Below are positions 1 through 64,000 of a stretch of 64,000 nucleotides of DNA, piece after piece. This DNA is from Rhodothermales bacterium. GTDB lineage: Bacteria; Bacteroidota; Rhodothermia; Rhodothermales; Bin80. Numbering within the stretch: position 1 is the stretch's first letter; every line of letters starts with the position of its first letter. The stretch spans positions 2,540,380 through 2,604,379 of the forward strand of contig OX638318.1 in assembly GCA_951812585.1 (NCBI GenBank), written 5' to 3'. Made by a program: the position numbers and the translations under genes. Below the pieces are notes generated by a model. It ran no database searches. It was not told where the DNA came from and saw only the letters and a program-made list of their open reading frames with translations.

Positions 1-97
1 TCCGCAGCGATTCCTCCAGGAACGCACGCACGTTGAAGTTGACGATAATGACAGACACGTCCAGATGGCCAGGACGTGTGGAAGCCGGCGCACTCAT
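1..97 (-). CDS. Family 2 glycosyltransferase, N-terminal fragment (runs off left edge)
   Basis: Reading the minus strand from the ATG at 97-95 gives 32 codons before the edge. After a short polar leader comes the stretch VSVIIVNFNVRAFLEESLR, the first beta-strand and nucleotide-binding loop of GT-A fold family 2 glycosyltransferases (consensus VSVIIVxYN). Such enzymes move a sugar from a nucleotide-sugar to a glycan or lipid acceptor, usually on the cytoplasmic side of the membrane during surface polysaccharide synthesis. The DxD catalytic region lies outside the window, so the substrate cannot be judged. The family call rests on the first strand only but is a strong match. Confidence 0.8.
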   Translation of the reverse strand, partial: MSAPASTRPGHLDVSVIIVNFNVRAFLEESLR

Positions 98-278
98 CTA
101 GCGTAATATACCTGCATCAACACGATAGGAGGCATGCAAGCAAGCAAGGAGGCATGTACGGCGCAACGACCACGGGATGCTGCTCTGCCGCAAGAAGACG
201 ATGTAACCAGTCGGTCCGCCGGCTGCATGCGTTTAACGACTTGGACGCGCCCGGCGCTGGGGTATCCGTTCCCAGAAC

Positions 279-659
279 TTGGTCCATCATGAATCTGCTG
301 AGCCGCTGCAGGGCGAGGCACGCAGCGACACGTTGTCGGCGCGTGCGTTCTTTCCTTCCAGTGAGCAGGCCGCAATCCACTGGGACCTCCTGGTATACAA
401 TGGGAATTATGTACCCGCAGTAAACGTCCGCGTACGAGTATTTGATCGCCGCGCAGGAGCGCTGATTGATGTGATGGCACACCGCATCGTGGAGCCGGAG
501 TATGCCAGGTTTCCTGACGCACAACGGATCTTGCACTATGATGATGCGGATTTTGAGGCATGCACGACGATGGGCACGCTGATGGCGCGCTTATCAACCA
601 CTGAAGCGCCGTGGGGCGTGCTCATGCGCAGCAGTGCACTGGACTGGATGCATTTGTGA
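279..659 (+). CDS. Hypothetical protein, possibly a gene remnant
   Basis: An open frame of 126 codons that I do not recognise. The stretch from about residue 30 (AAIHWDLLVYNGNYVPAVNV and onward) reads like genuine beta-rich protein, while the first 30 residues look like translated non-coding DNA. The true start may therefore be missing or lie elsewhere. A hairpin follows four bases after the stop, which is mild support for a real 3' end. Competing minus-strand frames over the same bases (94-597 and 117-536) give low-complexity, Cys/His/Arg-rich sequence and look like shadows. It may be the tail of a decayed exported protein. Confidence 0.35.
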   Translation: MVHHESAEPLQGEARSDTLSARAFFPSSEQAAIHWDLLVYNGNYVPAVNVRVRVFDRRAGALIDVMAHRIVEPEYARFPDAQRILHYDDADFEACTTMGTLMARLSTTEAPWGVLMRSSALDWMHL

Positions 660-662
660 GTA

Positions 663-684
663 GGCCCCTCCGTATGGAGGGCCC
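663..684. terminator. Hairpin after the 279-659 frame, possible terminator
   Basis: Inverted repeat with arms around CCCTCC/GGAGGG and a GTAT loop: six paired bases, one mismatch, then two more pairs. It starts four bases after the stop of the preceding frame. There is no T-run after it, so intrinsic termination is uncertain. Confidence 0.3.
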
Positions 685-881
685 AAACTCGCAGAGCGGC
701 AGTAAGCACGTTCTGTGCGAGTTCTTAACGCACTTGTATCTTTCAGGGCAATTGTCTCCGCAAATGCCAGGCCGCACGCGGTGCAGGCGCGGATCGCAGG
801 TGCGTCGCCAGGCGCACTGCGCCGCCAAGCAGTACGACGGAAGCAAGAGGAGCCAGTGAATGACATAGGATCCGTACACCG

Positions 882-2999
882 ATGAAGATCACCTTATTGC
901 TTACGGCGCTGGGCTGCATGCTTGCGCCCGTTCAGGCCCAGGACCTCGACGTGATTCTTCACGAGCGCCGAGCGGCACGGCATGCTCTGCACAAGGCCAT
1001 GCCGCCATCCCATCAAGCGATGGCCAGCGCCGCGGATTCGATGGTACTGGTTGACCTCTATCATGACACGCAGGGTGTCAACTGGGTTGTGCGTACGGGT
1101 TGGCTGAGCGGCCCTGTCAGCACTTGGCACGGCGTAGCCCTTACCCCTTCGGGGCGTGTCACCGGCCTGGATCTGCAATCCAACGGCCTGTCTGGTGCGT
1201 TGCCCAACGCGCTCGGCAACTTGGACTCGCTCCGCACGCTGTACCTCGCCAACAACTTCATCACGGGGGCCATTCCGGACTCGGTCGGCGCGCTTCCCAA
1301 GCTGGAGGTGCTCAGTCTCTGGAGCAATCGCCTCAGTGGCGCGATCCCCGTTTCGCTGGGTCGGCTGCTGTCGCTGCGAGACCTGCTGCTCTTTGACAAT
1401 GATCTGAGTGGGTCCATACCGGATTCGCTGGGTAACCTGCAGCGGCTGGATCGACTGTGGCTGGACTTCAACGAGCTGGAGGGGCCACTGCCTGCGGCGC
1501 TGTTCAGGCTGTCGATGCTCCGGGAGTTCTTCCTCGATGCGAACAAGCTTACGGGCCCGCTGCCATCCGGACTTTCCGGGCTGACCAGTGTGATTTCGCT
1601 CTACGCAGGGCACAACCAGCTCACGGGACCGCTGCCTCCCGAGCTGAAGTCCCTGCCCGCACTGCAGAACCTGTCGCTGGCGCACAACAGCCACGACGGC
1701 ACGTTTCCCGTAGAAATCGCGGAGACTCCCAACCTTGTCAAGCTGCTGCTCAGCGGCAATCAGCTTACGGGCAGCATCCCGCCGGCGCTGGCGGATCGCT
1801 CCAAGCTCACGACACTGGAGCTCGCTGGTAACAGCCTTACGGGTCCGATCCCGGCAGCGGTCGGCCTGATCCGCGAGCTTAGGATACTGGACCTTGGCGG
1901 GAATCAGCTTACGGGTTCCATGCCCAACACACTGGGATGGGCCACGGCGCTGCGAATGCTGGACCTGTCGAACAATCAGCTCAGCGGCTCGTTGCCGCAG
2001 TCGCTGTCCAACCTTACGCGCCTGGAGAGCCTGGACTTGTCGGCCAATCAGCTGGAAGGCAGCATTGACCCCATCTATGCGATGACACGTCTGCGCACGC
2101 TGCGGCTGCGCGGCAATCGCTTTACGGGCGCGCTGTATGGCGGCTTCGGCTTTATGCCGCTCCTTACGGAGGCCGACCTAGCGGAGAACGCCTTTAGCGG
2201 CACACTGGAACAGATGTTCAATCGCAAAACGTCCCTTGAAGTCCTGCGGCTGGAAGGCAATCAGCTGGAAGGCGTCGTGCCGCCATCGATCACACAATCC
2301 ACGCAGCTTATCGACTTGCGTTTGGCGAACAACCGGTTCGAGGGCCTCCCAAAGCTGGCGAGTCTTGCACGCCTGGACACATTGGATGTCGCCCATAACC
2401 GGCTGACTTTTGAAGCCCTGGAGCCGAACGCGCACGTAGCGTCGGGTCGGTTCAACTATGCGCCGCAAGATTCCGTAAACACGGCCTTGGCCGAGGATGG
2501 CAGCGACCTCGTTTTTTCGGTTCGTGTCGGGGGTTCCTCCAGTGCATATCAGTGGTTTCGTGATGGCGCGGCCATCGCCGGCAATGACAATGACACGTTG
2601 CGGGTGCCAAGTGCCGATCCGGACGCAACGTACCACTGTGATATAACCAACGCAGTGCTGTCCGCACTGACGCTGACGAGTCGCTCAAGGCATTCTACCG
2701 ACATCAACACGGCGCTGGATCCGTCCGCATCGCCCTTTACCTTCGCGCTGCATCCGGGTTATCCCAATCCCTTCCGGACGAAAATCCTGCTGAGTGTGGA
2801 GGTGGCCCTGCCCGTGCACACTACCGTTACGATCTACGACCTGTGGGGCCGGGCCATCATGCGGGTGTTGGATCAGCGGCTTGCGCCTGGTCGGCATCTG
2901 GTGCCGGTCGATGGCGCGCGGCTCGCACCCGGCACGTATCTGTATCGGATGGCCGCCGGTAACTTTCAGGCGGCGCGCACGATGATGCGCGTACGATGA
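882..2999 (+). CDS. Secreted leucine-rich-repeat protein with C-terminal sorting domain
   Basis: 705 residues. Residues 1-20 form a signal peptide ending in PVQAQ. From about residue 55 there is the bacterial LRR cap ([10 protein letters not shown] ... TWHGV), then roughly eighteen plant-type 24-residue repeats of the form L..L.L..N.L.G.IP..L up to about residue 510. An Ig-like segment follows ([19 protein letters not shown], about 550-600). The last 80 residues carry YPNPF, IYDLWGR and LAPGTYLYR, the layout of Por-secretion (type IX) type A/FlgD-like C-terminal domains that send proteins to the cell surface. LRR arrays usually bind protein or glycan. The likely role is a surface adhesin or binding protein; the ligand is unknown. 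The next gene begins 7 bp after the stop but seems unrelated. Confidence 0.85.
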
Positions 3000-3006
3000 T
3001 GCGCGA

Positions 3007-3988
3007 ATGATGATTCGGCGGGATTTTTTGCGCACAGCGACCCTGGGGGCCTTGTCCGCATATGCCCTGCGGCGCAGCGAATGGCAGGCGGACATCGCGA
3101 TCATCGGAGGGGGCGTCGGCGGGTGCGCGGCTGCCCTGGTGGCCCTTGAAGCCGGCTGCACCGTGGTCATGACCGAGCCTACGGACTGGATTGGCGGGCA
3201 GCTGACGCAGCAGGGCGTGCCGCCAGATGAGCACCATGTGGATAGAGTCCCACGGTGCTACGCGAACCTATCGGATATTCAGGCAATTGTGGCGCGCACA
3301 CTATCATACTCACTACCCGCTGGTACCCGCGGCCGCTGAAGCAGAATACCTGAACCCGGGCGCGTGCCTGGTTTCGCGCCTGTGCGCGGAGTCTGCCGCG
3401 GCGCTGATTGTGTTGGAGTCCATGCTGGCGCGCTACACGATGTCTGATCAGCTGCGCATTCTGTACCACGCGAGTCCGACCGCTGTAGAGGTAGAGGGCG
3501 ACCGCGTTTTGACGGTGCAGCTTCAAACGCCGCGCGGCCTTGTGGTGCTGAAGGCGCCGATGTTTCTGGATGCCACCGAAGAGGGCGCGCTATTGCCGCT
3601 GGCGGACGTAGAGCACGTATCGGGCGCAGAGCTGGACACAGGCGAGCTTCATGCCTCTCCCAATCCGTCTCCGGGCAACAGGCAGTCGGCAACCTGGTGT
3701 TTTGCGATAGAGTACCGCGAAGGCGAGGACCATACCATTACACGCCCTGATGACTATGCGTTCGGGGCATCATACGTGCCATCCCTGTCGCCGCCGTGGC
3801 CAGGCAAGTTATTCAGCCTCACCTATACGCATCCCATCACGCTGGCACCGCGACAGGCGAGCTTTGATCCGCGGCCTGAGGCGAAGACCGCGCATTTCAA
3901 CCTGTGGAATTACCGACGGCTGATCAGTCCGGCCAATTTTGCGCCGGGCCGATTTTCGGGCGGCATCTCACTGGTTAACTGGCCTTAA
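3007..3988 (+). pseudogene. FAD-dependent oxidoreductase, N-terminal part (broken)
   Basis: The protein opens with a twin-arginine-like leader ([19 protein letters not shown]) and then the dinucleotide-binding motif [13 protein letters not shown] (FAD_oxidored family, pfam12831 type). The frame is lost near 3238: an extra G turns the expected PPDEHHWIE into PPDEHHVDR, and the correct reading resumes in the frame that runs from 3227 to 3988. That part has LNPGACLVSRLC, FLDATEEGALLPLA and ends at GGISLVNWP followed by a stop, where relatives continue. The C-terminal third is found 5.5 kb downstream at about 9520-10060. With a frameshift and a split it cannot make a working enzyme. Intact members are exported flavoproteins often found in polysaccharide-degradation loci. 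Confidence 0.8.
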
Positions 3989-4022
3989 CGGAAGGAAATA
4001 TCCGATTGCCGCTCTTCTTGCG

Positions 4023-4549
4023 CTAGAGCCTGCGATCTGAGCTACCGGTGGCAAGGCCCACGGCATTCAGCAAATTTTGTTGACGCGCTTCATCTAGATG
4101 CCCTTGCCATACGTTAAGCACGGTTTTGTCTGCATTCAGGTGAATGACAGAGGGTACGCCGTGGATGTTTAAGGCACGAAACGGGAGTGCCACCACAGAG
4201 TCCACGGACACTCCATCGTGAACGAGTCGTCGCTTTTGAAGCGCCACAGAAATACTGGTGTCTACGACAGCAATAACCTGCATCCGGATGTTGCGACTGT
4301 TGCGAGCGGCAACAAGATCCTTGTAGAACGGCATGCTGAGCATGCTGTATGGACAGTATGGTGAAATAGCCAGCAGGAGCTGGGGCTCTTGGTCAAAGCC
4401 CGTGATCTGTGGGACAATCGAGAGTGTATCACCCGCAGTTACTACCACGGAGTGGGGTTGTGGAGGGCTCTGAAGAAGACATGTGCGAACCACAGAACAG
4501 CAACGAAAAGGAGCGTATGAGTCAAACACTCCCATATTACAGGCTTCAT
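4023..4549 (-). pseudogene. Membrane-anchored thioredoxin-fold protein, frameshifted near its N-terminus
   Basis: The main frame (start at 4535 if ATG is taken) gives a thioredoxin-like domain: LLLAISPYCPYSMLSMPFYK, the strand MQVIAVVD, the cis-proline loop NIHGVPSVIHL and a closing amphipathic helix. The CXXC motif is reduced to CPYS, keeping one cysteine. In the neighbouring frame, an ATG at 4549 encodes 35 codons including THTLLFVAVLWFAHVFF, a convincing membrane anchor like that of the sister protein at 7730-8305. That frame hits TAG at 4444-4442. A one-base indel at about 4445-4465, next to a run of four Gs on the plus strand, would join anchor and domain. It is a real frameshift or a sequencing error. 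It lies 35 bp after the propeller gene, so the two are probably co-transcribed. Confidence 0.65.
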
Positions 4550-4584
4550 ATGTCTCGGCAGTGCCGCCTAGGTATTAGCAGTGG

Positions 4585-5778
4585 TCATTCCGGTGAAACG
4601 CGCAATCCAAAAACAGTCACCGTGGGGATGTCAGATGATGTATCCAGGACATGGTACATCCTGTCATTCTTGATGTACGCGTGGCGTGTATCGAGACTAT
4701 CGGGGATGCGAAAGGAATACGCATAATCACCTGTCTCCGCCTGATAGACGTCCACGAAATCTTCCGACGAAGGCGTTCGTGCGTGCACAAACACTTTGTT
4801 GTCGTCAACACCAATATCTCCGTGCAAGCGTCCACCCTCGACTCGATATGCTGTCATGCCCCCTAGATCTATTGTTCCCATCTTGGGCAATTCTACTTGT
4901 CCATAGTCTGGTGTTGTCCGCGCATAGGCTACGGATCCGTCAGGATTGTACCGCACAATCACAGGGAAATGGGATGGAACGTAGAGCATCGATTGCCTGT
5001 AGGTTGCTATGAAGCCTGTAGCTAACGAATAGCGGCGTCCACTCTGACCCTCTACGAGCGCTCCAAAATCGGAGACATCGTCTCCAAGCTGAGACCTGAA
5101 GAGGGTAGGGCTATGCGAAATCAACGTGTACCCTCTCCCGCCTTGGGTCATTTGGTACCTGACAGGTGCCGAGTCGTACGCTTCGTGCCTCAAAAAAGCG
5201 CCTGCAAAGGAGAAAAACAGGACACGCCTACCAGAGTTGTCGACAATGTACACCAAGGAGTCAGCCACAGCCCCCGCGTCTATCATCGTTAGCAACTCAC
5301 CCGGACCCTGTCCAGAGCCTGCCCCATAGGAGGTGACATACGCCCCACTCGGAGTGTACCGCTTTACCTTTGTGTCACCAAAGTCAAGGACGTAGATGTG
5401 TCCGCCCTGATCTACTTTGACTCCAATAGGGTTCCACAAGGAATCGGATGGGAGATCAAACAGCTTAACAATATCCATGTCTCGCCACGCTCTTCCCTTT
5501 GTTTGTTGTTCCAGGACCGGTTCGATAAAGAAATTCGGAAACGTCAATGACGACTCCGTATCCGCCGAAGAGTGACAGGCTCCCAGGAAGAACGACAGCA
5601 ACATACAGGCGGCTACAAGGCGATGGCGCTGCAGCCAAACCCGCTTCGCTGGCGTCAGGTACCAGCAGGGCAACGGACGTCTCCAATTAGAGTTCATACG
5701 TGTGCGCATGGTATTAAGTAACAGAGCGGTTAACGACAAAGATGCTGCTATCCGAAGGGGGCGAAATCGTGTTTTCAT
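4585..5778 (-). CDS. Six-bladed beta-propeller lipoprotein
   Basis: 397 residues from the ATG at 5778. There are two hydrophobic N-terminal stretches. The second ends in a lipobox (LLSFFLGAC, about residues 59-67), so translation may instead start at the ATG at 5709 or 5697. After it come NHL/6-bladed-type blades: PIGVKVDQGGHIYVLDFGDT, VKRYTPSGAYVTSYGAGSGQ, DSLVYIVDNSGRRVLFFS and VIVRYNPDGS. This is the BF3164-like propeller family common in Bacteroidota, with no proven enzymatic activity. It is the middle gene of a minus-strand set: cysteine-rich mini-protein, propeller, thioredoxin-like protein. A similar propeller/thioredoxin pair lies divergently at 6646-8305. Likely location is the outer membrane or periplasm; the role is unknown. 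Confidence 0.75.
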   Translation of the reverse strand: MKTRFRPLRIAASLSLTALLLNTMRTRMNSNWRRPLPCWYLTPAKRVWLQRHRLVAACMLLSFFLGACHSSADTESSLTFPNFFIEPVLEQQTKGRAWRDMDIVKLFDLPSDSLWNPIGVKVDQGGHIYVLDFGDTKVKRYTPSGAYVTSYGAGSGQGPGELLTMIDAGAVADSLVYIVDNSGRRVLFFSFAGAFLRHEAYDSAPVRYQMTQGGRGYTLISHSPTLFRSQLGDDVSDFGALVEGQSGRRYSLATGFIATYRQSMLYVPSHFPVIVRYNPDGSVAYARTTPDYGQVELPKMGTIDLGGMTAYRVEGGRLHGDIGVDDNKVFVHARTPSSEDFVDVYQAETGDYAYSFRIPDSLDTRHAYIKNDRMYHVLDTSSDIPTVTVFGLRVSPE

Positions 5779-5823
5779 GATGCTCGGTCAGGGTTCAGTC
5801 AGGGTGTTGTGAAGCACACTGTG

Positions 5824-6123
5824 CTATGGAGTTATCACGATGTAGTCCAGCTCCCCGAGGCACGTGACTTCGACTACATCGTCCATTGTACAGGGCAATT
5901 GCGATTCATCGCAACAGTACACGGTAAAGCACTCTTGAGCAATAAACTGAGGATTACAGTACGTCGAGCACAAACCGGAGCATACAATGTCCACGGTCGC
6001 CGCACTGTCGCCGGTAGCCAAAGCTTGAGCACCCATCGCCAGCAAGATCGCGCAGATCAGCGATAGTGTGACTCGGCTGGAGGAGTCGCAAAAAAAGAGG
6101 TAAATGCGTCGCATAGTACTCAT
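5824..6123 (-). CDS. Small secreted cysteine-rich protein (eight Cys in the mature part)
   Basis: From the ATG at 6123 this is 99 residues. An upstream ATG at 6165 would add 14 residues, and one at 6114 is also possible. After a basic start (MSTMRRIYLF) there is a hydrophobic core (VTLSLICAILLAMGAQALA) with a plausible cleavage site after ALA. The mature part of about 62 residues has cysteines in IVC, GLC, STYC, QEC, VYCC, LPC and VTC, which is enough for four disulfides. It sits 45 bp before the propeller lipoprotein and two genes before a thioredoxin-fold protein. Bacteroides NVEALA-type peptides lie beside similar propeller genes, but I see no sequence match to them. The function is unknown; a secreted disulfide-rich effector or signal is an inference. 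Confidence 0.6.
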   Translation of the reverse strand: MSTMRRIYLFFCDSSSRVTLSLICAILLAMGAQALATGDSAATVDIVCSGLCSTYCNPQFIAQECFTVYCCDESQLPCTMDDVVEVTCLGELDYIVITP

Positions 6124-6165
6124 GAGTGAGCTAAAACGGTCGACGAAAGGGCAAAAGTAAGACAA

Positions 6166-6645
6166 GTACCGTGGGTTTCTGCAAGCAGCCGTGTGAATTC
6201 AGTATTAAGACGTACTCTCTGCCAACAGTTGAAACCTTCACCTACCTGATCCGATAATCTGCTGTACGATGTCTTCCGACGGCCCCCCCCCATAAGCGCT
6301 AACTTGTTGGATCGCCTACAAAGTATCGTTCCAGCTGAGCTGTTCTCGCACGGGGAGGCTTGGCCAATCTTCTGGAGATAGCCCGCCACTCGTGGATCAT
6401 CCGGGCCAGTCCGCGGTTCAACTGCCCGTAGCACCTGATTCAAGGCGAATTTGAATTCCTTCCAGGCGCTGCTCTGCAAAGAGGGAGTCTTTGCGCTGCG
6501 CCCGCAGCACAGCCCGCGGGCCGTAGCGCTGCTGGATCAGGAAGGTGGCGATTATCCATGGCAGCCGTGCTGTGATGAGGGTGTTGAGGAGGGGTGGGCC
6601 TGCCTAGTGTGTTAAGGTGCACCATAAACGAAGGTAGCTTTGACG
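6166..6645. other. Divergent intergenic region between two propeller cassettes
   Basis: About 480 bp upstream of both cassettes, so it should hold both promoters. I cannot place them with confidence. It contains a run of nine Cs (6283-6291). The part from about 6400 to 6600 is richer in GC, with broken minus-strand coding-like stretches that I do not recognise; it may be insertion-sequence debris. Confidence 0.4.
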
Positions 6646-7737
6646 ATGGCATTGGAACGCTTCACTACGGCCAAAGGAATGCTGGTCTTGCTGGCTATAC
6701 TTGCTATACTTGCAGCCGCATGCAGTTCTGCTCAGTCAGAACAGGAAATTATGCGTTCCCCAATCGTCCCCTTCGGGGAGCTCTTCGCCACGCACGACAC
6801 CGTGCGTCTGGACCCTTCCGTTCTCATTGGCAGTATCGGGTACCTGGACGTTAACGCCCGCGGGGAGCTCTTGATCAGTGACGAAATTGGACGAGGCATA
6901 CACCGGTTCTCTCCTTCAGGCCGTCATCTGAACTCGTATACTACGCTAGACTGTTTGCCGGACGAGGCCAATTTCATACCCGGGAGCTCCCGCTTCATTG
7001 GCGACTCGGAGGTGATAACTTTCGCATTTGGACGTGCCGCTGCCTTTTTTGATGCTGAAGGCAACTGCGCCAGCGCAACTAGGCGGCTGGATGCATTTTC
7101 AAAGGCGATTTGTGCACGCCACGACTCCTTGTACTTGCACCGCGTCTACGTCCGGGACGAAGCCACTATCGGGGTGTATTCACCGTCGCTGGAGGCATTG
7201 GGCAAATTGCAAATAGATTCGCCACGCTTTGTTCTCCTGAATCAGTTTTTTCAAGGACAACCGGGCCGATCCCTCGAATGCTTTGAAGACGGACCGTACT
7301 ATATCTATGCCGAGAGTATGGACGGGGAGGCTGCATGGTCAAGCGGCCCGCGATTTCAGCCAGACTTTTTTGAGGAGCGTCCGGAGGACTTGCCCAAGGG
7401 TGCTAGTGCACAAGTCCTTTCCACAATGTCAGACGAGTATCCGTCCGCAGTGGCAATTTTCGCGCTCGATGGCCTAACGCGTATGACAGTATTTGGCAAC
7501 TTGGACGAACGGTGGCGCCTTGACGGCACACAATCGCGAATAATGGTGGGCCTAAACATCGCCAGCAACGCTGGACATTTTACTGGTCGTAGTACGATAT
7601 CGTCTGTCTATCCCCGGGCCGCTGCCGACGGCTTTTTCTACGTCTTAGGGCCTCATGAGGCCCTAGCAGATGGTGAATTGGGCAATCCGGTTATTGTTCG
7701 CTACCGATTCATCCGACCTGAAAGCGCCGATGGTTAG
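6646..7737 (+). CDS. Six-bladed beta-propeller lipoprotein (second copy type)
   Basis: 363 residues from ATG 6646; a TTG at 6640 is an alternative start. A lipoprotein signal ends in ILAAACSS (lipobox about residues 22-26). Propeller blades follow: IGYLDVNARGELLISDEIG, IHRFSPSGRHLNSY, AAAFFDAEGNC and AIFALDGLTRMTVFGNLDE, ending in NPVIVRYRF. It belongs to the same broad family as the minus-strand gene at 4585-5778 but is clearly divergent in sequence, so the pair is not a recent duplication. The stop overlaps the start of the downstream thioredoxin-fold gene (ATGGTTAG), which implies translational coupling. It is probably an outer-membrane or periplasmic lipoprotein; no ligand can be inferred. 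Confidence 0.75.
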   Translation: MALERFTTAKGMLVLLAILAILAAACSSAQSEQEIMRSPIVPFGELFATHDTVRLDPSVLIGSIGYLDVNARGELLISDEIGRGIHRFSPSGRHLNSYTTLDCLPDEANFIPGSSRFIGDSEVITFAFGRAAAFFDAEGNCASATRRLDAFSKAICARHDSLYLHRVYVRDEATIGVYSPSLEALGKLQIDSPRFVLLNQFFQGQPGRSLECFEDGPYYIYAESMDGEAAWSSGPRFQPDFFEERPEDLPKGASAQVLSTMSDEYPSAVAIFALDGLTRMTVFGNLDERWRLDGTQSRIMVGLNIASNAGHFTGRSTISSVYPRAAADGFFYVLGPHEALADGELGNPVIVRYRFIRPESADG

Positions 7738-8305
7738 CCGCATCCGACTCATACTGTGGTTTGCAGGGACATTTGCAATAGCGTTTGCAGTGCTCGCTGG
7801 TGCGCAAATATGGCTTACATCCACAGGCCCAGGGCCACAATCAGTCACGCCGCGTCCCTTGCCAGATTCATCAGCTCTGTTGGGAGTTGATATTCCCCTG
7901 AGTGACCTGATCGAAGCAAAGTCCCGTGCACCGCTGGCAGAGCAGGGCTTGGTCATGCCCGACACGGCACTGGTAATACTGCTGGGCGGGGTGAGCTGCT
8001 CATCCGATCAGGTGAAGCTGCTCCGCTATTGGTCAGAGCAGCAACCAGAAGTTGATCTGCCGGATCTCCCTGTTCTGGCTATCTACGCTGAACCCTTGGT
8101 GGGAGTTGAGCAGGGGACCTACGAATCGTTACGCTTGCGGCGCGTCAGTCAGGCCCACTTTCCTTTCCTCGTATCGCAAAATCCGGACTTTAACCTGCGA
8201 ATCATGGGTATCCGTACGCCGCAAGTGGTCTTGGCCGAGTCACAGGTCATCACGCATGTGTTCGATCAGACGACGAATTTCAGCTCTTCTTCGGTGCTGC
8301 AGTAA
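7730..8305 (+). CDS. Membrane-anchored thioredoxin-fold protein with a single active-site Cys
   Basis: 191 residues from ATG 7730, overlapping the propeller stop by 8 bp. An N-terminal anchor (LILWFAGTFAIAFAVLAGA) is followed by a periplasmic domain with a thioredoxin-like order: strand ALVILLGGV, then SCSSDQVKLLRYWSEQQ at the active-site helix, strand DLPVLAIYAEP, and the cis-proline loop IRTPQVVLAE. The CXXC motif is replaced by CSSD. This leaves one cysteine, as in the sister protein at 4023-4549 (CPYS). The fold assignment rests on the order of motifs and should be checked by structure prediction. A mixed-disulfide carrier or a pseudo-thioredoxin paired with the propeller are both possible. 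Confidence 0.6.
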   Translation: MVSRIRLILWFAGTFAIAFAVLAGAQIWLTSTGPGPQSVTPRPLPDSSALLGVDIPLSDLIEAKSRAPLAEQGLVMPDTALVILLGGVSCSSDQVKLLRYWSEQQPEVDLPDLPVLAIYAEPLVGVEQGTYESLRLRRVSQAHFPFLVSQNPDFNLRIMGIRTPQVVLAESQVITHVFDQTTNFSSSSVLQ

Positions 8306-8668
8306 CCCGAGCGCTACTGTATTTCACAACAGTCATTGATGTCACGGATAAGGACACAATGCTAGGCTGACCCCCGACTACAGTCCCAGATCTCAAGCCT
8401 GCTCTTTCTGCGGCACGACGGGTTGCACTAGGCGGGCTCTGTCCAACGTCAACTATAATTGAGGTCGACGACAATTAAAACTGCGTGAAGAAGGTGGCGA
8501 TGCTACCGGGCGCAATGGAACGGGGCTCCGCTGTCAGTGAATCTTAAGCCAGGTGCAGTTCACGGTGCTACCCTGCATCACGCAAGAGGCAGAGGGCGCG
8601 CGCTCCTGCAGTCCATCCTCTCAAGGCCCAGCGTGAAGGCGCGGGCCTTAAACCCACTGCGGCCGGTG
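8306..8668. other. Gene-free stretch with IS debris
   Basis: No supported gene. The minus strand at 8378-8428 holds a short copy of the transposase-tail sequence also found at 9366-9416; the rest shows nothing I recognise. Confidence 0.5.
8378..8428 (-). repeat. Short repeat, copy 1: decayed transposase C-terminal tail
   Basis: Minus-strand reading gives VQPVVPQKEQA, a stop, then DLGL and a stop. Copy 2 at 9366-9416 reads VQPAVPQKEQDLDLGL and a stop. The two 51-bp copies differ at seven positions. This suggests remains of two related IS21-type elements. Confidence 0.6.
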
Positions 8669-9110
8669 CTACGACGCAGCGGCTTCTGACTTCAGGGACA
8701 CGTCCTGCACGGCGTGGTCTCCTGCCTGGCGACGCTGCGAGGCCTCCAGTCGATAGCTGGGCAGGTTCAGCTCCAGGATCACGCTGTGATGCACCAACCG
8801 GTCAATGGCCGCCGCCGTGGTCATGGGGTCCTGCAATCTGGCGCTCCCATTGGGAGAACGCCAGATTGCTCGTAATCAATACGCTGCCCCGTTCGTAGCG
8901 CTGAGAGAGGAGATGGAAGAGCAGCTCCATCTCCTGCCGGCTGTGCTGCACGTACCCGATGTCGTCGATGATCAGCGCCTCGCAGCGCGCCAGGCGCCGC
9001 AACAACTGCGCATGTGCGCAAGTCCCTTTTGGCTCGCAAGAGTTCCTGCACCAGAGTGCCACAGTTGTAGAAGGCGACCCAGCGGGGCTGTAGCGCGGGC
9101 CTCTCCTTGG
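8669..9110 (-). pseudogene. istB: IS21-type helper ATPase (istB) remnant
   Basis: Pieces of IstB lie in three reading frames. Going down the minus strand: WVAFYNCGTLVQELLRAKRD, a frameshift near 9015, then LLRRLARCEALIIDDIGYVQ with a Walker B aspartate pair and LFHLLSQRYERGSVLITSNL. After a second frameshift near 8825 comes MTTAAAIDRLVHHSVILELN, and a stop at 8671-8669. IstB is the AAA+ helper of the IS21 transposase IstA. The N-terminal domain and Walker A loop are absent and at least two frameshifts are present, so the gene is dead. Order and strand match an istA-istB layout with the istA tail at 9366-9510. Confidence 0.85.
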
Positions 9111-9365
9111 TGGCACAGAGAATCGGCCAACCATTTCGACCAAAGTCGTCACTTATTCGGTCCCATTCACTTCCATCCATACTATTACAAGTTTCGGATA
9201 CGGGCCATTTCCGACCTTGTGCTTGTTAACACTAACCTTGAGATGGTGTTGAAACGCTGGCATCTCACTTTCGGGAATTCCGGAGCGTTCAATTGCTTTA
9301 CAACACAGTCTTAACCAACGCTCCCACACGGGTGAATTTGAAATTCGTCAATTGCAGATTGATCC

Positions 9366-9510
9366 CTACAGCCCCAGATCCAAATCCTGCTCTTTCTGCG
9401 GCACAGCGGGCTGCACCAGTTGCCAAGAACCCTCCCCTTGCAGCGACTGGCCGTACCGCTCTTCCAGCTGCGGACGGCTGCCCAGCGAAGCGATACGGCA
9501 CCCGCCTACG
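9366..9510 (-). pseudogene. istA: Probable istA (IS21 transposase) C-terminal tail remnant
   Basis: A minus-strand frame ends with PQLEERYGQSLQGEGSWQL and then VQPAVPQKEQDLDLGL before TAG at 9368-9366. It lies directly upstream of the istB remnant on the same strand, where istA should be. I infer the identity mainly from position; the tail itself is short. About 180 bp between this tail and istB (9180-9365) is more AT-rich and unrecognised, so the element has been rearranged. Confidence 0.45.
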
Positions 9511-9519
9511 CGCCGGTGA

Positions 9520-10060
9520 CCACCAGGTCCCGAGGATGGCGGTACCGGATGGCCTGGGTTGTGTCCCTGCGGCGAGGTACTCGGCACTGCGGACGGCTTA
9601 GCGAAGGCGCCCTACCTGCGCGAAACGCACCGTATCAAGGCGCGTTTCACTGTAAAGGAGGATCATGTGGGCCGGGAGGCGGCGATCGGAACCGGTCGCC
9701 GCCCGATTCGAGGACTCGGTGGGCATAGGACATTACCGGATCGACCTGCATCCATCCACGGGCGGGGACAACTACATCGACGTTGACTCGCTTCCGTTTG
9801 AGATTCCGCTCGGCGCACTGATACCGGAGCGCGTGCAGAACCTCTTGCCTGCGTGCAAGAACATCGGCACGACGCACATCACCAACGGGTGTTACCGGCT
9901 GCACCCGGTGGAGTGGAACATCGGCGAAAGCGCTGGTATGCTGGCTGCTTTCTGCCATCACAACGGCACCAGCCCGCACGCGGTTTATGACACCCCAAGG
10001 CTGCTTTCCGGCTATCAGGCGTGGCTCCAACGGCACGGCGTGGAGCTTTGGTGGCCGTAG
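9520..10060 (+). pseudogene. FAD-dependent oxidoreductase, C-terminal part (broken)
   Basis: This is the missing end of the gene that starts at 3007. The first frame reads PEDGGTGWPGLCPCGEVLGT, then ADGLAKAPYLRETHRIKARF, as in FAD_oxidored proteins. An extra base near 9681 shifts the frame. It resumes with RSEPVAARFEDSVGIGHYRI, then DLHPSTGGDNYIDVDSLPFE and TTHITNGCYRLHPVEWNIGE, including the second FAD-contacting region, and stops at 10058-10060. About 40 residues expected between SLVNWP at 3985 and this start are missing. Both halves point the same way, as expected for one gene split by insertion rather than two paralogues. Confidence 0.8.
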
Positions 10061-10096
10061 CCTTGTGCCCGAGCGCCATTCCATAATCGTTACGTA

Positions 10097-12763
10097 GTGA
10101 CTGCTCTTCGGCTTCGCAAACGATACATCCGGCTTCCCAGGCGGCAGCGCAGGCTGGTAGCTGTGCTCATGGGTGGCTTTGTGGTGCTCCTCGTCAACAG
10201 CCTGCTGCTCTACCTCTTCGAGCGGTCTACGGCGCTCCTCTACATGAGCAATGTCCTGTTGCACATCGGCCTGGGGACGCTCCTGGTGGCACCTACCGCG
10301 GCGTTTTTGACCCTGCATCTGGCCAAGATGCCCATTCTCCTCAACTGGAAGGCCACGGGCGCAGGGGTCTTTACTGCAACGTCGCTTGTGACGCTGCTAT
10401 CGACCGGCTTCGGACTGGTGTTTCTGGGCGGCGGCTATGCGGGCGGAGCGCTCCTCGTTGCGCATGTAGTCAGTGCGGCAACAGCAATACTGGGCTTTGT
10501 CCTGCACGTGTCCATGAAGCAGGGGATCCGGTATCGCTTCCTGGAATGGGGCCAAAGCTTCAGGGTCGGCCGTGCGCGCGCATGGCGGCATCCTATGTCG
10601 CTCACGCTCTTGGCCGGGCTTAGCCTTGTCGTGCTCGTCGTGGCGATGCCGTGGGCCAGCAGCCGCAAGGCGATTTACCGCTCCGACGAGCCCGGCGATC
10701 CGCTCAGCGGTGCGCAGGCCATCCTGGTCCACGACGGGTATCTCGACGATGCGGATCTGATGCGCTCACAGAGCTGCGGCCAGGCCGGGTGCCATCCGGA
10801 CATTGTGGCTCAATGGGAGGCTTCGGCGCACCGCTTTTCGTCCTTCAACAACCAGTGGTACCGCAAGAGCGTGGAGGCGCTCGTGGAGCGCGGTGGCAAC
10901 GATCCGGCGCGCTGGTGTGCATCCTGCCATGACCCCGTGGTTCTCTTTAGCGGTCGGATGACCGACGAGGTGCTGCTGAATATGGATCATCCAACGGCGC
11001 ATGAAGGACTGACGTGTCTTTCGTGTCATGCTATCGAGGCGCTGCGCGATGTCAGAGGCAATGGCCGCTATGTGATGGCGGCACCGGACGAGTATCCGTT
11101 TGCGCGCGCCAGCGGGGGCGCAGCGAAGTGGATACACAATACGATGGTTCGTGCCAAGCCGGAGCCGCACCGGAATGCGATGCTCAAGCCCATGCACCGG
11201 ACGAGCGAATTCTGCGGCACATGCCACAAGGTTGGGCTGCCGCCGAATGTCAACAACTATCGCTGGAAGCGGGGGCAGAACGAATACGATGCTTGGCATC
11301 AGAGTGGCACCTCCGGCAACACGGTGCGGTCTTTCTACTTGCCGGACGAGCCAAAGACATGCGTAGACTGCCACATGCCGCGCGTGCCATCGAATGATCA
11401 GGGCAATGATGGCGGGTACGTGCGCAGTCACCAGTTCTTTGCGGCCAATACGGCGCTCCCCTATGTCCATGGGTACGAGGAGCAGCTTCTCGGCGCGCAG
11501 AAGGTCTTGGCTGCTTCTGCAGCGCTAGACATTTTCAGCATTACCGTGGGCGCGCGCACCTACGGGCCAGAGGACACCGTGCCGGTCTTGCAGCCTGGAG
11601 AATCTGTGGAGGTCACCGTGGTGGTGCGCAACACCTCTGTAGGTCATCTGCTGCCGGGGGGCACCAACGATTCCAACGAGATGTGGCTGGAGCTGGTCAC
11701 GCGCAGCGCTTCGGGCGAAGCCATACTGGCGAGCGGTCAGCTGGATGCGGCAGGGCGCGTGGACAGCAGTGCACATTTTTGGGGCGCGGTGCAGGTAGAT
11801 AGGGCAAGCCAGGAAATTTCGCGGCGCAACGCGCAGGACTGGATTTCTACCGTGTACATGCATGCGATAGCGCCGGGCACGGCGCACACGGTGCATTACC
11901 AGTTTGAGGTGCCTCCCGGTGCTCCTGTCGCGGTCCTGGAAGCCACGTTGAAGCACCGGAAGTTTAAATGGTACTTCAACAACTGGGCCTTTCGTGGCCA
12001 CATCCCCGCGGGGCAGCCAGACTCATTGGCGCGGCCCGAAGTAGACTTGCGGCAGTGGGCGCTGGGGCCGGGTGACGCACCGGTGCTTCCTGTCTCCGTT
12101 ATGGCCACTGCGCGGCGTGCCGCTGGCGACCGGTCGGAAGCAGCGCGACCACTATGGGAGCGGTGGAATGACTACGGTATTGGGCTCTTGCTGGAAGAGG
12201 ACACGCGCGGCGCGCTTCGCGCATTTGCGGCCGTTCGGGCCATTGTACCGGAAAGCCCGGAAGGTCCGATCAACGAGGCGCGTGTCCACCTGGCCGAGGG
12301 CAGCCTGGGGCAGGCGTCCGAATCCTTGGAGGCGGCAGAACGGCGCGCGCCGGGGTATCTTAAGACTGCCTACTTTAGGGGAGAGGTGCACAAGGCCAAC
12401 GGTGCGTACGACGCGGCGCTTCAGGAGTGGTCTCGCGTCTACGAGGCTTACCCGGCCGACAGAGTGCTGCTGCTCAACATCGGTCGTGTGCACTACTTGG
12501 CGGGTCACTACGAGGAAGCGTTGCTGTGGATGGACCGCGTCCTGGACATAGATCCGGAAGATGTCGGGGCGCTGTACAACCGGATGCTGGCGCTTGCCGC
12601 GCTCGGGCGCAGCGACGACCTGGCCGCTACGCAAGCGCTCTACGAGTATCACAAAGCCGACGAGACCGCGCTGGCTGTCACGGGCCCCTACAAGCAGCGG
12701 CATCCTATGGCGAACCGTGAGGCGCAGCCCATTCACATCCACGAGCTGTGGCCCGCGCGCTGA
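10097..12763 (+). CDS. Membrane-anchored five-haem cytochrome c with TPR domain
   Basis: 888 residues from a GTG at 10097. About four hydrophobic helices lie in residues 20-200 (VLMGGFVVLLVNSLLLYLF; GLGTLLVAPTAAFLTL; SLTLLAGLSLVVLVVAMPW). Then come five haem sites: CGQAGCH (four residues between the cysteines, about residue 230), CASCH, CLSCH, CGTCH and CVDCH (about 420). A beta-sandwich-like part (500-650) follows, then tetratricopeptide repeats (ARPLWERWNDYGIGLLLEED to the end). It resembles tetrahaem/c554-type cytochromes with TPRs that pass electrons in the periplasm. The donor and acceptor are unknown. No redox partner gene is adjacent. Confidence 0.85.
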   Translation: MTALRLRKRYIRLPRRQRRLVAVLMGGFVVLLVNSLLLYLFERSTALLYMSNVLLHIGLGTLLVAPTAAFLTLHLAKMPILLNWKATGAGVFTATSLVTLLSTGFGLVFLGGGYAGGALLVAHVVSAATAILGFVLHVSMKQGIRYRFLEWGQSFRVGRARAWRHPMSLTLLAGLSLVVLVVAMPWASSRKAIYRSDEPGDPLSGAQAILVHDGYLDDADLMRSQSCGQAGCHPDIVAQWEASAHRFSSFNNQWYRKSVEALVERGGNDPARWCASCHDPVVLFSGRMTDEVLLNMDHPTAHEGLTCLSCHAIEALRDVRGNGRYVMAAPDEYPFARASGGAAKWIHNTMVRAKPEPHRNAMLKPMHRTSEFCGTCHKVGLPPNVNNYRWKRGQNEYDAWHQSGTSGNTVRSFYLPDEPKTCVDCHMPRVPSNDQGNDGGYVRSHQFFAANTALPYVHGYEEQLLGAQKVLAASAALDIFSITVGARTYGPEDTVPVLQPGESVEVTVVVRNTSVGHLLPGGTNDSNEMWLELVTRSASGEAILASGQLDAAGRVDSSAHFWGAVQVDRASQEISRRNAQDWISTVYMHAIAPGTAHTVHYQFEVPPGAPVAVLEATLKHRKFKWYFNNWAFRGHIPAGQPDSLARPEVDLRQWALGPGDAPVLPVSVMATARRAAGDRSEAARPLWERWNDYGIGLLLEEDTRGALRAFAAVRAIVPESPEGPINEARVHLAEGSLGQASESLEAAERRAPGYLKTAYFRGEVHKANGAYDAALQEWSRVYEAYPADRVLLLNIGRVHYLAGHYEEALLWMDRVLDIDPEDVGALYNRMLALAALGRSDDLAATQALYEYHKADETALAVTGPYKQRHPMANREAQPIHIHELWPAR

Positions 12764-13135
12764 CGCGCCGCGTGCGCTGACACCGTATGGTAATGCCCAG
12801 AGCATATCAATGCCTCGCGCACGGTGGGCTGGGCACGCATGAACGGCGTGCCGCGGCATCGCGTTAGGCCTGCGAAGCCATCAAGTCTGCATCGCCGGCC
12901 CTACGGCTATCTTACCTGCGACCGATCACAAACTGCCTGACAAAGGCCAGAAAACTCTCGTTTTTGCATCGTCTATGATGCGCATGCGTAACTGTCTGCT
13001 AATAAAGGCGTTGCATTGGACTATCTCGCAAGCGTTACCTCATTTCTTTTCCCGAACGGGATTCCAATCGACCCTATCGGAGGATCGTGGACGAGTAACG
13101 GTTCCTCAGCGATCACGGATTCACGAACCCATGGG
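12764..13135. other. Gene-free stretch between convergent genes
   Basis: About 370 bp between the cytochrome stop and the murA stop. No convincing coding frame, RNA or terminator with a T-run was found. Confidence 0.5.
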
Positions 13136-14434
13136 TTATGGAGGGCTGGGGCTCGCGAACTCGTCATACTGGACGCGGGCGATATCAATACCGCACGCAG
13201 ACAGCTTTTCCTCCAAGCGCTCGTAGCCGCGGTCCAGATGATAGATGCGACCGACATGCGTAGTCCCCCGCGCTACCATGCCCGCCAGGACCAGAGAAAC
13301 GCTGGCCCTCAGGTCGGTGCTCATAACGCGGGCACCACTGAGGGGTGTTCCGCCTTGAACCGTGACCGTGTCGCCATGCACGCGCGCGCGTACGCCCATG
13401 CGGGCTAGTTCGGGGATGTGGTTGAAACGGTCGCCATACACTGTGTCTTGAACGGTGCTTACGCCCGGGCACTGCGTCAGCAGCACCGTCCATTGCGCCT
13501 GAAGGTCGGTCGGAAAGCCTGGGTAGATGCCCGTGGCGATAGAGACCGGTTGCAGTGCCTCCGGCGCGGTCACATCGATGGTGTCCTCGCCGATGGCGCA
13601 CCGGGCACCGGTGCGGGCAAAGGCCTCCAGGAACTCAGCCCCCAGATGGTCCGGCCTGGCATGCGTCAGCCGGACCGTATTGCCTGGATGCCCTGCAATG
13701 GCAGCCGCGATCATGAAGGTGCCTAGCTCGATGCGATCTGGACAGTTCAGGTAGGTGACCGGACGCAGCGCTGGCACACCTTCGACCTCCAGGATGCGTG
13801 TGCCCACGCCATGCAGCCGGGCTCCCATCTCCTGAAGCATCTCGCAGAAGACTACCACATCAGGCTCTATGGCGGCGTTCTCTATGCGCGACGCACCGCG
13901 GGCAGTGGCGGCAGCCAGAAGGATGTTGATCGTAGCGCCCACGCTGGAAGGCTCCAGGCGAAGGGTGCCGCCGGGCAGGCCGTGCTGCGGTGACTTGGCA
14001 ACGACATAGCCATCTTCAAGGTCAATGGACGCGCCCAGCGCCTGCATGCCTTCCAGATGCAGGTTGACGGGCCGCGGACCCCACGCGCAGCCCCCCGGAA
14101 GAGAAACGCGTGCCCGGCCGCAACGCCCGATCAAGGCACCCAGCATATAGAACGACGCGCGCATCTTCTTGACAAGCTCGTAGGGTGCTTCTGGAAATCC
14201 TATGCGCGTCGTGTCTACTTGCATTGTATGGTCTTCCAGGCTTACCCCGGCTCCAGTGATACGCAGGACATGCGACAGCGTGGCGATGTCGCGAAGACGA
14301 GGAATGTTCTTGAGTGTCGTCACACCGCTGGCTAGCAGCGTAGCGGCCATTAGTGGCATCGCCGCGTTCTTGGAACTGCTTACCCGGAGCGTTCCTTCCA
14401 GTGCATGCCCACCCGTGATCACCAGCTTTTCCAT
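13136..14434 (-). CDS. murA: UDP-N-acetylglucosamine 1-carboxyvinyltransferase
   Basis: 432 residues from ATG 14434, the start matching family members (MEKLVITGG). MurA transfers enolpyruvate from PEP to UDP-GlcNAc, the first committed step of peptidoglycan synthesis in the cytoplasm. Visible features: SSSKNAAMP near residue 20 with the PEP-binding lysine, LPGGCAWGPRPVNLHLEG with the catalytic (fosfomycin-target) cysteine at about 116, VYGDRFNHIPELARMG, and TDLRASVSLVLAGM near the end. The length is about ten residues more than typical because of a C-terminal tail. The frame is open 48 codons upstream of the chosen start, but that extension does not look like protein. Divergent from the cysteine desulfurase, 163 bp apart. 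Confidence 0.95.
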   Translation of the reverse strand: MEKLVITGGHALEGTLRVSSSKNAAMPLMAATLLASGVTTLKNIPRLRDIATLSHVLRITGAGVSLEDHTMQVDTTRIGFPEAPYELVKKMRASFYMLGALIGRCGRARVSLPGGCAWGPRPVNLHLEGMQALGASIDLEDGYVVAKSPQHGLPGGTLRLEPSSVGATINILLAAATARGASRIENAAIEPDVVVFCEMLQEMGARLHGVGTRILEVEGVPALRPVTYLNCPDRIELGTFMIAAAIAGHPGNTVRLTHARPDHLGAEFLEAFARTGARCAIGEDTIDVTAPEALQPVSIATGIYPGFPTDLQAQWTVLLTQCPGVSTVQDTVYGDRFNHIPELARMGVRARVHGDTVTVQGGTPLSGARVMSTDLRASVSLVLAGMVARGTTHVGRIYHLDRGYERLEEKLSACGIDIARVQYDEFASPSPP

Positions 14435-14597
14435 AGGTCCACCATTGTTGCTGCCTGCCAAAGATAACGCCCGGACCAGATGTGCTGTCCGCGGAACCCG
14501 GCACGTGCTGCGGCCCAGGTCCGATGCAGGTGTTCGCCGCAGTCCGTGACTTGGCCGCGTTGGCACGTCGGCTTGCACTGATCGTACAAGATAGGTT

Positions 14598-15761
14598 ATG
14601 GGCCCGATCTACCTCGATCATGCTGCGACCACGCCGCTGGACAAGCGCGTGCTGGCTGCAATGCTGCCGTACCTGCAGGATCGCTATGGCAACGCGTCCA
14701 GCACGCACCGGCTAGGGCGCGCGGCGCGCGTTGCCATTGAAGAGAGCCGCGAAAGCATCGCGAAGCACCTTAACGCGCATACTTCGGAAGTGATCTTTAC
14801 AAGTGGCGGTACCGAAGGCGACAATGCAGCACTGCGCGGCATGCTCGCCCACACTGGAAAGAAACTCGTGACTTCGGCGGCCGAACACTCCGCCATTCTG
14901 GCAGCCGGCAGAGCACTGCAGGCTGAAGGGTGTTCTGTCACGCTGCTGCAGCCAGGGGCCGATGGCAGGGTCGAAGCGTTGCAGGTTGCCGGAGCGCTGA
15001 CTCCCGACACAGGACTGGTTTCCGTAGCGCTTGTGAATAACGAGCTCGGCTCTATCGCGCCGATGGCAGAGATCAGTGGCGTGTGCCGCGCAGCCCGGGT
15101 ACCGCTCCACACCGATGCCGTCCAGGCACCAGCCGTGATGGCGCTGGATGTGCAGGCCCTGGGCGTGGACTTGATGACGTTGTCGGGGCACAAGATTTAC
15201 GGCCCCAAAGGGGTTGGCGTGTTGTATGTGAAAACGGGGCTCGATTACAGGCCGATGATCGTGGGGGGTGCGCAGGAAAGGCAGCGCCGCGGCGGCACTG
15301 AGAACGTAGCCGCCATTGTGGGAATGGCAAAAGCGTTGGAACTGGTGCAAACGCGCCGAAAGGCAGAGTATGCGCGACTGGCCGGACTGCAGCAGAAGCT
15401 GGTGCGGGGCTTGTTCGAGGCGTTGGGAGACACCTTCGTAGTTAACACGCCCATGGATGGCAGCGCGGCGCCGCATATCCTGAGTATTGCTTTAAGGCCC
15501 GTGGCCGGCCGTCAGCTTGATGGCGAAATGCTCCTGCTGAACCTTGACATGGAAGGTGTATGTGTGTCGGCGGGCTCTGCATGCACCAGCGGGGCGGTCC
15601 AAGTCAGCCATGTGCTTGCGGCCATAGGGCTGGATCATGCTACGGCATCAGCTGCTGTGCGCTTTTCAATGGGCAAAAGCACAACCCCGGATGCGGTTCA
15701 CGAGGCCGTGCGCCGCTTCGCGCACATCACGCGTCGCATGCGGGCGCATCGTGCTGGATGA
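14598..15761 (+). CDS. Cysteine desulfurase (NifS/IscS family)
   Basis: 387 residues. A PLP enzyme that takes sulfur from cysteine to form a persulfide for Fe-S clusters or tRNA thiolation. It has the start IYLDHAATTPLD, SGGTEGDNAA (PLP phosphate), AAEHSA (the PLP-stacking His), the PLP lysine in LSGHKIYGPKG (about K199) and the active-site cysteine in SAGSACTSGAV (C329). The RRGGTEN motif is intact. The loop around C329 is of the longer IscS/NifS type (class I). No iscU or other Fe-S gene lies next to it, so its sulfur acceptor is not shown. It leads a run of tightly spaced genes; the next start overlaps its stop (ATGA). Confidence 0.93.
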   Translation: MGPIYLDHAATTPLDKRVLAAMLPYLQDRYGNASSTHRLGRAARVAIEESRESIAKHLNAHTSEVIFTSGGTEGDNAALRGMLAHTGKKLVTSAAEHSAILAAGRALQAEGCSVTLLQPGADGRVEALQVAGALTPDTGLVSVALVNNELGSIAPMAEISGVCRAARVPLHTDAVQAPAVMALDVQALGVDLMTLSGHKIYGPKGVGVLYVKTGLDYRPMIVGGAQERQRRGGTENVAAIVGMAKALELVQTRRKAEYARLAGLQQKLVRGLFEALGDTFVVNTPMDGSAAPHILSIALRPVAGRQLDGEMLLLNLDMEGVCVSAGSACTSGAVQVSHVLAAIGLDHATASAAVRFSMGKSTTPDAVHEAVRRFAHITRRMRAHRAG

Positions 15762-16405
15762 ACGTTCTCATCGTTTTGGCCAAGGCACCACAACCGGGCA
15801 AAGTAAAGACGCGGCTCTGCCCGCCGCTAGCGCCGCGCGAGGCGGCCAAGCTCGCGGAAGCCTTCCTGCGAGACGCCTTGGAGCAGTATGCCGGGCTGGG
15901 AATCGATGTGCGCCTGTATCTGGACGGAAGCTGGAACTACCCCACGAATTGGCTAAAGGGTGCTTCCGTGCATAAGCAAAGCGCGGGCGGACTGGGCGCA
16001 CGCCTGACGGCTGCATGCCACGACGCCACAGCAGCAGGATATACGCAAATGGTCGTCATCGGAACCGATCATCCTACCTTGCCTTCGGAACGCATCATGG
16101 CGGCCTTTGAAAGCCTTAAGCGCCCCGACTCCGCAGTGATCGGCCCAACGGCAGATGGCGGATTCTACCTGCTGGGAATGAACCCCTACGCTGACCGTGC
16201 TTTCGCCGGAACGTTCAGCCACAAAGATGTATTCAGGCAGACGCGCGCGCGGCTCGCTGCACAGTGGGCGCATGTGCACATTCTCCCCGCATGGTACGAT
16301 GTGGACAGTGGAGCGGACCTCGAGCAGCTGCGTCGTGACATGCGTACGCACAAAGGCTGCCCGCATACGCGTGCCGCATTAAGCCAAATCCCGGAAACCC
16401 CGTAG
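15758..16405 (+). CDS. DUF2064/TIGR04282-family glycosyltransferase-like protein
   Basis: 215 residues from the ATG at 15758, which overlaps the iscS stop. Typical features are the start VLIVLAKAPQPGKVKTRLCP (GT-A/nucleotidyltransferase P-loop-like motif), MVVIGTDHPTLPSE (the DxD-like metal site as TDHP) and IGPTADGGFYLLGM. This family is often annotated as the arsenosugar-biosynthesis or rSAM-peptide-associated glycosyltransferase. Its wider role is unsettled. No arsM or radical SAM gene is near, so I do not assign arsenosugar synthesis. An open frame extends 66 codons upstream through the iscS gene in another phase but is not needed. Confidence 0.85.
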   Translation: MNVLIVLAKAPQPGKVKTRLCPPLAPREAAKLAEAFLRDALEQYAGLGIDVRLYLDGSWNYPTNWLKGASVHKQSAGGLGARLTAACHDATAAGYTQMVVIGTDHPTLPSERIMAAFESLKRPDSAVIGPTADGGFYLLGMNPYADRAFAGTFSHKDVFRQTRARLAAQWAHVHILPAWYDVDSGADLEQLRRDMRTHKGCPHTRAALSQIPETP

Positions 16406-16423
16406 CAACATCGTCCGCAAGGC

Positions 16424-17398
16424 ATGACCATAACCACATTAAGCAAGCCGCAAACGGCGTCCATTCGTCGCACAGGAGAAGGTTCGGCTGTCGCCTTTGG
16501 ACCCGCGTCGCTGTCAAACCTGGGGCCGGGTTTTGATACACTAGGGCTTTGTCTTGCCGGCATCGGAGATACTGTGACTGCGGTGATGTCGGACGCGCCT
16601 GGGATCACGGTGCAATCGAGCGCGCTGCTGCCGTTAGATGCGGCCAAAAACACCGCAGCGCGTGCCGGGCAGCGCGTCCTGGAAGCCATTGGCGCGGACT
16701 GCGGTGTGCACCTCGACATTGAGAAAGGTATCGCATTGGGCTCGGGCATTGGCGGCTCGGCTGCGAGCGCGGCCGCGGGTGCGTGGGCCGTCAACATGCT
16801 GCTGGGCGCGCCGCTGGCAAAGCACGAAATGGTGGACGCCGTCCTGGAAGGGGAGGCGCTGGCCTCTGGCGGCGAGTGGCACGGAGACAACGTCCTGCCG
16901 GCGCTGTTTGGCGGCTTGGTTCTGACATCGCCGCTGGATCCGAGCGACTACCGCCCGGTGTCGCTTCTTCGGCCCCTGCATATTGCGCTGCTGCTGCCCA
17001 GCCTTACGGTTCTCACCGCGGATGCGCGCGACATCCTGCCGGCGCGTGTACCGTTTCGCGTCGCCGTGGAAAACGCCAGCGACCTGGCGTTCATGATCCA
17101 GACGCTGACGACGGGAGACTATGAGACCGTAGGCGTCTATATGATGCGGGATCGTCTGGTGGAGCCGGCGCGCAGCGCATTGCTGCCATTCTTTGAGGAA
17201 GCCTGCGCGGGCGCGATGGCCGCGGGCGCCTGGGCTGCCGCCATCACCGGCAGCGGACCAGCCATGTTTGCACTGGCACCGGACGGACATGTCGCGCGGG
17301 AAGCTGCAGACGCCATGGTGCGCGCGACCGCCAAACACGGTGTAGCAGCACAGGGCGTGGTGACGACGCCTGACTTCAGGGGCGTGCGCGCGGCATGA
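16424..17398 (+). CDS. thrB: Homoserine kinase
   Basis: 324 residues. A GHMP kinase that phosphorylates L-homoserine with ATP in threonine synthesis. Motif 1 is GPASLSNLGPGFDTLGLCL, the glycine-rich ATP loop is IALGSGIGGSAASAAAGAWA (about residues 103-122), and motif 3 is AAITGSGPAMFAL. GEALASGGEWHGDNVLPALF matches the substrate region. The stop overlaps the start of thrC by 4 bp (ATGATG), which indicates an operon. Aspartate-semialdehyde dehydrogenase, two steps earlier in the pathway, lies far away at 61433 under SAM control. Confidence 0.95.
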   Translation: MTITTLSKPQTASIRRTGEGSAVAFGPASLSNLGPGFDTLGLCLAGIGDTVTAVMSDAPGITVQSSALLPLDAAKNTAARAGQRVLEAIGADCGVHLDIEKGIALGSGIGGSAASAAAGAWAVNMLLGAPLAKHEMVDAVLEGEALASGGEWHGDNVLPALFGGLVLTSPLDPSDYRPVSLLRPLHIALLLPSLTVLTADARDILPARVPFRVAVENASDLAFMIQTLTTGDYETVGVYMMRDRLVEPARSALLPFFEEACAGAMAAGAWAAAITGSGPAMFALAPDGHVAREAADAMVRATAKHGVAAQGVVTTPDFRGVRAA

Positions 17399-18663
17399 TG
17401 CGTTTCAAGAGTACACGCGGGGCACAAGGCGCGACCTTTGGAGAAGCCTTGCGCAGTGGCCTCGCCCCCGATGGCGGGTTGTACGTGCCGGCAACCATAC
17501 CGCAGGCACCAGCGGAGTGGCGCAGCAAGAATCGGTTGGAGGACTTGGCGCTTGCCGTACTGCGGCCGTATCTGGAGGCGGATGTGGCACGCAGCGCGTT
17601 GGCGCACGGACTCCGCAAGGCGCTAAATTTCCCTGTGCCGCTCGTTGCGGTGGATGCACAGGAAAAGCTGTACGTACTGGAGCTCTTTCATGGCCCCACG
17701 CTATCCTTCAAGGATGTGGGCGCGCGCACCATGGCGCGGCTCTTGCGCATCATGGCTGAGCGCGAGCGACTGACGATTCTGGTCGCAACATCGGGCGACA
17801 CGGGCAGCGCCGTTGCCGACGGTTTTGCCGCGCAGGACGGAATCCGCGTGGCGCTACTGTTTCCTGAGGGTCAGGTCAGTCCTACACAGGCGTTGCAGCT
17901 GACTCTTGCGCGCCCCGGCGTGCGTGCCTTTGCCGTACGAGGCACCTTTGACGAATGCCAGGCGATGGTCAAGGCGGCGCTGGCTAATCCGAAGGGTCTG
18001 AACCTCTCTGCCGCAAACTCCATCAATGTAGGACGGCTCTTGCCACAGATGGTGTACTACTTCTGGGCATTTGTGCAGGGCGGATTTGATGAAGCGGTCG
18101 TGAGCGTTCCCTGCGGCAATTTGGGGAATCTGACCGCGGGGATCCTGGCAGCCCTGGCCGGACTCCCGATACGACGGTTTTTGGCAGCGCACAACGCCAA
18201 TGGTGCGTTTCCGCACTATCTTGCCACGGAGCAATCGACCTTTGGGCCTTCATTGCGCACATTATCCAATGCAATGGATGTGGGTGCACCCAGCAACTTT
18301 GAGCGGTTGCAGCATCTCATGCCCGATATGAAGAAACGTATCACGGGGTATTCGGTCAGCGACGAGGAAACGTTGGCCAGCATGCGCCGCGTATTTGCGC
18401 GGACCGGCTACATGGCCGATCCGCATACAGCCGTCGGGTTGGAGGCCGTGCGACGCTATAGGCAGGCTGCAGGGCTGCGGGTGCCCGCCGTCGTTTTGGC
18501 CACGGCGCATCCCGCAAAATTCCCCGCTACGGTGCGACGCGCGCTCGGTCGCACGCCCGCCATGCCGGCCGCCCTGGCGGACCTTGCGCGCAGGGCCCGA
18601 CGAGTCGAGCCGCTGCAATCGGATCGGGCCGCGCTGATGGATGTACTGCATTCGTGGGAGTAA
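17395..18663 (+). CDS. thrC: Threonine synthase
   Basis: 422 residues; the PLP enzyme that turns O-phosphohomoserine into threonine. The start MRFKSTRGAQG with FGEALRSGLAPDGGLYVPA is typical of the longer class. The PLP lysine lies in GPTLSFKDVGARTM (K106). The phosphate loop is ATSGDTGSAVADGF and the asparagine site is LSAANSINVGRLLPQ. Length and motifs are complete. Directly preceded by thrB and followed 4 bp later by the phytoene-synthase-like gene. Confidence 0.95.
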   Translation: MMRFKSTRGAQGATFGEALRSGLAPDGGLYVPATIPQAPAEWRSKNRLEDLALAVLRPYLEADVARSALAHGLRKALNFPVPLVAVDAQEKLYVLELFHGPTLSFKDVGARTMARLLRIMAERERLTILVATSGDTGSAVADGFAAQDGIRVALLFPEGQVSPTQALQLTLARPGVRAFAVRGTFDECQAMVKAALANPKGLNLSAANSINVGRLLPQMVYYFWAFVQGGFDEAVVSVPCGNLGNLTAGILAALAGLPIRRFLAAHNANGAFPHYLATEQSTFGPSLRTLSNAMDVGAPSNFERLQHLMPDMKKRITGYSVSDEETLASMRRVFARTGYMADPHTAVGLEAVRRYRQAAGLRVPAVVLATAHPAKFPATVRRALGRTPAMPAALADLARRARRVEPLQSDRAALMDVLHSWE

Positions 18664-18667
18664 AACC

Positions 18668-19444
18668 ATGAGGCCTTTCTCTCCCGACGACTGGCCTGAT
18701 GCGCGACGTGAAGCCTCTGCAGCGCTCTGGGCATTCTACGATGCACTGGATGCGCCCAGATCCATCACCGATGCACACGACGAAGCGGCACGCTGCCGAG
18801 ACCAAAAAGATCTCGCCATCATGCCCGCGCACATTGCGCAACGGGCCTATGCCGCTTGCCAGCGCCACGAGCTGGACGGCACACTGCTGGCGGCGCAGGT
18901 GCGGGCAGCGGCAAGTATGGTGTCCCCGGTTCGTTTTGCAAAGGCCGGCCCGCTGCTTGCGTACGTAGAAGCACGGTGCGGTGCGCATGCGTTGCTTTTG
19001 ATGCAGTTGACAGGAAAGCGTGAACAGTTCTGGGTGGAGCGCACGCAGGAATTTGCCAAGGCGGTATTTTTGACGAATCGTCTCTGCAGCCTGGTGGCAG
19101 ATGTGGCGAAAGACCGACTCTTTCTGCCGCAATCCGAGATGGCGCAGTTTGGTATAGCGGAAGCGCAGCTTAAGGCGGGTCAGCAAAGCGAAAGCCTACG
19201 CAGGCTCTTGTGGAAGCAAGCAGTACGGGTGCGGGATGCCTACAGTGCCTGCCAGCGGCTCGGTTTGGATCTGACCGGGTGGCCGCGCCGGACATTCAAG
19301 CGGTACTGGATGGAAGGATTGTACCTTTTGTCTGTCTTGGAAAAGCGCCAGTTTGATGTGTGGACGCAGCCAGTAGCGCTTTCGCCTGCCATGCGGTTGC
19401 AGCTCCGGTGGCAGCTCCTAGTAGGCAAGACCAGTTTCCGATAG
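18668..19444 (+). CDS. Squalene/phytoene synthase-like protein with degenerate aspartate motif
   Basis: 258 residues from ATG 18668. The alpha-helical layout and the stretch VFLTNRLCSLVADVAKDRLF, then LPQSEMAQFGI, match the second conserved region of squalene/phytoene synthases (consensus LTNIxRDVxEDxxxGRxYLP). This family joins two prenyl diphosphates head to head. In this copy the first Asp of the second metal motif is Ser. The first motif region (AFYDALDAPRSITDAHDEAA) also lacks a clean DDxxD. Activity is therefore doubtful. It sits 4 bp after thrC and 3 bp before purM, with no other carotenoid or hopanoid gene in view. Family confidence is fair; function is unknown. Confidence 0.65.
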   Translation: MRPFSPDDWPDARREASAALWAFYDALDAPRSITDAHDEAARCRDQKDLAIMPAHIAQRAYAACQRHELDGTLLAAQVRAAASMVSPVRFAKAGPLLAYVEARCGAHALLLMQLTGKREQFWVERTQEFAKAVFLTNRLCSLVADVAKDRLFLPQSEMAQFGIAEAQLKAGQQSESLRRLLWKQAVRVRDAYSACQRLGLDLTGWPRRTFKRYWMEGLYLLSVLEKRQFDVWTQPVALSPAMRLQLRWQLLVGKTSFR

Positions 19445-19447
19445 CCT

Positions 19448-20455
19448 ATGGTCACATACAAGGATACGGGCGTGGACATCGCGCTAGGCGACAAAGTGGT
19501 TACAGCGGCCGAGGCCTATGTGGCCCGAACGCAGTCAGAGGGCGTAGTCGGCAAGCTGGGCGCTTTTGGCGGATTCTTTGAGGTGCCACGTGGATACAAA
19601 CACCCCATCTTGGTGTCGTCTGTGGATGGCGTGGGCACCAAGCTCAAGGTGGCGTTCATGGCGGACAGGCATGACACCATCGGCGAAGACCTGGTCAATC
19701 ACTGCGTCAACGATATCGCCGTGTGCGGCGCGAAGCCGCTGTATTTTCTGGACTACTTTGCCACAGGAAAGCTGAAGGCAGGGATCTTTGAAGCGGTGGT
19801 CGCGGGCATTGCCCGCGGCTGCGAGAACAATGGGTGCGCCCTTATTGGCGGCGAAACGGCGGAGATGCCCGACTTTTATGCTGCCGGCGAATACGATCTC
19901 GCAGGTACTGTGGTCGGCATCGTAGAGAAAGATCAGATCTTGGACGGGAGTCGCGTGAGGGCGGACGATGTGCTTTTAGGCTTGCCTTCTAATGGATTGC
20001 ACACCAACGGCTTCACGCTGGCGCGCCATGCGTGCTTCGGCACGCGCGATCCGTTTGGTATCCATGACCGCCCACAAGGGCTGCGAGGTCGCACGCTGCA
20101 GGAAGAACTGCTGCGGGTTCACCGATCATACCTGAAGCCGATCCGTGCGCTCTGCAACAATGATCTTGTCCATGCCTTTGCCCATGTGACCGGCGGCGGG
20201 ATCGAGGGCAACACACGGCGCGTAGTGCCGCCGCCGCTGTCCTTTACGGTCAATTATGCAGCATGGGAGCGGCCCGCCATCTTTGACTTTGTGCAAGCCG
20301 CAGCCGAGGTACCTGAGCAGGATATGCGACGAACGTTTAACTTAGGCATCGGGCTTGTTGCGCTGGTGTCGGCGGCGGGGGCGGATGATGCACGCGCGTG
20401 CTTGGAGTCTTTGGGCGAAAATCCGATAGAGATCGGGAAGGTGGTGCGCCAATAG
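19448..20455 (+). CDS. purM: Phosphoribosylformylglycinamidine cyclo-ligase (AIR synthetase)
   Basis: 335 residues. Uses ATP to close FGAM to AIR in purine synthesis. The start YKDTGVDIALGDKVV is canonical. Further motifs are LVSSVDGVGTKLKVAF, GEDLVNHCVNDIAVCGAKPL, ALIGGETAEMPDFY, GLPSNGLHTNGFTLAR and AHVTGGGIEGNTRRVVP. All expected ATP and substrate motifs are present and length is normal. It follows the phytoene-synthase-like gene by 3 bp. Confidence 0.97.
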   Translation: MVTYKDTGVDIALGDKVVTAAEAYVARTQSEGVVGKLGAFGGFFEVPRGYKHPILVSSVDGVGTKLKVAFMADRHDTIGEDLVNHCVNDIAVCGAKPLYFLDYFATGKLKAGIFEAVVAGIARGCENNGCALIGGETAEMPDFYAAGEYDLAGTVVGIVEKDQILDGSRVRADDVLLGLPSNGLHTNGFTLARHACFGTRDPFGIHDRPQGLRGRTLQEELLRVHRSYLKPIRALCNNDLVHAFAHVTGGGIEGNTRRVVPPPLSFTVNYAAWERPAIFDFVQAAAEVPEQDMRRTFNLGIGLVALVSAAGADDARACLESLGENPIEIGKVVRQ

Positions 20456-20490
20456 CCTTCTCGTGGTACATTAATGCAATCATTAGTTCT

Positions 20491-21177
20491 ATGCTGTCTC
20501 TTGTAGTCATCCTGGTGTTAAGCTACCTGGCTGGTTCGATCCCGGCGAGCGTATGGATAGGCAAAGGCCTTTACGGCATCGACGTACGACAGTACGGCAG
20601 CGGCAATGCGGGTGCAACCAATGTGTTCAGAGTACTCGGCTGGAAGGCGGGCGCACTGTGCACGGTGATGGACATTGGCAAAGGGCTTTTGGCAGCGGGC
20701 GCAATTGCAACCATTCGACTTAATGACGGATTGCCCAGTGGATACGCCTTCTGGCAAGTAGAGTCGGTGGTGCGCCTCTTGGCGGGTTTGGCTGCGATTG
20801 CTGGCCACATGTGGCCCGTGTGGGCGCGGTTCATGGGTGGCAAGGGGGTCAACACGGCTGCCGGGATGCTGTTTGCCCTGACGCCTGTGACGATGTGGAT
20901 CGTCCTGGGCACGTTTGTGGTGGTCCTGGTGACTTCCCGTTACGTGTCGCTGGCTTCTCTTAGCGCCGCGGTGATGTTCCCTGCGGCGGTGGCGGTTCGC
21001 AAGTTCATTTTCGATATCGAGGGATTAGACCGAAGTCTGCTGCTCTTTGGCATTTTCCTGGCGATAGGCATCTTCATAGCCCATCGGTCCAACATTGTGC
21101 GGCTGCTTAACGGCACTGAAAACAGACTGCGAAGCTTCAGGCTTGCACGTGGTTTGCGCGGCCGCGGTGAGTTGTAG
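20491..21177 (+). CDS. plsY: Glycerol-3-phosphate acyltransferase PlsY
   Basis: 228 residues from ATG 20491. An integral membrane enzyme that acylates glycerol-3-phosphate from acyl-phosphate to start phospholipid synthesis. The three conserved loops are visible: SYLAGSIPASVWIGK, YGSGNAGATNVFRVLGWKAG and FMGGKGVNTAAG, with about six membrane helices between and after them. IFIAHRSNIVRLLNGTE is the usual final loop. The C-terminus has a short basic tail. The reading frame is open upstream to 20398 but overlaps purM, so the later ATG is preferred. Confidence 0.95.
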   Translation: MLSLVVILVLSYLAGSIPASVWIGKGLYGIDVRQYGSGNAGATNVFRVLGWKAGALCTVMDIGKGLLAAGAIATIRLNDGLPSGYAFWQVESVVRLLAGLAAIAGHMWPVWARFMGGKGVNTAAGMLFALTPVTMWIVLGTFVVVLVTSRYVSLASLSAAVMFPAAVAVRKFIFDIEGLDRSLLLFGIFLAIGIFIAHRSNIVRLLNGTENRLRSFRLARGLRGRGEL

Positions 21178-21188
21178 CATCCCCTGGA

Positions 21189-21638
21189 ATGAACGGCAGC
21201 ACGGCAGATACGATACAAAATTCTCAGGCCGCACCCGACAGCCGGCAGCCTGGGTCGCCTCTAAAGGGCGCGTTGTGTCGACGCTGTTTCCATGCGTCGT
21301 TACATCACGAACACGGCACGCTGCGTCAGTCCAACCGAGCGGATAGGGACTCCAGCGTGCCGTGTCAGTTCTGTCACAGGCAGAGCCTGGTTGCAAAGCA
21401 ACACAGGTTCACGCAGTGCTGCGTATCGTGCGGCTCTATCGAGCATGTGCCGGAAGGCGGCGCGATGTGCGACCACTGTTACGCGGAGCGCCGGCGCAGC
21501 GCGGCGCACAGTCACGAGGAGTTTTTCATCTACGATGAGTGTGACTGGTGCAGCCGGCGTCCGGAATTTCACAGCGCGGGCATGTTTCTATGCGCCCGAT
21601 GCGATTCCAGCGTGATGGGCACTGAGCTGCCTGCTTGA
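21189..21638 (+). CDS. Unrecognised multi-zinc-ribbon protein
   Basis: 149 residues, starting 11 bp after plsY. It has six Cys-pair motifs, CRRC, CQFC, CVSC, CDHC, CDWC and CARC, spaced along the protein, plus several His (FHASLHHEHG, AHSHEE). That pattern suggests three small zinc ribbons or rubredoxin-like knuckles. The first 25 residues are polar and probably disordered. There is no catalytic or DNA-binding domain that I can name and I know of no matching family. The evenly placed CXXC pairs argue strongly that the frame is real. Probably cytoplasmic (no signal peptide) and co-transcribed with plsY. Confidence 0.6.
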   Translation: MNGSTADTIQNSQAAPDSRQPGSPLKGALCRRCFHASLHHEHGTLRQSNRADRDSSVPCQFCHRQSLVAKQHRFTQCCVSCGSIEHVPEGGAMCDHCYAERRRSAAHSHEEFFIYDECDWCSRRPEFHSAGMFLCARCDSSVMGTELPA

Positions 21639-21995
21639 AGCGGATGTTGCAGATCCCAGCCAGATTGAATTGAATTCTGCGATGTAGCACCCTGTTCGCG
21701 GACTAGCGCCAATCTTTTGACCTCCGCATCGCCTGCCAAGTGGGCCGCAAGTTGTCCCACATGTCGCTCTATGTCTGAACCCATCGTAACGCGTACACAA
21801 CGCGCCATGGCATAGTGCGCTATGCCATGGCGTTGCTCGGCGGTCAATTCCGTCCTGCGCAGGGGGCTATGCCAGCGGTGCAGGTGGCTGATCCAGGAAG
21901 CGTGCGCGGTGCGGCGCGCGCTGCCGTTTGTGACTTTCGTATGAATCGGTCATTGACTATTTTCGGTAACTGTACCCGAAGTGTATTCCACTGCT
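21639..21995. other. Intergenic region holding a strong hairpin
   Basis: About 350 bp between the zinc-ribbon gene and the catabolic block. The only clear structure is the hairpin at 21803-21832. A promoter for the following operon should be here but is not recognisable. Confidence 0.5.
21803..21832. repeat. Perfect 13-bp inverted repeat with four-base loop
   Basis: Arm 21803-21815 is the exact reverse complement of 21820-21832, with loop TGCG, and one more G-T wobble pair outside. The arms contain two NcoI-like CCATGG cores. It has no T-run on either side, so it may be an operator, an RNA hairpin or a factor-dependent terminator. Confidence 0.8.
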
Positions 21996-24980
21996 ATGTG
22001 CCGCGCGGCTTGCCTGGTCTTTTTCAGCGTCTTGGCGCTCTCAATCTTTTCGGGTTGCCGGTCAGATGAGGCCAGTCAGGACCTGCCGGAAACGGTCGAC
22101 TTCAATTACCACATTCGGCCCATCCTGTCCAATTCCTGTTACGTCTGCCATGGCCCCGACGTAAGCACCCGCGAGGCAGACCTGCGTCTTGACGAGCGCG
22201 CGTTTGCTACCGCCAGGCGGCAAGGCGGCCGGGCCATCGTGCCCGGGAATGCGCGCCGGAGCATACTCATCAAGAAGGTTACGGCAGCGGACCCAGAGCA
22301 GCGGATGCCTCCGAGAAAGACCAACAAGGTCTTGGAAGACCGCGAGATTGCGCTGCTCAAGAAGTGGATCAAACAGGGGGCCGAATACAAGAAGCACTGG
22401 GCATTCATCTCGCCTCAGGGCCCTGCACTGCCTGAGGGACTGGCAGGGACCGGTGCCATCGATTGGCTCCTCGATGAGCGCCACCGGCGCGCTGGGCTCA
22501 GTCCCGCGCCGCTGGCGTCCAAGGAGGCGCAGCTGCGCAGGGCCGCGTACGTGCTAACGGGGCTGCCGCCCGCGCCAGAGATGGTTGCGGCATTCCTGTC
22601 CGACGAAGGCAAGGATGCCTACGTGAAGGCAGTCGATACACTGCTTGCATCACCACATTTCGGGGAGCGCTGGGCACGTCATTGGATGGACCTGGTGCGC
22701 TATGCAGAATCCAAAGGGCATGAGTTTGACTTTACCATTCAAGGCGCTTGGCAGTATCGGGACTATCTCATTCGGGCCTTTAACGCGGATGTGCCCTACG
22801 ACCAGTTTGTGGCCGAACATCTAGCCGGCGATCTGCTCGTGCATCCGCGCCTCAATCCAGCGCAGGGTTTTGCGGAATCGCCCATCGGCACTGCATACTT
22901 TGGCCTCGGCGAGGGCAAGCACAGCCCGGTGGACACGCGGATAGATGAGGCTGAGCGCATTGACAACATCATCGATGTTACTACGAAGACGTTTCAGGGC
23001 TTGACGGTAGCCTGTGCCCGCTGCCATGATCACAAGTTCGATCCCATCCCAACAACCGATTACTATTCGCTGTACGGGATCATTGAAAGCGCCCGATTTG
23101 CCCCCACTCCCCTGATCTCTTCCCGCTATCGGGCGCAGCACGATTCACTGATAGCACTGCACCAGGAGCGGAGGCGTCGCATTGCGGCGCGCTGGCAGCG
23201 CGCGGTGGGCCGCACGCCGGTCGTGGCCGCTTCCCTGGAGCGCACGGTGCCGCCGGCGTCCGACTCCGTCGGATCTTGGAAAATGATCGGAGATTTTCGC
23301 GACGGCACCTACGATGATTGGTATCCTGAGGGGCTTTCCTTTGCCGGCGTGCCCCGTAGCGGCACGCCGGTCATTACGGATGGCCGCATTGATAGCCTGC
23401 TGCATGGCGTGGTTACCAGCCGCAAAGATGGCGCAGGGTTCCCGGGAGCACTGCGGTCGCCTACGTTCAGGATCACGCAGGACTCCATCGTAGTGGTAGC
23501 CGCGGGTCTCAATGCCGCCATGCGCATCGTGGTGGACAACTTCCAGCTTATCCGGCACCCGATTCACGGCTTTCTGGAGGTGGAGCTTGATTCGCCCACC
23601 CTGAAGTCGCACGTGATCGGCATGGACATGTGGAAGGGCAGCAAGGCGTACATCGAATTCCTTGTGGGCACCTACCACAAGGGGCAGTTGCTCATCAACC
23701 AGCATCAGCTGCAGCTGAAGGACAACGCCTTCTTCGATGTGGCCTATGTGGCGGCTTTCGACGGAACGCGTCCGGCGTTTGACGCGCCGCAGGGCGGCCC
23801 GCGTCTACCGCTGGTACAGGCGGTAAGCGCCTGGGCGAACGACAACGCTGCACCTGCGGATGTCGAGGTCATAAACGAAGCGCTGCTGAGCGGTGCGCTT
23901 CCGCGCACTGTGCCGGGGTCAGACCTTGCGCCGCCGCAACCGCTGCCCGCGTTTTTCACAGGAATGACCGATGGCGACACGGTGACCAGCGGCGTGTTTT
24001 TCCGCGGCAATGCCAAGAATGAGGAAGCTGCGCGCGTGCCGCATCGGTTCTTTACTGCGCTGGATTCGACGCAGGCCCCCTTTGTAGCCTCGGCCAGCGG
24101 GCGGCTGGATCTCGCGCGAGCCATGACGGATCCAGAAAATCCACTGACGGCGCGCGTGATGGTAAACCGTCTCTGGCACCACGTTTTCGGGCGCGGCATC
24201 GTGGCGACCGTAGACAATTTCGGTGCGCAAGGCGAGTTGCCAACGCATCCGGAGCTTCTGGATTATCTCGCCCTGCGGTTCATGGAGCAGGGCTGGTCGG
24301 TCAAGGCCATGCTGCGCGAAATCGTGCTTACCCGCGCCTTCAGGCGCGCTACCGAGCCTCCAGACAGCCTGGCGGATGTAGACCCCCAAAACAAGCTGCT
24401 GACCCATTATCCGATTCGGCGACTGGAGGCCGAAGCCATTCGCGACGGCATCCTGGCTGCCAGCGGCACACTCGATCCGACGCTGTTCGGGCCGCCGGTG
24501 CCCATTCATCTGACGGCGTTCATGAAGGGACGCGGCCGTCCGGACTCGTCCGGTGCCCTGGATGGCGATGGGCGCCGGAGCCTCTACACTGCTGTGCGGC
24601 GCAACTTCCTGTCTCCCATGATGCTGGCCTTCGACGTGCCGATCCCGTTCTCAACCTTCGGTCGGCGCAACACCAGTAATGTGCCCGCCCAGTCGCTCAC
24701 CATGCTCAACGATCCCTTCGTGGCAGCCCAGTCGCAGGCCTGGGGGAACGCGCTGGTGGCGATGCCCCATCCGAGCATCGAAGCGCGCGTAAAACATATT
24801 TACCTGCACGCCCTCTCTAGGGCACCGAGCGGAACGGAGCTGGTGGAAGCGCGTCAATACCTGGAAATCGCAGCGCAAGACATGGCGCTTCCCGCGGAAG
24901 CGATCCTGGACGAAGCTTTGCTCTGGGCGGCCTACTGCCATGCCATCTTTAACCTCAAGGAGTTCATCTATCTGATCTGA
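21996..24980 (+). CDS. PSD1 and planctomycete cytochrome c domain lipoprotein (DUF1549/DUF1553)
   Basis: 994 residues from ATG 21996; a GTG at 21981 is an alternative. The lipobox is SIFSGC. Order of domains: planctomycete cytochrome C with SCYVCHGPDVST (CXXCH haem site, about residue 50) and RMPPRK; PSCyt2/DUF1549 with HFGERWARHWMDLVRYAESK, GLTVACARCHDHKFDPIPT (second CXXCH) and YYSLYGI; a central beta-rich insertion (about 430-640) like a sugar-binding sandwich; DUF1553 with DPENPLTARVMVNRLWHHVF and TLDPTLFG. This class accompanies sulfatases and sugar-degradation genes in Planctomycetes and Rhodothermota; its reaction is not settled. The next gene starts within its stop codon. Confidence 0.92.
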   Translation: MCRAACLVFFSVLALSIFSGCRSDEASQDLPETVDFNYHIRPILSNSCYVCHGPDVSTREADLRLDERAFATARRQGGRAIVPGNARRSILIKKVTAADPEQRMPPRKTNKVLEDREIALLKKWIKQGAEYKKHWAFISPQGPALPEGLAGTGAIDWLLDERHRRAGLSPAPLASKEAQLRRAAYVLTGLPPAPEMVAAFLSDEGKDAYVKAVDTLLASPHFGERWARHWMDLVRYAESKGHEFDFTIQGAWQYRDYLIRAFNADVPYDQFVAEHLAGDLLVHPRLNPAQGFAESPIGTAYFGLGEGKHSPVDTRIDEAERIDNIIDVTTKTFQGLTVACARCHDHKFDPIPTTDYYSLYGIIESARFAPTPLISSRYRAQHDSLIALHQERRRRIAARWQRAVGRTPVVAASLERTVPPASDSVGSWKMIGDFRDGTYDDWYPEGLSFAGVPRSGTPVITDGRIDSLLHGVVTSRKDGAGFPGALRSPTFRITQDSIVVVAAGLNAAMRIVVDNFQLIRHPIHGFLEVELDSPTLKSHVIGMDMWKGSKAYIEFLVGTYHKGQLLINQHQLQLKDNAFFDVAYVAAFDGTRPAFDAPQGGPRLPLVQAVSAWANDNAAPADVEVINEALLSGALPRTVPGSDLAPPQPLPAFFTGMTDGDTVTSGVFFRGNAKNEEAARVPHRFFTALDSTQAPFVASASGRLDLARAMTDPENPLTARVMVNRLWHHVFGRGIVATVDNFGAQGELPTHPELLDYLALRFMEQGWSVKAMLREIVLTRAFRRATEPPDSLADVDPQNKLLTHYPIRRLEAEAIRDGILAASGTLDPTLFGPPVPIHLTAFMKGRGRPDSSGALDGDGRRSLYTAVRRNFLSPMMLAFDVPIPFSTFGRRNTSNVPAQSLTMLNDPFVAAQSQAWGNALVAMPHPSIEARVKHIYLHALSRAPSGTELVEARQYLEIAAQDMALPAEAILDEALLWAAYCHAIFNLKEFIYLI

Positions 24981-26422
24981 TGTCAAATCCCCATCGTCTT
25001 AGGTGCCGCATGACGCGGCGCGAGATGCTCTCCTTATGCCGCAACGGCTTCGGAGGCGTTGCCCTCATGGGTCTTATGGGCAGCACGCCCTTTGACCGAA
25101 TGTTAGTTGCTGGCGATTCACCCGCACCGCTGCGTCCTAGCCCGTCCCATCTGGTTCCGAAGGCACGGAGCGTCATCTTCCTGTACATGGATGGCGGCGT
25201 GTCGCAGGTTGACAGCTTTGACCCCAAGCCGCGTCTGGCGCGCGAGCACGGCGAGAACCCTCGGGATAAGTTTGCGGTAGATGCCACGCAGTTCAACAGC
25301 ATTGGCAAGATCCTCAAGAGTCCGTGGGACTTCAAGCGGTACGGCGAGTGCGGCATGGAGGTCAGTGACCTGTTCCCGCACATCGGCAGCTGTGCCGACG
25401 ACTTGGCGGTGGTCCGGTCCATGGTGGCGGACTTTCCGGAGCACACCAATGCCAACTACTTTCTGCACACCGGTCACGGACTGCAGGGCCGCCCGTCGAT
25501 GGGTTCGTGGGTCACCTATGGCCTAGGCAGCGAAAATCAAGACCTGCCGGGTTACGTCGTGCTCGATGGCGGGCTGATTCCGCCCGGTGGTCTGGACAAC
25601 TTCAACAGCGGATTCCTGCCGGCTTCGTATCAGGGCTCCATCTTCAGGGCCGGCAGCGAGCCGCTGGCCAACATAGACCCGCTGGAGCCTACGACCGCGC
25701 TGCAGCGGCGCAAGCTGGCGCTGATCAACAAGACGGACGATACGCTGCTTGGGCGCATTGGGCACGCGAATCAGATTGAGAGCGCGATCTCCAACTATGA
25801 ATTAGCATTTCGCATGCAGTCCTCGGTGCCAGAGCTGACAGATCTGTCCGGCGAATCGGAGGCGACCAAGAAGCTTTACGGGATGGACTCCGAGGACGAG
25901 CATACGCGCGGGTATGCTGCGCAGTGCCTTCTGGCACGGCGCTTGGTGGAGCGCGGCGTACGCTTTATAGAGCTCACCTGTCCGCGCTGCGCCAGCGATC
26001 GCTGGGATCAGCATGCCAAGCTTCGCGAAGGCCATACCCTGAATGCGCACGCGGTAGATCAGCCTATAGCAGGCCTTCTGAAGGATCTGAAGGCACGCGG
26101 TTTGCTCGAGGAAACGCTGGTGGTGTGGGCCGGCGAGTTCGGGCGCACGCCGTTTGCGCAGGGCACGGACGGGCGCGACCATAATCCTTCGGCATTCAGC
26201 ATATGGCTGGCGGGGGCCGGCATACGGGGCGGCACCGTGTACGGAGCGACCGACGAATACGGCTACCGGGCAGTAGAAAATATTACGACCATTCATGACC
26301 TGCATGCGACCATGCTTCACCTTCTAGGCATGGAGCACGAGCGCCTGACCTATCGCTTCAGCGGGCGTGACATCCGGTTGACCGATGTTGGCGGCAAAGT
26401 CATCGACGCTATACTCACGTAA
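24980..26422 (+). CDS. DUF1501 (sulfatase-fold) protein
   Basis: 480 residues, start overlapping the previous stop (TGATG). It begins with a Tat-like signal, MTRREMLSLCRNGFGGVAL. Diagnostic stretches are SVIFLYMDGGVSQVDSFDPK, GENPRDKFAVDATQF, FLHTGHGLQGRPSMGSWVTY, LVVWAGEFGRTPFAQG and GRDHNPSAFSIWLAGAGI. DUF1501 proteins have an alkaline-phosphatase/sulfatase-like fold and nearly always follow DUF1553 genes, as here, suggesting that they work together in the periplasm. Substrate unknown. Confidence 0.92.
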   Translation: MSNPHRLRCRMTRREMLSLCRNGFGGVALMGLMGSTPFDRMLVAGDSPAPLRPSPSHLVPKARSVIFLYMDGGVSQVDSFDPKPRLAREHGENPRDKFAVDATQFNSIGKILKSPWDFKRYGECGMEVSDLFPHIGSCADDLAVVRSMVADFPEHTNANYFLHTGHGLQGRPSMGSWVTYGLGSENQDLPGYVVLDGGLIPPGGLDNFNSGFLPASYQGSIFRAGSEPLANIDPLEPTTALQRRKLALINKTDDTLLGRIGHANQIESAISNYELAFRMQSSVPELTDLSGESEATKKLYGMDSEDEHTRGYAAQCLLARRLVERGVRFIELTCPRCASDRWDQHAKLREGHTLNAHAVDQPIAGLLKDLKARGLLEETLVVWAGEFGRTPFAQGTDGRDHNPSAFSIWLAGAGIRGGTVYGATDEYGYRAVENITTIHDLHATMLHLLGMEHERLTYRFSGRDIRLTDVGGKVIDAILT

Positions 26423-26443
26423 GTATCAAACAAGTCTCATAGA

Positions 26444-27202
26444 GTGTCTTTTTCCTTGGTGAACCGGGTCGCCCTGGTAACCGGCAGCACCACAGGGCTG
26501 GGCAAGGCTATGGCCTTCGCGCTGGCCCGCGCTGGAGCCCGTGTTGCCATGAACTTCTCCTCCAACGAGCAGCGCGCGCAGCGTGCTTTTGCCGAGTTTG
26601 AAGCCGAAGGGGGCACCGGCATCCTGGTGCGGGCCGATGTCACCAATGCGCAGCATGTGTCGTCGCTGGTAGACCAGGTGGCCCGCACTTTGGGTCCGAT
26701 AGATATTCTGATTCCCAACGCGACGCCCAACCAGCCGCTTTTGTCCATCGAGGAATACACCTGGGACGATTACCAGTCAATGCTGGATTTCTTTGTCAAG
26801 AGTCCGTACCTCTTGTGCCGGGCGTGCGTGCCGGGGATGAAGCAGCGTCGATTCGGACGGATCATCAATATCATCACCGAGGTGTATTCGATGGGCGTGG
26901 CACCGTTTACGGCTTATGCAGCAGCCAAAGGAGGCCAGGTTGGCTTTTCACGCAGTCTGGCTACCGAACTTGCGCCGTTCGGCATCACAGTGAACATGAT
27001 TTCTCCCGGGTGGATACCCACCGAGCGTCATGCCGGTGATCCGCAAAGCCTCAAGGATTCGTACGTGAAGACGATCCCAGTGGGCCGCTGGGGTGTTCCT
27101 GAAGATGTTGCCGGTGCAGCCGTCTATTACGCCAGCGATGCGGCGTCCTTTGTTACTGGACAATTTATCACCATCAACGGCGGGCGCACCTTTGGCATCT
27201 AG
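26444..27202 (+). CDS. Short-chain dehydrogenase/reductase
   Basis: 252 residues from GTG 26444. Classical SDR with the nucleotide loop VTGSTTGLGKAMAFALA, the active-site tyrosine-lysine pair in YAAAKGG (Y and K four apart), and the PG motif ISPGWIPTERHA. It ends in FITINGGRTFGI. The NNAG motif is replaced by PNATPN, and the usual catalytic Ser before YxxxK appears as TEVYSMG (Ser or Thr). It oxidises or reduces an alcohol with NAD(P). Context between DUF1501 and a sugar transporter suggests a sugar or polyol substrate. Confidence 0.88.
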   Translation: MSFSLVNRVALVTGSTTGLGKAMAFALARAGARVAMNFSSNEQRAQRAFAEFEAEGGTGILVRADVTNAQHVSSLVDQVARTLGPIDILIPNATPNQPLLSIEEYTWDDYQSMLDFFVKSPYLLCRACVPGMKQRRFGRIINIITEVYSMGVAPFTAYAAAKGGQVGFSRSLATELAPFGITVNMISPGWIPTERHAGDPQSLKDSYVKTIPVGRWGVPEDVAGAAVYYASDAASFVTGQFITINGGRTFGI

Positions 27203-27232
27203 TATTATGGACTCACGTATTATGGACTCACG
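27203..27232 (+). repeat. 15-bp tandem duplication over the start codon
   Basis: TATTATGGACTCACG occurs twice in a row (27203-27217 and 27218-27232). Each unit has an in-frame ATG, at 27207 and 27222, giving the protein start MDSRIMDSRV. Confidence 0.95.
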
Positions 27233-28262
27233 TGTGACTGAACAGGTGCCGCGGTTGTGGACCCCGCTGCTGATGGCAGCTTGTGTATTGGCTGCGTCGG
27301 TGGTAGGCGGTTGTGCGCCGGGCGGCGACGGTGCCCGGAAGCCGCTTCTGGGTTTTATCACCAATGGCATCGCGTCGTTCTGGCTGATTGCGGACAAGGG
27401 GGCGCGGGATGCCGCCGCGCGCTATGATGTGGATGTAGAAGTACTCATGCCGCCTGATGGCACGGCGTCAGATCAGCGGCGCATGGTTCAGGACCTCTTG
27501 GCGCGCGGCGTGGAAGGCATCGCGATCACCCCGCTGGACCCTTCGAATCAGATGGGCCTATTGGCGGAAATTGCGCAGAACACCCTTCTCATCACGCATG
27601 ATTCGGATGCACCCGAAAGCGACCGCCTGGTGTATATCGGCATGGACAACTACCTGGCTGGGCGCATGTGCGGCAGCCTGCTCAAGGAAGCCATGCCAGA
27701 AGGGGGCACTGTGGTGCTCTTTGTGGGCCGAACGGGGCAGCTTAATGCGGACCTGCGGCGGCAGGGCGTTATTGATGTACTCATGGATCGCAGCATAAAC
27801 AACACGCGTCGGGATCCCGTGGACGCACGTATTGAGGGGGAGCTGTTTACGGTGCTGGATACGCGCGTGGATCAGTTTGACTTTGCCCGGGCGAAGGCGC
27901 AAGCCGAAGATGCATTGGCGCGATACCCGGACCTCGATGCCATGGTGGGGCTTTTTGTGTACAATCCGGTGCAGATCCTGGAAGCTGTGCGCGAAGCAGG
28001 CAAGCTGGACCAGATCACCATCGTCGGCTTTGACGAGGACGATGTGGTGCTCGAAGCGATCAAGCAGGGTACCATCGCAGGCACCGTCGTGCAAAATCCG
28101 TATCGCTATGGCTACGAGTCCGTGCGCGTCCTAGCCGCGCTAGTGCGTGGCGACCGGTCCGTTCTTCCTGAAAGCCAGTTCATAGACATTCCGGCTCGCA
28201 CGATTACAAAGGATAACGTGGACGCATTCAGAGATGAGCTCGAGGCCCTGCTCGGAGAGTAG
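27207..28262 (+). CDS. Sugar ABC transporter substrate-binding lipoprotein (RbsB-like)
   Basis: 351 residues from ATG 27207; the second ATG at 27222 is equally usable. Lipobox ASVVGGCAPG (about residue 30). The rest is a type I periplasmic binding protein (Peripla_BP_4): LLGFITNGIASFWLIADKGA, GVEGIAITPLDPSNQ, LLITHDSDAPES, YIGMDNYLAGRMCG, IVGFDEDDVVLEAI and GTIAGTVVQNPYRYGYES. It captures a sugar or sugar-like molecule for the RbsA/RbsC homologues downstream. The aromatic W in ASFW at the ligand pocket favours a pyranose or cyclitol. Lipid anchoring of the binding protein is unusual for Gram-negatives but common in this phylum. Confidence 0.92.
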   Translation: MDSRIMDSRVTEQVPRLWTPLLMAACVLAASVVGGCAPGGDGARKPLLGFITNGIASFWLIADKGARDAAARYDVDVEVLMPPDGTASDQRRMVQDLLARGVEGIAITPLDPSNQMGLLAEIAQNTLLITHDSDAPESDRLVYIGMDNYLAGRMCGSLLKEAMPEGGTVVLFVGRTGQLNADLRRQGVIDVLMDRSINNTRRDPVDARIEGELFTVLDTRVDQFDFARAKAQAEDALARYPDLDAMVGLFVYNPVQILEAVREAGKLDQITIVGFDEDDVVLEAIKQGTIAGTVVQNPYRYGYESVRVLAALVRGDRSVLPESQFIDIPARTITKDNVDAFRDELEALLGE

Positions 28263-28747
28263 CGTAGTGATCCGGTAGGCTACAGCGATCTTTATGCTGC
28301 CCCAGAAGGCCCAGCGCCTACGGGCCGAGGCACCGAATCATTACTGACAGCGCGGTCCGCGCCAAAGGCAACAAATGCCGCGATGCCAGCCGGAATAATG
28401 AGCCGGCGTGCACGCGCTGATCGCGAAGCCTTGGCCGCGCGCGTACACGTTCGGTCAAGCCCATCCTGATTCAAGGGTGTCTACTCGCGAATCCGGCTTT
28501 GATCCGGGAACTAGATCATAGGGGGCGCACCGGGAGCATGCGTGAGGCCGGTTCAGTCCTCATCGGTAACGAGGTAGTGCGCTGCCACTGCTTGTGCAGG
28601 GGATGAGCAGCTGCCCGGGGGGTTGCACTGCATATCATCGTCGGCCCAAGGGAGAAACGCAGCCAGCCTGCAGCAAAAAAAGGTATTTTGTTGGGAATCA
28701 AGAACGATTGAGGGTGAATGAGGGTGGTGAGCCGATTGTGGTAGCAG
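28263..28747. other. Intergenic gap inside the transporter operon
   Basis: About 485 bp between binding protein and ATPase genes, far more than the other gaps in this block. No supported gene. A minus-strand 60-codon frame (28292-28474) has no recognisable features. Just before the ATPase start, GAGGGTG-type short repeats occur at 28709-28758. Confidence 0.5.
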
Positions 28748-30268
28748 ATGGTTGAGGGTGCAACCGGTCCGTCCGCGCAGGGCGCGCATCTCCTGCATGC
28801 CAGGCGCGTTACGAAGCGTTTTCCCGGCGTGGCGGCGCTGCGGGATGTAGACCTTGTTGTGGGTGCGGGGGAAATCGTGGCCGTCATCGGCGAAAACGGG
28901 GCCGGCAAGAGCACGCTCATGAAAATCCTCGCCGGCATCCTTCCCATGGATGGCGGGACGCTTTGGCTGGATGGATCGCCGGTCGCATTCACGAACGCAC
29001 GGCAAGCGGCACAGCGCGGCATCGTGCTTATCCACCAGGAGCTGAGCCTGCTTCCCAACCTGACAGTCGGCGCGAACATCTTCCTGGGCCGGGAGCCGCA
29101 CAAGGCCGGCTGGATTCAGAGCCGCATGATCGCCAAAGAGGCCGCCCAGATCATTGCACGCGTCGGGCTCGCGCTGCCAACAGATACGCTGGTAGGCTCT
29201 CTGCCCATAGGACAGCGCCAACTCTTGGAGATTGCGCGTGTACTGTCGGTGGATGCGCGGCTGATCATCATGGACGAGCCGACCTCCAGCCTGTCTGAAC
29301 GGGAAGCTGATCGGCTGTTTGCTGTGATCAGGGAGCTCAAGGATGCAGGTGTATCCATCCTGTTTGTTTCGCATCGGCTGCGCGAAGTAGAGGCCATTGC
29401 CGACCGCGTGGTCGTGCTTATGGATGGACAGAATGCAGCAGAACTCACCGGCAGTGACATCCGGCGCGAGCGCATGGCGCGCAGCATGGTGGGCCGCGAC
29501 ATCAGCAGCTTCTACGCACGCAAGACGCGAACCAAAGGCGACTGTGTGATGGCGGTATCAGGTGTGTCCACGATGGCGTGGCCCAACTGCCGCGTGTCGC
29601 TGCAACTGCACGCTGGCGAAATAGTCGGCCTCGCCGGCCTCGTTGGGGCTGGGCGCACCGAGCTGCTGAGGACGCTGTTTGGTCTTGATCCAATGCTTCA
29701 CGGCACGGTGCGTATAAACGGCAACACCGCGGTACTGCGATCCCCGCGGGATGCGATGGCGCAAGGCATCGCGCTCGTGCCGGAAGACCGGGCACAGCAG
29801 GGGCTGGTCCTGCCGATGCTCGTGCGGCACAACATGAGCCTCGCTGCGCTCACGCGTCGCGCTGCGTCGTCCATCTCACGCGCCTGGGAAGAGGCGTTTT
29901 GCGAATACATGATGCGGCGGCTACGCATAGACGGCACGCGCAAGAACAGCGTCGCGCGACTATTGTCTGGAGGCAATCAGCAAAAGGTGGTCCTTGGAAA
30001 GTGGCTGTTGCTTGGTCCCAGGGTGCTGCTTCTGGATGAACCCACACGCGGCATTGATGTGGGAGCCAAGCAAGAGATCTACCACACCATGGAGGAGCTC
30101 GCAGAAGACGGTATGGCCATCCTCTTTGCCAGCAGCGAGCTGGAAGAGATTCTCGGCATTGCCGATAGGGTACTAGTAATGCACGAAGGACGGATGACCG
30201 GCGAACTTGAGCACAAAGACATGGCGGAAGAGAACATTATGCAGCTAGCCACCGGACAAACACTTTGA
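28748..30268 (+). CDS. Sugar ABC transporter ATP-binding protein (RbsA-like, two ABC domains)
   Basis: 506 residues with the double-ABC layout of ribose/xylose-type importers. First domain: Walker A GENGAGKSTLMK (about residue 45), Q-loop IHQELSLLPNLTVGAN, IGQRQLLEIARVLSVDARLI and the Walker B MDEPTSSLSERE. Second domain: degenerate Walker A GLVGAGRTELLRT, signature LLSGGNQQKVVLGKWL and Walker B LLLDEPTRGIDVGAK. It powers uptake with the permease 4 bp downstream. The first signature motif is the degenerate IGQRQ form, as usual in this family. Confidence 0.95.
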   Translation: MVEGATGPSAQGAHLLHARRVTKRFPGVAALRDVDLVVGAGEIVAVIGENGAGKSTLMKILAGILPMDGGTLWLDGSPVAFTNARQAAQRGIVLIHQELSLLPNLTVGANIFLGREPHKAGWIQSRMIAKEAAQIIARVGLALPTDTLVGSLPIGQRQLLEIARVLSVDARLIIMDEPTSSLSEREADRLFAVIRELKDAGVSILFVSHRLREVEAIADRVVVLMDGQNAAELTGSDIRRERMARSMVGRDISSFYARKTRTKGDCVMAVSGVSTMAWPNCRVSLQLHAGEIVGLAGLVGAGRTELLRTLFGLDPMLHGTVRINGNTAVLRSPRDAMAQGIALVPEDRAQQGLVLPMLVRHNMSLAALTRRAASSISRAWEEAFCEYMMRRLRIDGTRKNSVARLLSGGNQQKVVLGKWLLLGPRVLLLDEPTRGIDVGAKQEIYHTMEELAEDGMAILFASSELEEILGIADRVLVMHEGRMTGELEHKDMAEENIMQLATGQTL

Positions 30269-30272
30269 CGAG

Positions 30273-31244
30273 ATGAAGAAGATTCTGGGCATCAGCGGCG
30301 TGCTGCTGGTGGTCTTTGTCCTCACGGCTGCGCTGGAGCCCAACTTCCTGACAGGGTACAATCTGCAGAATACACTGCGCTGGACCGGTCTCTTCGGCAT
30401 CATCAGTATCGGAGCCGCCTTCGTGATCATCACCGGTGGCATAGACCTTTCTGCGGGCAGCGTTGTGGGCCTGATTGGCGTGATCGTGCCCTTGCTTCTA
30501 GTTGCAGCGGGGTGGCCCGTGGCACTGGCATTGCTAGCCGCGCTGGGTGCAGCCTTGCTCATAGGTCTGGCACACGGGCTTCTGGTCACGAAGGTCAACC
30601 TGCAGCCGTTTGTTGTAACGCTTTGCGGCCTCTTGGTCTACCGCGGCTTGGCCCGCTGGATCACAGGGGATCAGACGCAAGGCTTCGGCATGGGCTACGA
30701 AGGACTGCGGCAACTTGCCATCGGGAAGATTCCAATCACAGCCTCGTTCGGACTGCCGATCCCGTTTGTGATCCTGCTGGTATTGGCGGTGCTGAGCGCA
30801 TTGCTCTTGAACTACACGGTCTGGGGTCGCTACATGAAAGCCCTAGGCCACAATGAAGAGGCGGCGCGCTTCAGCGGCATAAGCACAGACCGCATGGTGA
30901 TCCTGGCTTACACGATAGGGGCGCTGACCGCGGGGCTGGGCGGATTGCTGTTTGCACTGGACGTCAACTCGGTACAGCCCGCCGCACAGGGGAGCTTCTA
31001 TGAGCTGTATGCCATCGCGGCTGCCGTGCTGGGCGGGTGCAGCCTTCGGGGCGGCGAGGGCTCTATCGCCGGCGTGGTCATCGGTGCCGCCGTGCTTCGG
31101 CTGCTGTACAATGCCATTAACATTCTGGGCATATCCACGCAACTTGAATTTGCTATTATAGGTGCCGTGATTCTGTGTGGGGTGACAGCAGACGAGTTAG
31201 TGAAGCGGATCGCTGCGGCGCGTGCGGTGCGCAAAGTATCCTGA
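30273..31244 (+). CDS. Sugar ABC transporter permease (RbsC-like)
   Basis: 323 residues, nearly all hydrophobic, with 8-10 membrane helices. It shows FGIISIGAAFVIITGGIDLS, AGSVVGLIGVIVP, NLQPFVVTLCGLLVYRGLAR, YTVWGRYMKALGHNEEAARF and a GG-rich cytoplasmic loop (AVLGGCSLRGGEGSIAG) that contacts the ATPase. This is the membrane channel of the BPD_transp_2 family, which probably works as a homodimer with the RbsA-like gene 4 bp upstream. Confidence 0.95.
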   Translation: MKKILGISGVLLVVFVLTAALEPNFLTGYNLQNTLRWTGLFGIISIGAAFVIITGGIDLSAGSVVGLIGVIVPLLLVAAGWPVALALLAALGAALLIGLAHGLLVTKVNLQPFVVTLCGLLVYRGLARWITGDQTQGFGMGYEGLRQLAIGKIPITASFGLPIPFVILLVLAVLSALLLNYTVWGRYMKALGHNEEAARFSGISTDRMVILAYTIGALTAGLGGLLFALDVNSVQPAAQGSFYELYAIAAAVLGGCSLRGGEGSIAGVVIGAAVLRLLYNAINILGISTQLEFAIIGAVILCGVTADELVKRIAAARAVRKVS

Positions 31245-31284
31245 CCTAAGCCAAACAAAGGGGGATGATATCCCAGACAAAGCC

Positions 31285-32169
31285 ATGCATCTTGCGATAC
31301 ACAACTGGATGAAGGTGGAGCCTATTGAGGTCACCGTGCAACGCTTGGCCCGCTACGGCTACAAGAGCCTGGAAATCCAGGGCGAGCCCTACAAGTACGA
31401 CACCATTGCGGTCCGTGCACTGCTGAAGAGTTACGGCGTGCGATGCTGGGGCAGCGTGACGCTGATGCTGGACGATAGAAACCTTTTGGCCAGAAGTGAA
31501 GAGCAACGCGCCGAAAGCGTTACATATGTGAAGGACTGCATTACGATGGTGATGGAGCTCGGCGGCGAAGTCATCAGCGTGGTGCCGGGCACTGTCGGCA
31601 AGGTCGTGCCTGACGCCACGCCGGCCAAGGAATGGGCTTGGTGCGTCGAAGCTTTGAAGGAGTGCTACGATCATGGCAATCGCTGTGGCGTAAAGATCGG
31701 AATCGAGCCCATCAACCGGTTTGAAACGTACTTCATCAATCGCGGCGCGCAGGCGCGCGCCCTGGCTGAGGCTGTTGGCCCGGACTGCGGCGTATGCCTG
31801 GATATCTTCCACATGAACATCGAGGAAGACGATCCGCTCGAAGCGATCCGCGCATGCGGCGACCGCCTAGTGAACTTTCATGTGGCGGACAATAATCGCA
31901 TGGCAAGCGGCATGGGCAATCTGGACTGGGCGGCAATCATAGCCGTGCTGCAGGAGGTTGGGTACGACGGGGCACTTTCGGTGGAGTTTTGCCCGCCGCT
32001 GGATCGCACGCCCGCCAATCGGTGGCCCAACAGTGTGGATCTGAACCCTGAGGGGATCACCGCTTCAGAGCGCAAGTTTCTGGAGGACCACGGCAGCAGC
32101 GTGTTCAGCACTGAGTTCTACGACATGCATGTGCGCCGCTCAGCGGAGACGCTCTTACCGCTGATCTGA
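31285..32169 (+). CDS. Sugar phosphate isomerase/epimerase (AP-endonuclease-2 TIM barrel)
   Basis: 294 residues from ATG 31285. Xylose-isomerase-like TIM barrel with metal-binding acidic residues in SLEIQGEP, VKIGIEPINRFETYFIN, CGVCLDIFHMNIEEDDP, VNFHVADNNRMASGMG and ALSVEFCPP. The order Glu, Asp/His, His, Glu matches D-tagatose 3-epimerase/D-psicose 3-epimerase enzymes, which interconvert ketohexoses with Mn or Co. An inosose or other carbohydrate role is also possible. Context with an RbsABC importer and SDR supports carbohydrate catabolism. Confidence 0.85.
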   Translation: MHLAIHNWMKVEPIEVTVQRLARYGYKSLEIQGEPYKYDTIAVRALLKSYGVRCWGSVTLMLDDRNLLARSEEQRAESVTYVKDCITMVMELGGEVISVVPGTVGKVVPDATPAKEWAWCVEALKECYDHGNRCGVKIGIEPINRFETYFINRGAQARALAEAVGPDCGVCLDIFHMNIEEDDPLEAIRACGDRLVNFHVADNNRMASGMGNLDWAAIIAVLQEVGYDGALSVEFCPPLDRTPANRWPNSVDLNPEGITASERKFLEDHGSSVFSTEFYDMHVRRSAETLLPLI

Positions 32170-32206
32170 TTGTCCGCCACGCGCTGGACAGCGTGCAGCG
32201 AAGCCC

Positions 32207-32959
32207 ATGCCAACACTAGGAAGAGCACATCGCCCGCGCGTGGCCATCACGCTGGGCTCGGGGCTTGGCGGACTAGCCGCGCTTGTGCAGGATGCAGTTC
32301 AGACATCAGCGTGTGATATCCCTGGATATCCCATTCCTATGGCGGCCGGGCATGCGGGGCAGGTCATCGTCGGAACGTTGGCGGAGCGGGCCGTGGTAGT
32401 ACTGCAGGGACGTGCGCACCTGTACGAAGGGCACACTGCGGCGCGGGCGACGTTTCCGCTGCGGTTTGCGCACCACCTGGGTGCGCACAGCGTAGTCATC
32501 ACCTGCAGTGCAGGGGGCCTGGGGCTTGCGCCGGGATCGTTGATGTTCATCACTGATCATATGCGGGCTGGGCCAGGGCCAGGCCTAGGTCTGCGGGGCT
32601 GCCCTGCGCCCTACGACGGGGCTTGGATGCGCCGCGCGCAGCAAGCTGCAATAAAGCACGAAATAGATACCGTACGCGGTACGATTGTGTGGGTGCAAGG
32701 ACCCAGCTACGAAACACAGGCGGAGATTCGCTACTTCATGGAGCACGGCGCACAGGCCGTCGGCATGTCAACGATACCGGAGGTGCTGGAAGCAAAGCGA
32801 CTCGGAATGAAGGTCCTGGGCCTTGCCCTGATCACCAACGCAGCCGCAGGACTAAGCCCAGAGCCGCTGGCACACCAGGAGGTGCTGGACTGCGCCAGAC
32901 GAATGCGCGTGGTTCTGGGACGGCTCTTGCCCGAAATTGTGCGCAATGCGCCAGGTTAG
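32207..32959 (+). CDS. Purine nucleoside phosphorylase
   Basis: 250 residues, slightly shorter than typical (about 270). Class I trimeric PNP/MTAP family: VAITLGSGLGGLA (phosphate loop), YPIPMAAGHAGQ, LQGRAHLYEGHTA, VITCSAGGLGLAPGSLM, VQGPSYETQAEIRYFM and AVGMSTIPEVLEAKRLGM. It splits purine nucleosides with phosphate to base and ribose-1-phosphate. The NAAGG motif appears as SAGGL. Its place at the end of the sugar-transporter block may mean that the imported compound is a nucleoside or gives a pentose phosphate; this is an inference. Confidence 0.92.
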   Translation: MPTLGRAHRPRVAITLGSGLGGLAALVQDAVQTSACDIPGYPIPMAAGHAGQVIVGTLAERAVVVLQGRAHLYEGHTAARATFPLRFAHHLGAHSVVITCSAGGLGLAPGSLMFITDHMRAGPGPGLGLRGCPAPYDGAWMRRAQQAAIKHEIDTVRGTIVWVQGPSYETQAEIRYFMEHGAQAVGMSTIPEVLEAKRLGMKVLGLALITNAAAGLSPEPLAHQEVLDCARRMRVVLGRLLPEIVRNAPG

Positions 32960-33052
32960 ATCTGCAAAGATGTGCTGCGCCGTGCATTAGGATTTGCGTT
33001 TACGGAATAGACTTCGCATCTTGCACGTTTACCACCTAGCGCAGAATGGGGA

Positions 33053-33436
33053 ATGAAGGACGATAATACTACTCGTTTAGGTGACCGGCGGCCGTACCGC
33101 AGTGCGCCTGGCGGGCGACCACGCCGAGATGGTCCCGATCGCTTTCGGGATGCGGTCTTTTCCAAGCGCGTTTCCGCGGGGCGGCGCACCTACTTCTTTG
33201 ATGTTATTCCGACGCGGTCGGGTAAGGATTTTTTCATCGTTTTGACGGAGAGCAAGCGCGTGGACGAGTTCCGTTACGAGAAGCACAAGATCCGTTTGTA
33301 CAAGGAGGACTTTGCCAAAGTCATGCGCGGGCTTTACGAAACCATAGATTACGTCCGGCAGGAGCATCTGCCAGATTTTGAATTCCATGGTATGCCCGAG
33401 CTTGTGCTTCCGCCGCCGCGGGATGTGACCGACTAG
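33053..33436 (+). CDS. DUF3276 (PUR-alpha-like) protein
   Basis: 127 residues with a basic, disordered N-terminus (RPYRSAPGGRPRRDGPDRFR) and one PUR-like repeat: FSKRVSAGRRTYFFDVIPTR, DFFIVLTESKR, KHKIRLYKEDFAKVMRGLYE. DUF3276 proteins are nearly restricted to Bacteroidota and relatives and are thought to bind single-stranded nucleic acid by similarity to PUR-alpha. The gene is followed 17 bp later by hisD, but no functional link is known. Confidence 0.9.
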   Translation: MKDDNTTRLGDRRPYRSAPGGRPRRDGPDRFRDAVFSKRVSAGRRTYFFDVIPTRSGKDFFIVLTESKRVDEFRYEKHKIRLYKEDFAKVMRGLYETIDYVRQEHLPDFEFHGMPELVLPPPRDVTD

Positions 33437-33453
33437 GGCGTTCCGCGCCGCGA

Positions 33454-34728
33454 ATGATCCCCATCGTTGACTATGCTGCATGGGATCGGGTGCGCGAAGC
33501 CCCTGTGCACGCAGACGTAGAGGAGGCCGTTAAGGACATCATCCGTGCGGTGGCGTGCGAGGGCGATGCCGCGCTCAGGGCTTTGACCGCACGGTTCGAT
33601 GACGTGCAGTTGCAGCAGATTCGCGTGCCTCCCAGCGCCCTGTCCGGCGCGTATGCGCAGGCGCCCCGAGCGTGGCGGGAGCTGATTTTGGCCGCGGCGG
33701 ACAACATTCGCCGGTTTCATTTGCACCAGCGCCCGTCGTCCTGGTATGTAGATGATGGCGACGATGTTCGCTTGGGCCAGCGCGTGCTGCCGATGGAGCG
33801 TGCGGGGCTCTATGTGCCCGGAGGGGCCGCGGCATATCCTTCCAGCGTACTCATGAACGTCATACCGGCCCAGGTGGCGGGCGTTCGTGAGATCCATCTG
33901 GTATCTCCACCATCCAGCACCACGCTGCCCCACTGGACCATCCTGGCGGCGGCGCATGTGCTTGAAATCCAGCATGTCTATGCTGTGGGCGGTGCCCAGG
34001 CCATCGCGGCGCTGGCGTTTGGCACGGAAACGATCCCGAAGGTGGACAAGATCGCCGGGCCCGGCAATGCCTACGTGACAGCGGCCAAGAAGCTGGTATA
34101 CGGCCTGGTCGACATTGATTCGCTGGCGGGGCCTAGCGAAATCGTAATCCTTGCAGACCATACGGCCAACGCGCGTTGGGCTGCGTATGATCTCTTGGCC
34201 CAGGCGGAGCATGACACGCGTGCCCGCGCCATCCTGGTCACACCGGCTGCACGCATCGCGAAAGCGGTCCAGCGCCATGTAACGGCGCTGGTGCCCACCA
34301 ATCCGCGCCGGGAGATTCTGGAAGCAGCCTTGGGTGTGCATGGTGCGTGCATTGTAACGCAGGACATGGACGAGGCGGTTGCCGCGGTCAACGCTTTGGC
34401 ACCGGAGCACCTTGAACTGCTGGTCGCGGATCCCTGGGCTATGCTGGAACGAATCAAGCACGCGGGTGCGGTGTTCCTGGGGCCGTGGTCGCCGGAACCT
34501 GTGGGCGACTATTTTGCGGGCCCCAACCATGTACTGCCCACCAATGGAACGGCCCGGTACGCTTCTGCGCTCAGCGTGGACGACTTCGTCCGCAAGCAAA
34601 GCGTGATCGCCTACTCGGAAGCTCGGCTCCGCAAGACGGCGGGGGCCATTGCTGCCTTGGCGCGAAGCGAGTCGCTGGAGGCGCACGCGCGCGCAGTGGA
34701 GGTGCGGGTCAGGGAAGACCTGGCGTGA
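33454..34728 (+). CDS. hisD: Histidinol dehydrogenase
   Basis: 424 residues. A zinc enzyme that oxidises L-histidinol twice with NAD to histidine. Motifs: RAGLYVPGGAAAYPSSVLMN, VDKIAGPGNAYVTAAKKLVY, DSLAGPSEIVILAD, LAQAEHDTRARAILVT (zinc ligands), APEHLELLV and HAGAVFLGPWSPEPVGDYFA GPNH region. Length is normal. Its stop overlaps the hisC start by one base (TGATG), so the two are an operon, though the other his genes are not in the window. Confidence 0.96.
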   Translation: MIPIVDYAAWDRVREAPVHADVEEAVKDIIRAVACEGDAALRALTARFDDVQLQQIRVPPSALSGAYAQAPRAWRELILAAADNIRRFHLHQRPSSWYVDDGDDVRLGQRVLPMERAGLYVPGGAAAYPSSVLMNVIPAQVAGVREIHLVSPPSSTTLPHWTILAAAHVLEIQHVYAVGGAQAIAALAFGTETIPKVDKIAGPGNAYVTAAKKLVYGLVDIDSLAGPSEIVILADHTANARWAAYDLLAQAEHDTRARAILVTPAARIAKAVQRHVTALVPTNPRREILEAALGVHGACIVTQDMDEAVAAVNALAPEHLELLVADPWAMLERIKHAGAVFLGPWSPEPVGDYFAGPNHVLPTNGTARYASALSVDDFVRKQSVIAYSEARLRKTAGAIAALARSESLEAHARAVEVRVREDLA

Positions 34729-35807
34729 TGGACGTATCTGAAGCGATCTCACGCATACGCCCCGCGGTGCGGGTAGGACAAGCCTATCGTGTCAGCGGGC
34801 CGGTACACGCCAGCGTAAAGCTCAACCAGAACGAAAGTCCTTTTGACCTGCCGGAGGACCTCAAGCGCGAGATCATCACGCAATTCTGGGATGATCCCTT
34901 CAACCGTTATCCGCAGGTGCAGCCTATTGCCCTGCAGCAGGCGCTTGCAGCGGCGTTGGGCTGGGATGCGGAAGGGGTGCTGGTGGGCAATGGGTCTAAC
35001 GAGCTGATGGCTACCGTTTTTCAGGTGCTCGTCAGTCCAGGCACCGGGGTCGTGTTGCCTGATCCGATGTTTTCGCTGTACGCACGCCTGGCGACGCTTT
35101 TCGAAGCCACGCTTGTGACGGTGCCCTCAGGCAGCGATCTGCGTTTTGACGCGCGGGCGATACGGCACGCTGCACATACGTGCGATGCCGGCCTTGTTGT
35201 GTTGACCTCCCCGAACAGTCCAACGGGGCTTGCGATGCCGCTCGCCGATGTGCACCGGGTGCTGGAGGCGGCACCCGGGTTTGTGCTTGTGGACGAGGCC
35301 TACGTCGAATTCAGTCGTGAGGAAAGCCCATTCGTGTTGCTTCAGCGCTATCCCAACCTCTTGTTGCTGCGTACCTTCTCCAAAGCTTTTGGACTCGCGG
35401 GGTTGCGCATAGGCTACCTTGTCGGGCACCCCGCAGTGATGCAGGAGGTCATGAAAGCCAGGATACCGTTTATGGTGGATCGATTGTCCGAGATGGTAGC
35501 CTTGGCGCTCTTGGCAAGGCCTGCGCTTATCGAGGAGCGCATTGCGTACCTTCGGCGCGCAACGGCGTGGTTGTACGATGCGCTGTTCACAATACCCGGC
35601 GTGCAGCCGGTGGCGCCGCAAACGAATTTTGTGCTGTTTAGAACGCCGATGGTGCCGGGTGCACTATTGCAGGCCCTTCTAAAGCGGGGCGTGCTCGTGC
35701 GTAACATGAGTAGCTACGAAGCGTTGCCGGGCTACCTGCGCGTGTCCGCAGGGACGGAAGCGGAAAACAAATTATTCATTCAGGCATTAACGAGCGTGCT
35801 ACGGTAG
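34728..35807 (+). CDS. hisC: Histidinol-phosphate aminotransferase
   Basis: 359 residues from ATG 34728. A class II PLP aminotransferase. KLNQNESPFDLPEDLK is the substrate-arm region, VGNGSNELMATVF the PLP phosphate region, LTSPNSPTGLAM and VDEAYVEF the cofactor site, and LRTFSKAFGLAGLRIGYLVG holds the Schiff-base lysine (SKAF). RNMSSYEALPGYLRVSAGT closes the active site. It forms histidinol phosphate from imidazole acetol phosphate; hisD upstream takes the product two steps later. A long open frame extends upstream through hisD in another phase but is not coding. Confidence 0.95.
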   Translation: MDVSEAISRIRPAVRVGQAYRVSGPVHASVKLNQNESPFDLPEDLKREIITQFWDDPFNRYPQVQPIALQQALAAALGWDAEGVLVGNGSNELMATVFQVLVSPGTGVVLPDPMFSLYARLATLFEATLVTVPSGSDLRFDARAIRHAAHTCDAGLVVLTSPNSPTGLAMPLADVHRVLEAAPGFVLVDEAYVEFSREESPFVLLQRYPNLLLLRTFSKAFGLAGLRIGYLVGHPAVMQEVMKARIPFMVDRLSEMVALALLARPALIEERIAYLRRATAWLYDALFTIPGVQPVAPQTNFVLFRTPMVPGALLQALLKRGVLVRNMSSYEALPGYLRVSAGTEAENKLFIQALTSVLR

Positions 35808-35834
35808 TCGGTATTTTCCAGCGAGAAGCGCGCT

Positions 35835-36410
35835 ATGGAGCTGATTCAAGTAGACATTCTGGCCCTCACGCAGAGTCGCCCCAACGAATCGGGCGCCTTT
35901 GCGCTTGTATTGGGCGAGGTTGATGGCAATCGCCGGTTGCCCATCATCATCGGCCTCTTTGAGGCCCAGGCGATTGCATTGGAGTTGGAAAAACTTCGGC
36001 CGCCCAGGCCCATGACGCACGACCTATTGCGAGATCTGATGGTGGAGACGGGCAGCGAAATGCTAGATGTAATCATCCACGAATTGCGTGAGGGTACCTT
36101 CTACGCCAGTATCCGCTTCTCATGCAACGGGAAAGAAGCCTGCTTGGACGCTCGCCCGAGCGATGCCGTTGCGCTGGCCGTCCGGTTCGGTGTGGCCATC
36201 TTTGTGTCGCCATCCGTGCTCAATGATGCGGGCATTCCTATGGAAGACGAAACTGCCGCGGAGGGCCCACCATCAGAAACGCCATCAAGGCAGTTGTCGC
36301 CCATTGAAGACATGGAGCGCCTTCTGACCGCGGCTATCGCCCAAGAAGACTACGAGGAAGCGGCGCGTCTTCGCGATGCGTTGGCCGAGCTCAAGCGAGA
36401 GAGTTCCTAG
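35835..36410 (+). CDS. Bifunctional nuclease-family protein with UVR motif
   Basis: 191 residues. The first 135 residues are a BFN/DUF151 domain: LPIIIGLFEAQAIALELEKL, RPMTHDLLRDLMVETG, FYASIRFSCNGKEACLDARP, SDAVALAVRFGVAIFVS. After a polar linker there is a UvrB/UvrC-like helical hairpin (MERLLTAAIAQEDYEEAARL, then RDALAELK). BFN-family plant proteins have both DNase and RNase activity. The bacterial members are common in Bacteroidota, Actinobacteria and Thermotogae, but their role is not established. Cytoplasmic. Confidence 0.9.
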   Translation: MELIQVDILALTQSRPNESGAFALVLGEVDGNRRLPIIIGLFEAQAIALELEKLRPPRPMTHDLLRDLMVETGSEMLDVIIHELREGTFYASIRFSCNGKEACLDARPSDAVALAVRFGVAIFVSPSVLNDAGIPMEDETAAEGPPSETPSRQLSPIEDMERLLTAAIAQEDYEEAARLRDALAELKRESS

Positions 36411-36419
36411 CAGCGTTGC

Positions 36420-38054
36420 ATGCCTGATCGGCAACTTTTGACTGGTGGCATGCGTGCGGTATCCTATGCACGACTGCCGCGGTTTCCCAAGCTCTTCTCG
36501 ACGTATTGTGAGCAGTGGGAGCTGCTTGCGGATTATTTTGAAGGAGATTGGCGGCAGCCATCCAGCTATCGGTCTGTAGCCAGGCGGTTATCGTCGCCTA
36601 TATCCGCATCGCTGGCAGACGCGCTTGTGCGCCAGAATGCAGCCTGGGGCAATGATGTGCTGTTCCACATCCAGTCCCTGAGAACGCCGGGGGCGCTGGC
36701 GGTGGTGACGGGGCAGCAGGTAGGCCTCTACGGCGGGCCCCTCTATACGCTCTACAAGGCGCTGACGGCTGTTCGCCTTGCGGAGCATCTATCCGTCCAT
36801 CTTGATCGTCCGGTTGTTCCGGTCTTCTGGATGGAAGGCGGCGACCACGACCTGGACGAAGTGTCGACGCTAGCCTTGCCAGGTGCACACAAGCTTCAGC
36901 AGCTTCATTATCACAGTTCCCACGCACTGGAGCGGGGCAACCTGGGAAGCGTCGGACGCTTGCGATTCGGGGCCGATCTTGAACGCATTCGTGATTTACT
37001 TCGCCAGGCGCTGCCTGCGACGGAGTACAGGCGTGCGGTGTTGGATGAGTTCTACGGGGCATACCAGACCGGTACGACCTTCACCGATGCCTTTGCGCAG
37101 ACGCTGGCGGCGCTAATGCGGGAGACGCCCCTGGTACTAATGGACCCAGAAGATCCACAGGTCAAGCCACTGGCTGTTCCGCTGTTCGAACGCGCACTCC
37201 TGGAGCATGTGGAAGCACACGCACGCGTCTTGTCTACCAGTCAGGCACTGGCGCGTGCGTTTCATGCTCAGGTTACGCCGCGCGCCACGAACCTGTTCTA
37301 CCAGGATGAGTATGGGCGCAACGCGCTGCGGCCAAACGGTACGGGCTTCACCAATGCAGGTAGCGGGGAGCGCCTGAGCGTTTCCGATGCTGCTGCGCGC
37401 ATTCGCACGCACGCGCATCGCTTTAGCCCCAATGTGGTGCTGCGTCCGCTGGTGCAGGATTCGCTCTTGCCAACCGTTGCCTATGTGGCGGGGCCGGGAG
37501 AGGTGTCGTATTTCGCGCAGTTCAAGCAGCTCTATGCCTGGGCAGACATAGTGATGCCCATCATTTACCCTCGCGCCAGCCTTACGATCATTGAGCCGCG
37601 GGAGCAGCGTCTATTGCGCAAGCATGCCTTGGATCTGGCAGACCTGCAAGAAGAAGTAGAGACGACTCTGAGCCGCCTATTGCTTACAGGATCTTCCGTG
37701 GAGTCAGCGTTTCAGCAGGCGGAAAGCGCATTGCGCCAGGCAGCCGATGCTCTTTATCCTGCTGTTACCCAGGCCGATGCTACGCTCGCACCGTCGGCCG
37801 CCGCGACGCACGCGGCGTGGTCGAAAGCGCTTGGTAAGCTCCAGAGCCGCGTCATCCGCGCCGAAAAGCGCAAGCACGAGGCGTTGCGCATTCAGCTGCG
37901 TCGCACCCAGCAGGCGCTCTATCCGGGCGGGAAGCTGCAAGAACGTGTGTTGCCAGCGGTCTACTTTCTCAGCAAGTACGGGCCGGCGTTCCTGCAGACA
38001 TTGCGCAAGGCGGTTACGCTGGACACTAGTCGGCACCACACGCTACTGCTATAG
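36420..38054 (+). CDS. bshC: Bacillithiol biosynthesis cysteine-adding enzyme BshC
   Basis: 544 residues. The putative last step of bacillithiol synthesis adds cysteine to GlcN-malate. Family signatures: VVTGQQVGLYGGPLYTLYKA (Rossmann-like motif), PVVPVFWMEGGDHDLDEV, FTDAFAQTLAALM, LRPLVQDSLLPTVAYVAGPG EVSYFAQ region, and a coiled-coil arm at about 410-500 (LADLQEEVETTLSRLLL onward). Length matches the family. Bacillithiol is known in Firmicutes, Deinococcus and many Bacteroidota, where it acts as the main thiol. bshA and bshB are not in this window. Confidence 0.93.
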   Translation: MPDRQLLTGGMRAVSYARLPRFPKLFSTYCEQWELLADYFEGDWRQPSSYRSVARRLSSPISASLADALVRQNAAWGNDVLFHIQSLRTPGALAVVTGQQVGLYGGPLYTLYKALTAVRLAEHLSVHLDRPVVPVFWMEGGDHDLDEVSTLALPGAHKLQQLHYHSSHALERGNLGSVGRLRFGADLERIRDLLRQALPATEYRRAVLDEFYGAYQTGTTFTDAFAQTLAALMRETPLVLMDPEDPQVKPLAVPLFERALLEHVEAHARVLSTSQALARAFHAQVTPRATNLFYQDEYGRNALRPNGTGFTNAGSGERLSVSDAAARIRTHAHRFSPNVVLRPLVQDSLLPTVAYVAGPGEVSYFAQFKQLYAWADIVMPIIYPRASLTIIEPREQRLLRKHALDLADLQEEVETTLSRLLLTGSSVESAFQQAESALRQAADALYPAVTQADATLAPSAAATHAAWSKALGKLQSRVIRAEKRKHEALRIQLRRTQQALYPGGKLQERVLPAVYFLSKYGPAFLQTLRKAVTLDTSRHHTLLL

Positions 38055-38240
38055 CCGCGGTCCCCGCATCCTGTCAGGCGCTGTTGCTGCACGCGCAGGG
38101 AGTCCGCTAACCCATCGGTGTCGCAAACGGCACGCAGCGGCTGCGAGGTCGCACCTGCGGGCAGCTGCGTTCACCTCGCTGCCACATAATTTGGGAAACG
38201 TGCCGCTGCCGGGCTGACCAGGGTCGACCGCGGCATGCAG

Positions 38241-39671
38241 TTACTCACGGCTTCGTCCCGCCTTGCGAAGGGCCTCGAGTGCCGACTGCATTGCGTACGC
38301 GCGGTCAGGATCCGCTGCGTACAGGTTGTTGGTTTCGGTGGGATCCCGCGATAAGTCGTACAGCTGCCCTGGCGGATCTGCCGCGCTGGTATCCACACGG
38401 GTAAAGCCGCCAGACCCCTTGCCTTCAATGTATTTCCAGTGACCTTGCCGCAGCGCCAGCATACCCTGAATGGACTGGTGCACCGCATGGGTGCGCGCGG
38501 ATGACGCTGCATTGCCTAGCAGCACCTGCAGGTGGCTGAAGCTGTCTTCGGCAGCATCAGTGGGCAGGGCAATACCGGCCGCATCGACCAAGGTGGCGAA
38601 CAGGTCAGTGTGCACGGCAAGTTGATCCGTGACGCTGCCCGGCGCGATGTGGCCAGGCCAGCGGACGATGAAGGGCACCCGGTGCCCACCTTCATGAATG
38701 TCCGCTTTCATACCGCGCCAGCCGTGATTTGCACGGTGTCCAAAAGACTCGATGTCTTCAGGCCGCCAGTAGGCACCGTTGTCGCTGGTGACGACCAGTA
38801 TCGTGTTGTCGGCCAGTCCTGATTCGCTTAGTGCAGACATCACGGCACCAACCGTAGCATCCACTTGCGCCGTAAAGTCGCCGTATTCGCCTGCACCGCT
38901 GATGCCCACGTACGCGTCTATGGGGAGCCAGGGCGTATGCGGTGCCGCGAGCGGGATGTACAGGAAGAACGGCGCCTGATCCTGTCCGCGCGCGCGGATA
39001 TACGCAGCGGCTCTCCTGGTGATGATCGGAAGCACCTCGGTGTGGTCAAAGCTCGGGGCCATCGGCCCCGAGCGCCAGAAGGGCCCGGTGCAGCATCCTA
39101 CTGGGCCATCCCCGTGGCTGGTGGGCGGCTCCTCAAGCGATTCGTTCTCTACCCAGACATACGGCGGCATGTCCAGCGAAGCGGGGATGCCGTAGAAATA
39201 GTCAAAACCCACGGTGCGCGGGCCGGGATACAGCGGCTGCCCATAGTCTGTACGCTCCAAAGAGCCGAGTCCCAGGTGCCACTTGCCTATGGCGGCGGTG
39301 GTATAGCCATGCGCTTGCAGAACCGAGCCCACCGTGGCCCTCGTAGTGTCCATAACGAGCGGGCTGTAGCCCTGGGTGACGCCGCGCTCCAGTGCCCGTA
39401 GCCGCCAAGCGTAGCGCCCGGTGAGCAATGCGTAGCGGGTTGGCGTACACACTGCTGATGGCGAGTGGGCATCTGTAAAGCGCATGCCATCCGCAGCAAG
39501 TCTGTCCATGTAGGGGGTCGGCACCCTGGAATCAGGATTGTACGCGCCAACATCTCCGTAGCCCATGTCGTCTGCCATGATGACGACCATGTTGGGTGGC
39601 GCAGCGCGCTCTGGCGCGCCGCATGACGTTACAATTAGTGCCAGCACAGTGCAGCCTAATGCGGTTTTCAT
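38241..39671 (-). CDS. Sulfatase lipoprotein
   Basis: 476 residues. Lipoprotein signal with lipobox IVTSCG. Type I sulfatase: NMVVIMADDMGYGDVGAY (metal-binding aspartates), the formylglycine site SAVCTPTRYALLTGR (C-T-P-T-R, Cys type), AIGKWHLGLG, and VVTSDNGAYW. The cysteine must be oxidised to formylglycine by an external sulfatase maturase, which is not in the window. It removes sulfate esters from a sulfated glycan or arylsulfate in the periplasm or at the cell surface. Such enzymes are frequent in marine Rhodothermota and Planctomycetes. Single gene, flanked by intergenic stretches. Confidence 0.93.
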   Translation of the reverse strand: MKTALGCTVLALIVTSCGAPERAAPPNMVVIMADDMGYGDVGAYNPDSRVPTPYMDRLAADGMRFTDAHSPSAVCTPTRYALLTGRYAWRLRALERGVTQGYSPLVMDTTRATVGSVLQAHGYTTAAIGKWHLGLGSLERTDYGQPLYPGPRTVGFDYFYGIPASLDMPPYVWVENESLEEPPTSHGDGPVGCCTGPFWRSGPMAPSFDHTEVLPIITRRAAAYIRARGQDQAPFFLYIPLAAPHTPWLPIDAYVGISGAGEYGDFTAQVDATVGAVMSALSESGLADNTILVVTSDNGAYWRPEDIESFGHRANHGWRGMKADIHEGGHRVPFIVRWPGHIAPGSVTDQLAVHTDLFATLVDAAGIALPTDAAEDSFSHLQVLLGNAASSARTHAVHQSIQGMLALRQGHWKYIEGKGSGGFTRVDTSAADPPGQLYDLSRDPTETNNLYAADPDRAYAMQSALEALRKAGRSRE

Positions 39672-39932
39672 GGGGAGGATGTCTGAGGGTCAAAGGGCAA
39701 CCGGTGAATATAGCTGCGCTGCTTGTGCGATGGCATGGCCCGCTTCAAGGTGCGCGTCAATTGCGCGAATGCTCTGGCAGTGAGCGTCAAAGGGCAAATC
39801 AGCTGCTAAAAGCAGGTCCCGAGGCTATGTGAAGTGGAGCGACGAGTGCAAGAGACGGCGCCCGTCCTGCGCATCGGAGCCTTGTACGTCAAGCGCAGGT
39901 GCGGCTCATACGGGGTGCATTGAAGAAGGCCT

Positions 39933-39961
39933 CGCACTTGGCCCGCCGCGGGCCAAGTGCG
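39933..39961. repeat. Perfect 13-bp stem hairpin with CCG loop
   Basis: Arms 39933-39945 and 39949-39961 are exact reverse complements. An outer CCTCGC/GCGAGG pair (39930-39935 with 39968-39973) could form a competing stem, and TTTTTT follows at 39984-39989 on the plus strand. It resembles an intrinsic terminator for plus-strand transcription, yet no plus-strand gene lies upstream within 1.8 kb. Confidence 0.75.
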
Positions 39962-40028
39962 CGTCGGGCGAGGTCTGCGGGCGTTTTTTGGATCTCTTTG
40001 GCCGGTATCGCGCTTGCTGCACTTACGT

Positions 40029-40173
40029 ATAATCATTCACATATCCGGCAGTGCCCTCCCATCGTGGGAGCAGTTCTTTGGGGCCCACCGCCAGTTGAAG
40101 TGGAGACCGATTTCCTATGCGATGTTGATCCGGTCCTCCTCCGGTCTGCTGTCCATCGCAACAGACGCAACAT
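40029..40173 (+). repeat. Dispersed 145-bp repeat, copy A
   Basis: Matches 56791-56933 in the same orientation with about ten differences and small indels. Both copies begin ATAATCATTC and end near CAGACG.AACAT. Copy A ends 118 bp before the Nramp-like gene. On the minus strand both copies can be read to GPQRTAPTM(G/E)GHCRICE and a stop, hinting at a decayed coding origin. No terminal inverted repeats were seen. Confidence 0.85.
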
Positions 40174-40290
40174 GGGCCTTTGCGATGACTGCAGCCTGCC
40201 GCGCGTTACGGACAAGTAGCATTCAGTCGCAACCCGGCATAGCACCGGAACGGCGCATGCTTCGTAAGTTGCGGGACAGCCTGCCCGCCT

Positions 40291-41640
40291 ATGCGCGATC
40301 CGTACGTAGTAAGCAGCGAAACAATCCTCGCGCCGCCGGTATCCCTTGCAAAGCGGATGCGCTTTTTGGGGCCGGGATTTATCCTCTCGGCATCCATCGT
40401 TGGCTCCGGCGAACTCATCGCCACCACGCGATTGGGTGCGGAGGCCGGCTGGGTCACGCTCTGGGTAATCCTCGTCAGCTGCCTGGTAAAGGTGGCCGTG
40501 CAGCTGGAGTTTGGCAAGCAGGCCATCTACTCCGGTCAGACCACCATGCAGGCGCTCAATGCACTGCCTGGGCCGCGATTCGGCAGCGCAAACTGGTCCA
40601 TCTGGACTTGGCTGCTGCTTATGCTGGTGAAGCTGCTTCAGGTGGGCGGCATCGTGGGTGGATGCGCGCTGATCTTGCAGATCGTCCTGCCGCAAGTGCC
40701 ACTGTGGATCTGGTGCTACGTACTGTCGGTTGTGGTGTCGCTGATAATCTTTCGCGGTGCCTACGCGCCGGTGGAACGCGTGTCGGTGGCGCTGATTGCG
40801 CTCTTCACCCTCTTGACGCTGGTATCTGTGGTGGCCGTGCAGTTTACGCCGTTTAGAATCAGTGGCGGTGAATTGCTTACCGGTCTGGGCTTCCGTCTGC
40901 CGCCCGAGGCGGTCATAATCGCCATCGGTGCCTTTGGCATCACCGGAGTTGGCGGCGACGAGATCATGGCCTACAACTACTGGCTGCTCGAAAAAGGCTA
41001 TGCGCGTTACACAGGTCCGCGGACGGACTCCGAGGCGTGGGCGGCGCGCGCACGCGGATGGATACGCATCATGACGCTGGATGCCGTGATTTCAATGGCG
41101 CTGTACACGGTCATGACGGCGGCGTTTTATGTGCTTGGTGCCGCCATCCTTCATTCGCAGGGGCTGCTGCCCGAGGGGATGGAGCTCATTGCCATCCTGT
41201 CGCAGCTCTATACGCAGAGCCTGGGCCCCTGGGCCGGTACGCTGTTTCTGGTAGGCGGATTTGTGGTGCTGTTCTCCACGCTGTTCGGTGCCCTGGCCCT
41301 GTGGACGCGGCTCTTTTCTGACGCATTCGGCCAGATCGGGTGGCTCAATTACCGAAATCCACGCGAACGCCACCGCGCTATTGCGCTCGTAGCATGGATC
41401 GTACCGATCCTCTGGGCTACGCTGTTTCTCGTCGTGAAACTGCCCACGATGATGGTGGTGATCGGCGGCGTTGCCGGCACGGGTATTCTCTTCATTGTCG
41501 CGGCGGCGACGGTGCACTTTCGGTATCGGCAATTGCCCGCCATCCTGACGCCTCCGAAATACTACGATGCGCTGCTCTTGCTGAGCATCCTGGCAATTGT
41601 GCTGGTCGCCGCCTACGGCAGCTATCAGGTCCTGGCCTGA
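40291..41640 (+). CDS. Nramp-like metal ion transporter
   Basis: 449 residues with 11 predicted membrane helices. The start of helix 1 is RMRFLGPGFILSASIVGSGE. Nramp (MntH/DMT1) proteins have an almost invariant DPGN here; in this protein the motif is ASIVGSGE, so the aspartate that binds transition metals is gone. The later helix-6 region reads IGAFGITGVGGDEIMAYNYW in place of MPHN-type motifs. Relatives without DPGN are annotated Nramp-family but may carry Mg, Al or other substrates. The 3' end overlaps the MscS gene by 16 bp tail to tail. Confidence 0.85.
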   Translation: MRDPYVVSSETILAPPVSLAKRMRFLGPGFILSASIVGSGELIATTRLGAEAGWVTLWVILVSCLVKVAVQLEFGKQAIYSGQTTMQALNALPGPRFGSANWSIWTWLLLMLVKLLQVGGIVGGCALILQIVLPQVPLWIWCYVLSVVVSLIIFRGAYAPVERVSVALIALFTLLTLVSVVAVQFTPFRISGGELLTGLGFRLPPEAVIIAIGAFGITGVGGDEIMAYNYWLLEKGYARYTGPRTDSEAWAARARGWIRIMTLDAVISMALYTVMTAAFYVLGAAILHSQGLLPEGMELIAILSQLYTQSLGPWAGTLFLVGGFVVLFSTLFGALALWTRLFSDAFGQIGWLNYRNPRERHRAIALVAWIVPILWATLFLVVKLPTMMVVIGGVAGTGILFIVAAATVHFRYRQLPAILTPPKYYDALLLLSILAIVLVAAYGSYQVLA

Positions 41641-42602
41641 TCCACCTTCAGATGCACATGCGGATAAGGGATCTCGATGCCTGCATTGCGCAGCGCCAGG
41701 AGGATGCGCTCACTGTAGTCATAGGTCAGCTCACGCTCCATCAGTGGGTCTTTGGGGTGCAGCCACAGGTTCATATTCACACCCGAATCGCCAAGACCTG
41801 TCACCACTACGCGCGCTGTTGTATCATCCCGCAAACGGTCGTCGCCATCGGTCAGCGCAAGAACAACCTCGCGGGCTTCGTCCGGCTTTTCGTCATAGCC
41901 GATCTGAAACGGCAACTCGACCCGCAACGGCTGCGCCGATGAGAGGTTGAGCACTTGCTCATTGGCCATCAGCTTGTTGGGCACCACCAGGATCTCGTTC
42001 CTGCGTGTGCGCACCCGGGTTGAGCGCAGCGTGATTTCCTCCACCAGCCCATAGGACTCTTGCACAATGACACAGTCGCCGATGCGAAAAGACGCATCCG
42101 CCAGGATGCTGACGCCCGACATGATGTTCTCCAGCGTATCGCGCGCCGCGAAGCTGAGTGCGATGCCCGCCAGGCCTACACCCGTCAGGATGGTGGCAAT
42201 GTCCAAGTCCAGCTGACCTAGCACGACGATTGTGATAGACAGCAAAGCCAGCAGCCTGTATCCCTGAAGAACCAGCGTCTCCAATCCACGGCGCACATGG
42301 TCGGCTTGCCTCAGCACGCGCCGTAAGACGCCGAAAAGCAGCCGGTACAGCGTGTAGCAGATGATGAACACCAACACGGCCCCAATGAGGTTCGGCACAA
42401 GCTCGGCCAGGGTGGCTTGAAGGCTGGTGGCCAGGAGGTTGAAGCCTTCCTGCACCTGACCCTCTGCGACGAGATCGGAGGCATCGCTGATGCTGCCCTG
42501 CAGCCCCTGCGCGGCGCTGTCGGGCGCTGCCTCCTGCGGTGCGGCAAGCACGCTGTCCGTCTGCACCGTGTCCTGTACTGCCTGTTGTTTACGACGTATC
42601 AT
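41625..42602 (-). CDS. Small-conductance mechanosensitive channel (MscS family)
   Basis: 325 residues. A polar N-terminus is followed by three helices: LVPNLIGAVLVFIICYTLYR, GYRLLALLSITIVVLGQL and the pore helix IATILTGVGLAGIALSFAAR, rich in Gly/Ala as in MscS TM3. Then come DTLENIMSGVSILADASFRI, the beta domain with IGDCVIVQESYGLVEEITLR and VPNKLMANEQVLNLS, and a C-terminal domain ending IPYPHVHLKV. It opens under membrane tension to release solutes on osmotic downshock. Inner membrane. Confidence 0.93.
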   Translation of the reverse strand: MIRRKQQAVQDTVQTDSVLAAPQEAAPDSAAQGLQGSISDASDLVAEGQVQEGFNLLATSLQATLAELVPNLIGAVLVFIICYTLYRLLFGVLRRVLRQADHVRRGLETLVLQGYRLLALLSITIVVLGQLDLDIATILTGVGLAGIALSFAARDTLENIMSGVSILADASFRIGDCVIVQESYGLVEEITLRSTRVRTRRNEILVVPNKLMANEQVLNLSSAQPLRVELPFQIGYDEKPDEAREVVLALTDGDDRLRDDTTARVVVTGLGDSGVNMNLWLHPKDPLMERELTYDYSERILLALRNAGIEIPYPHVHLKVDQART

Positions 42603-42608
42603 TGTGCA

Positions 42609-43487
42609 TCAGTGGCTGCGCTGCGCAGCCAGGAACGTGTTGCTGAGCAGCATGGCAATGGTCATCGGACCGACGCCCCCAGGTACCGGCGTGATCCAGC
42701 CCGCTACCGCGCGGGCATTTTCATAATCTACATCCCCGACCAGGCGATAGCCACGCGTGCGCGATGGATCGTCCACGCGGTTGATGCCCACATCAATGAC
42801 CACAGCACCTGGGCGGATCATTTCCTGGGTAATGAGTCCGGGCCGGCCTACAGCAGCTACAAGGATCTCTGCGTCGCGGCAAATCCGCGCCAAATTTCTT
42901 GTCTGGCTATGGCAGAGCGTTACCGTGGCGTCTGTGCCCTTTCTAATCAGAAGGTGGATCAGCGGTTTCCCGACCAGGTTCGACCGGCCCACCACCACCG
43001 CGTGCTTGCCGCTCGTGGAAATCCCAGAGCGGTCTATAAGCGCCATAATCCCGGCAGGCGTGCAGGGCACAAAGCCGCGCTGGCCTGTCGCCAGGCGGCC
43101 GGCGTTGACCACATGGAGTCCGTCCACATCCTTGTCAGGACTAAGCCGGGCCAAAATGCGTTGCGCGCGGATGTGCCGCGGCAACGGGAGCTGCACCAGG
43201 ATGCCATCCACGCCGGGGTCCGCGTTGAGCTGGTCTATGATGCCGAGCAGCGCCGACTCCGTTAAGCTGGATGCAAACGTCAGCGTGTCGCCGGCAATGC
43301 CGGCCTGGGCACTGGCGCGCATCTTTCCGCGAACATATGAGGCCGATGCGGGGTTATTGCCTACCAGAACGACTGCAAGGTACGGCGGGCGGTGGCCGCG
43401 CGTGGTCCAGGCATCAACCTTTGTGCGCACCTCGTCCCGGACCGTCCGCGCAATGGCCCTGCCATCTATGATGTTTGCTTCGTGCAT
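42609..43487 (-). CDS. folD: Methylenetetrahydrofolate dehydrogenase/cyclohydrolase
   Basis: 292 residues from ATG 43487, the family start (MHEANIIDGRAIARTV). The bifunctional enzyme interconverts methylene-, methenyl- and formyl-tetrahydrofolate. VLVGNNPASASYVRGKMRAS contains the catalytic Tyr and Lys; GVDGILVQLPLPRHI, DKDVDGLHVVNAGRLATGQ, VVVGRSNLVGKPLIHLL (NADP loop) and TPVPGGVGPMTIAMLLSNT are all present. The start is 67 bp from a divergent TonB receptor gene. An upstream in-frame ATG at 43556 would overlap that gene's start and is not needed. Confidence 0.96.
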   Translation of the reverse strand: MHEANIIDGRAIARTVRDEVRTKVDAWTTRGHRPPYLAVVLVGNNPASASYVRGKMRASAQAGIAGDTLTFASSLTESALLGIIDQLNADPGVDGILVQLPLPRHIRAQRILARLSPDKDVDGLHVVNAGRLATGQRGFVPCTPAGIMALIDRSGISTSGKHAVVVGRSNLVGKPLIHLLIRKGTDATVTLCHSQTRNLARICRDAEILVAAVGRPGLITQEMIRPGAVVIDVGINRVDDPSRTRGYRLVGDVDYENARAVAGWITPVPGGVGPMTIAMLLSNTFLAAQRSH

Positions 43488-43554
43488 GAAGGTTGCTGTA
43501 GGTACGGGGTGCTGTAACGCATGGCATCCGCGCAGGATTTTGATACAGGCTGCC

Positions 43555-45816
43555 ATGCGGAAAGCAGTTTACGTACGCCGCGCTGCGCTGGTGCTGCTTT
43601 GTGCGTTCCCGGGTCTGGCCTTTGCCCAGCGGGCCATGGTACGCGGCTTTGTCACCGAAATCGCTACCGGCGAATACCTGTACGGCGTTAATGTCGCCAT
43701 CATAGATGCGGATGGCAGCGTCTATGGCGGTGCGACCAACAGTGACGGATTCTATGTCATCAGCGGCCTTCGGCCAGGTCGCTACCGGTTCCAGGTGTCG
43801 TTTGTAGGCTATGCCACCCATTCCGATTCGCTGACCCTCGCTGCAGGCACGATTTATGACGTGGACATCGCGCTTGAAACGGAACTGCATCAGCTTGATG
43901 CCCTGATCGTGGAAGGCGAGGAGGAAGGCAGTGTCGCAGATCTTGTGGCAGGAATGGAGCGGATCGAGCCGGCTGACATGGATCGCATACCTGGCCCCGA
44001 TGTGTCGGGGGATCTGGCGGCCTACCTGTCAGTGATGCCTGGCGTGGTGGTCATCGGGGACCAGGGTGGACAGTTCTATGTGCGGGGCGGTGAACCCACC
44101 CAGAACCTGGCGCTTTTGGACGGCATGGTCGTGTACCAGCCGTTTCACATTCTGAGCTATTACTCTTCCTTTGCGCCCGACATGCTGCGCAGCGTGGATC
44201 TTCACGCGGGCGGCTTTGATGCGCGCTTCGGCGGGCGCATCTCCTCGGTTATCGACGCTTGGAGCCGCAATGGCAACAACCGGCGCTATGCGGCCTCCAC
44301 GCAAGGGTCTCCCTTTGTGGTGGGAGCCCACATGGAAGGACCGGTTGGAACGGGCCAGAACTTTTCCTTTTTGGCGTCGGTGCGCCAGTCCGTGCTGGAG
44401 CAAGGCGCTTCGCAGTTCATTGCGCACGACATCCCGCTGGCATTCAATGACATCTTTGCGAAGGTGCAAGGGAAGACGCATCGGCATGGTCGAATCTCTT
44501 TCTCGGCACTTACCACATCGGATCGCGGACGCATCGGGGAGGACACCGGCCGGGGGCGTCCCGACCAGATTCGCTGGACCAATGACGCAGTGGGGGCGCG
44601 CTATCTCTTTCTGCCGGGCTACTTGCCGATCCTTGCCGAATTCATGGTTTCCGTATCCCGCCATACGAACGAGCTCCAGGATCAGGACGAATCGGTACGC
44701 AAGTCTAGGACCGGACGCTTGAACCTCGAAGCCAACATCACGCATTACACGCCATTCACCAACATACGCTGGGGCCTTTTTGCGCGCTCTTTGGCGTTTA
44801 CAAGCGACCTGGGAGGGCTTTTTCAGCGCTTTGAGTCCACAAAAGAATACGTCACTGAGGCTGGCTTTTACCTGGCCCCGCATTTTCAGCGCAACGAGCG
44901 AACATTCCTGGCTCCGAGCCTTCGGGTCCACAATTTTCCCAGCAAGGGGGCTGCCTACCTGGAGCCCAGGCTGCGCGGTCAGTTGGGGTTGGGTCCACAC
45001 ACATTTACGGGTGCCGCGGGACTGTTCCATCAGGAGATCGTGGGCATCAATGATCGGCGTGATGCAGCGAGCGTCTTTACCGCCTGGGCTGCGACGCCAA
45101 CCGGGCAGGGGGTGCCCCAGGCCCTGCATCTGATTGCAGGGTACCAGCGCGCACTGCCGTGGGGCGTTGAGATGGTTGCGGAAGCCTATTACAAAGGCAT
45201 CAAGAATCTCTATCTGGCAGAGTGGACGCCGCGGCCGAGACTGTCGACCACGCTGCAGCAGGGCCGCGGCCGCGTGTATGGACTGGATCTGCGGCTGGAT
45301 CTGCGCACGCCGCGTCTGTATGGCTACATCAATTATGGGCTGTCCACTGTCCGCTACACGGCAACCCAGCCTGAACTTGCGACATGGTTCGGAAGCGCCA
45401 CCTACTCATTCAGGCCGGCGCACGATCGCCGTCATCAGGTCAGCACCCTGATTACGGCGGATGTAGCTGGGATGACCGCCAGCGTGCTCTGGCAGTTCGG
45501 GTCCGGCAGGCCCTTCAGCCGTGCGCTGGGCTACGACGGGTTTCTCCTGATGGACGGGCGCGTCAACGTTTTCGAGGAGCCGGGCGAACGACGCGTGATC
45601 TATGAGCGCCCCTTCAACGGTGTGCTGCCCCCGTACCACCGCCTGGATATGTCCCTGGAACGAAGCTTCAGCATGGAATTTGCCGAGGTTGTGGTGCAGC
45701 TTAGCGTAATCAACGCGTACAACAGGGCAAACATCTTTTATCTGGATATTTTCACGCTGCAGCGAGCGGACCAGCTGCCGCTTATCCCCTCCCTGGGCTT
45801 GAAAGCGTCGATGTGA
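43555..45816 (+). CDS. TonB-dependent outer-membrane receptor
   Basis: 753 residues from ATG 43555. Signal peptide ending AFPGLAFAQ; carboxypeptidase-regulatory-like domain at 25-115 (MVRGFVTEIATGEYLYGVNV, GLRPGRYRFQVSFVGY); plug domain at about 135-240 (DLAAYLSVMPGVVVIGDQGG, FYVRGGEPTQNLALLDGMVV, FGGRISSVIDAW); and a shorter than usual beta-barrel to residue 753. It takes up a ligand using TonB energy. Only one lipoprotein gene follows and there is no SusD. This two-gene layout is typical of the branch without a SusCD partner. The ligand is unknown. Confidence 0.9.
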   Translation: MRKAVYVRRAALVLLCAFPGLAFAQRAMVRGFVTEIATGEYLYGVNVAIIDADGSVYGGATNSDGFYVISGLRPGRYRFQVSFVGYATHSDSLTLAAGTIYDVDIALETELHQLDALIVEGEEEGSVADLVAGMERIEPADMDRIPGPDVSGDLAAYLSVMPGVVVIGDQGGQFYVRGGEPTQNLALLDGMVVYQPFHILSYYSSFAPDMLRSVDLHAGGFDARFGGRISSVIDAWSRNGNNRRYAASTQGSPFVVGAHMEGPVGTGQNFSFLASVRQSVLEQGASQFIAHDIPLAFNDIFAKVQGKTHRHGRISFSALTTSDRGRIGEDTGRGRPDQIRWTNDAVGARYLFLPGYLPILAEFMVSVSRHTNELQDQDESVRKSRTGRLNLEANITHYTPFTNIRWGLFARSLAFTSDLGGLFQRFESTKEYVTEAGFYLAPHFQRNERTFLAPSLRVHNFPSKGAAYLEPRLRGQLGLGPHTFTGAAGLFHQEIVGINDRRDAASVFTAWAATPTGQGVPQALHLIAGYQRALPWGVEMVAEAYYKGIKNLYLAEWTPRPRLSTTLQQGRGRVYGLDLRLDLRTPRLYGYINYGLSTVRYTATQPELATWFGSATYSFRPAHDRRHQVSTLITADVAGMTASVLWQFGSGRPFSRALGYDGFLLMDGRVNVFEEPGERRVIYERPFNGVLPPYHRLDMSLERSFSMEFAEVVVQLSVINAYNRANIFYLDIFTLQRADQLPLIPSLGLKASM

Positions 45817-46667
45817 TGGTGCGTCTGGGAATGGCCATAATTCTTTCTGGAGTGCTGTTGGGCTGCACCGATTCCGTTGATCCCGTAATCGACTCCGGGC
45901 GCGCGTATACCCTCTACGGCTTCCTGGATGCGCACGCAGATACGCAGGCGGTGCGTGTGTTTGCCATAGAAGGGACGTTGGACCTCATCCGCCCCGCGCC
46001 GCTGGGAGCCGAAGCCATCTCCACAGAACTGGAAAGCGGCACGCAGCACCAGTGGCAGGAAACGATCGTTGAGTTTACGAACGGGCGCTTCGGACATGTC
46101 TACTGGGCGACATTCCGAAGCGCGTACGGCAAAACGTATCGCCTTGAAATGACACGGTCGGATGATGTACAGTCCTCGGTGGAGGTAACGGTGCCGCCCG
46201 TGGTTGATCCCATCCTTTTGGACCCCTCGCTTGGCATTGGTTACGCCATCATTCCTGTGCTTTGGCAGCATGCCCCGCGCGTCCATGACATCCGGGTAAG
46301 CTACGAGACGAACATGGGCACCTATGACTTCGAATACCCCTTGGATCAAGAGGTGCGGTCCGACGGTGTAGTGGTGGTGATACGGTTCAGTCGAGATGCG
46401 CGGGAGATTTTCAGAGATTTGCACCGGGCACGCCGACCCGTGGCCGACCTTCGCTTGCACGAAGTCAGGCTCACCGTGCTGATCTCCAGCAGCGCATGGG
46501 TGCCCCCAAACGGAATCTACGACCCTGATCTCCTGATTGAACCCGGCGTATTCTCTAACGTGGTGAACGGCTTCGGCTTTGTCGGTGCGGGGTATGACAC
46601 GCTCATGGCGTTTGACCCGGCCGACAGCGTCAAGATCGCCGCAGGCATTCCGGTGGGCGACAACTAG
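45816..46667 (+). CDS. Lipoprotein partner of the TonB receptor (DUF4249-like)
   Basis: 283 residues from ATG 45816, whose A is the last base of the receptor stop. A lipobox is clear: LSGVLLGCTDS. The body is beta-rich (YTLYGFLDAHADTQAVRVFA, TYRLEMTRSDDVQSSVEVTV PP region, VHDIRVSYETNMGTYDFEYP). Length, position and opening resemble the DUF4249-type lipoproteins next to TonB receptors in Bacteroidota, but I see no diagnostic motif. Probably outer-membrane, working with the receptor. Confidence 0.65.
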   Translation: MVRLGMAIILSGVLLGCTDSVDPVIDSGRAYTLYGFLDAHADTQAVRVFAIEGTLDLIRPAPLGAEAISTELESGTQHQWQETIVEFTNGRFGHVYWATFRSAYGKTYRLEMTRSDDVQSSVEVTVPPVVDPILLDPSLGIGYAIIPVLWQHAPRVHDIRVSYETNMGTYDFEYPLDQEVRSDGVVVVIRFSRDAREIFRDLHRARRPVADLRLHEVRLTVLISSSAWVPPNGIYDPDLLIEPGVFSNVVNGFGFVGAGYDTLMAFDPADSVKIAAGIPVGDN

Positions 46668-46673
46668 GCTTTC

Positions 46674-47684
46674 CTAGTCTTCCCTCCGTTTGAGCACCAT
46701 CAGGGTTGCATCGTCCTGCAACGCCTGTTCTGCGCGCCATGCGCGTCCGGCCCGACGGATCGTTTCGGCAATGCCTTGCGCCGGCAGGTGGCCGCATTCG
46801 GCAAAAAGGGTCTGCACCCGATTGGCCGTCAGCATCTGACCCGCAGGGTTGACGAGTTCGGTTACGCCATCGGTTACCAGCAGCACGGCATCACCAGGTT
46901 CCAGTCCAATAGAACATCGCTCGTATGGGAACTCCGTAAAGGCCCCCAGGGGCATGCCTTTGAGCACCACCTGACGCACAGTGCCCGTATCCTTGCGATA
47001 GACGAAGGCTGGGGGCATGCCGGCAACCACAAGATCCAGCACCCCGCTGTCGTACCGGCCTACGGTCAGGCTCATGTACAGGCCCCGCAGATTCAATCTT
47101 TTGAGTGTGGTGGTAAGCTGGCGCACAAGGCCCAAGAGGTCCGGCACGTTTCCTAGCGCCTGGAAAAGCGACTTGGTAGCGGTTACCATCATGCCCGCTT
47201 TGGTGTCGTGACCCGTAGCATCTCCGATCGCGATGGTAAGCACGCCGTCGCCGCAAATATTGAAGTCGTAGTAGTCACCGCCGACTTCCGTGGCGGTCCG
47301 CATGAACGTTGCAATATCCAGTTCGGCGTGGTCCGGAATGGGGGATGCCAAGAGCGACTGCTGCGCAGCCCGGGCGGTGTCAAGCTCCCGGGTCTTGCGT
47401 GCGTAGTCCGCCTGCAGCGCGGGTGTCGCCAGGGTAGGCGGCAAGTCGTTAACAAACTGGTCGGGCCCGACCGCATTGTAGCGCACAATCAATTGCCGTA
47501 CCCAGCTGCGCTTGTGGCCTGTGACCTGTGCGATTTCGGCGATGACCTTGCCCAGGCTCTTGAGATAGATGATCTGCCAGTAGGTGCGTTCTTCTGCACC
47601 CAGGCTGCGCCGGTAGCGGTCGAAGATCTCGCTGCGCGCGAGATGGCTTGCAAGTGGGACGAATTGCGGATCGTTTTCTGCCAT
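46674..47684 (-). CDS. PP2C/SpoIIE-type serine phosphatase with transposase-like HTH
   Basis: 336 residues. Residues 25-75 (RSLGAEERTYWQIIYLKSLG, KVIAEIAQVTGHKRSWVRQL, IVRYNAVGPD) read as the helix-turn-helix found at the start of IS630-type transposases, including the typical RWxxxGxxG-like turn region in altered form. Residues 110-330 are a SpoIIE/RsbU phosphatase with VGGDYYDF, IGDATGHDTKAGMM, GRYDSGVLDLVVAGMPPAFV and LLVTDGVTE plus DDATLMVL as metal sites. RsbU-type phosphatases act on anti-sigma-antagonists or similar proteins. The sensor part is usually PAS, GAF or HAMP, so an HTH front is unusual. Convergent with the lipoprotein gene, 6 bp apart. Confidence 0.85.
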   Translation of the reverse strand: MAENDPQFVPLASHLARSEIFDRYRRSLGAEERTYWQIIYLKSLGKVIAEIAQVTGHKRSWVRQLIVRYNAVGPDQFVNDLPPTLATPALQADYARKTRELDTARAAQQSLLASPIPDHAELDIATFMRTATEVGGDYYDFNICGDGVLTIAIGDATGHDTKAGMMVTATKSLFQALGNVPDLLGLVRQLTTTLKRLNLRGLYMSLTVGRYDSGVLDLVVAGMPPAFVYRKDTGTVRQVVLKGMPLGAFTEFPYERCSIGLEPGDAVLLVTDGVTELVNPAGQMLTANRVQTLFAECGHLPAQGIAETIRRAGRAWRAEQALQDDATLMVLKRRED

Positions 47685-48062
47685 GATAAGGCTATGGGCG
47701 GTGCAGCACGCTGTTTTCCCGCGCGTCCACTACACTCTTGAGTAGCAGGTTGATGTAATTCTTTGGCCGATACGCGGATGTACGGTGCTTTTTCGTTTAC
47801 GCGCACGGGCAGCGCTATGCCAAAGAGTCGGCTGCAGTTTCCGTGCCGCTTATTTCCAGCCGCTCCAGACGATGGGCAAAAGATACGGCATCGTTGGGCC
47901 GGGTTTCACCGCGCCTACGCAGGCATCGCCCACGAAGGGTCCCCGAATCGTTTTGCGCTGCCGAGGGCATTGTGCGCCTGTTGGACGGGGTTCCCGCTGC
48001 ATACGCAAGCCAGTGCGGGCGGGTAGAGCGAGGGCGGGCAGTTGCCGTCGCGCAGCGGCTCG
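47685..48062. other. Gene-free stretch between phosphatase and nrfA remnant
   Basis: About 380 bp. No supported gene or RNA. It probably includes the phosphatase promoter and DNA decayed along with the nrfA remnant. Confidence 0.45.
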
Positions 48063-48627
48063 CTAACGCATGGCGGTCTTGCGGGTGGCCAGCAGCTCCA
48101 GGGCCAGCACCTGTCCCTGGCGGGCATAGTCGGCGGCTTCGCCCAGGATGCGGGCAGCTTCCTGCGGGGCATGGAAGCCTATCGAATTTTCAGCCGCGAT
48201 AAAGTCCAGACGCCACTGAGCGCGCGCTGCAGCGCAAGCGATTCCGCCAGGTCCTCGTGCAATACTCCGGCGGCTTGCATGGCGATGATCGCATCCATCT
48301 GGTCCATGAGCGCCTTTGCGGCGCGCTGGAGCAAGTCGAAGTTGCGCTGCTGGATGCGGTCGACGCGCGCAGCCATCTCTTCTTTGGGGAAAAGATGGCA
48401 TACCTGGCACGCACGATTGATGTTGAGCAAAGGGCTGCGCACCCAGTGGTCGGACACCTTACTTGCACCGTCGCGCATGTACGGCATGTGGCAGTCGGCG
48501 CAGGCGACGCCGCTACGCGCGTGGAGCCCTGGCTCCATAGCTCAAACTCGGGGTGCTGCGCTTTCAGAAGCGGCGAACCAGTTTCGGCATGCCGATAGTC
48601 ACGGAACGGCTCCTGGCCGACTCTCAT
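48063..48627 (-). pseudogene. nrfA: Ammonia-forming nitrite reductase (cytochrome c552), C-terminal remnant
   Basis: Three frames must be joined. First [20 protein letters not shown], then after a shift near 48535 [20 protein letters not shown] (haem motif CADCH), [21 protein letters not shown] (haem CQVCH). After a second shift near 48225 comes [20 protein letters not shown] and [14 protein letters not shown] to the stop. This is the end of NrfA, the pentahaem periplasmic enzyme reducing nitrite to ammonium. The N-terminal half with the catalytic lysine-ligated haem (CXXCK) is gone and nrfH is not seen. Confidence 0.85.
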
Positions 48628-49606
48628 GAATCCTATCCTCGGTATCCGAACTATTGACGCGGCCCGCGCGCTAATGCCGGCCTTGCCCGGCCCACGCGCG
48701 GCACCTAATCCTGAGTAGCTGCAAGGCTGCTGATCTCTTTACAGGATCGCGGCCCACGATGTTCGCATCTGCGCTTTCGCAAGAGTCCCGGGCATCTGGA
48801 GGTAGGGAAACGTGCTTGAACCCAAGCACCGGCATCGTGTCCGTTCCCTCGCACGCCCAGGGATTCGAGGTCCTTGCGAACGTCTCCCGGCCGATGTTGC
48901 GAGGCCGGGAATCTGACTTCGTCTTGACCAGTCTGGTCCGGCAGGTGCGCGAGTATGTTTTCAGTACCCCAGATCTTCCCGATCGCTTAGAACCTGTATT
49001 AAACCGCGAACCCCGAGAGCGGGTTCGGAAGGGATTCATCTAAGGATAGTCCTCACGGAGTTTCCAGACGCGGATCTACGAGGCCTCCAGATTCCACGTT
49101 TCATACTGTCGTAGTGAGTACATGGTCGGAGTAACGGTTCGATGTGTCGATCGCCGCATCTCTCTGTGCTGCGATGAATGACCGTGGGCTCACCAGGCCG
49201 TCGGCGGTTCTGATGTGATTCTCGACTTTCGCACCTTTGCTTCGGATTGTCGGCCAGGCCGCCGCAACAGGCGAGTCCAGTCTGGCTGGCTATGACCGGT
49301 GGTGGCGACCTTGCAGCTCTGATGCAGGTTGCGATTTATCAGTGGTGACAGGGCACTCCGGGCTTTTCGTGCGGACTTGGCCCAGAGTCAATCCCCAAGA
49401 ATGCCCTTATGTTACGGGGTTGTCCGAGCCAAAACCGCCGAAGTCGAGTAAGGATGCCGCTTGTCCGTATGCCCGGCGCGTTGCAAGGCCAGCATACGGA
49501 CCCGGAAAAGGAAGCAGTCTGTGGCCCACACCAAAATCGATACCTCCCGAATGCGTAGCGCAGCGCGTAGCGTATCCGAACCGGCCCGACCGGGGCAGTC
49601 ACGCCC
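48628..49606. other. Long gene-free stretch
   Basis: Almost 1 kb with no frame that looks like protein on either strand. A six-pair hairpin GAACCC/GGGTTC occurs around 49009-49027. With the nrfA remnant next to it, this looks like a zone of gene decay; anything earlier that it coded is no longer readable to me. Confidence 0.5.
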
Positions 49607-50911
49607 TTAACGGGCACCCAAGCAATAGATCGTATACGTCCCCACATTCACCATGTAGCCATCCTTCGCAGCTACTGGTGAAAGGAACCCCGCAATAATA
49701 TCCCTGCCCGAGCTCCTGCTCGATGCATAGTCCGGGGGAAGCCCCTGCCACAGCAACTCACCCGTGCTTGCATCAAGAATGGCGATCCTTCCTGTTGTCG
49801 TATCAATGTAAATCCGCCCATCCTCCACCTCAAGCAGGGTAGTGACACTGCCGTTAAGGGGCGGGCTCGTCCACAGGATCTCGCCGGTCTCCGGATCCAG
49901 CGCATAGACGGTTCCGACAGCCACCGTAGCCACGTAGACGCGACCGTATTCCAGCGCCATGCCCAGCCAAAATCCAGCCTTCTCCTCAAATAGTTGCTGC
50001 CACCGAAGCGCGCCACTGAACCGGTCCAAGGCAACGACCGATGCCGTCGCTTGAATGATGACCAAGGACCCCCACACCACGCCTTCTTCTGCTCCCGCAT
50101 CCATGGTCCAGTACGATCCGGGGTAGCCCGGCACAGGTACCTGGCGCGTTGGCACCTCGTAGCCCCATCGATAGTCCCCCGTAGCCGCGTCATAGGCAAG
50201 CACGTTGCCCCCAATGGCGGGGGCACCAGGCACATAATAGCGCGTGGGTACATAGAGATAGCCGTCGTCCGAAGGGATGAGGGTGCCGGGGCTCTGCGCA
50301 TCGTCATCATCCTCCGGCTGGAGTTGCGTCAGATAGATCTCCTGATCTGTCTGACCATCCTGCTTCCGGATGCGCCCCACTACACCCTCCGTGGTGCTAG
50401 GGTAAATGTGGGTCTCGGTCTGAGTCAACACACTGCGGTCTGGGATGGAAGGGCCCGATGACATGCGCCATCGGAGCGTGCCATCGTTCTTGTTGTATGC
50501 ACTAATAATTCCTTCTTCAACAAGGTAAAGCGCCCACGCATCGTGCACCATATTGCGAGAAAAGGAAAAGCTAGCTCTCGAGAGCGGTCTTTTCCATTGC
50601 AGCGCACCATCCGCAAGCGCCAGGGAGAGCAGCTCCCCGCCAGCGACCACATAAACCACATCCCCATCAATCACCGGCTTTGTACCATCGATGATGGAAG
50701 GATCCGCCAGATCTCGGGACCAGATCAACTGGCCCATCTGGTACTGATCACCATCACCCTCACCATCGCCCCCGAACAGATCGCAGCCGGGGATGAGAAG
50801 GAAGGCGAACAAAAGGAAAAGACAGGACACACCGGTCCTGTCCAGCGCGCGTCTCCCGACTCTGCGGCTTGCGTGGCCCGTGACGCAGTGAACCTGCAAG
50901 GATGCCAGCAT
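49607..50911 (-). CDS. PQQ-type beta-propeller lipoprotein (BamB-like fold)
   Basis: 434 residues from ATG 50911. The lipobox is FLLIPGC after a hydrophobic core, followed by an acidic linker. Repeats of about 40 residues end in W/G pairs typical of PQQ-like quinoprotein blades: GELLSLALADGALQWKRPLS, GIISAYNKNDGTLRWRMSSG, NVLAYDAATGDYRWGYEVPT, SVVALDRFSGALRWQQLFEE, TVYALDPETGEILWTSPPLN, RIAILDASTGELLWQGLPPD. The fold is that of BamB and quinoprotein dehydrogenases, but no PQQ-binding residues or BamA-related neighbours are visible. Probably periplasmic-facing and structural. An upstream ATG at 50968 adds 19 residues with no clear purpose. Confidence 0.85.
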   Translation of the reverse strand: MLASLQVHCVTGHASRRVGRRALDRTGVSCLFLLFAFLLIPGCDLFGGDGEGDGDQYQMGQLIWSRDLADPSIIDGTKPVIDGDVVYVVAGGELLSLALADGALQWKRPLSRASFSFSRNMVHDAWALYLVEEGIISAYNKNDGTLRWRMSSGPSIPDRSVLTQTETHIYPSTTEGVVGRIRKQDGQTDQEIYLTQLQPEDDDDAQSPGTLIPSDDGYLYVPTRYYVPGAPAIGGNVLAYDAATGDYRWGYEVPTRQVPVPGYPGSYWTMDAGAEEGVVWGSLVIIQATASVVALDRFSGALRWQQLFEEKAGFWLGMALEYGRVYVATVAVGTVYALDPETGEILWTSPPLNGSVTTLLEVEDGRIYIDTTTGRIAILDASTGELLWQGLPPDYASSRSSGRDIIAGFLSPVAAKDGYMVNVGTYTIYCLGAR

Positions 50912-50996
50912 CGGCTTTCCTAGTTGATGTATACCGTCTTTTGCGCCGTCTTCGTAAGGCGCGACCATCGCACTGCCCGCCGGCCAATGGGACGCG

Positions 50997-51704
50997 TTAA
51001 GGACTGATGCTGAAGCCGAACACCAGGTATGACACCTCGTGCGTGGGGTTCAAGATGTATGCCACGGATAGCGGAAGGCTGAACTGGTCGGTGATCTTGA
51101 GCTCTGTTTCTGCAGAAACCCCCATGTTGATGACGGAAGCACTTGCAACCGCATAGAATGCACTCTCGCCCGGTACCATGCCGATGGTCAATCCCATGGC
51201 CGTGCCGCCGATCTCAAACGGCAGGCTGCCTTCCAGGTAGATCGAACGATCGGGGTCGTTATGCGCCATGAACGCCGCATAGAGGGTGATCGGAAACGAT
51301 TCAGGGGCCGAATAGCTTACGTATGGCTCAATCCAGTGTGAGCCAGCGCCATCCCCCTCAAAGTTGAAGAAATCAATTTCTCCAAGTCCAGGGAAATAGT
51401 AGTCCGTGATACCAAACCCGAAAGAACCCGCACTTTCCGTCTCCAAGCTGTAGCCCACCCAGAGATCGTGCTCGTTGGCCTCCGCTCCGTCCGCAGCGAT
51501 GGAATAGGATGCCCAAGAGCCAATTTCAATATTGCCCCCGCTGACTGAAAACGAAGGCTGCACGCTGAAGGACTGACCGAAGTCGAAGCCGCGCCACACA
51601 TAGCGACTGACAAAGTCTGCGCCAAGGCTAACAGACTGCGCGCTGGCAATGCCCAAAGGCAAAAGCGACCAAAGTAAAATGCAGTAGTAGTGTCGATTCG
51701 TCAT
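50997..51704 (-). CDS. TorF-like putative outer-membrane porin
   Basis: 235 residues from ATG 51704 with signal peptide LLWSLLPLGIASAQ. The mature start SVSLGADFVSRYVWRGFDFG is the hallmark of the CHP02001/TorF family of small barrels, and the protein alternates beta-strands to a final aromatic strand (VSYLVFGFSISP). Likely an outer-membrane barrel of about 10-12 strands; the substrate is unknown. The open frame upstream to 51977 looks non-coding (mixed composition, no signal), so the internal ATG is chosen. Confidence 0.85.
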   Translation of the reverse strand: MTNRHYYCILLWSLLPLGIASAQSVSLGADFVSRYVWRGFDFGQSFSVQPSFSVSGGNIEIGSWASYSIAADGAEANEHDLWVGYSLETESAGSFGFGITDYYFPGLGEIDFFNFEGDGAGSHWIEPYVSYSAPESFPITLYAAFMAHNDPDRSIYLEGSLPFEIGGTAMGLTIGMVPGESAFYAVASASVINMGVSAETELKITDQFSLPLSVAYILNPTHEVSYLVFGFSISP

Positions 51705-52078
51705 GATTGCAAGCAAGGTCAGTTGAGCGAACCTGCGCGCGAACGGACTGTCCCGGAAAGTACGAAAATCAGTGTTACAGGAATCCAGTGTGTGAAGTAG
51801 AAGCGAAGACCGTGCATATGATGCATTTGCACATTTACGAAAATAAGGTGAATCACGAGCTAAGCCTTTGTAATTACGTATATCAGTATAGATTACTTCT
51901 GAAAAGAAGACGTAACTGCTCCCGACACTTGTGGTGGAAGGCAGAGCCTGTCGCAGGCGGCTTGAACGCGGCATCAATGCCTTCGTAAATAGCTGACGAG
52001 TGGCGCAAGGCGTCGCATTCGGATCGGTGGTCTATGTGCGCCGTGGCCCGTGCCAGGAAGGGCGGATGCTTCCATGCT
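51705..52078. other. Divergent promoter region between porin and gltB
   Basis: About 370 bp; 51780-51920 is clearly AT-richer than the surroundings (for instance TTTGTAATTACGTATATCAG near 51870). This should hold both promoters. I cannot fix the elements. Confidence 0.4.
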
Positions 52079-56551
<4,473 letters not shown>

Positions 56552-56692
56552 ACCTGCCCCATGTCAATCACTTTGAAAAAACGGCATGGTAAACCTGGGT
56601 TAACGGAGCGGTACTGGCCCACGCTTCGGATTCGACACCCATGGCCTGTCACCCGATTTGCCGTTACACACGGGCAGCGCAACCCGAGAGAA

Positions 56693-56757
56693 GAGCCGGA
56701 TGCTTTAACGGCACATCCGGATCTGTCTGGGGGCCCGGGCAACCCGGGTTCTTCCAG
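56693..56757 (+). ncRNA. Group II intron domain V/VI-like RNA structure (3' end remnant)
   Basis: 56693-56723 reads GAGCCGGATGC, a short loop, then GCACATCCGGATC: the AGC triad, the strong stem and the two-base AC bulge are as in group II intron domain V. However, it is 31 nt rather than 34 and its inner stem is short. It is followed at 56727-56757 by a second hairpin (CTGG...CCAG around CCCGGG-CAA-CCCGGG), where domain VI belongs. No intron-encoded reverse transcriptase is in the window. A chance hairpin cannot be excluded by eye. Confidence 0.35.
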
Positions 56758-56790
56758 AATCGTACAACAGGCACGCAGCATAATCATCCC

Positions 56791-56933
56791 ATAATCATTC
56801 GCATATCCGGCAGTGCCCTTCCATCGTGGGAGCAGTTCTTTGGGGTCCACCGCAGTTGACGTGGAGATCGATTCCCTTGCGATGTTGATCCGGTTCTCCT
56901 CCGGTCTGCTGTCCATCGCAGCAGACGAAACAT
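56791..56933 (+). repeat. Dispersed 145-bp repeat, copy B
   Basis: About 92 percent alike by eye to 40029-40173, same orientation. It starts 34 bp after the intron-like hairpin and ends 261 bp before gltD. Differences are mostly single substitutions plus two one-base gaps. Confidence 0.85.
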
Positions 56934-57194
56934 TCGGCAAGTGGTCGCAGCAGGCAAGGTGCAGCTATGTCCATGTGGCACGGATTTCCGCAAAATTCCG
57001 GCCCTATCACTGTTTTCGAGTACCGATTAGGGCCTTAAATCAGGGGTTCCAGAGCACCACTGCGCCACAACTCTGCCGGAACCAAGCCCAATCCAACCCG
57101 CATGCACCGAAAAACCACCCATCACACCCAAATCGGAGTCGTTATGAATAAGGTGGCAGTATAAGGGCTACGGTATCTGCAGTGTACGACTGTT

Positions 57195-58670
57195 ATGGCA
57201 AAAGCTTCGGGCTTTATGGAATACGCGCGTGAGCTGCCGGCTGCGCGTCCCGTTGGCATCCGCGTCCAGGACTACCGCGAGGTATACGAGCGGTTTCCAG
57301 CGTCCAAGGCGCGCACGCAGGCGGCGCGCTGCATGGACTGCGGCGTACCGTTCTGTCAGGGCGGCTGTCCGCTAGGCAATATGATACCAGATTGGAATGA
57401 TCTGGTATACCGCAACAACTGGAAAGAAGCCTACGAAAGGCTGCGTGCCACCAACAACTTTCCAGAGTTCACCGGCCGCATCTGCCCTGCGCCCTGCGAG
57501 TCGGCCTGCGTCCTCGGTATCATCGACGGGCCCGTCAGCATTGAGCGCATTGAGCAGGAAATCATTGAACACGCCTTTCGTGAAGGCTGGGTCGTGCCGG
57601 AGCCGCCAGAAAGGCGCACGGGCAAGACGGTGGCGGTCGTGGGTTCCGGGCCCGCTGGTCTCGCTTGCGCAGACCAGCTCAACCGGGCAGGGCACCATGT
57701 CACGGTTCTAGAGCGTGATGACCGCATTGGCGGCCTGCTGCGCTACGGCATCCCCGACTTCAAGCTGGAGAAGTGGATCGTGGACCGACGCGTAGACCTC
57801 ATGCGCGAAGAAGGCATCGCCTTTGTCACCAATGCGCATGTAGGCACGAACTACGCTGCAGAACTGCTACACAACTTTGATGCGGCCGTGTTATGCGTTG
57901 GAGCCACCTGGCCGCGAGATCTTCCTTTGGAAGGCCGCGACCTGAACGGGATACACTTTGCGTTTGACTATCTCCGGCAGCAGAACAAGCGCGTCAGCGG
58001 CGACGACCTTGCGCATGAAGGCCTGGAGCCGATTCATGCGACCGATAAGCATGTGATCGTGATCGGTGGGGGCGATACTGGCAGCGACTGCATAGGAACG
58101 GCCAACCGGCAGGGTGCAAAGTCCATCACGCAGTTTGAGCTGTTGCCAACGCCGCCAAGAGAACGACCACCGCACCAGCCCTGGCCATTCCATCCCATGA
58201 TACTGCGCACCAGCACATCACACAAAGAGGGCGTGGATCGCCACTGGAGCATCATGACCAAGGCCTTTGAAGGACAGTACGGGCGGCTCCAGAAGCTTAA
58301 GACCGTTCATGTCGAGCCGGACGGAGAGGGATTTGCACCGGTGCCGGGCACCGAACGGTCGTGGCCTGCTGATCTGGTGCTTCTGGCCATTGGCTACACC
58401 GGCCCGGAGCATTTGCGAATCTCTGATGCCTTGGGCACGAGACTTGACGCACGCGGCAACTTTGCCACGGCACAGAACTACGAAACGAGCACGCCCGGCA
58501 TATTCGCCGCAGGCGACGCGCGGCGCGGGCAGTCGCTGGTGGTGTGGGCGATCTCCGAAGGGCGCGAGGCCGCCCGCCATGCCGATGCGTTCCTAAGCGG
58601 ATTTGTGACATTGCCAACAAAAGGGGCCGGCGACCTGCCGCGAACCGCGAACACTGTGAAGCATAAATGA
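57195..58670 (+). CDS. gltD: Glutamate synthase, small (beta) subunit
   Basis: 491 residues. FAD/NADPH reductase that feeds electrons to GltB. The N-terminal Fe-S domain has CMDCGVPFCQGGCPLGN and GRICPAPCESACVLG (two cysteine clusters, residues 48-110). The FAD loop is VAVVGSGPAGLACADQLNRA and the NADPH loop is VIVIGGGDTGSDCIGTANRQ. GIFAAGDARRGQSLVVWAIS closes the FAD site. Full length. Confidence 0.97.
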   Translation: MAKASGFMEYARELPAARPVGIRVQDYREVYERFPASKARTQAARCMDCGVPFCQGGCPLGNMIPDWNDLVYRNNWKEAYERLRATNNFPEFTGRICPAPCESACVLGIIDGPVSIERIEQEIIEHAFREGWVVPEPPERRTGKTVAVVGSGPAGLACADQLNRAGHHVTVLERDDRIGGLLRYGIPDFKLEKWIVDRRVDLMREEGIAFVTNAHVGTNYAAELLHNFDAAVLCVGATWPRDLPLEGRDLNGIHFAFDYLRQQNKRVSGDDLAHEGLEPIHATDKHVIVIGGGDTGSDCIGTANRQGAKSITQFELLPTPPRERPPHQPWPFHPMILRTSTSHKEGVDRHWSIMTKAFEGQYGRLQKLKTVHVEPDGEGFAPVPGTERSWPADLVLLAIGYTGPEHLRISDALGTRLDARGNFATAQNYETSTPGIFAAGDARRGQSLVVWAISEGREAARHADAFLSGFVTLPTKGAGDLPRTANTVKHK

Positions 58671-58738
58671 AATGGCAGCGCAGTTGGATATGCAACGACC
58701 TTCGGGTGTATAACAGATAACGACACGGCAACGTGTTG

Positions 58739-58858
58739 GCTCATCCAGAAGGGTGGAGGGTTCAGGCCCAGTGAAACCCTGGCAACCCCTGTGTGGCTCA
58801 GGACACCACGAAGGCAAGGTGCCACTTCCTGCCTCGCTGCGTGCGAGGAGAGATGAGC
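58739..58858 (+). promoter_or_regulatory. SAM-I (S-box) riboswitch aptamer
   Basis: The core S-box sequences are all present in order: P1 5' arm GCTCATC (58739-58745), AGAAGGGTGGAGGG, CCCAGTGAAACCCTGGCAACC, AAGGTGCCACTTCCTGCC, and the closing AGAGATGAGC (P1 3' arm to 58858). It binds S-adenosylmethionine. It is placed 180 bp before metY, with an intrinsic terminator in between, so high SAM should stop transcription of metY-metX and probably asd. Confidence 0.93.
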
Positions 58859-58895
58859 GGGAGTTTGACTGGCTTTGCCAGTCAGGTGTCTAGGC

Positions 58896-58934
58896 GCCTC
58901 TTCCGCCATCTTGCAAGCGGGAGGGGCTTTTTAT
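58896..58934 (+). terminator. Intrinsic terminator of the SAM riboswitch expression platform
   Basis: Eleven-pair stem (58896-58906 with 58917-58927, including two G-T wobbles), ten-base loop and TTTTTATT from 58928. A separate seven-pair hairpin GACTGGC/GCCAGTC (58867-58883) lies between aptamer and terminator. Confidence 0.85.
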
Positions 58935-59014
58935 TGCCCTCTCGCCGCAGGATGCAACGCTGGCAGTTGGGCTGCGGCGATTCTGGATGGCCACGCGCAC
59001 ACGCGTCGGAGTAG

Positions 59015-60358
<1,344 letters not shown>

Positions 60359-60370
60359 CCTGACACCTTC

Positions 60371-61426
60371 ATGGTGAAGACTGCCACCATACCAGCCTAT
60401 ACGCTGGAAAACGGCACCATCCTGCGCAATGTGCGCTTGGCCTATCAGACCTGGGGCGTGCTGAGCAAGACGGCCGACAATGTGGTGGTCGTCGGCCATT
60501 CGCTCACCAGTACGCCCGACGTGTCAGATTGGTGGGGTGGCATCCTCGGGCCTGGGCGGGCCCTCGACACGACGCGCTACTTTGTTGTCTGCGCCAATGT
60601 CGTGGGCTCGCCCTACGGCTCGCTGTCCCCCTTGTCTATTGATCCAGATACGGGACGTCCCTACGGGCCGGATCTGCCCCAAGTCACCGTGCGCGACATC
60701 GTCGGGCTCCAGAAACTTCTTCTGGACCAGTTTGGCGTGCGCCAAGTGGCCTTCGCCATAGGCGGTTCCTTAGGAGGCATGCAGGTGCTGGAATGGGCGT
60801 ACTACGGAGGTTTTGTGCGGGGCATCGTGCCCATTGGCGTCGGCGGTCGCCATTCGCCCTGGTGCATCGCCTTCAGCGAGGCGCAGAGGCAAGCGATCTT
60901 CGCGGACGCGGCGTGGCATGAAGGCCGGTACGACGCGGCCCATCCGCCCGTAGCAGGGCTGGCGGCCGCGCGCATGATTGCGATGATTTCCTACCGGTCT
61001 TTCCCATCTTTTGCGCACCGGTTTGGGCGGGCACATGTCAACGGGATGTCGGAGGCACCGTACCAGGTAGAAAGCTATCTTCGCCACCATGGCCAGAAGC
61101 TGGTGGATCGTTTTGATGCGAACTGCTATGTGTACCTTACACGGCTGATGGATACGCATGATGTGGCGCAGGGACGGGGTGCGTACGAAGCGGTGCTTCG
61201 GGAGATAGCCCAGGAAGCCCTGGTTGTGGGCATTCGGTCGGATGTGCTGTACACGCTGGCGGAGCAGGAGGAGCTGGCGCGGCTCATGCCCAATGCGCGC
61301 CTGGCGGTCATGGACGATGATCACGGCCATGACACGTTTCTGATAGAGCAGGAAGCGCTCGGCGATCTGGTTAAAAGGTGGCGGAAAGAAGTCATCGACC
61401 CGCAGCTAATGGTGGTTCAAGCTTAA
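60371..61426 (+). CDS. metX: Homoserine O-acetyltransferase
   Basis: 351 residues of alpha/beta-hydrolase fold. It acylates homoserine from acetyl-CoA (or succinyl-CoA in some members). Motifs: VGHSLTSTPDVSDWWGG, VVCANVVGSPYGSLSPL, VAFAIGGSLGGMQVLEWAY with the catalytic Ser, GIRSDVLYT with the catalytic Asp and DDDHGHDTFL with the catalytic His. Together with metY upstream it covers homoserine to homocysteine. Confidence 0.95.
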   Translation: MVKTATIPAYTLENGTILRNVRLAYQTWGVLSKTADNVVVVGHSLTSTPDVSDWWGGILGPGRALDTTRYFVVCANVVGSPYGSLSPLSIDPDTGRPYGPDLPQVTVRDIVGLQKLLLDQFGVRQVAFAIGGSLGGMQVLEWAYYGGFVRGIVPIGVGGRHSPWCIAFSEAQRQAIFADAAWHEGRYDAAHPPVAGLAAARMIAMISYRSFPSFAHRFGRAHVNGMSEAPYQVESYLRHHGQKLVDRFDANCYVYLTRLMDTHDVAQGRGAYEAVLREIAQEALVVGIRSDVLYTLAEQEELARLMPNARLAVMDDDHGHDTFLIEQEALGDLVKRWRKEVIDPQLMVVQA

Positions 61427-61432
61427 ACAGAT

Positions 61433-62551
61433 ATGACGCTTTTGGATGAGAGGTTAACGCCTCAGGGCCCCGCGCGCCCGCAACTCCGTGCAGGCATCCT
61501 AGGGGCGACCGGAGCGGTCGGCCAGAAGTTTGTCGAAATCCTTGCGGACCACCCGTGGTTTAAGATCACGGCCCTGGCAGCCAGCGAGCGCTCGGCGGGG
61601 CAACGCTATCGCGAAGCAGCGCGATGGATAGGCAGCGCGCCGATTCCGCGTGCGGTGGCCGATATGAAGGTTGTGCCGCTCAGGGACAATCTCGACTGCG
61701 ACTTTGTGTTTTCGGGATTGTCGGCGCGCGTCGCCGGCGAAGCGGAGCGGATGTTTGCAGCGGCGGGCTATCCAGTGATTTCGAATGCCCGCAACTACCG
61801 TATGAAGGAGGATGTGCCGCTTTTGATTCCTGAGATCAATCCTGACCACACTGCGTTGGTCCACAACCAGTGCTGGGACCGCGGCGGCTACATAGTCACC
61901 AATCCCAACTGTTCCACTGTGGGTCTGGTGTGTGCCCTGAAGCCGCTGCAGGATGCATTCGGCGTGGATGCTGTTCAGGTAACCACGCTGCAAGCGCTTT
62001 CGGGCGCCGGGCATCCGGGTGTGTCTTCACTGGATGCCCTGGGCAATGTGGTGCCGTTTATTGGGGGCGAAGAAGACAAGATTGCCACGGAGCCTGGCAA
62101 GATCCTGGGCATGCTGGCGGGCGGCCGCATTGAGCATGCGACGATGGCGATCAGCGCGCAGTGCAACCGCGTGCCTGTGCTGGAGGGGCATCTGGCATGC
62201 GTTTCGGTCAAGCTGCGGCGCCGGACCCGCCTTGGGGAGGTGCGCAGCGCTTTTGCAGCGTTTGCGAGTCCGATCTCAGACTACAACCTGCCCAGCGCGC
62301 CCCGTTCGCTGCTCCACATCTTTGACGAGGCGCACGCGCCCCAGCCCCGGCGCCATGTGTACCTGGAGGGCGGCATGGGCGTAGGCATTGGGCGTCTCAG
62401 GGCGTGCGAGGTGCTGGACTACAAGTTCGTGGTGCTCGTCCACAACACGGTCCGCGGCGCGGCCGGGGGCGCGGTACTGAACGCGGAGCTTCTGGTCCGT
62501 CAGGGCCTTCTGCTTCCACAACGCGAAGCTGCCCTGGTGGCAGCATCGTAG
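61433..62551 (+). CDS. asd: Aspartate-semialdehyde dehydrogenase (archaeal/fungal-like type)
   Basis: 372 residues, starting 6 bp after metX. Reduces aspartyl phosphate to the semialdehyde that leads to homoserine, methionine, threonine and lysine. [20 protein letters not shown] is the NADP loop, [17 protein letters not shown] holds the active-site Cys, [13 protein letters not shown] and [17 protein letters not shown] are the substrate side, and the catalytic His appears to be in [11 protein letters not shown]. The longer form with GAGHPG is the type found in archaea and fungi as well as in some bacteria. Placement behind the met genes puts it under likely SAM riboswitch control. Confidence 0.94.
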
Positions 62552-62678
62552 CGCGTCGGCCTGTTCTAGCAAGCAGCGAGAGGGTTTTTCTCCCGCAGGT
62601 CCAGCCGGTCAGGTCCGGTACTGCCATAGCCCTCACGGGAACCTGCGCGCAGCCGCCCCGTTGCAAAGGCTCAGCGGC

Positions 62679-62751
62679 GCGGGAATAGCTCAGTTGGTAG
62701 AGCATCTGCTTGCCATGCAGAAGGTCGCGAGTTCGAGTCTCGTTTCCCGCT
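62679..62751 (+). tRNA. tRNA-Gly (anticodon GCC)
   Basis: 73 nt cloverleaf: acceptor GCGGGAA/TTCCCGC, D-arm GCTC...GAGC, anticodon stem TCTGC/GCAGA with loop TTGCCAT (anticodon 62712-62714), T-arm GCGAG/CTCGT with TTCGAGT loop. The discriminator is T and CCA is not encoded. Confidence 0.97.
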
Positions 62752-62842
62752 CTGACGCGGCCGCCTCAAAGTCTGTGGCGGATGCCACCTGTCCAGCCCG
62801 TTGCGGTCAGCCGCAAGCGCGTCTCCTAACAAGGCCTGCCTG

Positions 62843-63433
62843 ATGCGAACCGGCCCGACGCGCCGTAGTAAGAACGGCATGCGGCTTGTGGTTCTTCTGC
62901 TCCTTTTGCCCCTCTGCGAACGGGCCACGACGGTGCCGGTGATGGCCGACATGGAAGACGCAGACGCGCCGAACCAGGAGAGCTGGAATGTGCGCACCCA
63001 GGTGACGCAGACGCTGGTGGGTGAGACTGCAAGCCGCAAACGCCTGGAGCTGATCGCGGACTACGTGGCGTGGTATGAGACCGAGGAGTCCAGATACCAG
63101 CTCCTGAAGCAGATCATGCGCCCCGTAGTGGTCCATCTGTATGATGCGCAAGGGGATTCATCTGCAACGGTGCAGGCACGCGAAATCCGCTACTACAGCG
63201 CGGAAGACCGCTTTGAAGCCACCGGCCAGGTGGTCGTGCATACCCGGGATGATACCCGACTCACTACCGATGCGCTGGAGTGGCGGGAACGTGATCGCAC
63301 GCTTCGCACCGACCGGTTTGTGCGGATCATATCCTCCAAAGAGGATGTCCAGGGCTATGGACTCGTAGCCGGAGAGGATCTCCAGACGTACCAGCTTGGC
63401 CGGTTTACCGCCCGCGTCGTTGTCGAAGAGTGA
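62843..63433 (+). CDS. lptC: LPS export protein LptC
   Basis: 196 residues from ATG 62843; ATG 62879 is also possible. One N-terminal membrane helix (GMRLVVLLLLLPLCE) and an LptC beta-jellyroll domain: VVVHLYDAQGDSSATVQARE, IRYYSAEDRFEATGQVVVHT, RLTTDALEWRERDRTLRTDR, VQGYGLVAGEDLQTYQLG. It is the inner-membrane-anchored link of the LPS bridge. The next gene starts within its stop (GTGA), matching lptC-lptA order. Confidence 0.88.
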   Translation: MRTGPTRRSKNGMRLVVLLLLLPLCERATTVPVMADMEDADAPNQESWNVRTQVTQTLVGETASRKRLELIADYVAWYETEESRYQLLKQIMRPVVVHLYDAQGDSSATVQAREIRYYSAEDRFEATGQVVVHTRDDTRLTTDALEWRERDRTLRTDRFVRIISSKEDVQGYGLVAGEDLQTYQLGRFTARVVVEE

Positions 63434-64000
63434 AAAGGCTGCCTCCGCTGCTCGGGCTCTCGCTGCCTCCGCTGCTCGGGCTCTCGCTGACTTTCCTGCT
63501 CCTCAGTTCAGCATTGCACGCACCAGGCGCGCCGCGCGGCCGCCCTGATTGGGCACCTGCGGATACCGACACGGTGCAGCAGAAGATCGCCGTGGTGGGC
63601 GGAGATTCCTTGTCCGGCTATACGGAAGGCGGAGCGACGGTGCAGCTGTTTATCGGCAACGTATCGGGCGTGCAGGACAGCACGGAGCTGTTCGCGAACT
63701 GGGCTAAACGCAATGTGGACGCAGCAAGTCTGCTTTTGGTCGGCGATGTGGTGTTGGTGGATCAAGGCGACACGCTGCGGGCCGATACCGTGCACTACAG
63801 CGAATCGCAGAAAGAGGGGCAGGCCGCCGGCCATGTGCAGCTGACCGACGGCGAAGTGGTCGCACATGCACCCGAGGGCACCTATTTCGTGGATGACAAG
63901 CGTGCCGTTTTTGCTCGGGGCGTGAAGCTGATCGACAGCACTAGCACGGTGACTGGGCGCTGGGGCGAGTACTGGACTGGTGAAAAGCGGGCCGAGTTAG
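63430..64000 (+). CDS. LptA/OstA-like LPS transport protein, N-terminal part (runs off right edge)
   Basis: Starts at GTG 63430, overlapping the lptC stop, and is open for 190 codons to the edge. A long signal sequence contains an exact 8-residue repeat (PPLLGLSL twice, from a 24-bp duplication). The OstA-like beta-jellyroll then follows: LFANWAKRNVDAASLLLVGD, VVLVDQGDTLRADTVHYSES, GQAAGHVQLTDGEVVAHAPE, GTYFVDDKRAVFARGVKLID. OstA-domain proteins carry LPS through the periplasm; whether it is LptA alone or a longer OstA protein is not decidable here. Confidence 0.8.
   Translation, partial: MKRLPPLLGLSLPPLLGLSLTFLLLSSALHAPGAPRGRPDWAPADTDTVQQKIAVVGGDSLSGYTEGGATVQLFIGNVSGVQDSTELFANWAKRNVDAASLLLVGDVVLVDQGDTLRADTVHYSESQKEGQAAGHVQLTDGEVVAHAPEGTYFVDDKRAVFARGVKLIDSTSTVTGRWGEYWTGEKRAEL
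63439..63486 (+). repeat. Exact 24-bp tandem duplication in the signal sequence
   Basis: Unit 63439-63462 is repeated without change at 63463-63486. It keeps the reading frame and doubles PPLLGLSL in the hydrophobic core. Confidence 0.97.

Follow-up and report, generated by a model that had tools for sequence, protein, structure and literature searches.

The phosphatase gene and its domains

The window, by which we mean the whole 64,000-nucleotide stretch analysed, carries on its reverse strand a gene for a phosphatase preceded by a helix-turn-helix (HTH) region. In its own genome this open reading frame (ORF) lies at G000:C1:2587056-2588063. The features referred to below were as follows.

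46674..47684, reverse strand: whole coding sequence of the HTH-linker-PPM phosphatase, 336 amino acids, ATG start, stop included
47445..47663, reverse strand: residues 8-80, N-terminal HTH of the IS630-transposase type, first HTH only (profiles, tblastn, hhalign)
47475..47513, reverse strand: residues 58-70, presumed recognition helix (alignment with transposases)
47346..47423, reverse strand: residues 88-113, helical linker with RKTRELDTARAAQQSLL (helix predicted at low confidence; linker comparison)
46686..47288, reverse strand: residues 133-333, SpoIIE/PPM phosphatase domain (PF07228 and motifs)
51000..51704, reverse strand: gene for a putative porin of the TorF/Gcw_chp family, which in relatives usually lies next to the phosphatase gene, upstream and in the same direction

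The C-terminal part matched the Pfam SpoIIE profile PF07228 at residues 146-333 (E 3.3e-34; 119 bits against a cut-off of 25). The window protein showed the motifs EVGGDYYD (133-140), GDATGH (154-159), TDG (271-273) and DD (324-325). The general forms GGDxYD, GDxxGH, [ST]DG and DD, which we take to be the acidic metal-site motifs of SpoIIE/PPM phosphatases, were intact in all 15 fusions of an alignment that left out the frame-broken copy of genome G007, with SGDYYD in some. No DDE catalytic domain was present in the window protein, whose C-terminus is SpoIIE, and Pfam showed no recognisable ligand-binding domain in it. These features predict a cytosolic SpoIIE-family (PPM) serine/threonine phosphatase with activity. 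SpoIIE/PPM-type phosphatases normally turn stress programmes on by dephosphorylation.

Homology of the N-terminal region to IS630 transposases

To the window protein by itself the HTH profiles gave weak matches. For HTH_29 the first 115 residues gave E 3.2e-4 and 21.2 bits, under the Pfam cut-off of 28.1, with the match spanning residues 45-79. NCBIfam transpos_IS630 scored E 0.0019, aligning residues 37-89 with the start of the model (positions 4-55 of 299 only). The HTH_29 score of this single sequence, under the cut-off, would fit a similarity that had arisen by chance, or two genes joined in assembly. However, all 16 N-termini of the fusions found in the window's family matched HTH_29 at E <= 0.01 (best 2.4e-8), and an hhalign comparison of these 16 with four IS630-type N-termini gave a probability of 99.7% and an E of 5.6e-26 over 76 columns (residues 6-81). 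The fusion was found in all 16 family genomes examined, so it is neither a chance similarity nor an assembly join. An artefact is refuted on both counts, and we give it next to no weight. The original prediction of a transposase-like HTH ahead of a SpoIIE/PP2C phosphatase at 46674-47684 was thus borne out, both by the profile comparisons and by the 15 other genomes that have the same fusion.

The fusion was a single ORF in 15 of the 16 family genomes; in G007 the frame breaks later in the gene. This copy (G007:C14:24461-25155; L076, L040) was broken within the phosphatase domain, through either decay or an assembly error.

A tblastn search of plasmids with residues 1-82 returned six records, including cyanobacterial relatives with E values down to 3e-10, and two of the six were annotated as the IS630-like ISAva6 transposase (E 3e-6). 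We inspected 14 plasmid HTH loci, drawn from 38 listed rows in which some records occur twice. Seven were annotated as a transposase, or came before an ORF that bears this annotation, and the other seven were labelled HTH proteins or hypothetical proteins, or were unannotated. HTH_32, the second HTH of IS630 transposases, matched none of the 16 fusion N-termini at E <= 0.01; what comes next after the first HTH in transposases, a basic stretch and the second HTH, is gone from the fusions. Judged by these profiles, the fusions retain one of the two transposase HTHs, the first. A search of solved structures gave nothing usable as a relative of the HTH; its best match was a repeat protein of which each repeat was insignificant alone. 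Two AlphaFold runs, of two sequences each, were of low confidence (mean pLDDT 35.6 and 51.9), too low for a surface to be mapped.

Distribution of the fusion

The N-terminal 115 residues were matched in 17 of 99 relatives. Sixteen of these were the members of the window's family, within the Rhodothermales, which have the fusion, and the 17th (G037) had a 207-residue ORF with both IS630 HTHs, including HTH_32, and no phosphatase. No fusion was seen in the 83 further relatives beyond the family's 16. Across 395 genomes of the phylum there were ten matches, nine in family members and one in G305, a 160-residue ORF whose matched part scored as an ordinary HTH_29 protein; no fusion was found in the other 386. 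In a phage collection five records matched, all starting at residue 99 or 100, and therefore have no fusion; viral contigs gave no match. Phosphatases on Streptomyces and Streptantibioticus plasmids were considered as further candidates, with seven of the 227 matching plasmid records covering at least 80% of the window protein. They were rejected: the three inspected (H44, H45, H57) showed no HTH and looked PAS/GAF-type when their sequences were read by eye.

Origin of the fusion

The closest phosphatases outside the family reached 48-49% identity in the phosphatase domain and were mostly larger proteins. The nearest found were sister phosphatases from the order Rhodothermales (loci L064-L074), which are like the fusion in phosphatase domain and linker but carry an extracellular or membrane sensor in place of a soluble HTH. 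Ten sisters were checked with Pfam. Three had propeller/Y_Y_Y (Reg_prop/Y_Y_Y) domains and three 7TMR-DISM, two of the latter matches being under the cut-off; a further three had an unassigned N-terminal region that looked by eye like a membrane-bound sensor, and one was short with no second domain. The 42 residues ahead of the catalytic motif align between a sister (RKTQELEEARQLQLSML) and the window protein (RKTRELDTARAAQQSLL), and over these 42 residues the sister linkers were 36-52% identical to the window protein (12 sequences). This common linker places the join at the linker. Since the nearest HTH-less phosphatases mostly have extracellular or membrane sensors on the same linker, the transposase HTH occupies the position of such a sensor.

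A first tree (30 rows, without L002, L004 and L075, which the motif pattern missed) placed the fusions on one side of a branch with support 77/81. In a second tree, from which L003 and L068 (long branches) and L014 (frame-broken) were also left out, the best topology needed two changes, while a single fusion clade was not rejected (p-AU 0.50). More weight falls on the conserved locus. A co-directional TorF/Gcw_chp ORF lay directly upstream of the phosphatase in 13 of 15 regions from other family members, with gltB beyond it, and FolD and MscS ORFs lay on the other side in most family regions, giving the order gltD-gltB / TorF / phosphatase / folD-mscS (neighbours named from the window's members of the ORF clusters). 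The two exceptions were L034, where the contig ends too near to tell, and L046, which is without TorF. These regions show that the fusion is inherited at a conserved locus, which makes a single origin likely.

In the window itself about 3 kb separates TorF from the phosphatase and holds a PQQ-repeat protein and a cytochrome c552 remnant. The latter (48182-48538, reverse strand) matched PF02335 with E 3.3e-27 over model positions 238-339 of 438. No full-length ORF was found around it (47900-48630), apparently a decayed gene of the nitrite-reductase type.

Conservation of the HTH

Among 15 family members the HTH had a mean pairwise identity of 0.63, and the PP2C part one of 0.64. Ahead of the PP2C part it was unevenly spread, at 0.77 for helices 1-2 (residues 20-42), 0.52 for the recognition helix and 0.72 for the linker. 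The PP2C part showed dN < dS in all ten pairs and the HTH part in nine of ten, the remaining pair giving no dS, and both parts are thus under purifying selection. Compared with 15 IS630-type proteins, four residues were near-fixed and specific to the fusions (F21 and D22, each in 15/16; K42 and F77, each in 16/16), in part through kinship, since the 16 fusions are closer kin to one another than the comparison proteins are.

These values bear on the idea that the HTH is a passive fold, either a stabiliser or a constitutive dimeriser, with the phosphatase regulated by its expression level only. A protein with no recognisable ligand-binding domain could work in this way, and in genus g6 the gene has a conserved, promoter-like upstream block of its own (see below). 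However, an HTH that is conserved as much as the catalytic domain, and that has near-invariant residues specific to the fusion, makes such a role improbable.

Recognition helix and upstream element

The recognition helix gave a mixed picture. W61, V62, R63 and R68-Y69-N70 were mostly as in transposases, while positions 58-60, 64 and 67 varied across the family; the base-contacting positions were assigned by inference from HTH geometry. Site 59 was E in 8/16 fusions and site 60 was D or E in 8/16. Site 67 was L, I or V in 12/16 fusions, compared with R or H in 9/15 IS630-type proteins. Even within the window's genus residues 58-60 differed, being KRS in the window protein and TPQ in a relative. 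Variability of the recognition helix is by itself weak evidence, because the recognition helices of transposases vary too. The helix of the window protein was basic, with a net charge over residues 57-70 (+4) that no other of the 16 fusions exceeded. Charge of the whole HTH was dropped as a test of DNA binding, the means being 2.62 for the fusions and 2.87 for the IS630-type proteins, no difference.

The element ACSGTATA-N12-YGTGTATA lay just upstream of the phosphatase gene in genus g6 (L035-L043, L045). Searched at zero mismatches in the 16 family genomes, it occurred exactly once per genome in eight, always upstream of the fusion gene; it was found in g6 only and was missing from the window's genome. 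With up to two mismatches allowed, the element matched 60 times and its backwards control 72 times. The upstream block scored 0.77, compared with 0.63, 0.63 and 0.68 for the best blocks upstream of TorF, GltB and FolD, respectively. Blocks upstream of MscS, GltD and c29 scored higher, the MscS and GltD stretches being coding sequence of the preceding gene. The g6 element may serve as a promoter or as an operator.

An operator would suit a phosphatase gated by DNA, in which the HTH binds a site such as the g6 element and occupancy dimerises or localises the enzyme, or an autoregulator with a phosphatase tail. The transposase-like residues kept in the recognition helix, the basic helix of the window protein, and an element found once in each of eight genomes before the fusion gene, with a block score above those of TorF, GltB and FolD, all speak for DNA gating, as does the eukaryotic precedent of SETMAR, described as retaining mariner DNA binding (PMC6326780). 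However, the positions that would read the DNA are not conserved across the family, nor even in the window's genus, and are acidic in many of the members that have the g6 element. The second HTH of IS630-type proteins is missing, the exact element is confined to g6 and could be a plain promoter, and the MscS, GltD and c29 blocks score higher than its own. We consider DNA gating a possible but rather doubtful explanation. DNA binding as such is possible on the residue pattern, most so in the window's own protein.

Proposed role of the HTH

Our preferred reading, to which we give a probability of about one half, is a PPM phosphatase switched through a coil, with the captured HTH as a dimerisation or protein input and a STAS-type protein as substrate. 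The HTH would act as an input module more probably than as a sequence reader, because in most members the reading positions vary and are often acidic or hydrophobic; helices 1-2, by contrast, are the part conserved best. A protein contact or self-contact through helices 1-2 is accordingly more likely as the input than a fixed DNA sequence. Several points stand against this reading: the window's recognition helix is basic, as DNA binding would want, the charge of the HTH does not differ from that of IS630-type proteins, the g6 upstream element fits an autoregulator, and no partner gene adjoins. The original prediction had left the choice between a DNA-binding and a protein-binding module undecided; a recognition helix that varies and is often acidic or hydrophobic, the loss of the second HTH and the conservation of helices 1-2 now lean towards the protein module, without deciding it.

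In the activation of SpoIIE, as described in PMC5468089, the helix preceding the phosphatase dimerises and shifts two switch helices, and PMC12143880 describes a coiled linker that works similarly in RsbU and its relatives and proposes that inputs are exchangeable. With both a linker and a phosphatase domain in the window protein, the same dimer switch is the simplest reading, by analogy. In our proposal the transposase HTH stands in for the extracellular or membrane sensor of the relatives and would dimerise or bind a partner. Through this contact the helical linker would become ordered as a coiled coil, and the coil would bring the two phosphatase domains together as a dimer and set the switch helices. 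Metal would then bind, and the enzyme would dephosphorylate its substrate, for which a STAS-type anti-anti-sigma protein from the partner-switching set of the genome is the likeliest candidate.

Comparison with known systems

The fusion resembles SpoIIE/RsbU/RsbP-type PPM phosphatases in its catalytic domain, its motifs, the kind of helical linker and presumably the dimer switch. It differs in its input, those named in PMC12143880 and PMC5468089 being the RsbU N-domain, PAS, GAF, response receiver and HAMP; the terms 'HTH' and 'DNA-binding' are both absent from the main text of PMC12143880. With IS630-family transposases (ISAva6 and two-ORF relatives) it has the first N-terminal HTH in common, colinear over about 75 residues, but it lacks the second HTH and the transposase catalytic domain and has a phosphatase attached.

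Two eukaryotic captures of Tc1/mariner HTHs went opposite ways. The F-box A2 proteins of Caenorhabditis likewise have a captured HTH in a protein-regulating system, theirs coming from Tc1/mariner transposases, a group related to IS630; their HTH is reported not to bind the inverted repeats in EMSA, and protein interaction is proposed (PMC12062965). They differ from the fusion in being a eukaryotic multigene family of the ubiquitin system. SETMAR, a SET methylase joined to Hsmar1, likewise combines a protein-modifying enzyme with a mariner transposase DNA-binding domain, but DNA targeting and binding are retained, the transposase part lies downstream of the enzyme, and its hosts are anthropoid primates (PMC6326780). 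The bacterial fusion may have gone either way. A bacterial counterpart of SETMAR, in which the captured HTH sits on DNA (its own promoter or mobile-element ends) and gates phosphatase activity, seems unlikely; if true, a DNA site would be a direct input to sigma-factor partner switching.

We found no bacterial HTH-SpoIIE fusion in the literature (open PMC papers). Here a transposase HTH would be the input of a bacterial signalling enzyme, a family-wide case to set beside the eukaryotic examples of the Tc1/mariner group. Nature thereby provides a test of whether PPM inputs are exchangeable through the coiled linker, as PMC12143880 proposes, and of whether transposase HTHs, once captured, retain DNA reading or turn to protein contact.

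Partner-switching genes in the family

The suggestion in the original prediction that the phosphatase may serve partner-switching control is supported by gene content in the family and not by the locus. RsbW-type ATPases and STAS domains were each found in all 16 family genomes, which makes such an output plausible. No RsbW- or STAS-type gene adjoined the phosphatase in the window or in the family regions, where its neighbours were TorF, gltBD, a lipoprotein/TonB receptor, folD and mscS. From gene content, partner switching is the likely output of the fusion phosphatase.

Of the ATPase genes in the window's genome, two (near 853 and 865 kb) lay by a phosphatase and a STAS gene. A third RsbW-type ATPase, at 2,715,805 (G000, about 2,715.8 kb), lay apart from any phosphatase match. 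This gene (L122 5767-6189, forward strand) matched HATPase_c_2 with E 4.2e-28 and is, by exclusion only, a candidate partner of the fusion phosphatase.
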